Source of the DNA: a virus
IMG/VR virus record: IMGVR_UViG_3300048839_001890
Span: 1-31,702 of that record
Length of the DNA stretch: 31,702 nt
Direction: 5' to 3' (one strand)
The notes under the pieces were generated by a model. The model did no database searches, was not told the DNA's origin, and saw nothing but the letters and a program-made list of their open reading frames with translations. Positions 1 to 31,702 of the stretch are shown piece by piece. Positions within the stretch are counted from its first letter, which is position 1. Each line of letters starts with the position of its first letter. The position numbers and the translations under genes were made by a program.

Positions 1-2487
1 TCACAGGTTCCGCCGCGCCCGCTGCATCGCGCGGGCGGCGTCGGCGGCGATCTGACCCTGGCTCTGGCGGAAGCTGCCCGCATCCGGCGTCGAGATGTTC
101 ATCACCACGTTGACAGGTGGCCGGTTGTCGCGCGCCGTTCCCATAGCCGCGACCTGTGCCCTGGAGAGCACCATCTCGCCGCGCTGCAGGATGGCGGGCA
201 CCTCGTCGGCGCGCAGCCCCGCCATGCCGCCGTCATGGAGCCGGGATGCGCCGGCGAACGCCAAGGCAGGAACCAGATGCTGCGGGGCAGGGTCCCCCAC
301 GACGCCGCCCTGGTGGAAGATGCCCGCCAGCAGCCCGCCGCCACCGGACTGGCCGCCAGGGAGCCCGCCACCCGAGCCGCCGAGCGCTGTCGCCAGGGGT
401 CCCAGGATCGCCGAGCGAATGGCGATGCGTGTGATGTCGGCCTGAATGCTGTCGGCGAGGCCCTTGAAGTCGATCTTGCCGCCGGCCACGAAGCTGGCGA
501 GCGCGTCCTCGCCGCTGCGGAAGGCGCCGGCGAGAACACTGCCCAGTCCCTTGCCCCATGTCATCGCGTCGTCGGCATAGCGAGCCAGCTCGTCACGCAC
601 CACGGCCCAGCCGGTCGCGACCTGGTCCGCGGCAGCGCCGATCGCCTGGCCGGCGGTCCGGCTGGCTTCCGCGGCACCTGCCGCGGATCCGCTCAAACCT
701 CCGGCTTCTCCTGCCGAGCCGCCACCCGCACCGCCGATCGCCGCGAAGGCCGTATTCAGACGCTCGGTCGCCGCTGCCGCGTTCTCGATCTCCGTATGGG
801 TGCCAGCCATGGCCTCACGCAGCGCGGCCACGGAGGCGAGCGGCGCACCGGCAAGCTCCCCGAGCGCCACTGCGGTGTCACGTGCACGATCGGCCGCGAC
901 ACGCGCATCCTCCGCGACCGTCGAAAGACCGAGGTCCGGCGCGTTGAAGGCATTGGTCTCGAACGCGGCCGCGAAGGCTTCACTGGCTGCGGAGCCAGCG
1001 CGATCGGCGGCGCCGGCGAGCTGGTTCTCGAACCGCCCGAGATCGATCTTGGGAATCAGCGTGATCGGCCGCTCGATGCCGATGGCCGCAAGACCGGCGT
1101 TCACGCCCTCCAGCAGCTTGTTGATGCCGTTGACGGCACCGTTCAGCATCGCCTCGACGCCGGCGATCAGCGCATTCGCCGCCTGGATCGTCAGGTCGCC
1201 GATGGTCCGGGGCAGGTTGCCCCAGATGACGACCATCGCTTCGAAGGCGCCCTGAAACGTGCTGACCGTCCGATTGCCGAAGGTGACGACCGCCTCGAGC
1301 GCACTTGCCAGCGCCTCCGCCACACTGGCCTGGTTGCCGCTCCAGGCAGCGCTGATGCGGGCCTGCAGGATCCCGGCCAGAATCCCGATCCGCTCCCAGA
1401 CGTCGCTCGCCACGTCGCCGAGCAGACCGAGCGCCACACCGAAGCCACCGCTCGCCTGGACCAACCGACCGAACTGGTAGATCAACTCGCCGGCCGCTAC
1501 GACGAGTGCCCCGATCCCTGTGCGGATCAAGGCGCCCCGCAGGAGCACGAGGGCGGTGGCGAGCCCGCGCACCGAGGCGGCAGCCACCACCATGCCGGCG
1601 ACCCAGCGGCCGGCGACGAAGGCGGCGAAAGCAGCGGCGCTCGACACCAGCCGGCCGATATTGTCGAAGAGGGCCCGAATGGCCTGGCCAAGTGGACCCG
1701 TCGTGCGCGACAGCGCCGCCAGGGCATCGGCCACCGCCTCGAGCGCCGGTGCTGCGGCGACGGCCAGCTGGTTCGACAGGCCGCGCCAGACGAGGCCGAG
1801 CCGGGAGATCGCATCGTTCGTGCGCTCGATCTGGTCGGCGTCCTGCTCGGAGACGACCACACCGAAGTCGCGGACATCCTCGGTCGCCTGCCGGAGCGTG
1901 CCGGTGTCGATCCGGGAGATGGCGATGCTGCCTTCCTCGCCGAACAGCTGGCCGGCAACGGCCGCGCGTTCGGCCGCCGGCACGAAGTCCAGGATCGCCT
2001 GGTTGATCCGCCCGACGCGTTCGTCGAGCGGCAAAGCAAGGAGCGTCGACGCCGAGAGGCCGAGCCGTTCCAGGGCGGCGACGGCCGGCCCGGTGCCGGC
2101 TGCCGCCTGGCTGAGGCGGCGGGTGAGATCCTTGGTCGCCTGCTCGATGCCGGACATCGACACACCTGCCAGCTCGCCGGCACGCTCCAGAATCTGGATG
2201 CTCGCGACCGTGGTGCCGAGCGACTGGGCGAGCTTGGCCTGAGCGTCGACGACCTGGAGGCCTGAGCGGATCATCGCCGCGGCCCCGGCGGCGAAGGCCG
2301 TGGCAGCGGCGGCCGCGGCGATCTGCAGGCGGCGATAGAAGGCGGCGACCCGGGTGTTCGCCGCTTCCATCTCGCGCGACAGCCGCCGCATGCTGCTCTC
2401 GCCGGCCTCGCCGATGCCCTGCAGCTCGGCCCGCACCTCGCGACCGCCGACGACGGCGAGGCGAACGGAGACGCGCTTCTCAGCCAT
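1..2487 (-). CDS. Tail tape measure protein (lambda gpH-like)
   Basis: An 828-residue protein that would set tail length and occupy the tail lumen of a siphophage. It is rich in Ala and Gly. The first ~70 residues look helical, and hydrophobic alanine-rich stretches occur near residues 55-75 and 280-340, as expected for a tape measure protein. Glycine-rich linkers lie around residues 600-640 and 725-745. The stop TGA is at 1-3. The start is set at 2487 (MAEKRVSV) because this ATG overlaps the stop of the gpGT frame by 8 nt, the usual coupling of gpT and gpH genes; an in-frame start at 2520 would add 11 unsupported residues. It is the last gene of the tail cluster visible here. Confidence 0.85.
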   Translation of the reverse strand: MAEKRVSVRLAVVGGREVRAELQGIGEAGESSMRRLSREMEAANTRVAAFYRRLQIAAAAAATAFAAGAAAMIRSGLQVVDAQAKLAQSLGTTVASIQILERAGELAGVSMSGIEQATKDLTRRLSQAAAGTGPAVAALERLGLSASTLLALPLDERVGRINQAILDFVPAAERAAVAGQLFGEEGSIAISRIDTGTLRQATEDVRDFGVVVSEQDADQIERTNDAISRLGLVWRGLSNQLAVAAAPALEAVADALAALSRTTGPLGQAIRALFDNIGRLVSSAAAFAAFVAGRWVAGMVVAAASVRGLATALVLLRGALIRTGIGALVVAAGELIYQFGRLVQASGGFGVALGLLGDVASDVWERIGILAGILQARISAAWSGNQASVAEALASALEAVVTFGNRTVSTFQGAFEAMVVIWGNLPRTIGDLTIQAANALIAGVEAMLNGAVNGINKLLEGVNAGLAAIGIERPITLIPKIDLGRFENQLAGAADRAGSAASEAFAAAFETNAFNAPDLGLSTVAEDARVAADRARDTAVALGELAGAPLASVAALREAMAGTHTEIENAAAATERLNTAFAAIGGAGGGSAGEAGGLSGSAAGAAEASRTAGQAIGAAADQVATGWAVVRDELARYADDAMTWGKGLGSVLAGAFRSGEDALASFVAGGKIDFKGLADSIQADITRIAIRSAILGPLATALGGSGGGLPGGQSGGGGLLAGIFHQGGVVGDPAPQHLVPALAFAGASRLHDGGMAGLRADEVPAILQRGEMVLSRAQVAAMGTARDNRPPVNVVMNISTPDAGSFRQSQGQIAADAARAMQRARRNL

Positions 2488-3147
2488 CGTGGTCAGCCCT
2501 GATCTGGGCGTTGAGCCCACGCACCATCATGCCTTCCACTTCGGGCAGCAGCTCGGCGCAGGCCAGCAGGTCGATGCCCAGGGCATCGGCCAGCGCGAGT
2601 GCTGCTGTCATGTCGAGGCCGAGGATGGCCCCCGGCACGGCCCGCAGCTGGCCCGTAAGCCGCTGGGCCAGGTCCCAGACCTGCCAGCCCTCGATGGTCA
2701 GCGGCCGGTTCAGGACGGCGGGGCACTCGCTGCAGGTGCGGGGGCAGGAGCGGCAGTACCGGTCGCCGCCGCTGAAGTGCCATTGGCTGAGGGCGCTGAG
2801 CCGTTTTTTTCCTGCTCCAGCAGCAGGCCCTTGGAGACGTAGCGCAGCTGGAACGCCTCGAAGAGCGGCAGGATGTCGAGCAGTGCCTCGATCCCCTCCG
2901 GCGTCACCGGAACTGGCACGCCGTCCGCGTCGCCGACGCCTTCCCAGTCCAGCACAACGAGCCGTGCGAGGGCCTTGGCCATGGTTACCGCGATGGTCTC
3001 GTTTGATGCGCCTTCGGCCAGGCTGGCGACCGTCGGATCACTGCGGGCGGCCGCCATCAACGAGGTCGTCAACGGAGCGACACGCAGGCGCACGCCGTGG
3101 CCGAGATCGAGCCAGCGCGGCTCACGCGATAGGTCCAGGCGGATCAT
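2480..3147 (-). CDS. Tail assembly chaperone, frameshifted long form (gpGT-like)
   Basis: Predicted 222-residue fusion made by a -1 frameshift at the A-AAA-AAC heptamer (2803-2809). The first 115 residues are those of gpG. After the slip the -1 frame stays open for 107 codons to TGA at 2480-2482. That extension looks like real protein: it has a Cys cluster (CRSCPRTCSEC) and then an ordinary helical stretch (WQVWDLAQRLTG; MTAALALADALGIDLL). Without the frameshift, 2488-2709 in the middle of the tail operon would encode nothing. In lambda the G:GT ratio is set by such slippage and GT recruits tail tube protein. The stop overlaps the tape measure start. Not tested experimentally here. Confidence 0.78.
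2710..3147 (-). CDS. Tail assembly chaperone, short form (gpG-like)
   Basis: A 145-residue protein starting MIRLDLSREPRWLDL. It lies between the tail tube and tape measure genes, exactly where siphophages encode the gpG tail assembly chaperone, which coats the tape measure protein during tail building and is absent from the virion. The C-terminal ~30 residues after the lysine-asparagine pair are a low-complexity Ala/Pro/Ser tail, suggesting that the zero frame after the slippery site is not a folded domain. The start at 3147 lies 10 nt after the tail tube stop. Ribosomes that slip at 2803-2809 make the longer gpGT form instead. Confidence 0.8.
   Translation of the reverse strand: MIRLDLSREPRWLDLGHGVRLRVAPLTTSLMAAARSDPTVASLAEGASNETIAVTMAKALARLVVLDWEGVGDADGVPVPVTPEGIEALLDILPLFEAFQLRYVSKGLLLEQEKNGSAPSANGTSAAATGTAAPAPAPAASAPPS
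2803..2809 (-). promoter_or_regulatory. Programmed -1 ribosomal frameshift site (A-AAA-AAC)
   Basis: On the minus strand the zero-frame codons are GAA-AAA-AAC, giving an X-XXY-YYZ heptamer in the correct phase inside a run of seven A. Both frames are open across it, and the -1 frame then runs 107 codons into the tape measure start. Position and phase match the gpG/gpGT slippery sites of lambdoid phages. Confidence 0.8.
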
Positions 3148-3157
3148 GATGATGTCC

Positions 3158-4429
3158 TCAAACGTAGCTGGTGACGTCGTTCAGGAGATGGGCGCGCAGC
3201 ATCGTGCCTTCGCCGTCGTCGAAGGCGGCGCGCCAGTCGAAGCTGGCCTCGACCCCGCCGGGGCCGGAGACCGAGTACTTGGGCTTGGGCAGGAAGACCC
3301 GCGGCAGCTCGAAGCGGAGCGCATAGCCCTCGGGAAAGCTGAAGCCATACTCGAGGCTGACCGGATCACCATTGGCGGCCTCGGCCACCAGCGTGGCGCC
3401 GTCGAAGCGCACCGCCATTGACCCCTCGGCCGAGGCGAAGGTCGGATCGGCCGCCTCGATCTTGCCGTCCTCACGAATGACGCGAACGCGTTCGAGGTTG
3501 TTCGAGAAGGTGAGGCTGCCGCCGGTGACGCCGGCGAGCGCCGACCCGCCACGGCGGATGAAGCCACGGCCCTGGCTGAACCGGCGCAGCGAGTAGGCGT
3601 CCGGACTGACATCGAGGGTGGCGGTGTATTGCTCCTCACCCTGCGCCACCAGCTGGAGGCGGGCGTTGGCCGGCCCCTCCTGGCCCATCTCGAAGTTGAG
3701 GCTCTCCATCACCGTGCCGAGGTGGCGGAAGAACACCGGCATGGTCAGCTTGGGGTGGCCGACCTCGATGGTGTAGCTCGGGATGTCGTCGGCACCGCTC
3801 TCCCAGACATGGGCATAGCCGCCGCCGGTGAGGTTCGCGGCCGAGACGGTTGCAGCAGAGGTCGCGAGGGTGAAGTTGTTGCCGGTAGGGCCTAGCGTGT
3901 CGAAGGTCACTGTAAGTGTCTCAGTGCCGGTCGGTCGCGCGTAAGTGCATTTGGCGATCTCGGCATCGGCCGAGCTGTTGAGGTCGTCTACCAGCGCGTC
4001 CAGGGTCTGGATCAACGTACCCTGGATCTCCGTCTCGTTGCCCGAAGCCGTGCCCGAGACGAAGGTCCAGATCGTGCCGCCTAGAGTGATTGTGTCGCCG
4101 AGCGCCGGGTTTGCGGTGAAGGCGATCGAGCCGGTGGCCGCCACTGCCGTCGTCACCGGATTGCCGAACAGGCCGGTCAACCAGAACCCCGTGCCCCGCA
4201 GATCGAGCGGGATCTCGAGCTGCCCCTCGTCGGTGACGAGGCCGCGATAGGGATCCTGGGCGTTGCGGCCACGTCCCAGCAGCGGGTCGTCGCCGAGCGG
4301 CTGTGCCGCGGACAGGTCCGTCGACTTGAAGTCGAGGCTTCGATAGCCGGCGAGCGGCGCCACGCCGTAGGCAGCCTCGCGGCAAGCCTTCAGCGTGGCG
4401 TCCGCACCGTAGGCGCGCACCTTGGGCAT
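3158..4429 (-). CDS. Major tail tube protein with an inserted domain
   Basis: Structural subunit of the siphophage tail tube, placed by its position directly upstream of gpG/GT and downstream of the tail terminator. About 423 residues starting MPKVRAYGAD; an in-frame GTG one codon earlier is possible, but ATG at 4429 is better spaced (8 nt) from GGAG. Residues ~95-205 look like an extra beta-rich domain (GSIAFTANPALGDTITLGGT ... NNFTLATSAATVSAANLTGG). It interrupts the run from FWLTGLFGNP to YAHVWESG. The GNxFTLA...LTGG pattern recurs as an inserted module in many phage structural proteins (from memory). The rest (VGHPKLTMPVFFRHLGTVME, PEGYALRFELPRV) looks like a normal tube fold. Confidence 0.8.
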   Translation of the reverse strand: MPKVRAYGADATLKACREAAYGVAPLAGYRSLDFKSTDLSAAQPLGDDPLLGRGRNAQDPYRGLVTDEGQLEIPLDLRGTGFWLTGLFGNPVTTAVAATGSIAFTANPALGDTITLGGTIWTFVSGTASGNETEIQGTLIQTLDALVDDLNSSADAEIAKCTYARPTGTETLTVTFDTLGPTGNNFTLATSAATVSAANLTGGGYAHVWESGADDIPSYTIEVGHPKLTMPVFFRHLGTVMESLNFEMGQEGPANARLQLVAQGEEQYTATLDVSPDAYSLRRFSQGRGFIRRGGSALAGVTGGSLTFSNNLERVRVIREDGKIEAADPTFASAEGSMAVRFDGATLVAEAANGDPVSLEYGFSFPEGYALRFELPRVFLPKPKYSVSGPGGVEASFDWRAAFDDGEGTMLRAHLLNDVTSYV

Positions 4430-4453
4430 CACGTGATCTCCAGAAAGAAGAGG

Positions 4454-4885
4454 TCAGGCGGTGAGCGGATCGCTGACCAGGTATTCGACGGTGACGATGA
4501 GCCTGGCGGTGAGGATCGGCGCCGCGCCCTCGATGGCGAGGGCGCCGGTCTCCGGAGCAGAGGGCGTCAGATTCTCGGCGAGCCCGCCGAGCAAGGGATC
4601 GATCCTGAGCGCCGCGCCGATCGCGCCGAGTAGCGCATCGAGCGCGGCCTCGCCGCCGCCGGCCGGATCGCGTGCCATGTAGGCCTCGATCTCGACGCGA
4701 TGGCTGTAGAACTCAGTGCGCGGGTTGAGCGTCACGTCCGGTTCGCCGGGATCGCCGTCGCGTAGGATCACGAGGCCGGCGTCTGGCACACGCTCGGGCA
4801 GCACCTCGTTACGGCGGACGGTGGCGTGTAGCCCCAAGAGCCGTTCGTACAGCGCGGTGAGGATGGTTTCGCGAGGAGTGGGCAT
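4454..4885 (-). CDS. Tail terminator / tail completion protein (gpU-like position)
   Basis: 143 residues starting MPTPRETILTALYERLLGL. Size, the early helix, the later YSHRVEIEAYM strand and the C-terminal beta segment (ILTARLIVTVEYLV) fit the small tail terminator proteins that cap the tail tube in lambda-like phages. It sits immediately upstream of the tail tube gene (24 nt gap). Its usual neighbour, the DUF6441 gene, has been pushed about 3.8 kb away by cargo island A. The function is inferred mainly from position and size; sequence similarity to gpU itself could not be tested. Confidence 0.65.
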   Translation of the reverse strand: MPTPRETILTALYERLLGLHATVRRNEVLPERVPDAGLVILRDGDPGEPDVTLNPRTEFYSHRVEIEAYMARDPAGGGEAALDALLGAIGAALRIDPLLGGLAENLTPSAPETGALAIEGAAPILTARLIVTVEYLVSDPLTA

Positions 4886-4916
4886 AGTGCTTTGGCGGAT
4901 CCTTCACTACGCGACT

Positions 4917-4934
4917 TTCGGAGTTTGCTCCGAA
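4917..4934. repeat. Inverted repeat upstream of the tail terminator gene
   Basis: Perfect 7-bp palindrome TTCGGAG-TTTG-CTCCGAA in the 198-nt gap (4886-5083) between the tail terminator start and the end of the island A ATPase gene. No T-run follows it on either strand, so it is not a convincing intrinsic terminator. It could mark the island edge or modulate read-through into the tail genes. The rest of this gap holds no supportable gene. Confidence 0.4.
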
Positions 4935-5083
4935 TCGGACTTCAAAAATGTCCAGTTCCGGGCATGGAGGCAGCCCCAACACTGCGCGCGTCCATCTGCG
5001 ACGTGCAACCCGATTGCAGACATCTGCCGCCGATGCGCTCCGGGCATCTGCCGGCGCTGTGGTCGCGTTACGGCGCAGCCGAT

Positions 5084-7123
5084 CTATGTTTTCGGCACTA
5101 CCCGATCTATTAGCCGCTTGTCGAAAACGAGCAGCTGGTGGTCGACATCAGCCACGAAGTTCTTGACTCTGGTAAGATCCTCACTCGTGGCAATCAAGAT
5201 CTGAGCCCCTGACTTGGCGATTCGCGCCGCCTCTGCAATGAGGCCTGCCACGCTCGTTTCCGCCGCCTCCTGCTGGCGCGGCTCGTCGAAGATGACTAGC
5301 CCCGGATGATTAGTCGTTCGTGCCCGCGACAGGTCGAGGAGGCCGAGTTGGTAGGCCCACTTAAGGCGGATGCTATCACTCGCTGAGAGCTCAAAGCCGA
5401 TTTCGAAACCCTCCTTCTCCGGACGGTACGTGTCAACGGATACAGTCAGATCCTCAGGCGGAAAGGTGATGAAGCCGTAATGCGCGAGTTGCGTCCTGAT
5501 AGATGTCTCAAGTGCGCGGATTTTGCCGAGGTCGGCGGCGCTAAGTCGCTCCGTCGGCAATCCGGCTTTCTGAGCGAGCAGGTCGGCCCACGCTGCGGCT
5601 TGGTCGGCCAGCCTGTTCACTTGTTCCGCGAAGCGCGCCTCGGCGTTTCGCAACTGGTCGAGGCGTTGCTCGATCCGCACACGCTCTTCGATGAACGAGG
5701 CCGACGCGGCGTGCGATGGCGCAACGAGATCCGCCTTCAGCGCACGCAGGCGTGATGATAGCCTTCGCGCCACCTCACCAGTCGCGACAAGCTCGAGGTC
5801 GAGTTCGCTGATAATTGCAACGGAGCGATCGGCCAACTGCTTGAACGCCCTCCGCTGTGAGTCAATATAGTCGATGTTATCCTCAACAGACATGACTTTA
5901 TCCAGTGTCCCCTGAGGAAGTAGGGCGTCATCAATTGGCTGCTCGCAAGTTGGGCAATGATCATGACTAAGCTCTCGCACCAGCATTGAGCCAAACTTCC
6001 GTAGCTTTAGGGCATCCTTATTTTTCTGAAGATCTTCATCAAGCTGTACAATACGCTGTTTGGTCGACGCTTGTTGCACAATCTCGGTTTGTCGCGCTCT
6101 AAAAATTTCGGCACGCTCGGAATTCAGCGTATGTATTTCTGAACTCAACCCTTCGACTTCGGCAGCCACGCCTTCGGCGACGCTCCCGACCTCTGGAATC
6201 GTTTGCTCCTCTAGTTTGGTCATTTGGGCCGCGAGATCGGCGAGCCGCTTTTCAAGCCTACGCCACTCACCAGCCTCGAAAACCTCAACGAAAACGTCGC
6301 GTACCTCACTTGCGAAGGCGGTAGGAGTGCCGGGAAGGCGAGCCACCCGCAGTCCAGACGCGGTGGCCGACGCGCCAATGGCATCGACGGTCTTGGCCCA
6401 CTCCACGCGCGCAGCGTTGATCCGCAACTCGATGTCCTGCCGCCGGAGTTCCATCTCGTGAGTGTCGAGTTTCAAGAGAAATTCGACAGAGCGGCGATGT
6501 ACTTCACGGATGCGAAATTGCGTGGGAATAGCGCCCGGAATCGTTGACCAGCCCACCTTCTGCTCGACAAAGAATAGCGGGAATACTGTCTCGATGTACA
6601 ACGGGCACTCTCCACCATCGTATCGCTTCACGACTGGCAGCTGCCAGCCCATGAATTCCGCCAGCCTGCGGTGGAATCCGGCCTCGCGCTGTGCGGCGCC
6701 CGGATCAATTACAAAATAGTCTCGACGCTGGTATTCTCCCGCTCCATTAGTCAGCTCGGGGCCTTCAACCACGCTCACGAGCCTCTTATCGGTCATTGCG
6801 ACCACGTTCCGACGGACTGTCATCCGCTCGCCGGCGGCGTTCTCGATTTCGACGGCGACGAAAGATTCAAGGATATCGTAACGCTCCGCTGTGCTGGGAT
6901 CTTCGACGTAGTCGCGCATGGCGTAGGACAGGGGGATCTCCCTTTTGGGGCTGAGCATTTGCTCAAGGCCGAGCGCGTACAAGAAGGCGTGGAGTACTGT
7001 CGATTTACCCGATGTATTAGGTGCATGAAGCACAGTCAGACCGCCGTTCAAGGTAACGTCGGTGCCGTACAGTCCGTCGGTAGTTTGCGCACGAAGGCGG
7101 ATGTGCTTGATCTGTAGCGACAT
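5084..7123 (-). CDS. SMC-like ABC ATPase of an ABC-3C/Lamassu-type defence system
   Basis: 679 residues with the split ABC ATPase plan of SMC/Rad50-like proteins. The N-terminal half-domain has a P-loop (APNTSGKST, residues 34-42). Predicted coiled-coil arms span roughly 285-375 and 425-515, with a zinc-hook CPTC at 390-393 between them. The C-terminal half has a signature-like SASDSIRLKWAY (~580-591) and Walker B with DEP (LVIFDEPRQQ, 609-618). The DEPRQ continuation is, from memory, typical of ATPases in ABC three-component systems. Such ATPases sense invading DNA or its replication and release an effector. The start overlaps the middle-component stop (ATGA). It is last in the operon, and its genes are less G+C-rich than the flanking phage genes. 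A RecN- or Rad50-type repair role is less likely given the partners. Confidence 0.8.
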   Translation of the reverse strand: MSLQIKHIRLRAQTTDGLYGTDVTLNGGLTVLHAPNTSGKSTVLHAFLYALGLEQMLSPKREIPLSYAMRDYVEDPSTAERYDILESFVAVEIENAAGERMTVRRNVVAMTDKRLVSVVEGPELTNGAGEYQRRDYFVIDPGAAQREAGFHRRLAEFMGWQLPVVKRYDGGECPLYIETVFPLFFVEQKVGWSTIPGAIPTQFRIREVHRRSVEFLLKLDTHEMELRRQDIELRINAARVEWAKTVDAIGASATASGLRVARLPGTPTAFASEVRDVFVEVFEAGEWRRLEKRLADLAAQMTKLEEQTIPEVGSVAEGVAAEVEGLSSEIHTLNSERAEIFRARQTEIVQQASTKQRIVQLDEDLQKNKDALKLRKFGSMLVRELSHDHCPTCEQPIDDALLPQGTLDKVMSVEDNIDYIDSQRRAFKQLADRSVAIISELDLELVATGEVARRLSSRLRALKADLVAPSHAASASFIEERVRIEQRLDQLRNAEARFAEQVNRLADQAAAWADLLAQKAGLPTERLSAADLGKIRALETSIRTQLAHYGFITFPPEDLTVSVDTYRPEKEGFEIGFELSASDSIRLKWAYQLGLLDLSRARTTNHPGLVIFDEPRQQEAAETSVAGLIAEAARIAKSGAQILIATSEDLTRVKNFVADVDHQLLVFDKRLIDRVVPKT

Positions 7124-7602
7124 CAGAAAGACTCCATCTTTATGATGCTGTCGACCATCTTTTCGGTCGCAATCCTTCCGATCTCATCCAAAAATGTCGT
7201 CTCTTCGACTAGCACGCCAGCCTCTCGGACCTTGTCGGCAATGGCCTTCCCCGCTTCTGTCAGCGTTAGCGCCTTGCCATTCTGCATCTCGACGAGACCA
7301 TTCGCTTTACCAAACGCAATGGCTCGATTCACCCACGGCTCGATCCGGACAGAGAGCTGGGCAGGCGACCGGTTTCGCGCCAGGACTTGGCGCGTCTCCG
7401 CCCTAGATCGTGCGCCGCGGCTGAGATGTGCGAGAAAATGTACCTTCTGTAGGCTGCACCGCATGCCCTTCGATGAGGCGAGGACCAGCAGCAGCAGCGC
7501 TTGTCCCCAGCCAACGCGAAGGTCTCCCGGGATTGGTTCAGGCCGTGCGGTCACGGTGAAGTCACCGGTTAAGGCGGACTTGAGGCGGGCAATCTCCTTC
7601 AT
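7123..7602 (-). CDS. Middle component (winged-helix) of the ABC-3C/Lamassu-type system
   Basis: About 159 residues starting MKEIARLKSALTG. The conserved-looking block PGDLRVGWGQALLLLVLASS is followed by a Lys/Arg-rich helical part. A C-terminal winged-helix-like segment follows (AFGKANGLVEMQ, then KALTLTEAGKAIADKV). Small wHTH proteins of this size lie between nuclease and ATPase in ABC three-component systems (equivalent to LmuC of Lamassu) and bridge the two. ATG at 7602 is 1 nt after the nuclease stop; an in-frame TTG at 7611 would add three residues. A GAGG lies about 11 nt upstream of the ATG. Role inferred from context and fold guess; specific subfamily not determined. Confidence 0.7.
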   Translation of the reverse strand: MKEIARLKSALTGDFTVTARPEPIPGDLRVGWGQALLLLVLASSKGMRCSLQKVHFLAHLSRGARSRAETRQVLARNRSPAQLSVRIEPWVNRAIAFGKANGLVEMQNGKALTLTEAGKAIADKVREAGVLVEETTFLDEIGRIATEKMVDSIIKMESF

Positions 7603-7603
7603 G

Positions 7604-8509
7604 TCATTCAAGCCTCAGCGGACAGCGCATCAGCCACTCGCTCACCGCACCAAAGGCAATCGTCTCGGCGAATCCCGGATCGAGATTTGGAACTGCGGCG
7701 AGGATGCTCGACTTTAGCCCCTCGATCTCGGCATCAAGCCGGTCGATGTTGCCGGCGCCTCGCGATCCAAGGCCAAGTCGCCGCAACCTCTGTGCGGCAA
7801 GGCGGGTCACATCTTCGAAAGCGTCTGGAGCGCTCTCTCGCAAAGCCTCTACAATATTCTGGGACTCGAGCGATACACGGAGCGCCACTTCGACTGCATC
7901 ATCAAGCGCGCTAAGGTCGGCGAAGCGTATCTGAAGCTTTCCACGGAGATTCGTGGTCAGATTGTGGTCCCCACTGGCGACCGCAACAACTTCCTCATGG
8001 CTCGTTGGTGACACGACCGGCCGAATTCGCTTGCGCAACTGCGCGCGGCGCTTCCAAGAATCATCGTCGAAGTCCGATCGGTCGTGCACCAATACCTGAA
8101 ACTCGCGATCGACGTGTGGGAGGTCCTTGGTGACTACCTCCGCCGTCTTCTTCATCGCGTGCTCGACCACCTCCCTGCTATCGTGCAGCGGAACGGCAAG
8201 TATCCAGCGCTTGATCTTGTATCCGTCGAACATCCGCGCCGCCCCCTTCGACGGGTCGCAGAACTTTCCGACGTCGGTCGTCATCTTCGTTTTCTGCTTC
8301 GTGGCTCGGGCGGCGACGTCGACAGGCTCCTCTACCGCATAGCACTGGTAGACAACACGCCGATCAAGGCAGAAGTAGTCTAGCCCGCAGTCGCCCTTGT
8401 GCTTCGCCGGCACCTTTTGGACGTTCTCAGCGCCATACCGATCTTGGAGGAGTCGAAGGACGTGCAACTCCCACTCGTGCCCATCCCATGCCTCGTAATC
8501 GGCCACCAC
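7604..8509 (-). CDS. PD-(D/E)xK-like nuclease effector of the ABC-3C/Lamassu-type system
   Basis: 301 residues, first gene of the island A operon. Residues 9-60 look like a restriction-endonuclease-like core: helix with acidic residues (EWELHVLRLL, E12/E14), then GDCGLDYF (D40, D44), then the strand RVVYQCYAVE with Q55. The third motif reads Q-C-Y instead of the usual E/Q-x-K, so the catalytic lysine may be displaced (K71, K73 and K75 lie in the following helix) or absent. Residues ~150-301 are an unrecognised helical region that could be the partner-binding C-terminal domain of such effectors. Start is GTG at 8509 (or 8506) because an in-frame TAG lies 9 nt upstream. No good ribosome site precedes it; translation may be coupled to a short leader ORF. 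Confidence 0.72.
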   Translation of the reverse strand: MVADYEAWDGHEWELHVLRLLQDRYGAENVQKVPAKHKGDCGLDYFCLDRRVVYQCYAVEEPVDVAARATKQKTKMTTDVGKFCDPSKGAARMFDGYKIKRWILAVPLHDSREVVEHAMKKTAEVVTKDLPHVDREFQVLVHDRSDFDDDSWKRRAQLRKRIRPVVSPTSHEEVVAVASGDHNLTTNLRGKLQIRFADLSALDDAVEVALRVSLESQNIVEALRESAPDAFEDVTRLAAQRLRRLGLGSRGAGNIDRLDAEIEGLKSSILAAVPNLDPGFAETIAFGAVSEWLMRCPLRLE

Positions 8510-8515
8510 CCGCGA

Positions 8516-8578
8516 CTAGCTCTGAATGACGTCGGTCTGGTGATCCGGAACGAGGCTAAGGCCTGCGACCTTATGCAA
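8516..8578 (-). CDS. Possible 20-codon leader ORF before the nuclease gene
   Basis: A TTG codon at 8578 follows GAGGAG with a 6-nt spacer, a better ribosome site than any before the nuclease GTG. The frame reads 20 codons (LHKVAGLSLVPDHQTDVIQS) and stops with TAG at 8516-8518, only 6 nt before the nuclease start. This arrangement would permit translational coupling. Whether it is translated is unknown. Confidence 0.35.
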   Translation of the reverse strand: MHKVAGLSLVPDHQTDVIQS

Positions 8579-8589
8579 AATCTTCTCCT

Positions 8590-8627
8590 CTGCTCGGCAA
8601 TCTACCGAGCAGTCACGCCTTACGCAA
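8590..8627 (-). promoter_or_regulatory. Candidate promoter and overlapping palindromic operator for island A
   Basis: On the minus strand TTGCGT (8622-8627) is separated by exactly 17 nt from TAGATT (8599-8604), a fair -35/-10 pair. The -10 lies in the 7-nt centre of a perfect 8-bp inverted repeat, CTGCTCGG (8605-8612) and CCGAGCAG (8590-8597). A repressor bound there would block the -10 box. Transcription would run into the leader ORF and the three-gene operon. Confidence 0.5.
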
Positions 8628-8688
8628 ACGAGAATGGGCGAATGTTTTGTACCGTGACGGCATGAGGGAAAGGAGTGCAAATCGCCGT

Positions 8689-9321
8689 TTATCGTATGCG
8701 CCCCTCCACCCACTTCCCCACGACGAGCCTCGGCAAGGCCTCATGCGCCCGCACAGCATCCCGGACAAGGTCCAGCCTTTTCGGCAACTTGACCTGCGGC
8801 ACCAGCAGGAAGATCGGCACCGTGGCGGCACCTCGCCCAGTCTTCGAGCGCGAGCGCACCGCCCGGCCTCTGGTGTTCAGCCGGGACTCGGCGACGAGCA
8901 GGCTGGGGCCTGAGCGGCGGTAGACGAAGCGCAGGCGCAGACCGTTGCGGCGTTCCCATTCGCCGGGGGTGATCCGGCCACCGCGCAGCGACCGGCCCGC
9001 GGCTGGCGTCGGGATCGCCAGCCAGAAGCCGTTCCTCGAGCGGATCAGTGGGCCGGTGTCGTGGGCACCAACGATCACTGGCGCCTTCGACCAGACGACG
9101 ACGGCGGCGTTCAGGCTTTGGCCGGACTTGGGATAGACCTGACTTTGGATCGTCTTCACCAACCGCGTGCCGAGTCCGGCACCGACGATCTGCGCCCGCC
9201 AGGCAGCTTTGAGCCCTTCGCCCGCCTGCCGTACGGCGATGCTCGCCGCCTTCTCGCCGGCTCTGACCTCCTCGGCCATTAGCTGCCCGAGGCTGCCGAC
9301 AATGCTCGCGGTGAGCTTCAT
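8689..9321 (-). CDS. DUF6441-like phage protein (minor tail/neck, gpZ position)
   Basis: 210 residues starting MKLTASIVGSLGQLMAEEVR. The run through AAWRAQIVGAGLGTRLVKTI, then LIRSRNGFWLAIPTPAAG, and a basic middle matches the DUF6441 family as I remember it. That family lies between head-tail joining and tail terminator genes in alphaproteobacterial lambda-like phages, the place of gpZ in lambda. The ATG overlaps the stop of the head-tail joining gene (ATGA), so the two are translationally coupled. Island A begins just after its stop. Molecular role in tail-neck assembly is inferred from position only. Confidence 0.72.
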   Translation of the reverse strand: MKLTASIVGSLGQLMAEEVRAGEKAASIAVRQAGEGLKAAWRAQIVGAGLGTRLVKTIQSQVYPKSGQSLNAAVVVWSKAPVIVGAHDTGPLIRSRNGFWLAIPTPAAGRSLRGGRITPGEWERRNGLRLRFVYRRSGPSLLVAESRLNTRGRAVRSRSKTGRGAATVPIFLLVPQVKLPKRLDLVRDAVRAHEALPRLVVGKWVEGRIR

Positions 9322-9632
9322 GCCGGCCGCAGCTCCGCTGTCCAGATGAGGCGCTCGCTGTCGCGCACGGGCTCGCCCTGGACCCGGTAGAGGTCGCCGT
9401 CGATCTCGATGGTATCGCCGGCGGCTACGACAGGCACCTCGACCGTGCGCAGCTCGACTACGGTGGTGTCGGCGAGCAGCCGCGTCTCGCCGAAGCCGCC
9501 GATGCGGTCGGGCTGGCGCAGCACGATCCGCACCGTCACCGAAGGTCCCGTGCCACCTGCCCGCCAGGCGGCGTCCTGTGCGAGGTGGGGGTCCAGAAAA
9601 AGCGCATCCATAGCTGCGGCGAACGCATTCAT
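9318..9632 (-). CDS. Head-tail joining protein (gpFII-like)
   Basis: 104 residues starting MNAFAAAMDALFLDPHLAQD. The C-terminal part (GDTIEIDGDLYRVQGEPVRD, then ERLIWTAELRPA) is the small beta-barrel pattern of FII-type joining proteins, which connect the filled head to the tail. An upstream in-frame ATG at 9692 would add 20 residues (including RLPHDIGLSTTQRHS) that do not resemble the family; 9632 is therefore preferred. It lies next to the DUF6441 gene but is separated from the capsid gene by the opposite-strand island B, which has displaced the usual capsid-to-FII junction. Confidence 0.75.
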   Translation of the reverse strand: MNAFAAAMDALFLDPHLAQDAAWRAGGTGPSVTVRIVLRQPDRIGGFGETRLLADTTVVELRTVEVPVVAAGDTIEIDGDLYRVQGEPVRDSERLIWTAELRPA

Positions 9633-9697
9633 TGTGCTATGCCTTTGCGTGGTCGATAAGCCAATGTCGTGCGGCAAGCGCCCAGGATCCATGAAAT

Positions 9698-10576
9698 ATG
9701 GTCACGACTCCATCGCCGGTGATTAAGACCTATCCCAAGCGCGGGCCACTACAGCAATTCCGATTGGCTACAGTTGCAGCTTTTCGATGTTTTCGCTGTG
9801 GCACAACGAAAAAATCGAAGTTGATCACTGTATACGCAGATGATTGGTCAAAGCGACTTTGTAATGGCTGCTATGGTCAACTTCTGTCTATCTACGAAAT
9901 AAAAGAGGGGGCAGATCGTGATGAAAGCAAGGCAGAAAATTTAGCGAACCTGCTTTATTCAATGGTCAAGATAGACGATCAACGGGGAGCAGAACGACTG
10001 CTATTGGCGTCGGAAGCTCGGGCGAAATATTTGTCGCCAGAGACATTGCGTTTTCTCGCTACTGCCGAATTCCTCGCCGATAAGCTCGGCACTGATCAAC
10101 AACTAGAGTGGTCTCCCGCCATAATAGGCTTGTGCAAGGCAGTTGAACTGGAAATAATTAACAATATTGTCCGACCGCTTGCGAACAGGACAGGCGGCAT
10201 GGATCTGTCGATCGACTTGGACGACAAGGACATAGCCCGCGTCGCGACATTCTGCGCAAATCAAAATCGAAAACCACCAGAGCTTGGCGCCATTGCCCAT
10301 TTCCTGCAAACCGTTATCCACAGCCGAAATAGGCGGAACACAAGCCAGCTGTTGCAGTCATTCATGCAGCTAGCATCTGATTGGACAGGTTCACATTGGA
10401 TCCTGGATCAGAACGGCCTACATCGATCGCTCACAAGAATAACAATCGACTTCAGGAACAAGGCTGCTCACATCGATGAGTTAGCGGAATTAGATTACCG
10501 AAATTGTAGACAAATCGTCATGGGCCCTGAGGGAGTTCTTTGGAGACTTGCCACGTCCGTGGAGAAACATCACTAG
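9698..10576 (+). CDS. Zinc-ribbon protein with HEPN-like motif (candidate abortive-infection factor)
   Basis: 292 residues on the strand opposite to all surrounding late genes, and clearly richer in A+T. Residues 31-58 form a CxxC-x20-CxxC zinc ribbon (C31, C34, C55, C58). The rest is mostly helical. A segment WSPAIIGLCKAVELEI (138-153) and a C-terminal DFRNKAAH (251-258) carry the RN-x3-H pattern of HEPN ribonucleases. HEPN proteins in prophages often act as RNA-cutting toxins in phage exclusion. This is motif-level evidence only; a non-catalytic HEPN or a DNA-binding regulator remains possible. AGGA lies about 10 nt before the ATG. Its location between capsid and FII genes marks it as a separately acquired moron. 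Confidence 0.6.
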   Translation: MVTTPSPVIKTYPKRGPLQQFRLATVAAFRCFRCGTTKKSKLITVYADDWSKRLCNGCYGQLLSIYEIKEGADRDESKAENLANLLYSMVKIDDQRGAERLLLASEARAKYLSPETLRFLATAEFLADKLGTDQQLEWSPAIIGLCKAVELEIINNIVRPLANRTGGMDLSIDLDDKDIARVATFCANQNRKPPELGAIAHFLQTVIHSRNRRNTSQLLQSFMQLASDWTGSHWILDQNGLHRSLTRITIDFRNKAAHIDELAELDYRNCRQIVMGPEGVLWRLATSVEKHH

Positions 10577-10616
10577 CTGCGCCCGCAAAATGATTCATTT
10601 GTGCACGCCCCGCCAT

Positions 10617-11639
10617 TCAATTGCTGCTGTGGATGCGCACCGCCAGGCGCGGCCGCTTGTTGACCGGCAGGATCGAGGCCTCGGTCTTGACCTCGATGGC
10701 GCTGCCGTCGGGCCGGGCGATCTGCCTGGCATAGGTCGGCAGGCCCATGGTGTTCACCGTCTCGATCAGGTTGGCGGGCGCCCCGTAGGTGACGAAGGTA
10801 TCGAGCGTGCCGAGCGGGAAGGCGATGCCCTCGCCGGCCGGGATCAACGTCTCGGTGCCGCCGGTCGAGAGGGTGACCGTGGCGTTGTACTCCTCGAAGA
10901 GGATGCCGCCGAAGGGAAAGCGCCGGCGGGTGTCCTCGCGCAGCGGCTGCGCCCCGGTCGAGGAATAGTACTTGTAAGCCTCCTCGACCTTGGCATGACC
11001 GATCAGCTTGTCGAAAAAGCCGGGCGAGACGAGGGCCAGCACGCCGGTCATGGCCTCGCCCTTGAGCTCGGTCTCGACCTTGCGGAGCACGTCGCGCACC
11101 TTGGCCTGGACCTGGGTGCCGGCGGTGCCCAGCACGAAGTCGGTCTCGAGCTGCGCGAGGCCGAACTCGGTGAAGTAGTTGTAGAGCGTGCTGCCCGCAC
11201 CGTCCTTGACGATGCCCCGGAGCGCGTTGACCTCCATGTACTCCCGCGTCTGGGCGTGCTTGACCCGCATGCGGGTGAGCTTGCGCTCCATCACGGTGGC
11301 CAAGGGATCGGCCGCGTCGGCGACGCCGAAGCCGCGGATCCCCTGTATGTCCTGGGGCGTGATGACGTCGTCGTGCGGGATCCAGGGCACGGTAAAGGAG
11401 CGCATCGAGCGGGTGTCGCGGTTGGCGACGGTGGCAGGGCCACCGAGCGGCACCGTCGGCAGCAGGTTGAGGACACCCTCGGCCTGCTCGATGATCACCG
11501 AGCGCTGGGTGACACCCTCGAAGCGGAACAGGCCCATCTGCCCGAGCCGGGTGTAGACGTTGGGCAGGATGTTGATGGCCTGGGTCATCTCGGCGAGCGT
11601 GTAGCCGCCCGAGTCGAAGGGATTGATGATGGCGACCAT
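10617..11639 (-). CDS. Major capsid protein (lambda gpE family)
   Basis: 340 residues. The N-terminus NPFDSGGYTLAEMTQAINIL, the later TRSMRSFTVPWIPHDDVITP and the C-terminal KTEASILPVNKRPRLAVRI are characteristic of Phage_cap_E proteins, which form the icosahedral head. The gene follows the decoration gene by 42 nt, as in lambda (D then E). Length matches the family (~340). Island B converges on its 3' end from the other strand with only a 40-nt gap, which contains no visible terminator. Confidence 0.93.
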   Translation of the reverse strand: MVAIINPFDSGGYTLAEMTQAINILPNVYTRLGQMGLFRFEGVTQRSVIIEQAEGVLNLLPTVPLGGPATVANRDTRSMRSFTVPWIPHDDVITPQDIQGIRGFGVADAADPLATVMERKLTRMRVKHAQTREYMEVNALRGIVKDGAGSTLYNYFTEFGLAQLETDFVLGTAGTQVQAKVRDVLRKVETELKGEAMTGVLALVSPGFFDKLIGHAKVEEAYKYYSSTGAQPLREDTRRRFPFGGILFEEYNATVTLSTGGTETLIPAGEGIAFPLGTLDTFVTYGAPANLIETVNTMGLPTYARQIARPDGSAIEVKTEASILPVNKRPRLAVRIHSSN

Positions 11640-11681
11640 GGGATGGGGTCTCCTGAGGAGCGTGAGACGGGAAGTTTGGAA

Positions 11682-12071
11682 TCAGGCCGTGTCGCGGGGG
11701 ACGATGCCGGCGGCGCTCAGCTCGGCATGCTTGGCGGCGATCTCGGCCGGCTGGTCGACCGAGGCGTCGAGGGTGAGCGCCGCCTTGGAGACGATCACCG
11801 GCCCGCGGGCGACGACGAGACCAGTCCTGTCGCCGGCCGTGGCATCGACCGCCTCGATCAGCACGGCGACGGCGAGCTCGGCCCCTTCGTCACCGGTGAC
11901 CTCGGCGGCCGGCGAGAGGCGGTGCTTGCCCGAGGCGGTGATCCGGCCGAGCACGGCCCCGAGCGCATAGCTCGTGCCGGCCTCGAGCGTCACGACCTCG
12001 CGGCAGTAGCTGCCGTCGAGCTCGTACTTGAGAAGATCGCCCAGGGTAGGCGACTTGGTCAGGACAGGCAT
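11682..12071 (-). CDS. Head decoration protein (gpD family)
   Basis: 129 residues starting MPVLTKSPTLGDLLKYELDG. The early SYCREVVTLEAG and YALGAVLGRI segments and the later AVAVLIEAVDA fit HDPD-type decoration proteins that stabilise expanded lambda heads as surface trimers. It lies 11 nt downstream of the protease/scaffold stop and upstream of the capsid gene, the lambda C-Nu3-D-E order. Confidence 0.88.
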   Translation of the reverse strand: MPVLTKSPTLGDLLKYELDGSYCREVVTLEAGTSYALGAVLGRITASGKHRLSPAAEVTGDEGAELAVAVLIEAVDATAGDRTGLVVARGPVIVSKAALTLDASVDQPAEIAAKHAELSAAGIVPRDTA

Positions 12072-12082
12072 CGGTCAGCTCC

Positions 12083-12508
12083 TCATGCCTTGGCGTTGGC
12101 GGTGGCCGCACGCTCGCGCGCACGGCGGACGATCGGACTGTCGCCGGCGGTGGGGGCCGGCGGTGCCGCCGCGACCACGGCACTCGCCTCGGCCCGCTGG
12201 CTCAGCGCGTCTAGCACCGAGCGGCGCAGCGCCTCCGGCTTCAGACCCCTGGCCATGGCGTCGGCCGCATCGATGGCGATGCCGAGCCGGCCCGCCTGCG
12301 CGGCGACGGCGGCGATCTCGGCGTACTCGGCGCGCAGCCGCTCGGCGGTGTCGCCGGGCGACGGCTCGGGTGCCGCCGGCTGGACGGGTGCCACTGGCGG
12401 TGCGGTGCTTGCCGGCTTCCCTTCCGCGGTGTCGCTGGGCTCCGTGGCGGGTGCCTCCGGTTCGGCGGGAACGGCGTCCTCGACAATGGTATCGGTCTCG
12501 CTGGTCAT
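12083..12508 (-). CDS. Nested scaffold protein (Nu3-like) within the protease gene
   Basis: In-frame internal start (MTSETDTIVEDAV) giving 141 residues identical to the protease C-terminus. The ATG at 12508 is preceded by GAGGAG about ten nucleotides upstream, better than expected by chance. The preceding linker (SRRTPSM) separates it from the protease domain. It is Pro/Ala/Glu-rich, with a helix near residues 75-125. In lambda, Nu3 is likewise the in-frame C-terminal part of C and scaffolds capsid assembly. Confidence 0.65.
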   Translation of the reverse strand: MTSETDTIVEDAVPAEPEAPATEPSDTAEGKPASTAPPVAPVQPAAPEPSPGDTAERLRAEYAEIAAVAAQAGRLGIAIDAADAMARGLKPEALRRSVLDALSQRAEASAVVAAAPPAPTAGDSPIVRRARERAATANAKA

Positions 12509-13420
12509 GGAGGGGGTTCTCCTCGATGGCTGAAGGACAAGGGTGCGTGAAGCGGTGGCGGTGGCGGCCGGCTTCGGGGCCGGCCGGTCGAGCATGGCGG
12601 TGAGATCGGCGAGCGCCTGGTCCAGGCTGCCGAGCTGGTCGGCGAAGCCGGCATCGATGCCGCGCCGGCCGCGATAGACGGCGGCCTCCGTCGCCCGGAC
12701 GGCGTCCGGGCTCAGGCCGCGGTTGCGGGCGACGAGCGCCACGAGCTCGTCGTGAAGGGCGTCCACATCGGCCTGGATGTCGGCGACGGCTTCGGTCGAG
12801 AGGGGGCTGTGCGGATTGCCCTCGACCTTCTTCCGCCCGGCATGGATCAGCGTCCAGGCATGACCGGCCATGGCATCGGCGCCGCTCTCGTCGACATGGA
12901 CGGCGACGATGCCGACCGAGCCCACCTCGGCGGTGCGGCTCAGGTAGAGCCGGTCGGCGGCGCTGGCGATGGCGAAGCCGGCCGAGAGGGCAGACTCGCT
13001 CGCCACCGCCCAGAGCGGCTTGCCGCTCTCAGCCCGCAAGGCCGTGAGGCGCTCGACCAGATCGAGCAGGCCGCCGACCTCGCCGCCGGGCGAGTCGAGT
13101 TCGAGGAGAACGGCACGTGCCGACGGTTCGGCGAAGGCCGCGCCGATAGTGCCACCAAGCGTGCCGTAGTCGGTCGCACCAAAGAGGGCCGAGAGCCAGT
13201 CGCCGCGGCTGACCAGCGGCCCGACCACCGGCACCACCGCGATGAAGCTGTCGGTCAGGGTGAAGCCGTGGGTGGCATGCCGATCGCCGACGCTGGCCAG
13301 CGGGATCGTCGATCGAGCGTCGAGCGTGCGACCCACGGCGAGCAGGGCATCGATCGCCCGTGGTGCGAGCGCCAATGGCCGGCCGGCGAGCCGGGTCAGG
13401 ACAGGATGGTGCGACGTCAT
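12083..13420 (-). CDS. Prohead protease, S49 family (gpC-like)
   Basis: 445 residues starting MTSHHPVLTRLAGRPLALAP. The ClpP/crotonase-like S49 core is visible: AVLLELDSPGGEVGG, the nucleophile region VASESALSAGFAIASAADR, EVGSVGIVAVHVD, and a candidate catalytic lysine in HAGRKKVEGNPHSPLS. Such proteases mature the prohead in lambda. The C-terminal ~140 residues are Pro/Ala-rich then helical and correspond to a nested scaffold. Start at 13420 is 7 nt after the portal stop and follows GAGG; the frame stays open further upstream (to 13636) only as an overlap with the portal gene. Confidence 0.9.
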   Translation of the reverse strand: MTSHHPVLTRLAGRPLALAPRAIDALLAVGRTLDARSTIPLASVGDRHATHGFTLTDSFIAVVPVVGPLVSRGDWLSALFGATDYGTLGGTIGAAFAEPSARAVLLELDSPGGEVGGLLDLVERLTALRAESGKPLWAVASESALSAGFAIASAADRLYLSRTAEVGSVGIVAVHVDESGADAMAGHAWTLIHAGRKKVEGNPHSPLSTEAVADIQADVDALHDELVALVARNRGLSPDAVRATEAAVYRGRRGIDAGFADQLGSLDQALADLTAMLDRPAPKPAATATASRTLVLQPSRRTPSMTSETDTIVEDAVPAEPEAPATEPSDTAEGKPASTAPPVAPVQPAAPEPSPGDTAERLRAEYAEIAAVAAQAGRLGIAIDAADAMARGLKPEALRRSVLDALSQRAEASAVVAAAPPAPTAGDSPIVRRARERAATANAKA

Positions 13421-13427
13421 GCGAGCC

Positions 13428-14900
13428 TCAGTCGGCGGGTGGTGCGGGGTTCGGCTGGGCCTGATCGTCCGGCGGGATCGGCTCGGGCCGTGCGCCGGTG
13501 AACGAAAGACCGAGTCCGCGCTCCCGCTCGCGGTCGCCGGCGATCTCGGCGTCGACCTGGTCGGCGTCGTAGCCGCGCTCGGCCAGCGCCTGGGTGCGGC
13601 TCTTGAGGCCCGCCTCGATCTGCTCGATCTCGGCACGGGCGTCCTTCAGCGGATCGACCCAGTCCCACTTCGGCGGCAGCCAGGAGCAGGCGATATGCTC
13701 GCGGCGGCGGGTCTCGTAGTCGGGGAGATCGAGGGCACCGGCCATGACCGCGGTGTCCAGCCAGCGGGCCCAGACCCGCCGGCAGATCTGCCAGACCATC
13801 ACCGCGTGCTGGTAGGCCTCGACCCGGCGGCGGAACTCGAGCAGCGCCAGCCTGGAGTTCGAGTAGTTGGCCTTGAGCATGTCGTTCGACAGGTAGGCAT
13901 ACGGCAGCCCGAGTGCTGCCGAGACCTGCAGCAGGGTGCGGTACTGGAAGGGCTCGTAGGTCTGGCCGACATCGGCGGGTGCGGAGGTCTGCACCTCCTC
14001 GCCGGGCTCCAGCATGACGATCTGGCCCGGCTGCAGGTCCATGGTGCGCTCGGCCCCCTCGTCGCTCTCGGCCATATCGAACGGCTCCGCCGGTGCCGGC
14101 GTGGTGATGAAGAGCGCGTGCATCGCCGCCACCTTCTTGCGGTCGAGCTCGGCGTCGTCGTATTGGTCGAGGAGGAACAGCTTGACGATGCCGGGGGCGA
14201 AGCGGGAGACGCCCCTGAGCTGGCCCGCATCCACCGGGTCGATCACGTGGATCACCTCGGATGCCGGCACCCGCACCGTCTCGCCTGGCAGGCCCGGATC
14301 GGTCACGTCGCCCGGATGGCGGCGCAGGAAGTGGTAGGCGACCCGCCTGCCGATGCGGTCGAGCTCGATGCCCTGGCGGATCACGTTGCCACCCGGCAGC
14401 GACTCGTTGCGATTGAGCGGCAGCATCTCGGATGGGATCATCTGCAGCTGCAGGGGCACGGTGAGCCCGTCCTCGCGGCGGCGCGGTCTGAAGCGGAGGA
14501 ATACCTCGCCGGCGATGAACACCTCGCGTGCGGCCCGGCGCTGCTGACCGTAGAAGTCGGTGAACCCCTCGGTGTCGCTCTCGTCGGTCCAGTCGAGCCA
14601 GAGCCGCTGCACCTCTGCCTTTAGGTCGGCGTCGGCGATCAGCGACGACGGCTTGATGCCGTCGCCGACGACGTTGCCGGCCCAGCTCTCGATGGAGTTG
14701 GCGGCATAGCCGTTGTTGCGCACCAGCCACCGCGCCCGCGCGGTGATGTCGGCGCCGGCTGCTGCCACCAGCGTGTTGAGATGCGCCCGGCTCGGCTGGA
14801 AGTGCCGCAGCCGCCGCGACGCCTCGCCGGCCTCGAAGCCGCCGATCAGGGCGCCGACGCGCCGGCGCCAGTGCTGCACCATACCCAGCATGCCGTTCAA
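13428..14900 (-). CDS. Portal protein (lambda gpB family)
   Basis: 490 residues forming the dodecameric portal at one head vertex, through which DNA passes. Family features visible: RHFQPSRAHLNTLV early, ARARWLVRNNGYAANSIESW (residues ~55-75), GVSRFAPGIVKLFLLDQYDD, and the wing/stem segment YAYLSNDMLKANYSNSRLAL. The C-terminus is a Pro-rich tail. The start overlaps the stop of the gpW-like connector gene (ATGA). Length is near the family norm of ~500. Confidence 0.93.
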   Translation of the reverse strand: MNGMLGMVQHWRRRVGALIGGFEAGEASRRLRHFQPSRAHLNTLVAAAGADITARARWLVRNNGYAANSIESWAGNVVGDGIKPSSLIADADLKAEVQRLWLDWTDESDTEGFTDFYGQQRRAAREVFIAGEVFLRFRPRRREDGLTVPLQLQMIPSEMLPLNRNESLPGGNVIRQGIELDRIGRRVAYHFLRRHPGDVTDPGLPGETVRVPASEVIHVIDPVDAGQLRGVSRFAPGIVKLFLLDQYDDAELDRKKVAAMHALFITTPAPAEPFDMAESDEGAERTMDLQPGQIVMLEPGEEVQTSAPADVGQTYEPFQYRTLLQVSAALGLPYAYLSNDMLKANYSNSRLALLEFRRRVEAYQHAVMVWQICRRVWARWLDTAVMAGALDLPDYETRRREHIACSWLPPKWDWVDPLKDARAEIEQIEAGLKSRTQALAERGYDADQVDAEIAGDRERERGLGLSFTGARPEPIPPDDQAQPNPAPPAD

Positions 14901-15109
14901 AGTCCCTTGGCCGCCCGGGTCCGGACGATCCGCCGCCGAGACCCCGCCTTCGTCTCGGCGATGCGCCGCTCGAGGTCGCCCAGAGCCGCCGCCATCTCGG
15001 CATCGGTCGCATAGGTGATGCGCCGGCCCTCGATCTCGACCGTGCGCACGCCACGGAAGCGGGCGGCGAGCAGCGCTTCGTGCCGCGCCGTCATCTCGTC
15101 CAGGGTCAT
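14897..15109 (-). CDS. gpW-like head-tail connector
   Basis: 70 residues, MTLDEMTARHEALLAARFRG. Small size, the central VEIEGRRITYATDAEMAAAL hairpin and the basic C-terminus (AGSRRRIVRTRAAKGL) are the hallmarks of gpW, which joins the packaged head to FII. It lies between terminase large subunit and portal, as W does between A and B in lambda. It is 4 nt from the terminase stop and overlaps the portal start. Confidence 0.88.
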   Translation of the reverse strand: MTLDEMTARHEALLAARFRGVRTVEIEGRRITYATDAEMAAALGDLERRIAETKAGSRRRIVRTRAAKGL

Positions 15110-15113
15110 GGTC

Positions 15114-17090
15114 TCAGCTCACATAGCTCTGGCGGAACACGCGCCGTCCGTGCCGCGCTGGCGGGCGGCGGACCACACCGGCGGCAGGTGCGCGCTCGAC
15201 ACCACCATCCGTATTGCTCGTCGCCGCCTCAACGGCCGGCGGCTCGGTGGCACCAACCTGGCGCTCGAGGTCCCGCCATTTGTCGTCGCCCCAGCGATCG
15301 GCGCCGGCGATCCAGGCGGCCGCCCTGGCGTAGACCCGGCAGTCGAGCGCCTCGTTGCGCTCGCGCAGCTTCTGCCACTCGAGCTTCTGGAAGCCGCGCC
15401 TCGTGCGCGTGGTCACCAGCTGCTCGGCGACGAATTGCTTGCACCACTCGCTCTCCGCCCAGCCGGGCAGGTGGATCGTGCCGGGCGCGAACCTCACGCC
15501 GGCGGCGCGCTCCTCGTCGGTCGGCCGGTCGAGGCGCAGGAACCGATAGGTCTCGGCCTTGAAGGTGGAGACCGCCACGGTCCAGAGCCGGGCGCCGCGG
15601 CGGAGTCGCTTGCCGCCCTCGGTGGCATCGACGAAGGTCGGGCCCGAGACCGGGCTCGCCCGGTTGAAGCCCTCCACCCCCTTGACCGGGGCCACCTGGG
15701 CGAAGCCGGCACGACGGGCCCAGGCATAGACGGCCGGCGCCTCGTAGCCGGTGTCGATGGCGAGCCGGGACAGCGCCATGGCGGCCCCCGACTCGTGCGG
15801 CCAGGTGCGGGCGAGGAGCGCATCGAGCCCCGCCCAGGTCCGCGCCTGCTCGGGGCCGCCCTCGACGACGATGTGCTCGACCAGCCAGCTCTCCAATCCC
15901 CGACCCCAGGCCCAGACATCGATCTCGATCCGGTCCTTCTGCACATCGGCACCGGCGGTGAGGAACAGGCCGCCCGCCGGCACGGTGCCGGCCGGCCACG
16001 GCACCCGGCGATCGTAGAGGCGCTGCCAATCCGGCGCCTCGCCGCTCTCCTGCCAGGTCTCGCCCAGGACCCCGTTCTTGAAGCTCCTGATGGCCTCGTC
16101 CGAGCCCTGGGCCGCCAGCCACTCGCGGGCAATCCGCTCCCACGACAGCCAGCCGAGTGGGCTGTAGAGGCTGGAGATGTGGAACCCCACGGTCAGCGGA
16201 TCGGCCGAGGTGGAAGTCGCCCGCCACTCGCCACCGGCGAGCATCGCCGTCTTGTGCCGCTCCTCGATCCGCGCGTCGCACCCCTCGCACTGGTAGGCGG
16301 CGGTCTCGGGACTGCCCTTGGCCCAGCGCAGCCGCTCGAACGTCAGCCACTGGCGGTGGCCGCAATGCGGGCAGCCGACGAAGAACCGCCGTTGGTCGGA
16401 GGCCTCGTACTCCCGCTCGATCCGCGATACTCCCCTGATCGTCGGCGTCGAGACCAGGAACACCTTGCGCCGCCAGGCGAAGGTCCGGGTCCTGGCTTCC
16501 GCCAAGGCCACCGGATCGCCCTCCTCGTCGGCCGAGGGCGGGTAGGCGTCGACCTCGTCGAGGAAGAGATAGCGGGCCGGCATGGACCGGAGGCCCACGG
16601 CCGAGTTGGCACCGGTCAGCACCAGGATGCCGCCCGGGAAGATCTTGCTCAGCACCGTGTTGCCGGAGTCCCGCGATCTGGCCGGCGCGACACGTTCCCG
16701 AAGCATCGGGCTCGCCTCGATCAGCGGCTCGACCCGCTGCTGGCTGAACCGCTTGGCCAGCTCGACCGTCGGCTGGACGGCCAGGATCGGCCCAGGGGAA
16801 TGGTGGATGACGTAGCCCAGAAAGTTGTTCCCTGCCTCGGTTCCGCCCGTCTGAGCACCCTTCATGAACACCACCCTCTGGCAGGGGTGGGAGGGCGAGA
16901 GGTGGTCCATGATCTCCTTCAGGTACGGTGTGCGCGAGGTCCGCCAGGGACCGGCCTCGTTCGCACCCCGCGGGCTCAGCACGCGATGCCGATCGGCCCA
17001 GGCGGAAACGGTGAGCGAGGGATCGGGGCGCAGGCCGTCGGCCCAGGCAGCAGCGATCGCCGCCGCACCGTCGTAGTCGTCAAGACGCAT
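15114..17090 (-). CDS. Terminase large subunit (gpA family)
   Basis: 658 residues; motor and nuclease that package DNA into proheads. Visible: adenine/Walker A region FMKGAQTGGTEAGNN (residues ~76-89), Walker B YLFLDEVDAYP (174-184), a zinc-binding pair CPHC (240-243) and CEGC (268-271), and nuclease motifs GADVQKDRIEIDVWAWGRG and AIDTGYEAPAV in the C-terminal half. The order and length match Phage_GpA. The start is 3 nt after the stop of a 37-aa membrane peptide. Its gene is followed within 5 nt by gpW. Confidence 0.95.
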   Translation of the reverse strand: MRLDDYDGAAAIAAAWADGLRPDPSLTVSAWADRHRVLSPRGANEAGPWRTSRTPYLKEIMDHLSPSHPCQRVVFMKGAQTGGTEAGNNFLGYVIHHSPGPILAVQPTVELAKRFSQQRVEPLIEASPMLRERVAPARSRDSGNTVLSKIFPGGILVLTGANSAVGLRSMPARYLFLDEVDAYPPSADEEGDPVALAEARTRTFAWRRKVFLVSTPTIRGVSRIEREYEASDQRRFFVGCPHCGHRQWLTFERLRWAKGSPETAAYQCEGCDARIEERHKTAMLAGGEWRATSTSADPLTVGFHISSLYSPLGWLSWERIAREWLAAQGSDEAIRSFKNGVLGETWQESGEAPDWQRLYDRRVPWPAGTVPAGGLFLTAGADVQKDRIEIDVWAWGRGLESWLVEHIVVEGGPEQARTWAGLDALLARTWPHESGAAMALSRLAIDTGYEAPAVYAWARRAGFAQVAPVKGVEGFNRASPVSGPTFVDATEGGKRLRRGARLWTVAVSTFKAETYRFLRLDRPTDEERAAGVRFAPGTIHLPGWAESEWCKQFVAEQLVTTRTRRGFQKLEWQKLRERNEALDCRVYARAAAWIAGADRWGDDKWRDLERQVGATEPPAVEAATSNTDGGVERAPAAGVVRRPPARHGRRVFRQSYVS

Positions 17091-17093
17091 GGT

Positions 17094-17207
17094 TCAGCCC
17101 ATGAGCCCCGAGAGCCACGCCAGCGCCAGGAGCACCACCAGCACGAAGCCGCCGGCGGCCGTGTCGCGCAGCAGCTCGAGCAGGTTGGTGGCGAGCCAGC
17201 GTCGCAT
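17094..17207 (-). CDS. 37-aa single-pass membrane peptide between the terminase genes
   Basis: A short ORF, MRRWLATNLLELLRDTAAGG followed by a hydrophobic helix (FVLVVLLALAWLSGLMG). It has a GGGAG about ten nucleotides upstream and ends 3 nt before the terminase large subunit start. Its position, ribosome site and clean N-in amphipathic plus transmembrane layout argue that it is real. Function unknown; candidates are a holin-like or membrane-anchoring peptide, or simply a coupling ORF. Confidence 0.55.
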   Translation of the reverse strand: MRRWLATNLLELLRDTAAGGFVLVVLLALAWLSGLMG

Positions 17208-17234
17208 CGATCTCGTCTCCCGGCTGATGGCCGA

Positions 17235-17795
17235 TCAGTCGAACCGTGGCTTGACCTCGGCGAGCTCCGCCAGGTGAGCTTTGACGGCCGCTTCGAGCGC
17301 CGTCTGCACGGTGTGGGTTTCCAGCTCCAGTCTGGCGGCGAGGTCCGCTGCCACCCGCGCCGGCCATTGCGCCCAGGCATCTCGCTCCTGCCGTGCCAGG
17401 GTGAAGACCTGCGCCGTCGCCCGCGCCCGGTCGATCAGCTCGCCCTTGAGCCGCTGCAGCAGCAGCCGTCGCTCTTGGGCCTTGAGGACCTCGTTGGCCG
17501 TCCGTGCCTGCAGGAAGCTCGGGCTCCCGGGTGCGGGCTCCTCGCCCTGATCCCGCAGCGTCTCGCGCACGCTCTCCAAGGCTGCTACCGGCACCGGTCG
17601 CAACCTCGGGGCCGCCTTCGCCGCCGGCCGCTGCTGCGCCGCATCGGTGTTGCCGGTCCACTGCCGCTTGACCTTCGCGATGTCGAAGCCGCCGTCGGCA
17701 TCACGACTGATCCGACCCGAAGCCAGCGCCTTCCGGACCGCCGTCTCGCTGACGCCGAGCGCTTCGGCGAGCTTGCGATTACTCGTGGCCCGCAT
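17235..17795 (-). CDS. Terminase small subunit (Nu1-like)
   Basis: 186 residues starting MRATSNRKLAEALGVSETAV. The N-terminal ~45 residues are a winged HTH (KLAEALGVSETAVRKALASG) for binding the packaging site. A linker rich in Pro/Ala/Arg follows, then a helical C-terminus (residues ~95-175, LLLQRLKGELIDRARATAQV and following) for oligomerisation and large-subunit binding. It is the first gene of the minus-strand late block and diverges from the plus-strand gene at 17915. The 119-nt spacer (17796-17914) presumably contains both promoters, but I could not assign them firmly. Confidence 0.82.
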   Translation of the reverse strand: MRATSNRKLAEALGVSETAVRKALASGRISRDADGGFDIAKVKRQWTGNTDAAQQRPAAKAAPRLRPVPVAALESVRETLRDQGEEPAPGSPSFLQARTANEVLKAQERRLLLQRLKGELIDRARATAQVFTLARQERDAWAQWPARVAADLAARLELETHTVQTALEAAVKAHLAELAEVKPRFD

Positions 17796-17914
17796 GATGA
17801 TAAGCGTTCCAGGTCAACAACTTAATCTCGATCGGTAGAGCGATATTCTACTGGATACACGCGCCGATTGAAGCGATTCATGCACCCACGCCAACGAGCC
17901 GAGGGACAGCGACG

Positions 17915-18148
17915 ATGACGACCCCGACCCAGATGACCAGCACCCAGGAGAAGGCCATGGCCGCCTTCGTCGCCAGGAAGGCCGAGATCGACGCCATGCT
18001 GGCCCGCCTGCAGAGCCTCAGCGACGACCACTTCGATGTCGGCCCGGACGAGGTCACCTGGAGCCATGTCGACCATGTCGCCCACTACGCCAACCTGCTG
18101 CGGCAGATCACCGACATGGCCTTCAACGAGGGCGAGCACGCCGGCTGA
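17915..18148 (+). CDS. Small phage protein of unknown function (77 aa)
   Basis: Starts MTTPTQMTSTQEKAMAAFVA and reads as a helical, acidic protein with a His-containing central part (WSHVDHVAHYANLLRQI). GAGGGA precedes the ATG with a 9-nt spacer. It opens the short plus-strand cluster 17915-19375, divergent from the terminase operon. Codon use matches the phage backbone. No family recognised; the regular helix pattern suggests a small regulatory or structural accessory protein. Confidence 0.65.
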   Translation: MTTPTQMTSTQEKAMAAFVARKAEIDAMLARLQSLSDDHFDVGPDEVTWSHVDHVAHYANLLRQITDMAFNEGEHAG

Positions 18149-18181
18149 GCCGGCCGAGCCACGCGAACAAGGATGGCCCTC

Positions 18182-18379
18182 ATGCCGAGCAACCCGATGC
18201 CCCTGGTCCACGACGCCCGGCGCCTCCGCCGCAACCGGGAAGAAGGCAACCCCTTCACCACCGACCGGGTGATCGCCGAGCATGTCGACGCCCTGACCGA
18301 GACCTACCTGCGCTGCCGCGACGCCCGGCGGAGCGAGCTGCTGAAGGTCGAGATCGACCTGCTCGAGACGCTGATCTGA
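18182..18379 (+). CDS. Small basic/acidic phage protein of unknown function (65 aa)
   Basis: Starts MPSNPMPLVHDARRLRRNRE and ends LKVEIDLLETLI. ATG at 18182 is chosen because AAGGA lies 7 nt before it; an ATG at 18173 overlaps that ribosome site. It is mostly charged and helical, with no recognised domain. It lies in the plus-strand accessory cluster. The following 100-nt gap contains two hairpin-forming palindromes. Confidence 0.55.
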   Translation: MPSNPMPLVHDARRLRRNREEGNPFTTDRVIAEHVDALTETYLRCRDARRSELLKVEIDLLETLI

Positions 18380-18399
18380 GACAGCCGCTCGAACCCCTG

Positions 18400-18455
18400 G
18401 CCCCGCGCTGCACCGCCGCCGGGGCTCGGGGTCGTAGGAGCCGCAAGGGTGCGGC
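18400..18455 (+). repeat. Two GC-rich hairpins in the 18380-18479 gap
   Basis: GCCCCG (18400-18405) pairs with CGGGGC (18420-18425). GCCGCA (18440-18445) pairs with TGCGGC (18450-18455) across a 4-nt loop. Neither is followed by a T-run, so they look like intercistronic RNA-stabilising or attenuating hairpins rather than intrinsic terminators. Confidence 0.4.
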
Positions 18456-18479
18456 CCAAACGATCCGGAGACGCCGACC

Positions 18480-19034
18480 ATGCCGACCAACCTTTCCAAG
18501 ACCGACCTCGCCAACATCCTCTCCGCCCTCGACGGCCAGCCGCGCCACCCCGCCAATCGCGACAAGGCGCTGGCGGCGATCGGCAAGCGGGCCGCCGGCC
18601 TGGGCCTGACCACGGGCGAGATCCTCGAAGCGGCATCCGGCCTGCTCGATGGCCGGCTCAGCCCCACCGACTGGCTCGCAGAAATCACCAAGACCGGCCG
18701 GGCCAAGGTCGAGCAGATCACCGCCGAAGTGGTGGCCGAAGTGAAGGCCGATGCCGCCGAGCGGGCCGCAGCACAGGAAGCCGGGACGACCGAGCCGCCG
18801 GTAGCCGAGGACACGGCCGCCAAGCCGCAGATCCGCGAGGGCACCAAGCAGGCGACCCTGATCGCTATGCTCCGCCGCCCCGAGGGCGCCGACCTCGACG
18901 AGATCGCCGAAGCCACCGGCTGGCAGAAGCACACCATCCGCGGCGCCATCTCCGGCGCCCTCAAGAAGAAGCTCGGCCTCGAGGTCACCTCGACCAAGGA
19001 CGGCCAGGGTCGGCGGATCTACAAATTAGCCTGA
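18480..19034 (+). CDS. DUF3489 domain protein
   Basis: 184 residues. The C-terminal ~70 residues (TKQATLIAMLRRPEGADLDE, then ATGWQKHTIRGAISGALKKK, LGLEVTS and GRRIYKLA) match the DUF3489 winged-helix-like domain found in alphaproteobacterial phages and mobile elements. The N-terminal half is a separate helical region (PANRDKALAAIGKRAAGLGL) linked by a Glu/Ala-rich spacer at ~75-110. The domain probably binds DNA, making this a candidate regulator of the plus-strand cluster or of late genes; that role is inference. GGAG precedes the ATG. Confidence 0.82.
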   Translation: MPTNLSKTDLANILSALDGQPRHPANRDKALAAIGKRAAGLGLTTGEILEAASGLLDGRLSPTDWLAEITKTGRAKVEQITAEVVAEVKADAAERAAAQEAGTTEPPVAEDTAAKPQIREGTKQATLIAMLRRPEGADLDEIAEATGWQKHTIRGAISGALKKKLGLEVTSTKDGQGRRIYKLA

Positions 19035-19054
19035 GCCGCGACACACCACGAGAG

Positions 19055-19080
19055 CCCCGCCGGCACCCACCGGCGGGGCG
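19055..19080 (+). repeat. Strong 10-bp GC hairpin between two plus-strand genes
   Basis: GCCCCGCCGG (19055-19064), loop CACCCA, CCGGCGGGGC (19071-19080), a perfect stem. No T-run follows, and the next gene's ATG is only 19 nt downstream. It may reduce read-through, protect the upstream mRNA or limit access to the next ribosome site. Confidence 0.55.
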
Positions 19081-19099
19081 CCCCATTCGGGAGATCCCG

Positions 19100-19375
19100 A
19101 TGCCGCTCTACCGTGTCCACGCCTACGACGACGAGCACTACACCACCCTGGTCATCCAGGCCGAGACGCCCGAGTGCGCTGGCTCGGTCGCCGGTCAGTT
19201 CGTCGCGATGATGCATCTCGGCTACTATCCCGCCAATCACGAACGCGAGTTCCGCGAGGTCGTCCGGATCGAGAACGCTGCGTCGTACTTTGACGCCGCG
19301 GAGCCCTTCCTGCCCGTGGTCGAGAGCGTCGAGCCGGTTGACGAGACGGTGCCCGAGGAACGCTCGGCCGATTGA
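19100..19375 (+). CDS. Small phage protein of unknown function (91 aa)
   Basis: Starts MPLYRVHAYDDEHYTTLVIQ. It alternates short strands with acidic segments and has an acidic C-terminus (VEPVDETVPEERSAD). GGGAG lies 7-8 nt before the ATG. The same frame is open upstream to 18449 but only as an overlap of the DUF3489 gene. It converges with the membrane protein gene on the other strand across a 31-nt gap. No family recognised. Confidence 0.6.
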   Translation: MPLYRVHAYDDEHYTTLVIQAETPECAGSVAGQFVAMMHLGYYPANHEREFREVVRIENAASYFDAAEPFLPVVESVEPVDETVPEERSAD

Positions 19376-19406
19376 TCCGCCGGCGTGCGTCGAAGACGAC
19401 GTTCGC

Positions 19407-19715
19407 CTACATGATCGCTCCTGTGTCGCCTGAGACGCGCCTGAGGCTTTGCTTGGCCGCCGCCAAGCGGGGAGTTGCCTTCGCATGACGCGGCTCCGTG
19501 CGCCGAGCGCGGATTGCCTCGAACACGCGCCGCAGCGCGTAGCTCCGGGCGGTCGACACCGCCGTGAAAATTACTCCAATCGCGAGAGCGTCCGCGACGC
19601 GCCCCGGCAAACCGAACCACGGGAAGACGATCAGCTGTGTAAGCACGGCGACGCCATAGCCGACGGCGACGTTCGTCACCGCCTCGACCAGCGACATGAG
19701 CCTCGACTGCTTCAC
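19407..19715 (-). CDS. Small two-helix membrane protein (DUF7220-like)
   Basis: 102 residues starting MKQSRLMSLVEAVTNVAVGY from a GTG codon. It has two hydrophobic helices (roughly residues 12-33 and 41-57) followed by SYALRRVFEAIRARR and a basic tail. I recall this pattern in phage proteins of alphaproteobacteria annotated as DUF7220. The GTGA start overlaps the stop of the methyltransferase gene, so it is translated from that mRNA. Function unknown; both termini probably cytoplasmic. Confidence 0.65.
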   Translation of the reverse strand: MKQSRLMSLVEAVTNVAVGYGVAVLTQLIVFPWFGLPGRVADALAIGVIFTAVSTARSYALRRVFEAIRARRTEPRHAKATPRLAAAKQSLRRVSGDTGAIM

Positions 19716-21013
19716 GTGGCGACCCGCTCCGCCTCCAGCTCACCAAACGTCCGCCCATCGCCTTCCAGCGTGGCAGCCCCGCCCGTCCAATCCTGCCAGC
19801 GCGTGACGATCACATCGACATAACGCGGATCGAGCTCGACCAGCCGGGCCTGCCGGCCGGTCTTCTCCGCCGCGATCAGGGTCGAGCCCGATCCGCCGAA
19901 CAGATCCAGCACGATGTCGCGCCGCTTGCTGGAGTTCCTGAGCGCCCGCTCGATCAAGGCCACCGGCTTCATCGTCGGGTGCAGGTCGTTCTTGACCGGC
20001 TTGTCGAAGTGCCAGACATCGCCCTGGTCCCTGGCGCCGCACCAGTAGTGCTCGGCACCCTGCGGCCAGCCGTAGAGGATCGGCTCGTACTGCCGCTGGT
20101 AGTCGGCACGGCCGAGCGTGAAGGTGTTCTTGGCCCAGATGATGAAGGTCGACCACTTGCCGCCGGCGGCGGTGAACGCCGCCTGGAGGGTGTGCAGCTC
20201 CGAGCTGCTCATGGCGATGTAGACCGCACCCTTGGTGACGGTGAGGATGTTGGTGCAGGCGTCCTGCAGAAAGGTCCCGAAGCTGTCACCGAGCGCGTCG
20301 TTGAGGATTCGCCGGTCTTTGCCGCTCTTCCCGGACGCTACCGCTCCGCTACTCGAGCGCGGCTTGTTCTTGGCCGAGTTGCCATAGTCGACGTTGTAAG
20401 GCGGATCGGTCCAGGCCATGTCGGCGAGGGAGCGGGCGAGCACGCGCTCGACGTCCGTCAGGATGGTGGCATCGCCACAGAGCACCCGGTGATTGCCCAG
20501 CAGCCAGAGATCGCCGGGCCTGGAGATCGGCTCGACCGGCGGCTCCGGCACCTCGTCCTCGGCACCCTCGCTCTCGCCCCCGGCAGGTGCGAGCAGCGCC
20601 TCCAGCTCGCCGGCGTCGAAGCCGAGCAGATCGAGATCGAAGGTCTCGTCCCGAAGCCAGGCCAGCTCCTCGGCGAGCAGGGTCGCATCCCACCCCGCAC
20701 GCAGGGCCAGCTGGTTGTCGGCGATCACATAGGCGCGCTTCTGCGCCGGCGTCAGATGGCCGAGCCGGACCACCGGCACCTCGGCCAGGCCCAGCTCACG
20801 GGCCGCCATCAGCCGACCATGCCCGGCGAGGATGCCGTCCGCCTCGTCGACCAGGATCGGGTTGGTGAAGCCGAACTCGACCATCGAGGCTGCGATCTGC
20901 GCCACCTGGTCGGCGCTGTGTGTCCGGGGGTTGCGCTCGTAGGGCCGCAGCCGGTCGATCGGCCAGAGCTCCAGCCGCTCGGCCAGGGCGGTGAGGGCGG
21001 TCGTCTCTGGCAT
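19712..21013 (-). CDS. ParB-like domain / beta-class DNA methyltransferase fusion
   Basis: 433 residues. The N-terminal ~100 residues form a ParB/Srx-like domain (LRPYERNPRTHSADQVAQIA; GHGRLMAA at 64-71). A methyltransferase follows, with the catalytic DPPY at 203-206 preceding the SAM-binding DLFGGSGST (370-378), plus HPTMKP (345-350). DPPY-before-FxGxG is the order of beta-class amino-methyltransferases making N6-methyladenine or N4-methylcytosine. Such orphan fusions are common in prophages and may protect phage DNA from restriction. No cognate endonuclease is nearby. ATG at 21013 is chosen since the upstream open frame runs through a repeat-rich control region. Confidence 0.9.
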   Translation of the reverse strand: MPETTALTALAERLELWPIDRLRPYERNPRTHSADQVAQIAASMVEFGFTNPILVDEADGILAGHGRLMAARELGLAEVPVVRLGHLTPAQKRAYVIADNQLALRAGWDATLLAEELAWLRDETFDLDLLGFDAGELEALLAPAGGESEGAEDEVPEPPVEPISRPGDLWLLGNHRVLCGDATILTDVERVLARSLADMAWTDPPYNVDYGNSAKNKPRSSSGAVASGKSGKDRRILNDALGDSFGTFLQDACTNILTVTKGAVYIAMSSSELHTLQAAFTAAGGKWSTFIIWAKNTFTLGRADYQRQYEPILYGWPQGAEHYWCGARDQGDVWHFDKPVKNDLHPTMKPVALIERALRNSSKRRDIVLDLFGGSGSTLIAAEKTGRQARLVELDPRYVDVIVTRWQDWTGGAATLEGDGRTFGELEAERVAT

Positions 21014-21016
21014 GAT

Positions 21017-21157
21017 TGCGAACCTGCGAACTGCGCACCTGAGTGCGAACCTGGACCGTGGTGCGCACCCGAGGTGCGCAGGACCAGAAACGGCAAAAGC
21101 CGCCAAACTGGCGGCTCTCGGGGCGGCGGGTGCGAACCTGGTGTGCGAACTGCGAAC
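21017..21157. repeat. TGCGAAC repeat cluster upstream of the methyltransferase gene
   Basis: Six exact TGCGAAC copies (starting at 21017, 21025, 21044, 21131, 21144 and 21151) plus TGCGCA variants. Two variants form a perfect 8-bp inverted repeat TGCGCACC-CGA-GGTGCGCA at 21062-21080. The copies fall in two groups around a terminator-like hairpin. This looks like an operator array controlling the methyltransferase gene, which starts at 21013, or a protein-binding site such as a ParB-like target. Confidence 0.7.
21095..21116 (-). terminator. Intrinsic terminator, minus strand
   Basis: Read on the minus strand: AGCCGCC, loop AGTTT, GGCGGCT, then TTT continuing from the last stem base (T-run at 21095-21098). 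A 7-bp GC-rich stem with a short T-run. It would stop transcripts coming from the DUF6456-like gene before the methyltransferase promoter region. Confidence 0.6.
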
Positions 21158-21289
21158 CCGGATTCCCGGGCTGTCTGTAGCGAAGTCCCGGGCCACCGCC
21201 CCCCGCATACACTTCGGCACAGGAAGGACCCGTTGATTTTCAATGGCTTGGCCGGATGCCGCTCAATGCCGGCACCCCTGAACACACGA

Positions 21290-21310
21290 AAGCCCGCCGG
21301 GCGGGGCGGG
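21290..21310 (-). terminator. Possible weak terminator after the DUF6456-like gene
   Basis: On the minus strand CCCGCC and GGCGGG pair across six bases and are followed by CTTTCG. The T-run is short. The 21158-21386 stretch otherwise shows no gene that I can support on either strand. Confidence 0.35.
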
Positions 21311-21386
21311 GTCTCTCACAACTCTCGCGATGATACCTGAATTCCTAGCTTGTGGCGGTCACCGCTGTCAATCGAAAGCTGATCAC

Positions 21387-21989
21387 TCAGGCCGCCGCAC
21401 GCGTCTTCATTCCGTAATGCCCGGCCAGGAGATCGAGGGCGGCGATCAGCATCCCCTCGGCCTGCTCGCGCCGGACCTGCCGCCCGGCCCAGCCCTGCCT
21501 GAGCGCCCAATCCCGAACGGAGCGGCCGCAACCGAGCACGTGCCAAGCCGCTGAACCCAAGGACCCGTCACGGCCACCCAGCGCCCGGAGGGCTCCGTGC
21601 ACCTGGCGTCTCGCACCCAGCGTCGTGTCGCCGGGATCAGGCTCACGTCCGTTGCCGGGGATCCTGGCGATGTCGGCTGCCTTCAGCGGGTCGAACTGTG
21701 CCATGATGAACTGGCGCTGGAACCGCCGCCCGGCATCCAGCATCGGCTCGCTGATGGTGCCGGATTTATGCATCCGTGCAAGCGTATCGACCAACCGGTT
21801 GTGGACCACGATCCGACCCTCGGGATCGAGCTCGCGGACCTCCTCGACCAGCAGCGGGCTCCGCCCTAGCGCGGGCTTGGCCATTGCCTTGGCTTTGGCG
21901 CGTCGTTTCTTCCGGCTCATCGCCCGCGCTTTCCCGCCGGCCAGTTCGTAGTCCACCTTGTCGGCCGTCGCGATCACCTTGGCCGTCAT
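21387..21989 (-). CDS. DUF6456-like phage protein
   Basis: 200 residues. A basic N-terminus (SRKKRRAKAKAMAKP) is followed by VVHNRLVDTLARMHKSGTIS, then the core RRFQRQFIMAQFDPLKAADI. It ends with WALRQGWAGRQVRREQ and IAALDLLAGHYG. The last parts match the DUF6456 pattern in which a helical bundle precedes a helix ending LaxHYG. The fold suggests a DNA-binding or terminase-like helper; the role is not established. The gene is preceded, with one nucleotide between, by a possible 42-aa ORF. GC content is like the phage backbone. Confidence 0.7.
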   Translation of the reverse strand: MTAKVIATADKVDYELAGGKARAMSRKKRRAKAKAMAKPALGRSPLLVEEVRELDPEGRIVVHNRLVDTLARMHKSGTISEPMLDAGRRFQRQFIMAQFDPLKAADIARIPGNGREPDPGDTTLGARRQVHGALRALGGRDGSLGSAAWHVLGCGRSVRDWALRQGWAGRQVRREQAEGMLIAALDLLAGHYGMKTRAAA

Positions 21990-21990
21990 C

Positions 21991-22119
21991 TCAGCTCTTC
22001 GTCCATTCGGTCGGAGCCGCCCCGACGCCTGGCAAAGTCCAGAGTGTGGGCATCGCTAAGAGCCGCGCCGCGAACGACGAGCCCTGCAGCCAGCCGAGCG
22101 TCATTTGCCCGAAGTTCAT
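21991..22119 (-). CDS. Possible 42-aa ORF coupled to the DUF6456-like gene
   Basis: Starts MNFGQMTLGWLQGSSFAARL, with a moderately hydrophobic middle, and ends one nucleotide before the DUF6456 ATG. About 60 nt further upstream a GGAGGAG motif stands before a 14-codon ORF (22135-22179, MLIQTIHGALARGE). Together they may be a leader for the DUF6456 mRNA. Evidence is spacing and ribosome site only. Confidence 0.35.
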   Translation of the reverse strand: MNFGQMTLGWLQGSSFAARLLAMPTLWTLPGVGAAPTEWTKS

Positions 22120-22415
22120 GTTCGGCGCTCCGACCTATTCACCTCGCGCCAGCGCGCCGTGTATCGTTTGGATCAACATGCGTTCGCTCTCCTCCGGCGC
22201 GGTTCTGCCTCAAGATTTCAGATACCGTGCGGACACAATCGACTCTATCCTACGCTTCTTCAGCTTTTACGCGGCTTTAGATGGTTTTGTCCACTGATTA
22301 AGCATCAGTTTCTGAAGATGGATGGGGCTTCTGCCACGCACGCTTCCGCCGCGCGGCGCTCACATCGTCGGTGGTTCACTGCGTCGCCGAGACGGCTCTG
22401 AGTCAGCTTCGCTAA

Positions 22416-22706
22416 TGCCCGGCGCATATCGACACCACGATCCGCGTCTTCGATCCCGGCTATCCCCTTGCCAGCATCACGACCAATGCGCCAGATGATC
22501 CGCGACTGCTGGACATCTTAGGGACGACAGCAGCGCCAATGAGCATGGCCGAGATTGCGGCTGGCCCGATTACGCGCAAAGCGATCCCAAGCGGGCGGGG
22601 TCCTCAGGCGTTTGTCGAGAGCCGAACTGACAAGACGCTGCAGGAGAAGATGGAGCGAGCGTCGAACAGGTGGTGCTGGGGCCGAGGGCCACGGCGTGGC
22701 GGTTGA
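22416..22706 (+). pseudogene. Open fragment without a start, possible gene remnant
   Basis: The 22180-22715 interval has no intact gene. One frame on the plus strand is open for 96 codons between TAA (22413-22415) and TGA (22704-22706). It includes the protein-like stretches DTTIRVFDPGYPLASITTN and MAEIAAGPITRKAIPSGR. It has no start near its beginning and no ribosome site at its internal ATG (22539). It may be a remnant left when island C was acquired. I did not recognise the family. Confidence 0.25.
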
Positions 22707-22715
22707 CGTGACGGC

Positions 22716-23288
22716 CTAGTGGGTCGCCGATGATGCAACATCAACCTTTGGACGAAAAAAATGCGTCCTTAAAACCGTCTGAATATCCTCCAATCCATCG
22801 GATGACAATGAAGAAACAAGTTGTGCACGGTCCTCGACAAATTCATTAATCTTCGTGCTATACATTTGATTTAAAAATGCCACAGCACCAAACCGAAATC
22901 GGTCATCTATTTTCGGAAAATAGAAAAGCCGACTGATTTTTCGTTTCCCCATGTTGGCAAGCCAACTTAAGCATTTGTCTCGCCCATATCTCTGATGAAA
23001 GTCGCATACCCAAATCTCAAACTGAAGAAGCGGACATATCAAAATGTCATCGTTATATGGTCGGATATTTGATTGGTCTGCGTCACACTCATGCGTTAAG
23101 ACGTACACCCGCCCTTCCACAGTACGAAATTTGCGTTCATCCGGCAAGTAAAGCGGATATCGCACTTGATCATAGATCAACCCTCTGCCCAAAGCGAAAT
23201 GATTTTCGGTCACATAGAAGTCTGTTTCTGAAACAGTTAAATGTCTATTAATGAAATTAAAATACTCATCAATAGAGTATGTCGACAT
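22716..23288 (-). CDS. Unknown protein, third gene of the TIGR04255 operon (190 aa)
   Basis: Starts MSTYSIDEYFNFINRHLTVS. It is A+T-rich like its two upstream partners and unlike the flanking phage genes. Visible features: a beta-rich centre with YVLTHECDADQSN (residues ~62-74) and DDILICPLLQFEIWV (79-93). A helical C-terminus ends in FFRPKVDVASSATH. The THECDxxxSN-then-ICPL layout is reminiscent of small barrel proteins but I cannot name a family. It starts 12 nt after the 83-aa gene, so all three are probably one transcript. Possible effector or immunity factor; this is speculation. Confidence 0.65.
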   Translation of the reverse strand: MSTYSIDEYFNFINRHLTVSETDFYVTENHFALGRGLIYDQVRYPLYLPDERKFRTVEGRVYVLTHECDADQSNIRPYNDDILICPLLQFEIWVCDFHQRYGRDKCLSWLANMGKRKISRLFYFPKIDDRFRFGAVAFLNQMYSTKINEFVEDRAQLVSSLSSDGLEDIQTVLRTHFFRPKVDVASSATH

Positions 23289-23299
23289 TATATGTAACT

Positions 23300-23551
23300 C
23301 TAATCAATAACGTCAACTGATGCAAGCAACAGATCTACGAATCGGCGGCTATCCGGTTCTGAAACGAACCCAGTTGGCTCATATGGTCTTTCTGTTATAT
23401 TGCCTCCTGATCGGGCACTAACGTACTCCAAACTACCAGTTGGCACCTCCCAGCCAATGGGCTGGCTATCAGAAACCCGAGGCACAATCGTAGAGATCTG
23501 AATATTGATCGATGATGCGCTCTCCTCCAAGCAGAAATTCATCCTAGTCAT
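23300..23551 (-). CDS. Unknown protein, second gene of the TIGR04255 operon (83 aa)
   Basis: Starts MTRMNFCLEESASSINIQIS and ends RRFVDLLLASVDVID. The ATG overlaps the stop of the TIGR04255 gene by 8 nt, and the frame ends 12 nt before the third gene. The frame is open further upstream, but only as an overlap with the preceding gene. The centre (PIGWEVPTGS; SARSGGNITERPYE) is polar; the C-terminus forms one short helix. No family recognised. Tight spacing to both neighbours supports a functional three-gene unit. Confidence 0.6.
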   Translation of the reverse strand: MTRMNFCLEESASSINIQISTIVPRVSDSQPIGWEVPTGSLEYVSARSGGNITERPYEPTGFVSEPDSRRFVDLLLASVDVID

Positions 23552-24299
23552 AGCCTTCCCATTCCTCTGTAATGGCATCCAGGACATCGCCGGGGATAAG
23601 GGAAAAGAATTCGCGCTTCTCAAATCCGTGCGCTGATTCCATCCAATCCAAAATATCCTCCAAACTCTTAGACGCGAAGCCGGCCGGTGTTCCCACATCA
23701 ATGTCCACAAGCGCTCTGTAAGGAACATTCGGCGCGCCAGTAACAAAATCCGGAGAAGACATTTTTATATTTGCGATATGATTATCTCCAGAGGTCCTTA
23801 TAAAGTGTAAATTATATGGAGGCGCGAGTCTTGTGCCGTTACTCTGACTAATCTTATATGAAAGATCAGCCACACTTGCAATCTTATGATCTTCTTCATT
23901 CAGAAGATTAATATAGCGGAATCCTAAACGAATTGCCCTAAAATCGCTTATTTCCTTTACAAGATAACTCAGTTCATGGCCGATTTCGCGTCGGAAGCTG
24001 TCCCATCCGGGATATGGGGCAAGGAGATGATAGGAAAATACATTGGAGCCGATCTTAGCAACACGGTTCTCCTTACGCTGGCGTAACTCGATTGTCGCTT
24101 GAAATCGCAGGCTAGGATCAGCTTCCCGCATCGGGTCAGGTATGTTCGCAATGGGAAGTCGCGACTGACTTGCCCCCTTCCATGTGGGACTCATTACCAA
24201 GCGCCCTACGACCACCTCCGCGACGTCCGAACGCTCAAATCGAACCTCGCACAGGGCCTCTATGATGGCGTCCTTTTTCAATCGCTTAGGGATACGCAT
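23544..24299 (-). CDS. TIGR04255-family protein (first gene of island C)
   Basis: 251 residues from ATG 24299 (MRIPKRLKKDAIIEALCEVR); an upstream in-frame ATG at 24338 would add 13 residues without similarity. The N-terminal LKKDAIIEALCEVRFE, the Q-rich strand RFQATIELRQRKENRVAKIG and the later AIRLGFRYINLL fit TIGR04255, a sporadically distributed family of unknown function. The middle DIDVGTPAGF and the C-terminal AHGFEKREFFSLI also fit. A+T content is well above the phage backbone. The gene heads a tight operon with two unknown proteins, between the replication block and the DUF6456-like gene. A defence or toxin-antitoxin role is inferred only from location and distribution. Confidence 0.75.
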   Translation of the reverse strand: MRIPKRLKKDAIIEALCEVRFERSDVAEVVVGRLVMSPTWKGASQSRLPIANIPDPMREADPSLRFQATIELRQRKENRVAKIGSNVFSYHLLAPYPGWDSFRREIGHELSYLVKEISDFRAIRLGFRYINLLNEEDHKIASVADLSYKISQSNGTRLAPPYNLHFIRTSGDNHIANIKMSSPDFVTGAPNVPYRALVDIDVGTPAGFASKSLEDILDWMESAHGFEKREFFSLIPGDVLDAITEEWEGYD

Positions 24300-24347
24300 G
24301 ACGCCTATACCGGACCTGTCACGATAGCTTACCGACAAGCTACATCA

Positions 24348-24536
24348 TCAAGCCGCTCGCTGCCAATACCTACACCAGTTGGCCGCGTTCGGGCTGTGCG
24401 GCGCGCCCCGGCCGCCCCGCTCGTACTGCGTGCCGTTGTCTACTCGCCGCACATCTTCGGGCCACGCCATCTCGCCCGCGTACTGGTGAGGATGCTTGCC
24501 GCCTCCATAGCGGAGAACATCGCCCGACCTCGCCAT
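24348..24536 (-). CDS. Small phage protein of unknown function (62 aa)
   Basis: Starts MARSGDVLRYGGGKHPHQYA and continues with polar, Gly/Arg-rich residues to RYWQRAA. It begins directly after the stop of the 58-aa gene (no gap), which supports a coupled pair. GC content is like the phage replication block, unlike island C that starts just downstream. Two Trp-containing segments (EMAWPEDVRRV, NWCRYWQRAA) suggest a small folded protein. No family recognised. Confidence 0.5.
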   Translation of the reverse strand: MARSGDVLRYGGGKHPHQYAGEMAWPEDVRRVDNGTQYERGGRGAPHSPNAANWCRYWQRAA

Positions 24537-24713
24537 TCATTCAGCCAGATCGTTTGGGTCCGCCCACACGATAACGGCAACGTTGCCCACGACAGCAGCC
24601 AGAGCGTCGGCCGCGTCGAAAAGCGATCCGCAATGCTCGGCCGGTATCCATGCTCGGTGCGGGTGGCCCGAGCGATATTGCCCGTGCAGGCGGTAGGCGA
24701 CCACACGGTCCAT
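24537..24713 (-). CDS. Small phage protein of unknown function (58 aa)
   Basis: Starts MDRVVAYRLHGQYRSGHPHR and ends VAVIVWADPNDLAE. It has an alternating strand-helix-strand pattern with a hydrophobic final strand, and reads as genuine protein although too short for most gene callers. Last part of the replication operon, 52 nt after the repeat-bearing gene and immediately followed by the 62-aa gene. No family recognised. Confidence 0.5.
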   Translation of the reverse strand: MDRVVAYRLHGQYRSGHPHRAWIPAEHCGSLFDAADALAAVVGNVAVIVWADPNDLAE

Positions 24714-24765
24714 CAAAGGGTAACGTTTCTCAATTGTTCGGTGTAGCCGATGCGGCAGGCTGATA

Positions 24766-25362
24766 TCATCGGCTCAAGTCCGCGATCGGCACGCCCGCCA
24801 GCCAGCTATCGTGTTCGGCCTCGAGGTTCGGCTTGCCGCCGGGGATGATGCGCCAGCCGCGCGCCTCGACCACTTTCACCAGTTCCAGAGGGATGCCGGC
24901 CGGCGCCCGGATGCTCGCCCGACTGCCGTAGGTGTTGACGGTGGCTCCAGCCGCCACGAGGCGCTGGAACAGTGAGCCGGAGGCGGGTGCGAGCGACGGA
25001 CGCCACCGGGCAGACTCGGGTTCGGGCTGAGGCGCAACGTCCTCGGCCTTGCCCTGCCAGTCGGCTGGGTCGGTAGCCTCGGTAGCCTTTTGGTTTTTTG
25101 CGAGGCTACCGGATTCCTCCTTTGCTTTCAGGCTGGTAGCCTCGGTATCCTTGGTAACTTCACTAAATAGTAGGTCGCGAGAGAGATTTTCCGGATCGCC
25201 GCCCTCTGTGTCCGTTTTCGCCCGACCTCCCGCATTTTCGTGGCTACCGCGGCTGTTGAGGCTACCTCTTTGATTTGAAACGACTTTTTCCGTAGCCTCG
25301 CCGTTTTGGGTGAGGCTACCGCGGCTACCGGCACGCTGGAGCAGCAGGTCTTTCAACCCCAT
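24766..25362 (-). CDS. Replication-block protein whose gene carries the repeat cluster (198 aa)
   Basis: Starts MGLKDLLLQRAGSRGSLTQN (ATG 25362, one nt after the helicase stop; an ATG at 25416 overlaps the helicase). Residues ~10-120 are low-complexity and polar, with repeated GS(R/L/H) and EATE/KATEATD units. These come from a DNA repeat read in both orientations, so they probably reflect DNA constraint rather than a protein repeat. Residues ~125-198 look folded (FQRLVAAGATVNTYGSRASI; LVKVVEARGWRII). The layout resembles lambda O, where origin iterons lie within the replication gene. Function of the folded domain is unknown. Confidence 0.7.
   Translation of the reverse strand: MGLKDLLLQRAGSRGSLTQNGEATEKVVSNQRGSLNSRGSHENAGGRAKTDTEGGDPENLSRDLLFSEVTKDTEATSLKAKEESGSLAKNQKATEATDPADWQGKAEDVAPQPEPESARWRPSLAPASGSLFQRLVAAGATVNTYGSRASIRAPAGIPLELVKVVEARGWRIIPGGKPNLEAEHDSWLAGVPIADLSR
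25071..25330. repeat. GGTAGCC/GGCTACC repeat cluster, candidate replication origin
   Basis: Eight exact copies of the heptamer in mixed orientations (starting near 25072, 25081, 25104, 25135, 25242, 25260, 25314 and 25323), plus degenerate ones (GGTATCC at 25144, CGTAGCC at 25291), within 260 bp. Many extend to GAGGCTACCG. A+T-rich tracts lie between them (around 25087-25100, 25160-25172 and 25262-25290). The cluster is directly downstream of the primase and helicase genes. Confidence 0.7.
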
Positions 25363-25363
25363 G

Positions 25364-27196
25364 TCACGCTTCCAGCCGCTCAGGGTTGATGACGTAGTAG
25401 CGCCGATTGACGCCACCGAACTTGCGTTGCTGCTGCATTCGGCCTCCGCTGCCTGGCTCCAGCGCCCCGCATTCCTTCAGGACGTCGGTGACGGTGGACA
25501 GTTCAAAGCCGGTCGTGGCCTCCTTCAGCGCCGCGCCGAGGAAGTAGTAGAGGCGCACAAACGTGGCGTCCTTGCCGTCGCCCCGGGCCACGTCCGCGCG
25601 GTAGCCTGCCCGGTCCCGCGTGTGGCGTTCGTCGCTTTCGAAGCGCAGCTCAGCGCTGGTGCCGTCTTCGATGAACCGGCTTTCGCCGTGACGGTCGAGG
25701 AAGTCCCGAACCGCTTCGCGGATTTTGCGCGGCTCCTGGTCGCCAGCGCCGCGGAACGACTTCCACGCATCGAACGCGACGATTGCCGCGTCGATCGCCG
25801 CGCCGTCCGGCCAGCCGGTGAGCCCATATTCGGTCGCCAGCTCGCCCGCCATGCCGATCAGCGCGCAACGTGCCGCCGCTCGGCCCTCCTGCCCACTGTG
25901 CACGGCAAGCGCGGGAATGGACTTCGCGATTTCCAGCATCTCGCCGAAGTCGCGATCGTCGCGCGTGAGCTTTTCGAGGAACGCTCGCCCAGCGGCGCCG
26001 TAGTTTTCTTTCGCCGCCCGCTTGATCGCGTCCGACAAGGCGCGCCCCGATGCGTAGCCGTGCAGCTCGTCGAAGCACCCGTGCCTGCGATTGTCGGCGC
26101 GCAAGTCCAGGAGCCGCACACTCTGGCCCGCCTTCGACGCCATGCGCCCCGCGTGCATGGTGGCCTCGAGGCTCTGCTCGCCGGTCGAGAACACGAGCGT
26201 TCGCCAGCGCTTCGGCGGTCGGCTGGCGCCTGTCCTGGTAGCCCTGGATTTGCCAACGCCGTTGGTGAGCATGTACGCAATTGCTCCCGCCTCGCGCGGG
26301 TCGACCTCGCTCATTTCGTCCATGCACAAGATCAAGTCGTTGTGCTGCTCGGCCACGCCCTCGACACCGTTCGATGTGGCCCGCCACGACCGTTTGAAAT
26401 CCGGCCCGCCGAAGGTGGATCGTGCGGCCTCCAGGATGGTGGTCTTGCCCGAGCTGGAGCTGCCGACGAAATTGAAGCCACCGCCTTCTGTGTGCGTCAG
26501 GTCCATCAGCGGTGCGGCGAACGGCGCCGACATCCCGAACTGCATGAGCGGGTTGCCGATCGCGAGCTGGGCCACGTTGCTGCGCCAGCTGTCGACCGTG
26601 CCGGCCACGCCGTGCGCTCTGCCGATCCTGCCACCGTCCTGGAAGACGACGCTGCCGGCATCTGGCCCGATGACGCCGTCGGGCAGGACGAACGCGCCCG
26701 ACCCTGCCCACCCGGTGCGGCTGGTGCAGAGCATCCGCTTTTTCGGGGTCTTGTGCTGAAGGTACTCGCCCAGCTCGGCACGATGCCGCGGGCTGATCGC
26801 GAGCCCCATGGACAACAGCTCGCGCCGCAGGTCTGCGCCGTCGGCGCACAGCAGTTCGTAGGGCATTGCCCACAGCCGCTTATTGCCCTCGCGATCGATG
26901 AAGCGGAGCAGCACGCCGAAGTCCTGGCCCTCGCCGTTGCGGGTAAGTGCCTCGAGGTGGACGGGTCCGCTGATCCATGTGTTGACTGGCGCCGGCGGCG
27001 TGTCCTTCGTCTCTTTCGACATGGAATGCCGGTAGACGCCCGGCCGGTAACGCTTGCCGCCGTCGGTGACCGGCTCGTCATAGACACCCCAACATGGCCG
27101 CGACTTCTCGGGCGGGAAGGCGAGCGGCGCCGACGCCACCATTTCGTCGAAGTCGATGACCTCGGCTTCGGCCTCTTGTGCGGCCTCGGCCTTCAT
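25364..27196 (-). CDS. DUF927-type replicative helicase
   Basis: 610 residues. A P-loop GSSSSGKTT (residues ~245-253) and Walker B LILCMDEMSEVDP (~288-300) lie in a AAA-like core. The preceding AQLAIGNPLMQFGMSAPFAA and the later SLEATMHAGRMASKAGQSVR, then VRLLDL, are typical of DUF927 proteins, which act as phage and plasmid helicases next to AEP primases. The N-terminal ~150 residues (GVYDEPVTDGGKRYRPGVY and following) are the usual accessory region. The C-terminal ~100 residues resemble a winged-helix tail (TGFELSTVTDVLKECGAL; GGVNRRYYVINP). The start overlaps the primase stop (ATGA). It would unwind the prophage origin, likely the adjacent repeat cluster. Confidence 0.85.
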   Translation of the reverse strand: MKAEAAQEAEAEVIDFDEMVASAPLAFPPEKSRPCWGVYDEPVTDGGKRYRPGVYRHSMSKETKDTPPAPVNTWISGPVHLEALTRNGEGQDFGVLLRFIDREGNKRLWAMPYELLCADGADLRRELLSMGLAISPRHRAELGEYLQHKTPKKRMLCTSRTGWAGSGAFVLPDGVIGPDAGSVVFQDGGRIGRAHGVAGTVDSWRSNVAQLAIGNPLMQFGMSAPFAAPLMDLTHTEGGGFNFVGSSSSGKTTILEAARSTFGGPDFKRSWRATSNGVEGVAEQHNDLILCMDEMSEVDPREAGAIAYMLTNGVGKSRATRTGASRPPKRWRTLVFSTGEQSLEATMHAGRMASKAGQSVRLLDLRADNRRHGCFDELHGYASGRALSDAIKRAAKENYGAAGRAFLEKLTRDDRDFGEMLEIAKSIPALAVHSGQEGRAAARCALIGMAGELATEYGLTGWPDGAAIDAAIVAFDAWKSFRGAGDQEPRKIREAVRDFLDRHGESRFIEDGTSAELRFESDERHTRDRAGYRADVARGDGKDATFVRLYYFLGAALKEATTGFELSTVTDVLKECGALEPGSGGRMQQQRKFGGVNRRYYVINPERLEA

Positions 27197-28206
27197 CGTG
27201 CCGTCTCCCGCGCGAGAACAGCCCCGATGGTCCGGCCGATGTAATCCGGTCGGGTCGCCTTGCTGGTGTCGACGCCGAGCTTCTGGTCGAGCTTGACCAC
27301 CGCGAAGGCGATCAGCTCCTGCCAGTCCTCGAAATCGTGAATGCCGGCCCTGAGCAGCCCGCCGATAAAGGCGAAGTGCCGGCTGCTGCGGTCAGGATAA
27401 TCCCGCTCACCGGCCCATATCTCGCGAGCCACGGGCGAGTTCTTGATTGCCACAGCGATGCGCCGCTGCTCGTCTTCGGTCAGGTCTTTGAGCGCGACTT
27501 CGACGTGGATCGGCTCGACCGTCTCGACAACCGGCAGTTCGGCCGGCACCTCGACCGTATCGTCGAGCCCCTGCCGCACGCCGAACCGTCGTGCCGTCGG
27601 GTCGGATCCGCTCAGGATGATCGGTGCGGCCACATAGTGCGGCTGAACCGGGTTGTAGAGCGCCCGGTCGGCTGGCGCGTGCTGCAACCAGCCCTTGCAC
27701 TCGCCGTCGCTCACCGGCCGGCTGAGCCAGAACCAGAGCCGCACGTTGACGCCCAGCTTAATGCCTGCGCTGCTCGTAGCCTGCCACCAGCACGCGGCAT
27801 CGGCGAACTCGTCAGGCAAGAGCCCGATGACGTGCTCGACGCCCTCCTCAGGGTCAGTCGCGAAGTCCAGCCCGGCCGGTTCCGGGCATCCGTCCGCGTC
27901 GATAGCGAGCCATTGCCGAGGTTTGGCGGCGAAAGTCACCCCGTCGCCGTGCTCGGCCCTGTTGCTGAGCCGCCGGCTGTTCTCGGGGTCGGCATTCGGC
28001 AGCAGCTCGCCGCGGATGATGCACGCCTCGGGAATGCCCGCGGCCTTCTCGAGCACCCGCCTCATAACGGCGAAGCCGCCAACGTCGGCGTTGCGGACGC
28101 GGTAGAATTTGCCGGCGTTGTAGCCCCGGACAACGGCACGGTCGGAGATGGTCTTCGCCATGACTCCGGAGCGGGCAAGTAGAACGGTCATGGTGTCGGC
28201 GGCCAT
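27193..28206 (-). CDS. AEP-type primase / bifunctional replication protein
   Basis: 337 residues. The pattern of an archaeo-eukaryotic primase-like domain is present: WLAIDADG (residues ~99-106) with acidic metal ligands, CWWQATSSAG and VRLWFWLSRP (~135-160), and YVAAPIILSGSDP (~189-201). The C-terminal part (residues ~235-335) is helical. The gene is followed by the DUF927 helicase with a 4-nt overlap, a standard AEP-helicase pair in phages. The start is uncertain: ATG codons at residues 1, 6 and 16 are all possible and none has a strong ribosome site. It would synthesise primers at the phage origin. Confidence 0.75.
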   Translation of the reverse strand: MAADTMTVLLARSGVMAKTISDRAVVRGYNAGKFYRVRNADVGGFAVMRRVLEKAAGIPEACIIRGELLPNADPENSRRLSNRAEHGDGVTFAAKPRQWLAIDADGCPEPAGLDFATDPEEGVEHVIGLLPDEFADAACWWQATSSAGIKLGVNVRLWFWLSRPVSDGECKGWLQHAPADRALYNPVQPHYVAAPIILSGSDPTARRFGVRQGLDDTVEVPAELPVVETVEPIHVEVALKDLTEDEQRRIAVAIKNSPVAREIWAGERDYPDRSSRHFAFIGGLLRAGIHDFEDWQELIAFAVVKLDQKLGVDTSKATRPDYIGRTIGAVLARETAR

Positions 28207-28212
28207 CGCCGA

Positions 28213-28428
28213 TCAGGCCACCCGCCTGCCGCGCGTCGGGTTTGGCTTGCGCTCGCGGCGCTCAAGCCACGCGCGAACCGAATCGACCCGATACATACGC
28301 CGGCCGCCGATCAGCAGCGACGGCAGGCCGTCGGGTTGGTTCTCGTAGCGGTGGATGGTACGCCAGTTGACGCCCAGCTCTTCGGCGAGCGTTGGACGGT
28401 CAATGTAATCTTCGAGAATCTTGGCCAT
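28213..28428 (-). CDS. Excisionase-like / AlpA-type HTH DNA-binding protein
   Basis: 71 residues from ATG 28428 (MAKILEDYIDRPTLAEELGV). It has a MerR-like winged HTH: RPTLAEELGVNWRTIHRYEN, then GLPSLLIGGRRMYRVDSVRA and WLERRE with a basic tail. Proteins of this size act as excisionases or as transcriptional activators of excision and replication. It is first in the replication operon. AGGA lies ~9 nt upstream of the chosen ATG; an ATG at 28467 lacks support. A palindromic operator lies 60-95 nt upstream. Confidence 0.75.
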   Translation of the reverse strand: MAKILEDYIDRPTLAEELGVNWRTIHRYENQPDGLPSLLIGGRRMYRVDSVRAWLERRERKPNPTRGRRVA

Positions 28429-28491
28429 TTGGCGTTGTCCTGTCTGTGGTTGGACACCGCCTGCCAATATTCACATATTTTTTCGCACGTC

Positions 28492-28522
28492 GTCCGATTT
28501 GTCCGATAATGAATTATCGGAC
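28492..28522. promoter_or_regulatory. Palindromic operator upstream of the replication operon
   Basis: Perfect 10-bp inverted repeat GTCCGATAAT-GA-ATTATCGGAC (28501-28522), preceded by a further direct half-site GTCCGAT (28492-28498). It lies in the 115-nt gap between the excisionase-like gene (start 28428) and the stop of the 303-aa gene (28544). A -10-like TATGTG/AATATT stretch follows on the minus strand. It probably binds a phage regulator; a dual role as terminator hairpin for the 303-aa gene is also possible. Confidence 0.6.
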
Positions 28523-28543
28523 TCTAGCTCCGCTTATGAAGCG

Positions 28544-29455
28544 CTATAAGGAGCCTTCGCTTTTCAGGCGCTGGAAAACGGCAATCATCTCCTTTGCCTT
28601 GCTCATCGCCTGAGACCTCCCCAAGGAGCCTCCATGCGCTTCGGCGCGCAGCATGAGGAAGTCTGCAAGGGCACTCTGGCTACCTCCCTCATGTTCGCCG
28701 CCGTTGAGTCCCAGCCAAGCACCGGCCTCAAAGCGGACCGCGGGCCAGAAATCCTTCTCAGGCCGCCCGCGCTTCGCCGCTGTTTTTGGCTCCTTCTCCA
28801 TGATCTGCTCGCGAGGAAACGCTATAGACAACGCTTCATTCAAACTCGCCACGTCGACGCTGACATTACCGAGATAAAAATTAGTGGACCCACCATTGAC
28901 GCTTATCGGCATGCCCTCCCAGAAGCCAATATTGTATTTCTTTGGATCGAGTTCTGGTACGCACGCTGACTTCACGCTTCCTGAACGCCACCCTCTCACC
29001 CGCCCCGCGACAAGCGCATGGCACAGCCAAACCTGTGCTGCTTCTGGATTCCACTGCGCCGCTTCCTCGACGCGCCGGCGCGCAGTCAGGCCGTCAGTCA
29101 GCTTGATGGGACGGGGCGCTTCAGACGTGCCGGCCAAAGGCGAGCTGGACAATAGAGCGCCAACCTCTTGGCATTCATTGTGGAACTCATCGAGGGCCGC
29201 AGCCAAATCCCGTGCGCTTATGTGCAGTTGTTCTAATGCGCCAGCATCCTTGAAGCGCTTATGGTTGCTCTCCCTTGTTTCTCCAATTCCCCACCCTTCT
29301 TTTAGGAGCGTTCCCACGCGATCAGAGCGAACATTTTCGAGCAACCACTTTTTCGCCTTTTTCGAAGACCAGCCGGTAGCAACCTCCACTAAGTGAATCG
29401 CCTGAAACTCGTCAATCGGCTTGAAGTTTTCCGCCCAGCTGATGTCGCGCTCCAT
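28544..29455 (-). CDS. Unknown protein between integrase and replication block (303 aa)
   Basis: Starts MERDISWAENFKPIDEFQAI. Two related-looking helical segments occur: VATGWSSKKAKKWLLENVRS near residues 25-45, and ARRRVEEAAQWNPEAAQVWL near 125-145, each followed by a GxW-type turn. The C-terminal ~75 residues (AKRGRPEKDFWPAVRFEAGA; SALADFLMLRAEAHGGSLGR) contain a GRPxKDFWP motif. From memory this recurs in proteins of alphaproteobacterial prophages, and it may be DNA-binding. Function unknown; regulator of lysogeny or of excision is a reasonable guess from its place beside the integrase. Base composition is intermediate between backbone and cargo. Confidence 0.6.
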   Translation of the reverse strand: MERDISWAENFKPIDEFQAIHLVEVATGWSSKKAKKWLLENVRSDRVGTLLKEGWGIGETRESNHKRFKDAGALEQLHISARDLAAALDEFHNECQEVGALLSSSPLAGTSEAPRPIKLTDGLTARRRVEEAAQWNPEAAQVWLCHALVAGRVRGWRSGSVKSACVPELDPKKYNIGFWEGMPISVNGGSTNFYLGNVSVDVASLNEALSIAFPREQIMEKEPKTAAKRGRPEKDFWPAVRFEAGAWLGLNGGEHEGGSQSALADFLMLRAEAHGGSLGRSQAMSKAKEMIAVFQRLKSEGSL

Positions 29456-29530
29456 GCCTTCGGGCCTCTCCTTGCGACAAGGATGTCCTGGGACGCCCGG
29501 CAGCGGCCCATTCCTGCTTGTGCCGGTACC

Positions 29531-30721
29531 TTAAGTCCTGCCTTTCATCGGCACCACCTCGCCGCTGCCCTCGACAGGCGACACGATGGCCCCTACGCGC
29601 TCTGTAGCGGCCCGCAGCGGGTCGTCGAACAGGTGGGCATATCGCGCGGTCGTCTGCGCCTGGGTGTGCCCCAGCAGCGCGCCGATGATGGGCAGGGACA
29701 GACCAGCGCTGGCGAGAAACGAGGCGTAGGAATGCCGCAGATCGTGCACGCGCACGCCCTCCAGCTTCGCCGCCCGACAGATCGCGGCCCAGTCGTCCTT
29801 GATCTCTCGACGATGCCCGCCGGTCCGGCTTGGAAAAACGTGTTCGCCCGTCTGGGCGATGCCGGCCAACAACTGCCGAGCCGGGGCGGACAGCGGCACG
29901 CGGTGCGCCTTCTTCTGCTTGGTGTGCGCGCTCGGCTTCACCCAGACGCCCGCCTCGAGGTCCAGATCGGCCCAACGCATTGCCAGCACCTCGCCACGCC
30001 GCGCACCGGTGAGCAGCAGCAGACGGATGATATTGGCCGATTGCTGGTCGCGGTGCTCGGCCAAGGCAGCGGTCAGCCGGGCCACCTCGTCACCCGCCAG
30101 GAAGCGCTCGCGCTTGTTCTCGGGGTTGCGCTCGATCCCCTTGGCCGGGTTGTCCGTCCGCCAGCCTCGACGGATGGCGATCGCGAACATCTTGGAGCAC
30201 AGCGCGACCACGCGGTTTGCCCGGATCGGCGCCGGCCGATCCCGTTTCTTGCCGGTCGTGATCTCCCGGTGCAGCCGGTCGATATCGGTGAACGTCACGT
30301 CCGCCACCTTGAGCCGGCCGAGCCGGGGCAGAACTTCCCTCTGCAACATTGCGCGGTCGTCGGCCTGGGAGCGCGCCCGCTTTTTCGGCAGGTGGTGCTC
30401 TGTGTATTCTTGGCACAGGTGCGCCACGGTCGACGCCGCACGCTCGGCCTGTTCCTCGGCCAGCGGATCGCGCCCGCTGTCGATCTCGCGCCGTAGCCGC
30501 TTGGCCTCGTCACGCGCGGCCTTCACGCTCCAAGCTGGGTGCTGGCCAATGGTGATCCGCCGCTCTCGGCCGCCCGTCCGATAGTTGAGCACGAACGCCC
30601 GCGCGCCCGCTGCCGTCACCCGAACGCCGAAGCCGGGCAACTCGGCGTCGTAGGTGATACGATTGCTCGATGCCGGCGCCCGCAGGGTCTTGATGATGCT
30701 GTCGGTGAGCCGCTGTCGCAT
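29531..30721 (-). CDS. Tyrosine site-specific integrase
   Basis: 396 residues. An N-terminal arm-binding/DUF4102-like domain is seen (ITYDAELPGFGVRVTAAGAR; RRITIGQHPAWSVKAARDEA). A core-binding SAM-like domain follows (~95-190), then the catalytic domain with R241 (LLTGARRGEVLAMRW), a candidate lysine near 271, H326-x-x-R329 (HDLRHSYASFLASAG), H352 (LLGHTQAQTT) and nucleophile Y361 (TARYAHLF). All catalytic positions are intact, so it should be active. It lies 161 nt from the tRNA-Leu fragment and reads away from it, as is usual for tRNA-integrating prophages. Confidence 0.95.
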   Translation of the reverse strand: MRQRLTDSIIKTLRAPASSNRITYDAELPGFGVRVTAAGARAFVLNYRTGGRERRITIGQHPAWSVKAARDEAKRLRREIDSGRDPLAEEQAERAASTVAHLCQEYTEHHLPKKRARSQADDRAMLQREVLPRLGRLKVADVTFTDIDRLHREITTGKKRDRPAPIRANRVVALCSKMFAIAIRRGWRTDNPAKGIERNPENKRERFLAGDEVARLTAALAEHRDQQSANIIRLLLLTGARRGEVLAMRWADLDLEAGVWVKPSAHTKQKKAHRVPLSAPARQLLAGIAQTGEHVFPSRTGGHRREIKDDWAAICRAAKLEGVRVHDLRHSYASFLASAGLSLPIIGALLGHTQAQTTARYAHLFDDPLRAATERVGAIVSPVEGSGEVVPMKGRT

Positions 30722-30736
30722 GGTCTGTCGGTCCTC

Positions 30737-30809
30737 GTGTCCGCGCGGTGTCCGTCAAAAAGGCGGCTGGCCGTGTCAGTGTGATGACATGCCGTGTCAG
30801 CAGGTGTCA
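30737..30809. repeat. Candidate integrase arm-type sites
   Basis: Between the integrase start and the tRNA fragment lie two GTGTCC copies 11 bp apart (30737, 30748) and three GTGTCA copies (30773, 30794, 30804). The first two of the latter extend to GCCGTGTCAG and are exactly 21 bp apart. Spacing by whole helical turns beside attR suits integrase arm binding or autoregulation of the int promoter. Confidence 0.5.
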
Positions 30810-30882
30810 AGAAAAAGCGCCCTTTTGTAGAGGTTTAGGCGGCGGACATGAGAAAGACCAATGGGTTACGCGATGGCTTGCG

Positions 30883-30942
30883 GCAGACTCAAAATCTGTT
30901 GCCTTCACGGGCGTGCTGGTTCGAGTCCGGCCAGGGGCACCA
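30883..30942 (+). tRNA. 3' fragment of tRNA-Leu(CAA), prophage attR
   Basis: Contains the anticodon arm (stem GCAGA/TCTGT, loop CTCAAAA, anticodon CAA at 30890-30892). It also has a leucine-type long variable arm, a T-arm (GCTGG-TTCGAGT-CCGGC), the 3' acceptor strand CAGGGGC and ACCA. The matching 5' acceptor strand GCCCCTG and a D-arm are absent upstream. So this is a partial copy made by integration into the 3' half of the gene. The recombination point should lie at or near the anticodon stem. The intact tRNA gene is expected beyond the left end of the window. Confidence 0.88.
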
Positions 30943-31108
30943 AGCAAACGAGAGGGTCGCCGGCGGCGGCATCCTCCGCCGCGAGCCGACCTCAGCCCGG
31001 CTGGGCCGCGCTCCTCCCCCGAGCCATCAGGCAAGAAGAACGAGCCGGGTCAGCAGTGTCGCCGCGACTTGCACCGGCGAGACAGCGGCATTTCCGGCAA
31101 CGGGACAC
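30943..31108. other. Host intergenic DNA after attR, no gene seen
   Basis: GC-rich chromosomal sequence between the tRNA fragment and the EcfG-type promoter. A GC hairpin follows the tRNA end (GGCGG/CCGCC near 30962-30982) and could be the old tRNA terminator, though it lacks a T-run. I see no coding region here. Confidence 0.5.
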
Positions 31109-31133
31109 GGAACCCTTACCCACGGACAACGTT
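31109..31133 (+). promoter_or_regulatory. EcfG (general stress sigma factor) promoter
   Basis: GGAAC at 31109-31113 and CGTT at 31130-31133 with a 16-nt spacer match the published alphaproteobacterial EcfG consensus GGAAC-N16-17-CGTT exactly. It faces the two host genes downstream. Transcription should start near 31139-31141. Confidence 0.78.
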
Positions 31134-31156
31134 CTCTCCACCCGAGCAGTGGAGAG
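31134..31156. repeat. Palindrome overlapping the start region and ribosome site
   Basis: Perfect 8-bp inverted repeat CTCTCCAC (31134-31141), CCGAGCA, GTGGAGAG (31149-31156). The right arm contains the GGAGAG ribosome site of the next gene. Because the predicted transcription start falls inside or at the end of the left arm, a DNA operator is as likely as an RNA hairpin. Confidence 0.5.
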
Positions 31157-31160
31157 TGCA

Positions 31161-31235
31161 ATGTACAATGTTTTCTATGTGATCGGGGTGATCGTCGTGG
31201 TGCTGGCGCTGCTCTCGCTCGTGGGGCTCGCATGA
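31161..31235 (+). CDS. 24-aa single-pass membrane peptide (host, stress-regulated)
   Basis: MYNVFYVIGVIVVVLALLSL plus VGLA: a hydrophobic transmembrane segment with almost no soluble part. GGAGAG stands 4 nt before the ATG. Peptides of this MYN(I/V)FY-I-GV type recur in alphaproteobacterial genomes (from memory). It lies directly under the EcfG-type promoter and 38 nt before a stress-type gene, suggesting a role in envelope stress adaptation. Mechanism unknown. First host gene right of the prophage. Confidence 0.65.
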   Translation: MYNVFYVIGVIVVVLALLSLVGLA

Positions 31236-31273
31236 GCCTCTCGCCACGCGCATCCTCAGAACCAGGGAAACCC

Positions 31274-31702
31274 ATGATGGACACGAACCAGCAGCCGAAG
31301 CCGCCGGGCTCGGCAGGGACGCAGGGCGTCTCGAGCCTGAAGAAGACTGCGGCGGACGCGACGACGACCGCCAAGGAGCATATCGAGCACGCGGGCGACG
31401 AGCTCCGCGCGCAGGCCAGTCGCGGCGTCGACGCGGCGAAGGAGACGATCGTCGAGCAGTCGACGATGGCGAAGGACACGACCGCCGGCGAGCTCTCTCG
31501 CACCGCCCGGGCGCTGCACGATGCGGCCAGCAAGCTCGATGGGGACGACCACGGTCGCTCCCACGTGCCGCAGAGCCTGTTGCGCGAGGCCGCGGACGGG
31601 CTCGACGAGCTGGCCCAGTCGCTGCAGGGCAGGTCGGTCGGCGAGATGGTCGGCGACCTCTCGGCGTTCGGGCGGAAGAACCCCGTCGCGTTCATGGGTG
31701 CG
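31274..31702 (+). CDS. Nutrient deprivation-induced-protein-like gene (partial, runs off the window)
   Basis: 143 codons without a stop from ATG 31274 (or 31277) to the window edge. The N-terminus is polar; residues ~25-80 are Ala/Thr/Lys/Glu-rich helix (ATTTAKEHIEHAGDELRAQA) like CsbD- or apolipoprotein-type stress proteins. Then SLLREAADGLDELAQSLQGR and GDLSAFGRKNPVAFMGA follow. In the remembered family the RxNPxAF motif immediately precedes a membrane helix, which would fall just beyond the window. The gene shares the EcfG-type promoter with the 24-aa peptide, and stress or starvation induction fits that context. Confidence 0.68.
   Translation, partial: MMDTNQQPKPPGSAGTQGVSSLKKTAADATTTAKEHIEHAGDELRAQASRGVDAAKETIVEQSTMAKDTTAGELSRTARALHDAASKLDGDDHGRSHVPQSLLREAADGLDELAQSLQGRSVGEMVGDLSAFGRKNPVAFMGA

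Follow-up and report, generated by a model that had tools for sequence, protein, structure and literature searches.

A predicted Lamassu operon carried as probable cargo between the DUF6441 and tail-terminator genes of a temperate siphovirus

Introduction

Lamassu (ABC-3C) systems bring together three components: an effector (LmuA), a small middle component (LmuC) and an SMC/Rad50-like ATPase (LmuB). The family mechanism is treated in two papers, as far as their available sections go (PMC10586767, PMC12904381). According to the accessible part of PMC10586767, published tests have shown several Lamassu systems to act on phages, the Vibrio cholerae system acts on plasmids as well as phages, and LmuB generally, though not universally, has Gln instead of Glu in its Walker B motif.

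Here, we examine a Lamassu-like operon in a virus record from IMG/VR, which was analysed over its whole length of 31,702 nucleotides (hereafter, the window). Because the window is the entire 31.7 kb record, it holds no host flanks, and the contig may itself be a fragment of a phage genome. The phage is a temperate siphovirus, its temperate nature being supported by a tyrosine integrase gene on the minus strand at 29531-30721 (PF00589, E 1.8e-27, with the arm-binding domain PF13356), as expected from the earlier description of the sequence as a prophage. The host is most likely an alphaproteobacterium, judging from relatives only. We consider it very probable that the phage carries a complete Lamassu system as cargo in a recombination-prone slot between the DUF6441 and tail-terminator genes, with an anti-phage role assigned by analogy. 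By that analogy, LmuB, as a zinc-hook SMC/Rad50-like dimer, would sense DNA ends or hairpins of an invading phage or plasmid, LmuC would link this sensor to the effector, and the activated LmuA nuclease would cut DNA, so that the infected cell is killed or arrested (abortive infection). In a lysogen, the system would then shield both the host and the prophage from competitors.

Operon identity and distribution

The lmuA-lmuC-lmuB operon is complete, lies on the minus strand at 5084-8509 and fills the gap between the DUF6441 gene upstream (8689-9321, minus strand; PF20039, E 5.3e-47) and the tail-terminator gene downstream (4454-4885, minus strand; phrog_4204, E 2.4e-26). This gap, 4886-8688, corresponds exactly to the interval between the two open reading frames (ORFs), and the coordinates agree with the original prediction of three overlapping minus-strand genes separating the two phage genes. 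A 179 bp leader (8510-8688, minus strand) precedes lmuA, and a spacer read from the sequence (4886-5083, minus strand) separates lmuB from the tail-terminator gene. The lower G+C content that had been reported for the operon is also evident, at 57-60%, whereas both flanks have about 67% and other parts of the structural cluster reach 73%.

PADLOC, a profile search that had been proposed as a check, named all three proteins: LmuA (301 aa, 7604-8509, minus strand; PDLC03852, E 1.7e-26), LmuC (162 aa, 7123-7611, minus strand; PDLC03871, E 1.5e-17) and LmuB (679 aa, 5084-7123, minus strand; PDLC03863, E 6.7e-103, residues 1-668). The system appears intact, as predicted, with three open frames and tight overlaps of 8 bases between lmuC and lmuA and 1 base between lmuB and lmuC. 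The same overlapping A-C-B order occurs in 19/19 related loci that hold all three genes (with starts chosen by script), while in two further loci (L100 and L102), close to a contig end, LmuB is present only in part. Together with predicted LmuC and LmuA folds that resemble solved subunits, sequence and modelling point to a complete Lamassu (ABC-3C) system that is a new member of a known system type.

LmuB also bears a weak similarity to SMC/Rad50 models and to the SbcC-like phrog_77 (E 3.7e-12 or weaker) and matches AAA_23 in Pfam (E 5.1e-7), and one could read the genes as a phage DNA repair or recombination module of the RecN, SbcCD or Rad50 kind that lies among tail genes by chance. Considering the far stronger LmuB profile match (E 6.7e-103) and the fixed partnership with adjacent lmuA and lmuC genes in all 19 loci, we regard such a module as highly improbable. 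Among PHROGs, LmuB and LmuA matched the viral families phrog_25112 (E 3.6e-91) and phrog_25540 (E 3.8e-27), both without annotated function, whose existence indicates that other viral or prophage copies of LmuB and LmuA are already known to PHROGs.

Related lmuACB operons are found both in chromosomes and on plasmids, with no tail genes of this type of phage beside them, and LmuB relatives occur on 24 plasmid records. Their flanks vary, some containing AbiEii, integrase, resolvase or plasmid replication genes (among the best 25 of 92 families, with 129/145 flanking ORFs in the set). None of 50,697 GenBank phage records matched LmuB in a tblastn search at 1e-5, and the PDB sequences yielded no convincing relative to profiles of the three proteins. 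Viral contigs were also scanned twice by pattern, an approach that misses relatives without the patterns; the scans recovered only one further contig of the window's phage (100%), L003 (47%), and L125 and L126, which encode distant LmuB (27-28%).

Features of the three proteins

Clade alignments excluded the LmuA of L085 (in-frame stop; its LmuC was retained), the LmuC of L098 and L101 (uncertain starts), L100 and L102 (LmuB present only in part), and the LmuB of L103, whose coordinates run past its own stop codon (the gene itself is intact). In LmuA, roughly residues 9-155 form a PD-(D/E)XK-like nuclease part, and roughly residues 160-301 the LmuA C-terminal part. With Foldseek, the best match of its AF2 model (pLDDT 83.9) was weak (E 0.039). 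With VIA-align, the N-terminal part matched Avs4 (8dgf_B, Z 10.1, rmsd 3.0, 129 aligned), AF1548 (Z 9.2), FokI (Z 8.6) and CdiA-CT toxins (Z 8.8 and 8.6), as well as Cdn1 and Card1, suggesting with moderate confidence a PD-(D/E)XK nuclease fold, with no single match far ahead of the others. The C-terminal part matched the LmuA tetramer of a type II Lamassu (9uxi_A, Z 9.1, rmsd 4.0, 129 aligned).

The active site of PD-(D/E)XK nucleases follows the pattern E ... D ... (E/Q)xK. In the aligned clade, E14, D44 and Q55 of LmuA are invariant, and the motif D44...Q55-C-Y57, present in 19/19 sequences, places a Tyr at the Lys position of QxK nucleases. K73/K75, which are likewise invariant and lie in the following helix (65-84), could stand in for the missing Lys, the residue roles being putative. 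This unusual QxY motif might be taken as a mark of a decaying, inactive passenger, and the in-frame stop in LmuA of L085, a metagenome-assembled genome, means that inactivation, or else an assembly error, occurs within the clade. In the window, none of the three frames is interrupted, their overlaps are tight, and LmuA, LmuC and LmuB retain the residues that never vary in the clade, which makes decay improbable.

For LmuC, a winged-helix protein, the AF2 model (pLDDT 83.0) also had a weak best Foldseek match (E 0.065). By VIA-align, its top match was 9uxh_D (170 residues; Z 10.0, rmsd 4.7, 139 aligned), and the matches ranked 1, 2 and 4 were 164-171-residue chains of Lamassu complexes, namely 9uxh_D, 9ny5_C (Z 9.5) and 9hqu_D (Z 9.1), which we take as LmuC by their length. 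LmuB contains the Walker A motif APNTSGKST, the zinc hook CPTC and the Walker B motif VIFDEPRQQ, and so has the hook and DEPRQ Walker B of the SMC-like ATPase first noted in the sequence. Walker A, the CPxC hook and Walker B are conserved across the 19 aligned sequences, and D613 and E614 of Walker B are present in 19/19, the Glu being retained. An LmuB able to hydrolyse ATP would perhaps be resettable rather than one-shot.

Contents and borders of the slot

The seven closest relatives by DUF6441 hold other genes or nothing in the same slot. It is empty in L005 and L164, whereas it contains a cation efflux gene in L004, EVE and SNase genes in L006, a gene for an FRG protein in L128, mercury genes in L136, and HamA with a DEAD helicase (a Hachiman-like pair) in L154. 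Comparing the six cargos with one another (the five above and that of the window) gave no blastn or tblastx match at 1e-5. Blastn against the same seven relatives places the approximate slot borders at 4827 and 8701: DNA similarity ends at 4819-4826, in the 5' end of the tail-terminator gene, and restarts at 8696-8732, in the 3' end of DUF6441. L136 showed one additional blastn match to the window (4684-4879), and its branch in the terminator tree is very long owing to a partial second tail-terminator stretch.

That the trio sits exactly between two tail genes on the same strand would also be expected if it were a fixed part of the tail operon of this lineage. Given that close relatives have an empty site or different cargo, and that LmuB is absent from all 74 other DUF6441-found loci with a measured slot, we give this explanation next to no credence. 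The Lamassu operon is thus, by sequence comparison, cargo rather than tail machinery.

Among 80 loci found by DUF6441, the slot was measurable in 74, and more than 500 bp separated the two genes in 71 of these (71/75 with L003, a locus found by LmuB that is also included in the counts for neighbouring junctions). The four neighbouring junctions were mostly closed, exceeding 500 bp in 6/39, 2/80, 3/67 and 2/51 loci. The 72 occupied slots fell into 50 cargo groups, the window's copy included. This first occupancy estimate (71/74) was biased, as revealed by a second sample drawn by tail terminator (n = 79, of which 10 were not measurable). There, close relatives had an occupied slot in only 6/44 loci, two of the six (L127 and L144) being the window's phage and L006 again, while a 4-base overlap was found in 29/44 and a 94-95 bp spacer in 9; among distant relatives, the slot was occupied in 25/25. 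Distances from tail terminator to tube are inflated in this sample, the tube profile being without the N-terminal part, and that junction was counted from the DUF6441 sample.

A class-wide draw of bacterial genomes found DUF6441 in 14/385, giving 15 loci, each about 3.6 kb long. In 9 of these, the tail terminator and DUF6441 were adjacent or nearly so, and in L120 they were about 100 bp apart; long gaps occurred in L114, L115 and L118, and no tail terminator was found within the loci of L106 and L116. The claim that the two genes are normally adjacent stood in part: it applies to L104 and L105, GenBank phages that have a related DUF6441 and in which the genes overlap by 4 bases, and to most close relatives found by tail terminator, but not to the DUF6441 relatives. 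Occupancy was strongly clustered on the DUF6441 tree: it changed 6 times, whereas none of 200 shuffles gave fewer than 36 changes (change counts exclude one locus with a gap of 101-300 bp; trees exclude the duplicate contigs L127, L144 and L151). The differences across samples indicate that occupancy goes with one DUF6441 type rather than with DUF6441 phages in general.

The two flanks of the window group with different phage clades. The slot may be refilled by exchange at the DUF6441/tail-terminator boundary, so that related phages would carry other defence genes, metal-resistance genes or nothing. Tallies of slot ORFs by Pfam, PADLOC and PHROG cover 148 of the 209 ORF clusters, namely those of at least 100 aa, many of them shadow ORFs, and refer to the best 25 families. 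DUF6441 was unnamed, and this slot undescribed, in the literature searched (titles and abstract openings of openly licensed papers). From these sequence data, the junction is a putative cargo hotspot, new as far as that literature goes. A bolder reading, which we put forward tentatively and rate somewhat below even chances, is that the junction, tied to one DUF6441 type, serves a large family of temperate siphoviruses as a dedicated cargo port that recombination refills, and that the Lamassu inside it is a mechanistic variant with a moved nuclease Lys and an ATP-hydrolysing, perhaps resettable, LmuB.

Leader and direction of transcription

From the sequence, it was first suggested that the operon could be expressed during lysogeny. 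Within the leader lie a weak promoter-like stretch and, at 8591-8611, a perfect 7+7 inverted repeat. The operon strand yielded no consensus promoter, and even the highest-scoring promoter-like stretch ahead of lmuA in the window phage did no better than shuffles. As a set, 20 related loci scored 7.65 against 6.50 for shuffles, with 0/200 shuffle means as high. We do not use this set score as evidence, since the loci are related to one another and only L003 and L097 stand out from shuffles individually. By eye, rhizobial relatives share a TTGAAT-16/17-TAARNT-like stretch ahead of a G-rich start region. A short ORF in the leader was considered and dropped, being, by eye, not conserved as a protein in relatives. 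No terminator-like site was found on the operon strand in the spacer at 4886-5083.

The operon is co-directional with the tail genes and could consequently be transcribed late in lysis, while cargo runs opposite to the tail genes in 23 of the 29 groups whose direction could be decided from codon usage (21/50 groups were undecided). This orientation, the lack of a good promoter in the leader and the activity of the V. cholerae system on plasmids too, as given in the available part of PMC10586767, would fit a Lamassu whose main role is to protect the prophage from plasmids or other mobile DNA, or one made chiefly with the late tail transcript, instead of one that serves as an anti-phage shield in the lysogen. 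However, the operon has its own 179 bp leader, its relatives on chromosomes and plasmids lie apart from such tail genes, and several Lamassu systems act on phages (PMC10586767, same part), and we consider this alternative unlikely. An anti-phage cargo, assigned by analogy, is the reading we retain.

Comparison with known systems

This locus places a full three-gene system of the abortive-infection type inside the structural cluster of a temperate phage, at a slot that in close relatives holds metal-resistance genes or other genes of the defence type. Should the slot prove general, many candidate defence systems of a phage group that has been poorly sampled could be read from the interval between DUF6441 and tail terminator; if it truly is a cargo port, the junction would represent an untapped store of both defence systems and metal-resistance genes. 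It also poses the question of how a phage with a nuclease system that would sense DNA ends or hairpins, located beside its late genes, avoids triggering it when replicating.

Relative to the solved Lamassu complexes (V. cholerae type II 9uxl, 9uxh and 9uxi; Salmonella 9hqu and 9hr5; 9nxx/9ny5), the window's system has the same three components in the same order and a zinc-hook LmuB in common. Its LmuA differs in being shorter, with 301 aa against 350-391 modelled residues (9nxx, 9hr5, 9uxi, 9uxl, 9uxh), and in having a Tyr in place of the QxK Lys. Compared with the usual LmuB in the sections available of PMC10586767, the retained Walker B Glu is treated here as a variant and not a defining feature.

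Tab/anti-Tab (PMC10884400) and Tai (PMC11364771), as far as the accessible parts of these papers describe them, likewise involve defence genes that sit within a temperate phage's late operon or next to it. Both Tab and Tai prevent the assembly of tails and are accompanied by a counter-gene expressed late, whereas here the defence is a three-gene nuclease system, and no candidate counter-gene was seen in the window's slot. The hotspots of P2 and P4, Vibrio K139-like and Bacillales phages, in the available portion of PMC9122126, resemble this locus in that a small slot of 1-5 kb, with a conserved phage gene on each side, shows high turnover and contains many defence genes. Those of P2 and P4 adjoin cos and that of Vibrio lies between cI and the integrase, whereas the present slot is inside the tail cluster, belongs to another phage group and, unlike those hotspots as there described, is shared by metal genes and defence genes.

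Identity and layout of the operon

The window is an entire IMG/VR virus record, 31,702 bases long and possibly only a fragment of its phage, and carries a minus-strand siphovirus head-tail cluster comprising terminase, head maturation protease, decoration, major head protein (MCP), Hc1, DUF6441, tail terminator, tube, chaperone and tape measure genes. Because a tyrosine integrase is encoded at 29531-30721, the phage is most likely temperate. The slot between the DUF6441 gene upstream (8689-9321) and the tail-terminator gene downstream (4454-4885) holds three overlapping minus-strand ORFs of 301, 162 and 679 aa, with a G+C of 57-60% against ~67% on both sides, which bears out the original prediction's description of the sequence. 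PADLOC identified them as LmuA (7604-8509, E = 1.7e-26), LmuC (7123-7611, E = 1.5e-17) and LmuB (5084-7123, E = 6.7e-103). Pfam placed LmuB in AAA_23 and gave no match above cut-off for LmuA or LmuC, and NCBIfam returned only sub-threshold SMC/Rad50 matches for LmuB.

For comparison with solved structures, LmuA (pLDDT 83.9, pTM 0.56) and LmuC (pLDDT 83.0, pTM 0.77) were modelled with AlphaFold2. The E-values from Foldseek were weak (best 0.039 and 0.065, respectively); the top row for LmuA was the solved LmuA 9nxx, with 9hr5 at rank 4 and 9uxl at rank 6. Re-examination of the Foldseek rows (VIA-align) showed that ranks 1, 2 and 4 for LmuC are small chains of Lamassu complexes amid winged-helix regulators (9uxh_D, Z 10.0 over 139 aligned residues; 9ny5_C, Z 9.5; 9hqu_D, Z 9.1). 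The N-terminal part of LmuA resembled nuclease domains (Avs4, Z 10.1; AF1548, 9.2; FokI, 8.6) and its C-terminal part LmuA 9uxi (Z 9.1). Structural scores of ~8-10 with ties are modest, but the modelled folds agree with PADLOC and the operon structure. The earlier Lamassu/ABC-3C reading was largely right. Lamassu itself is an already known kind of system; what is new is the slot, the way it is tied to DUF6441 type, and the active-site variants of this clade.

Elsewhere in the window, a 292-aa plus-strand ORF of lower G+C (9698-10576), opposed in direction and lying between Hc1 and MCP, has only a weak family match (phrog_26807, E = 5.5e-7) and is likely a second cargo gene. A minus-strand low-G+C patch (22716-24338, minimum 44%), containing a TIGR04255-family protein (23544-24338, E = 5.5e-23) and two more ORFs, is a probable third cargo patch. 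Separately, a single minus-strand protein (19712-21220) fuses a ParB-N-like part (PF02195, slightly below cut-off) to an N6/N4 DNA methylase (PF01555).

Occupancy of the slot across phages

Among viral contigs found solely by DUF6441 similarity (best 80 of 589), 71 of the 74 having both genes showed a DUF6441-to-terminator distance >500 bp; the closed ones were L005, L064 and L068. When the LmuB-retrieved phage contig L003 (121 bp at this junction) was added, gaps >500 bp occurred at MCP-Hc1 in 6/39, Hc1-DUF6441 in 2/80, terminator-tube in 3/67 and tube-chaperone in 2/51. The 72 occupied slots, with the window's copy counted among them, formed 50 cargo groups (pieces joined when blastn matches spanned half, or tblastx matches 30%, of the shorter one). 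Matches listed for 148 ORFs from the slots include HipA, ParE, Gp49, chromate transporter, TauE, cation efflux, QueC, OGG, NYN and DUF3800 families, and PADLOC models for type IV restriction and several phage-defence candidates. Cargo was antisense in 23 groups, co-directional in 6 and undecided in 21; the window's Lamassu belongs to the co-directional minority.

Anchoring instead on the tail terminator, 29 of 44 close relatives were closed with a 4-base overlap, nine had 94-95 bp and six >300 bp (the window's own phage and L006 among them), while distant relatives exceeded 300 bp in 25/25. Among the window and the seven relatives whose DUF6441 is 85-89% identical to its own, the slot was occupied in 6/8, versus 1/36 of the remaining close set (52-60% identical). 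The occupancy difference between samples goes with DUF6441 type.

Three further observations concern individual loci. The cargo of L010 and L072 is co-directional and comprises roughly four ORFs (131-141, 443, 206 and 225 aa); the second of these in L072 has a nucleoside 2-deoxyribosyltransferase domain, and the set is possibly an unrecognised defence operon. L011 and L013 hold a 753-aa antisense ORF, the L011 copy having no Pfam match at 1e-4. In L104 (5630-7009), the deposited names 'acyl-CoA transferase' and 'site-specific tyrosine recombinase' are contradicted by our profiles, which match tail terminator and tube, respectively.

Within the window's group of eight phages, the slot holds Lamassu in the window, cation efflux in L004, an EVE-domain protein with SNase in L006, an FRG-domain protein in L128, a pyridine-nucleotide oxidoreductase together with MerF (judged by family, genes for mercury resistance) in L136 (2547-5623), and a Hachiman-like pair of a HamA-family protein and a 1172-aa DEAD helicase, the latter matched in 169 plasmid records, in L154 (1319-5618); L005 and L164 are empty. 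The six cargos gave no blastn or tblastx match to each other at 1e-5, and the family-matched genes of the other five are all antisense to the tail genes. The three genes are not a fixed part of this lineage's tail operon, close relatives carrying unrelated cargo or nothing. In L136, the mercury-type genes adjoin a partial second copy of the terminator 5' end, possibly a trace of the entry route.

By path length, the window's group lies nearest the occupied clade on the DUF6441 tree and nearest closed phages on the tail-terminator tree, where branch support around the window is poor; the group required one state change on the former and four on the latter. Overall, occupancy required 6 and 7 changes, respectively, whereas 200 shuffles per tree never gave fewer than 36. 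Our reading is that a cargo-bearing upstream half would have been joined to a tail half from the closed clade, the cargo slot lying at the seam. DNA similarity to relatives in the group ends at 4819-4826 and restarts at 8696-8732, and these breaks set the borders of the replaced piece.

An apparently mobile Lamassu clade

Scanning 84,980 species genomes by pattern with one LmuB query yielded 20 loci, two from the same strain, all with titles naming taxa that we take to be alphaproteobacterial. LmuB relatives also occur on 24 plasmid records (23 of them <60% identical), a few of these outside Alphaproteobacteria. All 19 complete loci (18 genome loci and L003) share the overlapping A-C-B order, their flanks vary (AbiEii, integrases, resolvases and plasmid replication/transfer genes among the matches listed), and none of the genome loci matched the window's tail or head genes; the clade therefore behaves as a mobile defence operon. 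In L085, a metagenome-assembled genome, LmuA (6621-7520) has an in-frame stop with LmuB open, reflecting effector loss or assembly error.

The contig L003 (42.7 kb), from a different siphovirus, carries a same-clade Lamassu at 6600-10031 (7923-11354 in L122), 41%, 46% and 47% identical to the window in LmuA, LmuC and LmuB. Since this copy sits between the tube and chaperone genes, outside the DUF6441 slot, the clade seems to have entered tail clusters at least twice, at different junctions.

Expression and comparison with known systems

The operon may be expressed during lysogeny, as the original prediction suggested. The operon strand showed no consensus promoter; the best score upstream of lmuA, taken on L002 (a further contig of the same phage, proteins 100% identical), was 7 of 12, a level that 58.5% of shuffles also attained. 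The lmuA leader contains a perfect inverted repeat with 7-base arms (TGCTCGG-N7-CCGAGCA, 8591-8611): an operator, a terminator stem or chance.

Published accounts of the Lamassu family describe LmuB as a sensor of DNA ends or hairpins; activation of the nuclease LmuA follows, and the cell is killed or halted ahead of phage production (PMC10586767, PMC12904381). By analogy, the window's proteins would act in the same way. Self-triggering is described, in passages of the respective papers, as being avoided through a late counter-gene in the Tab (PMC10884400) and Tai (PMC11364771) cases or an antisense inhibitor in the Tha case (PMC11087260); unlike the Tab and Tai arrangements, the window's slot showed no candidate counter-gene.

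Two sets of residues are invariant in 19/19 aligned sequences: E14, D40, D44, Y54-Q55-C56-Y57 and K73/K75 in LmuA, and D613-E614 in LmuB. Mrr-like nucleases are expected to carry QxK where this LmuA clade has Q-C-Y, and a Lys of the following helix (residues 65-84 of the LmuA model) could plausibly replace the missing one. For LmuB in general, passages of a review describe a Glu-to-Gln change and perhaps barely any ATP hydrolysis (PMC10586767), whereas this clade keeps the Glu of D613-E614, and thus may possess an ATP-hydrolysing sensor.

Follow-up and report, generated by a model that had tools for sequence, protein, structure and literature searches.

In SaPIs, the gene of the Rep initiator is directly followed by an iteron origin, which Rep recognises through its C-terminal domain and apparently as two hexamers; the DUF927 protein Cch is related to Rep of SaPIbov1 (PMC7581432). 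In Gram-negative PICIs, the origin lies immediately 3' of the initiator gene and has an A+T-rich stretch flanked by two sets of iterons; pri-rep and ori of EcCICFT073 were tested on plasmids, where this arrangement drives replication, and the organisation of PICI origins is stated to be known from no other bacterial replicon (PMC6092414). The same paper also refers to the alpha protein of P4 and the ori that goes with it (PMC6092414). In SGI1, oriV has iterons immediately downstream of rep that are needed for replication (PMC7433901).

Here, we analysed a 31.7-kb stretch of viral DNA (31,702 nucleotides, IMG/VR record IMGVR_UViG_3300048839_001890; hereafter the window), in which an array of the heptamer GGTAGCC/GGCTACC follows the gene of a DUF927 initiator. 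Comparison with related sequences leads us to conclude that the array is very probably a replication origin of the SaPI/PICI type that lies within a gene and belongs to a temperate phage encoding its own head and tail. As in SaPIbov1 and the EcCICFT073 PICI, the proposed origin lies directly 3' of the initiator gene and consists of two opposed sets of short iterons. SGI1 resembles the window in having iterons immediately 3' of rep, but these are four 17-bp direct repeats with a DnaA box, they are intergenic, and the initiator is uncharacterised. The main features are as follows.

24766 to 25362, minus strand: proposed origin-hosting gene, 198 aa (ORF; homologue in locus L187)
25072 to 25329, no strand: proposed origin, 12-site iteron dyad, six sites per half (heptamer counts and mirror test)
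25364 to 27196, minus strand: DUF927 replication initiator helicase, SaPIbov1 Rep/SCCmec Cch type, 610 aa (Pfam, PHROG, PDB profile, AlphaFold)
27193 to 28206, minus strand: primase-like protein, same operon, 337 aa (PHROG 16950, DNA primase, 1.3e-18; PHROG 3712, 5.1e-6)
28213 to 28467, minus strand: AlpA/excisionase-like helix-turn-helix protein (PHROG 66, 5.3e-10; HTH_17, 7e-4, below the Pfam cutoff)
29531 to 30721, minus strand: tyrosine integrase (Pfam, 1.8e-27; PHROG 1, 2.6e-69)

The window encodes a terminase, head protease, major head protein, head decoration and head closure proteins, as well as a tape measure, minor tail protein, tail terminator and tail assembly chaperone, and is therefore a temperate phage equipped with head and tail genes of its own. 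Because the tape-measure gene ends at base 1, the tail genes that follow it lie off the contig, and the window may be a fragment. Capsid-forming PICIs have no tail genes of their own and depend on a helper; both a PICI and a capsid-forming PICI were ruled out by the tail genes found here besides terminase and capsid. The gene order primase-like, AlpA-like, integrase upstream of the initiator is also seen in phiAH14b, and EcCICFT073-type PICIs and the window share the order int, AlpA-like, primase, helicase. Unlike SaPIs and PICIs, however, this element carries its own terminase, capsid and tail genes, its proposed origin lies within a coding gene, the stretch between the iteron sets is less A+T-rich, and the iteron word is a different one. 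Among genomes with close relatives of the initiator, 23 of 26 have no terminase like that of the window, in line with most of these relatives belonging to other elements. One Accumulibacter MAG (locus L143, G025:C50:247-2166) encodes both a terminase 72% identical to that of the window and a DUF927 initiator that is 50% identical, which hints at the host group. Between the terminase and head protease genes, where a portal gene is expected, lies a large ORF (13417-15054) with no PHROG match at 1e-3.

To describe the initiator, we relied on profiles and a structure model. The product of 25364-27196 matches Pfam DUF927 (4.6e-87) and a primase PHROG (6.9e-81), and its profile matches two PDB sequences, 8tch (SaPIbov1 initiator, 4.7e-32) and 5dgk (SCCmec Cch, 1.1e-24). 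The AlphaFold model (mean pLDDT 89) aligned over 466-468 residues with Cch 5dgk, the closest solved fold (Z 29.9), and with SaPIbov1 Rep 8tch (Z 27.1), the next matches being MCM helicases at about 13; by both sequence and fold, the protein belongs to the initiator family of the SaPIbov1 rep-ori system. A C-terminal winged helix is predicted at residues ~531-610, with helices at 554-560 and 566-575 and wing strands at 589-593 and 596-603, and this domain is the likely reader of the iterons. No complex of a DUF927-family initiator with iteron DNA was among the matches listed in the PDB structure search. The C-terminal domain of SCCmec Cch2 binds repeats downstream of its own gene, as we propose for the window, although Cch2 belongs to another helicase family and its iterons are three 5-nt repeats.

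An earlier reading from the letters and ORFs alone (the sequence-only reading) had reported at least eight exact heptamers in both orientations within 260 bp, accompanied by A+T-rich tracts, in a gene that comes after a primase and a helicase gene. The count was confirmed, with eight exact copies in 258 bp (25072-25329; starts at 25072, 25081, 25104(-), 25135, 25242(-), 25260(-), 25314(-) and 25323(-)), and so was the gene order, the array gene following the primase-like and helicase genes. The A+T claim held in part: the surroundings of the array are richer than the window average of ~35%, but only modestly, at no more than 55% in 40-bp steps. The whole window has 12 copies of the word where 2.0 are expected, a number reached by no shuffle, and the array is its densest 7-mer cluster per 300 bp. 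When the local 350 bp were shuffled preserving dinucleotides, at least eight copies of any word occurred in 0 of 200 shuffles. No second GGTAGCC cluster was found across the 31.7 kb. Among the next densest short clusters of the window is one of GTTCGCA, present six times in 140 bp (21017-21157) near the start of a ParB-like/DNA methyltransferase gene (19712-21220).

Together with four imperfect copies (25144, 25153, 25251 and 25291), the eight exact copies make up a 12-site dyad, laid out as >> < >>> mirrored by <<< > <<, with 9-bp steps and six sites per half. Measured in gene direction from the DUF927 stop, five exact copies share one orientation (+35, +44, +98, +116 and +254) and three have the opposite one (+223, +277 and +286). 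All mirror pairs (35/286, 44/277, 67/254, 98/223, 107/214 and 116/205) share one centre, 25200/25201. With exact copies only, 6 of the 8 are mirrored at zero tolerance, which 2 of 2000 random placements reached, and the mirror sites of the remaining two are occupied by imperfect copies. The sites at +107 (3 mismatches) and +205 (2 mismatches) were called mainly from symmetry. Because there are six sites per half, the layout suggests one helicase hexamer per half. The sites, with offsets from the DUF927 stop, are listed below.

25323 to 25329, minus strand: iteron 1, exact, +35
25314 to 25320, minus strand: iteron 2, exact, +44
25291 to 25297, plus strand: iteron 3, inverted, 1 mismatch, +67; position of the inverted copy of relatives
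25260 to 25266, minus strand: iteron 4, exact, +98
25251 to 25257, minus strand: iteron 5, degenerate, 3 mismatches, +107; called from geometry only
25242 to 25248, minus strand: iteron 6, exact, +116
25160 to 25241, no strand: spacer between the iteron sets, mildly A+T-richer, candidate melting region
25153 to 25159, plus strand: iteron 7, degenerate, 2 mismatches, +205
25144 to 25150, plus strand: iteron 8, 1 mismatch, +214
25135 to 25141, plus strand: iteron 9, exact, +223
25104 to 25110, minus strand: iteron 10, exact, opposite to its neighbours, +254
25081 to 25087, plus strand: iteron 11, exact, +277
25072 to 25078, plus strand: iteron 12, exact, +286

We compared this layout with that of relatives. 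A nucleotide search of phage records with the array region gave no match, and scans of viral contigs and genomes with single proteins (the initiator or the small ORF) gave nothing close; alignment queries were needed, and with these we gathered initiator relatives from viral contigs and bacterial genomes, keeping 131 at <90% identity. In 72 of 129 scorable non-redundant relatives, the 350 bp at and after the initiator stop contain a repeat reached by no shuffle, and at least four copies of one 7-mer were present after the stop in 85/129 vs 9/129 for an equal length inside the gene. The 57 relatives that failed the strict array test include some with weaker or displaced arrays and others with none visible. 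The iteron words vary (TGATACC, GGTAACA, TGTAACA, GGGAACA, TGGAACG and others), while the step between same-strand neighbours up to 30 bp apart was 9 bp in 149 of 226 pairs, a count unselected for spacing. For half-sites and core words we used 70 loci in which words were limited to xGNNNCx and one 9-bp doublet was required, so the constant G and C of these words are partly there by construction. A half-site template of 0, 9, 32 (inverted), 63, 72 and 81 was matched at 6/6 positions in 14 of these loci and at 5/6 in 26. The sequence-only reading had called the array a likely phage origin, a claim that now gains comparative support from the position and geometry of arrays after the initiator in dozens of relatives and from the covariation of initiator and iteron described below. 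In some relatives that lack an array after the initiator, five to seven short repeats of similar letter make-up occur far away (relative to the DUF927 stop, L009 at -5.1 kb, L011 at -5.8 kb, L082 at +3.3 kb, L043 at +0.6 kb and L055 at +2.4 kb); these could be an origin, integrase arm sites or operators.

All eight exact copies in the window lie inside the ORF 24766-25362 on the minus strand, whose ATG is 1 bp past the TGA of the DUF927 gene. In 55 of the 70 loci, the array lies wholly inside an ORF that begins at the initiator stop; an MxLxxLL-like start was found in 38 of the 70, with varied C-terminal parts thereafter, and the start MGLKDLLLQR of the window ORF fits this series. The N-terminal half of the 198-aa protein is the translated array, and a conserved domain makes up the C-terminal half, starting near codon 118. 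As had been read from the sequence, the five coding-strand copies are translated as Gly-Ser (GGT AGC) and the three inverted copies as Ala-Thr (GCT ACC). GC3 is 0.50-0.68 in the array part, 0.85 in codons 119-198 and 0.82 in phage genes, and the iteron codons are rare in the phage: GGT is used in 5/5 cases vs 14.7% usage, and GCT in 3/3 vs 7.9%. In L122 (Giesbergeria anulus), the same heptamer occurs at +38, +47, +71 (inverted), +113, +122 and +131 and is read in another frame, giving VAPVAP and not GS. Between L062 and L068, whose initiators are 95.7% identical, a 10-bp deletion removes one iteron and breaks the frame; one of the two ORFs has 254 codons and the other 81, and the remaining array is intact.

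The array also switches with the initiator. The phage of L187, whose terminase is 87% identical to that of the window, has a homologue of the hosting gene with 64% identity over residues 101-196, yet in the N-terminal half of this homologue CAATCCA occurs nine times, as two opposed sets, and the gene upstream of it encodes another, primase-type initiator without detectable DUF927 similarity. L267 and L269 have a third iteron word and an initiator 62% like that of L187. Judged from these loci, the array goes with the initiator and not with the ORF. In L187 (684-1373) and L267 (5440-6300), where the C-terminal half of the hosting gene is retained, the two iteron sets have an alternating CA/GT tract between them.

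It could be argued that the repeats are a feature of the protein, in which Gly-Ser and Ala-Thr segments are selected for a flexible or binding N-terminal domain. The ORF is indeed open throughout, its same-strand copies are all in one reading phase, and in many relatives the shared MxLxxLL start is followed by regular repeats such as DTPDTP or VTPVTP. We nevertheless consider this the least probable of the alternatives, as the inverted copies give other residues, the same DNA is translated in a different frame in L122, L187 swaps the N-terminal half while keeping the C-terminal half, 15 of the 70 arrays are outside such an ORF, and loss of an iteron breaks the frame in L068. A protein repeat kept with the DNA heptamer lost, the case named beforehand as refuting, was not seen among the relatives. 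The earlier suggestion that DNA and not protein is being conserved agrees with the same heptamer in another frame and with the array switching with the initiator, and the comparison supports the view that selection maintains the DNA word and its spacing rather than the peptide. ORFs directly after DUF927 initiators may be partly translated origins, and their N-terminal repeats should therefore not be annotated as protein domains.

Next, we asked which parts of the initiator vary with the iteron. A Mantel test of whole C-terminal domain distance against iteron distance gave no signal beyond the helicase core (partial r -0.01). We replaced it by a per-column test, a second look at the same data, in which initiator residues were compared with the iteron core for pairs within bins of helicase-core identity. 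The strongest of 591 initiator columns was residue 590 (z 10.9, with relatedness partially controlled), followed by 597, 557, 495 and 588; four of these top five are within the last 66 residues (the C-terminal region after 550/wing), and the per-column score averaged 0.01 across the helicase core. Because the whole-domain test was null, the specificity signal rests on single columns. Gln590 occurs in 3 of 69 initiators, exactly the three with the core GCTAC (the window, L122 and L077), which have at most 44% mutual identity; sisters of L077 at 84-85% identity have the core GTAAC and Leu590. The GATAC core goes with Phe590 in 11 of 13. Held-out loci contained no new Gln590 or GCTAC case, so the Gln590/GCTAC rule gained no independent confirmation from them; in the same loci, 7 of 7 new Lys590 initiators, several of them interrelated, had GG-starting cores, as in the training set. 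We tentatively propose that the DUF927 wing is an iteron code (Gln590 for GCTAC, Phe590 for GATAC, Lys590 for GG-starting cores), that words drift or switch by single wing changes while the 6+6 geometry stays fixed, and that phages (the window, L187 and L267) swap initiator and origin as a cassette before a conserved domain; we rate this as possible, a little short of probable. If wing code and cassette exchange are true, replicon identity changes while the origin-encoded peptide is free to change. The covariation of wing and iteron also offers a way to predict DUF927 origins from protein sequence.

In the mechanism that we propose, the DUF927 helicase would bind the iterons through its C-terminal winged helix, with the beta-wing at ~588-597. 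Two hexamers would probably assemble head to head, one per six-iteron half-site, open the spacer at ~25160-25241 and, after loading themselves, act as replicative helicases; synthesis may be started by the primase-like protein encoded next to the initiator. Translation of the origin, as the N-terminal half of the following gene, would be incidental: the peptide need only stay open for the conserved C-terminal domain to be made.

Binding by the initiator, taken by itself, would suit a different role equally well: a repressor, or the initiator itself, could bind the array as an operator or silencer and so control operon transcription or copy number, with the origin elsewhere. Plasmid iterons also act in copy control, for which handcuffing has been discussed (PMC7433901). 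GC skew, suggested by the sequence-only reading as a check on the proposed origin, did not bear it out: no sign change or inflection was found at the array, as would fit an operator. However, the conserved placement is after and not before the initiator, the sites form two opposed groups of about six, in EcCICFT073 such an arrangement drives the replication of plasmids, and the window has no second iteron cluster; we regard an operator as very unlikely. A P4-type origin, in which the array would be one of two required cis regions (ori and a distant crr), seems to us slightly less likely again. The initiator helicase-primase of P4 likewise uses short repeats at two separate sites. Against a P4-type origin, the initiator of the window is of the SaPIbov1 type and no second heptamer cluster occurs in the 31.7 kb, though a site beyond the left end of the incomplete contig is possible. 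We therefore favour a SaPI/PICI-type origin at the array.

Lambda, which had been cited as placing its iterons in the same way, is a looser parallel. Its iterons are translated within a gene of the replication region, as in the window, but they lie in the initiator gene O, whereas those of the window are located past the initiator gene, as they are in SaPIs and PICIs, and within the gene that comes next; moreover, lambda O recruits the host helicase DnaB, while the window initiator would itself be a self-loading MCM-like helicase. Origins of this type are already known. As far as we searched the literature, the new elements are the use of such an origin by a phage that encodes head and tail itself, the position of the origin within a half-conserved gene, the exact 6+6 dyad, and the wing/iteron covariation. 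A type of origin known experimentally from satellites is thereby placed within a gene of a phage that encodes its own head and tail, and the two six-site half-sites of the dyad make the assembly of self-loading helicase double hexamers at origins directly testable.

Finally, we scanned viral contigs for GGTAGCC doublets. None was found with a DUF927 neighbour; the clear arrays adjoin other initiator types. Arrays with 9-bp steps and both orientations lie at the 3' end of initiators from other families, or overlap it, in L382 (5638-5809; VapE-like with Prim-Pol), L338 (2525-2833; DUF5906) and L403 (8319-8530; DUF5906), and the word seems to have been adopted independently beside these families. 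In L333 (8800-8999) and L354 (1304-1622), GGTAGCC arrays are ~1.2 kb from a large gene, which in L354 encodes a terminase. In the window itself, GC drops to 0.44 at 23001-24000, vs ~0.65 around it, beside genes matching PHROGs 5464 and 4575 (unknown function); this segment looks like a recent insertion.
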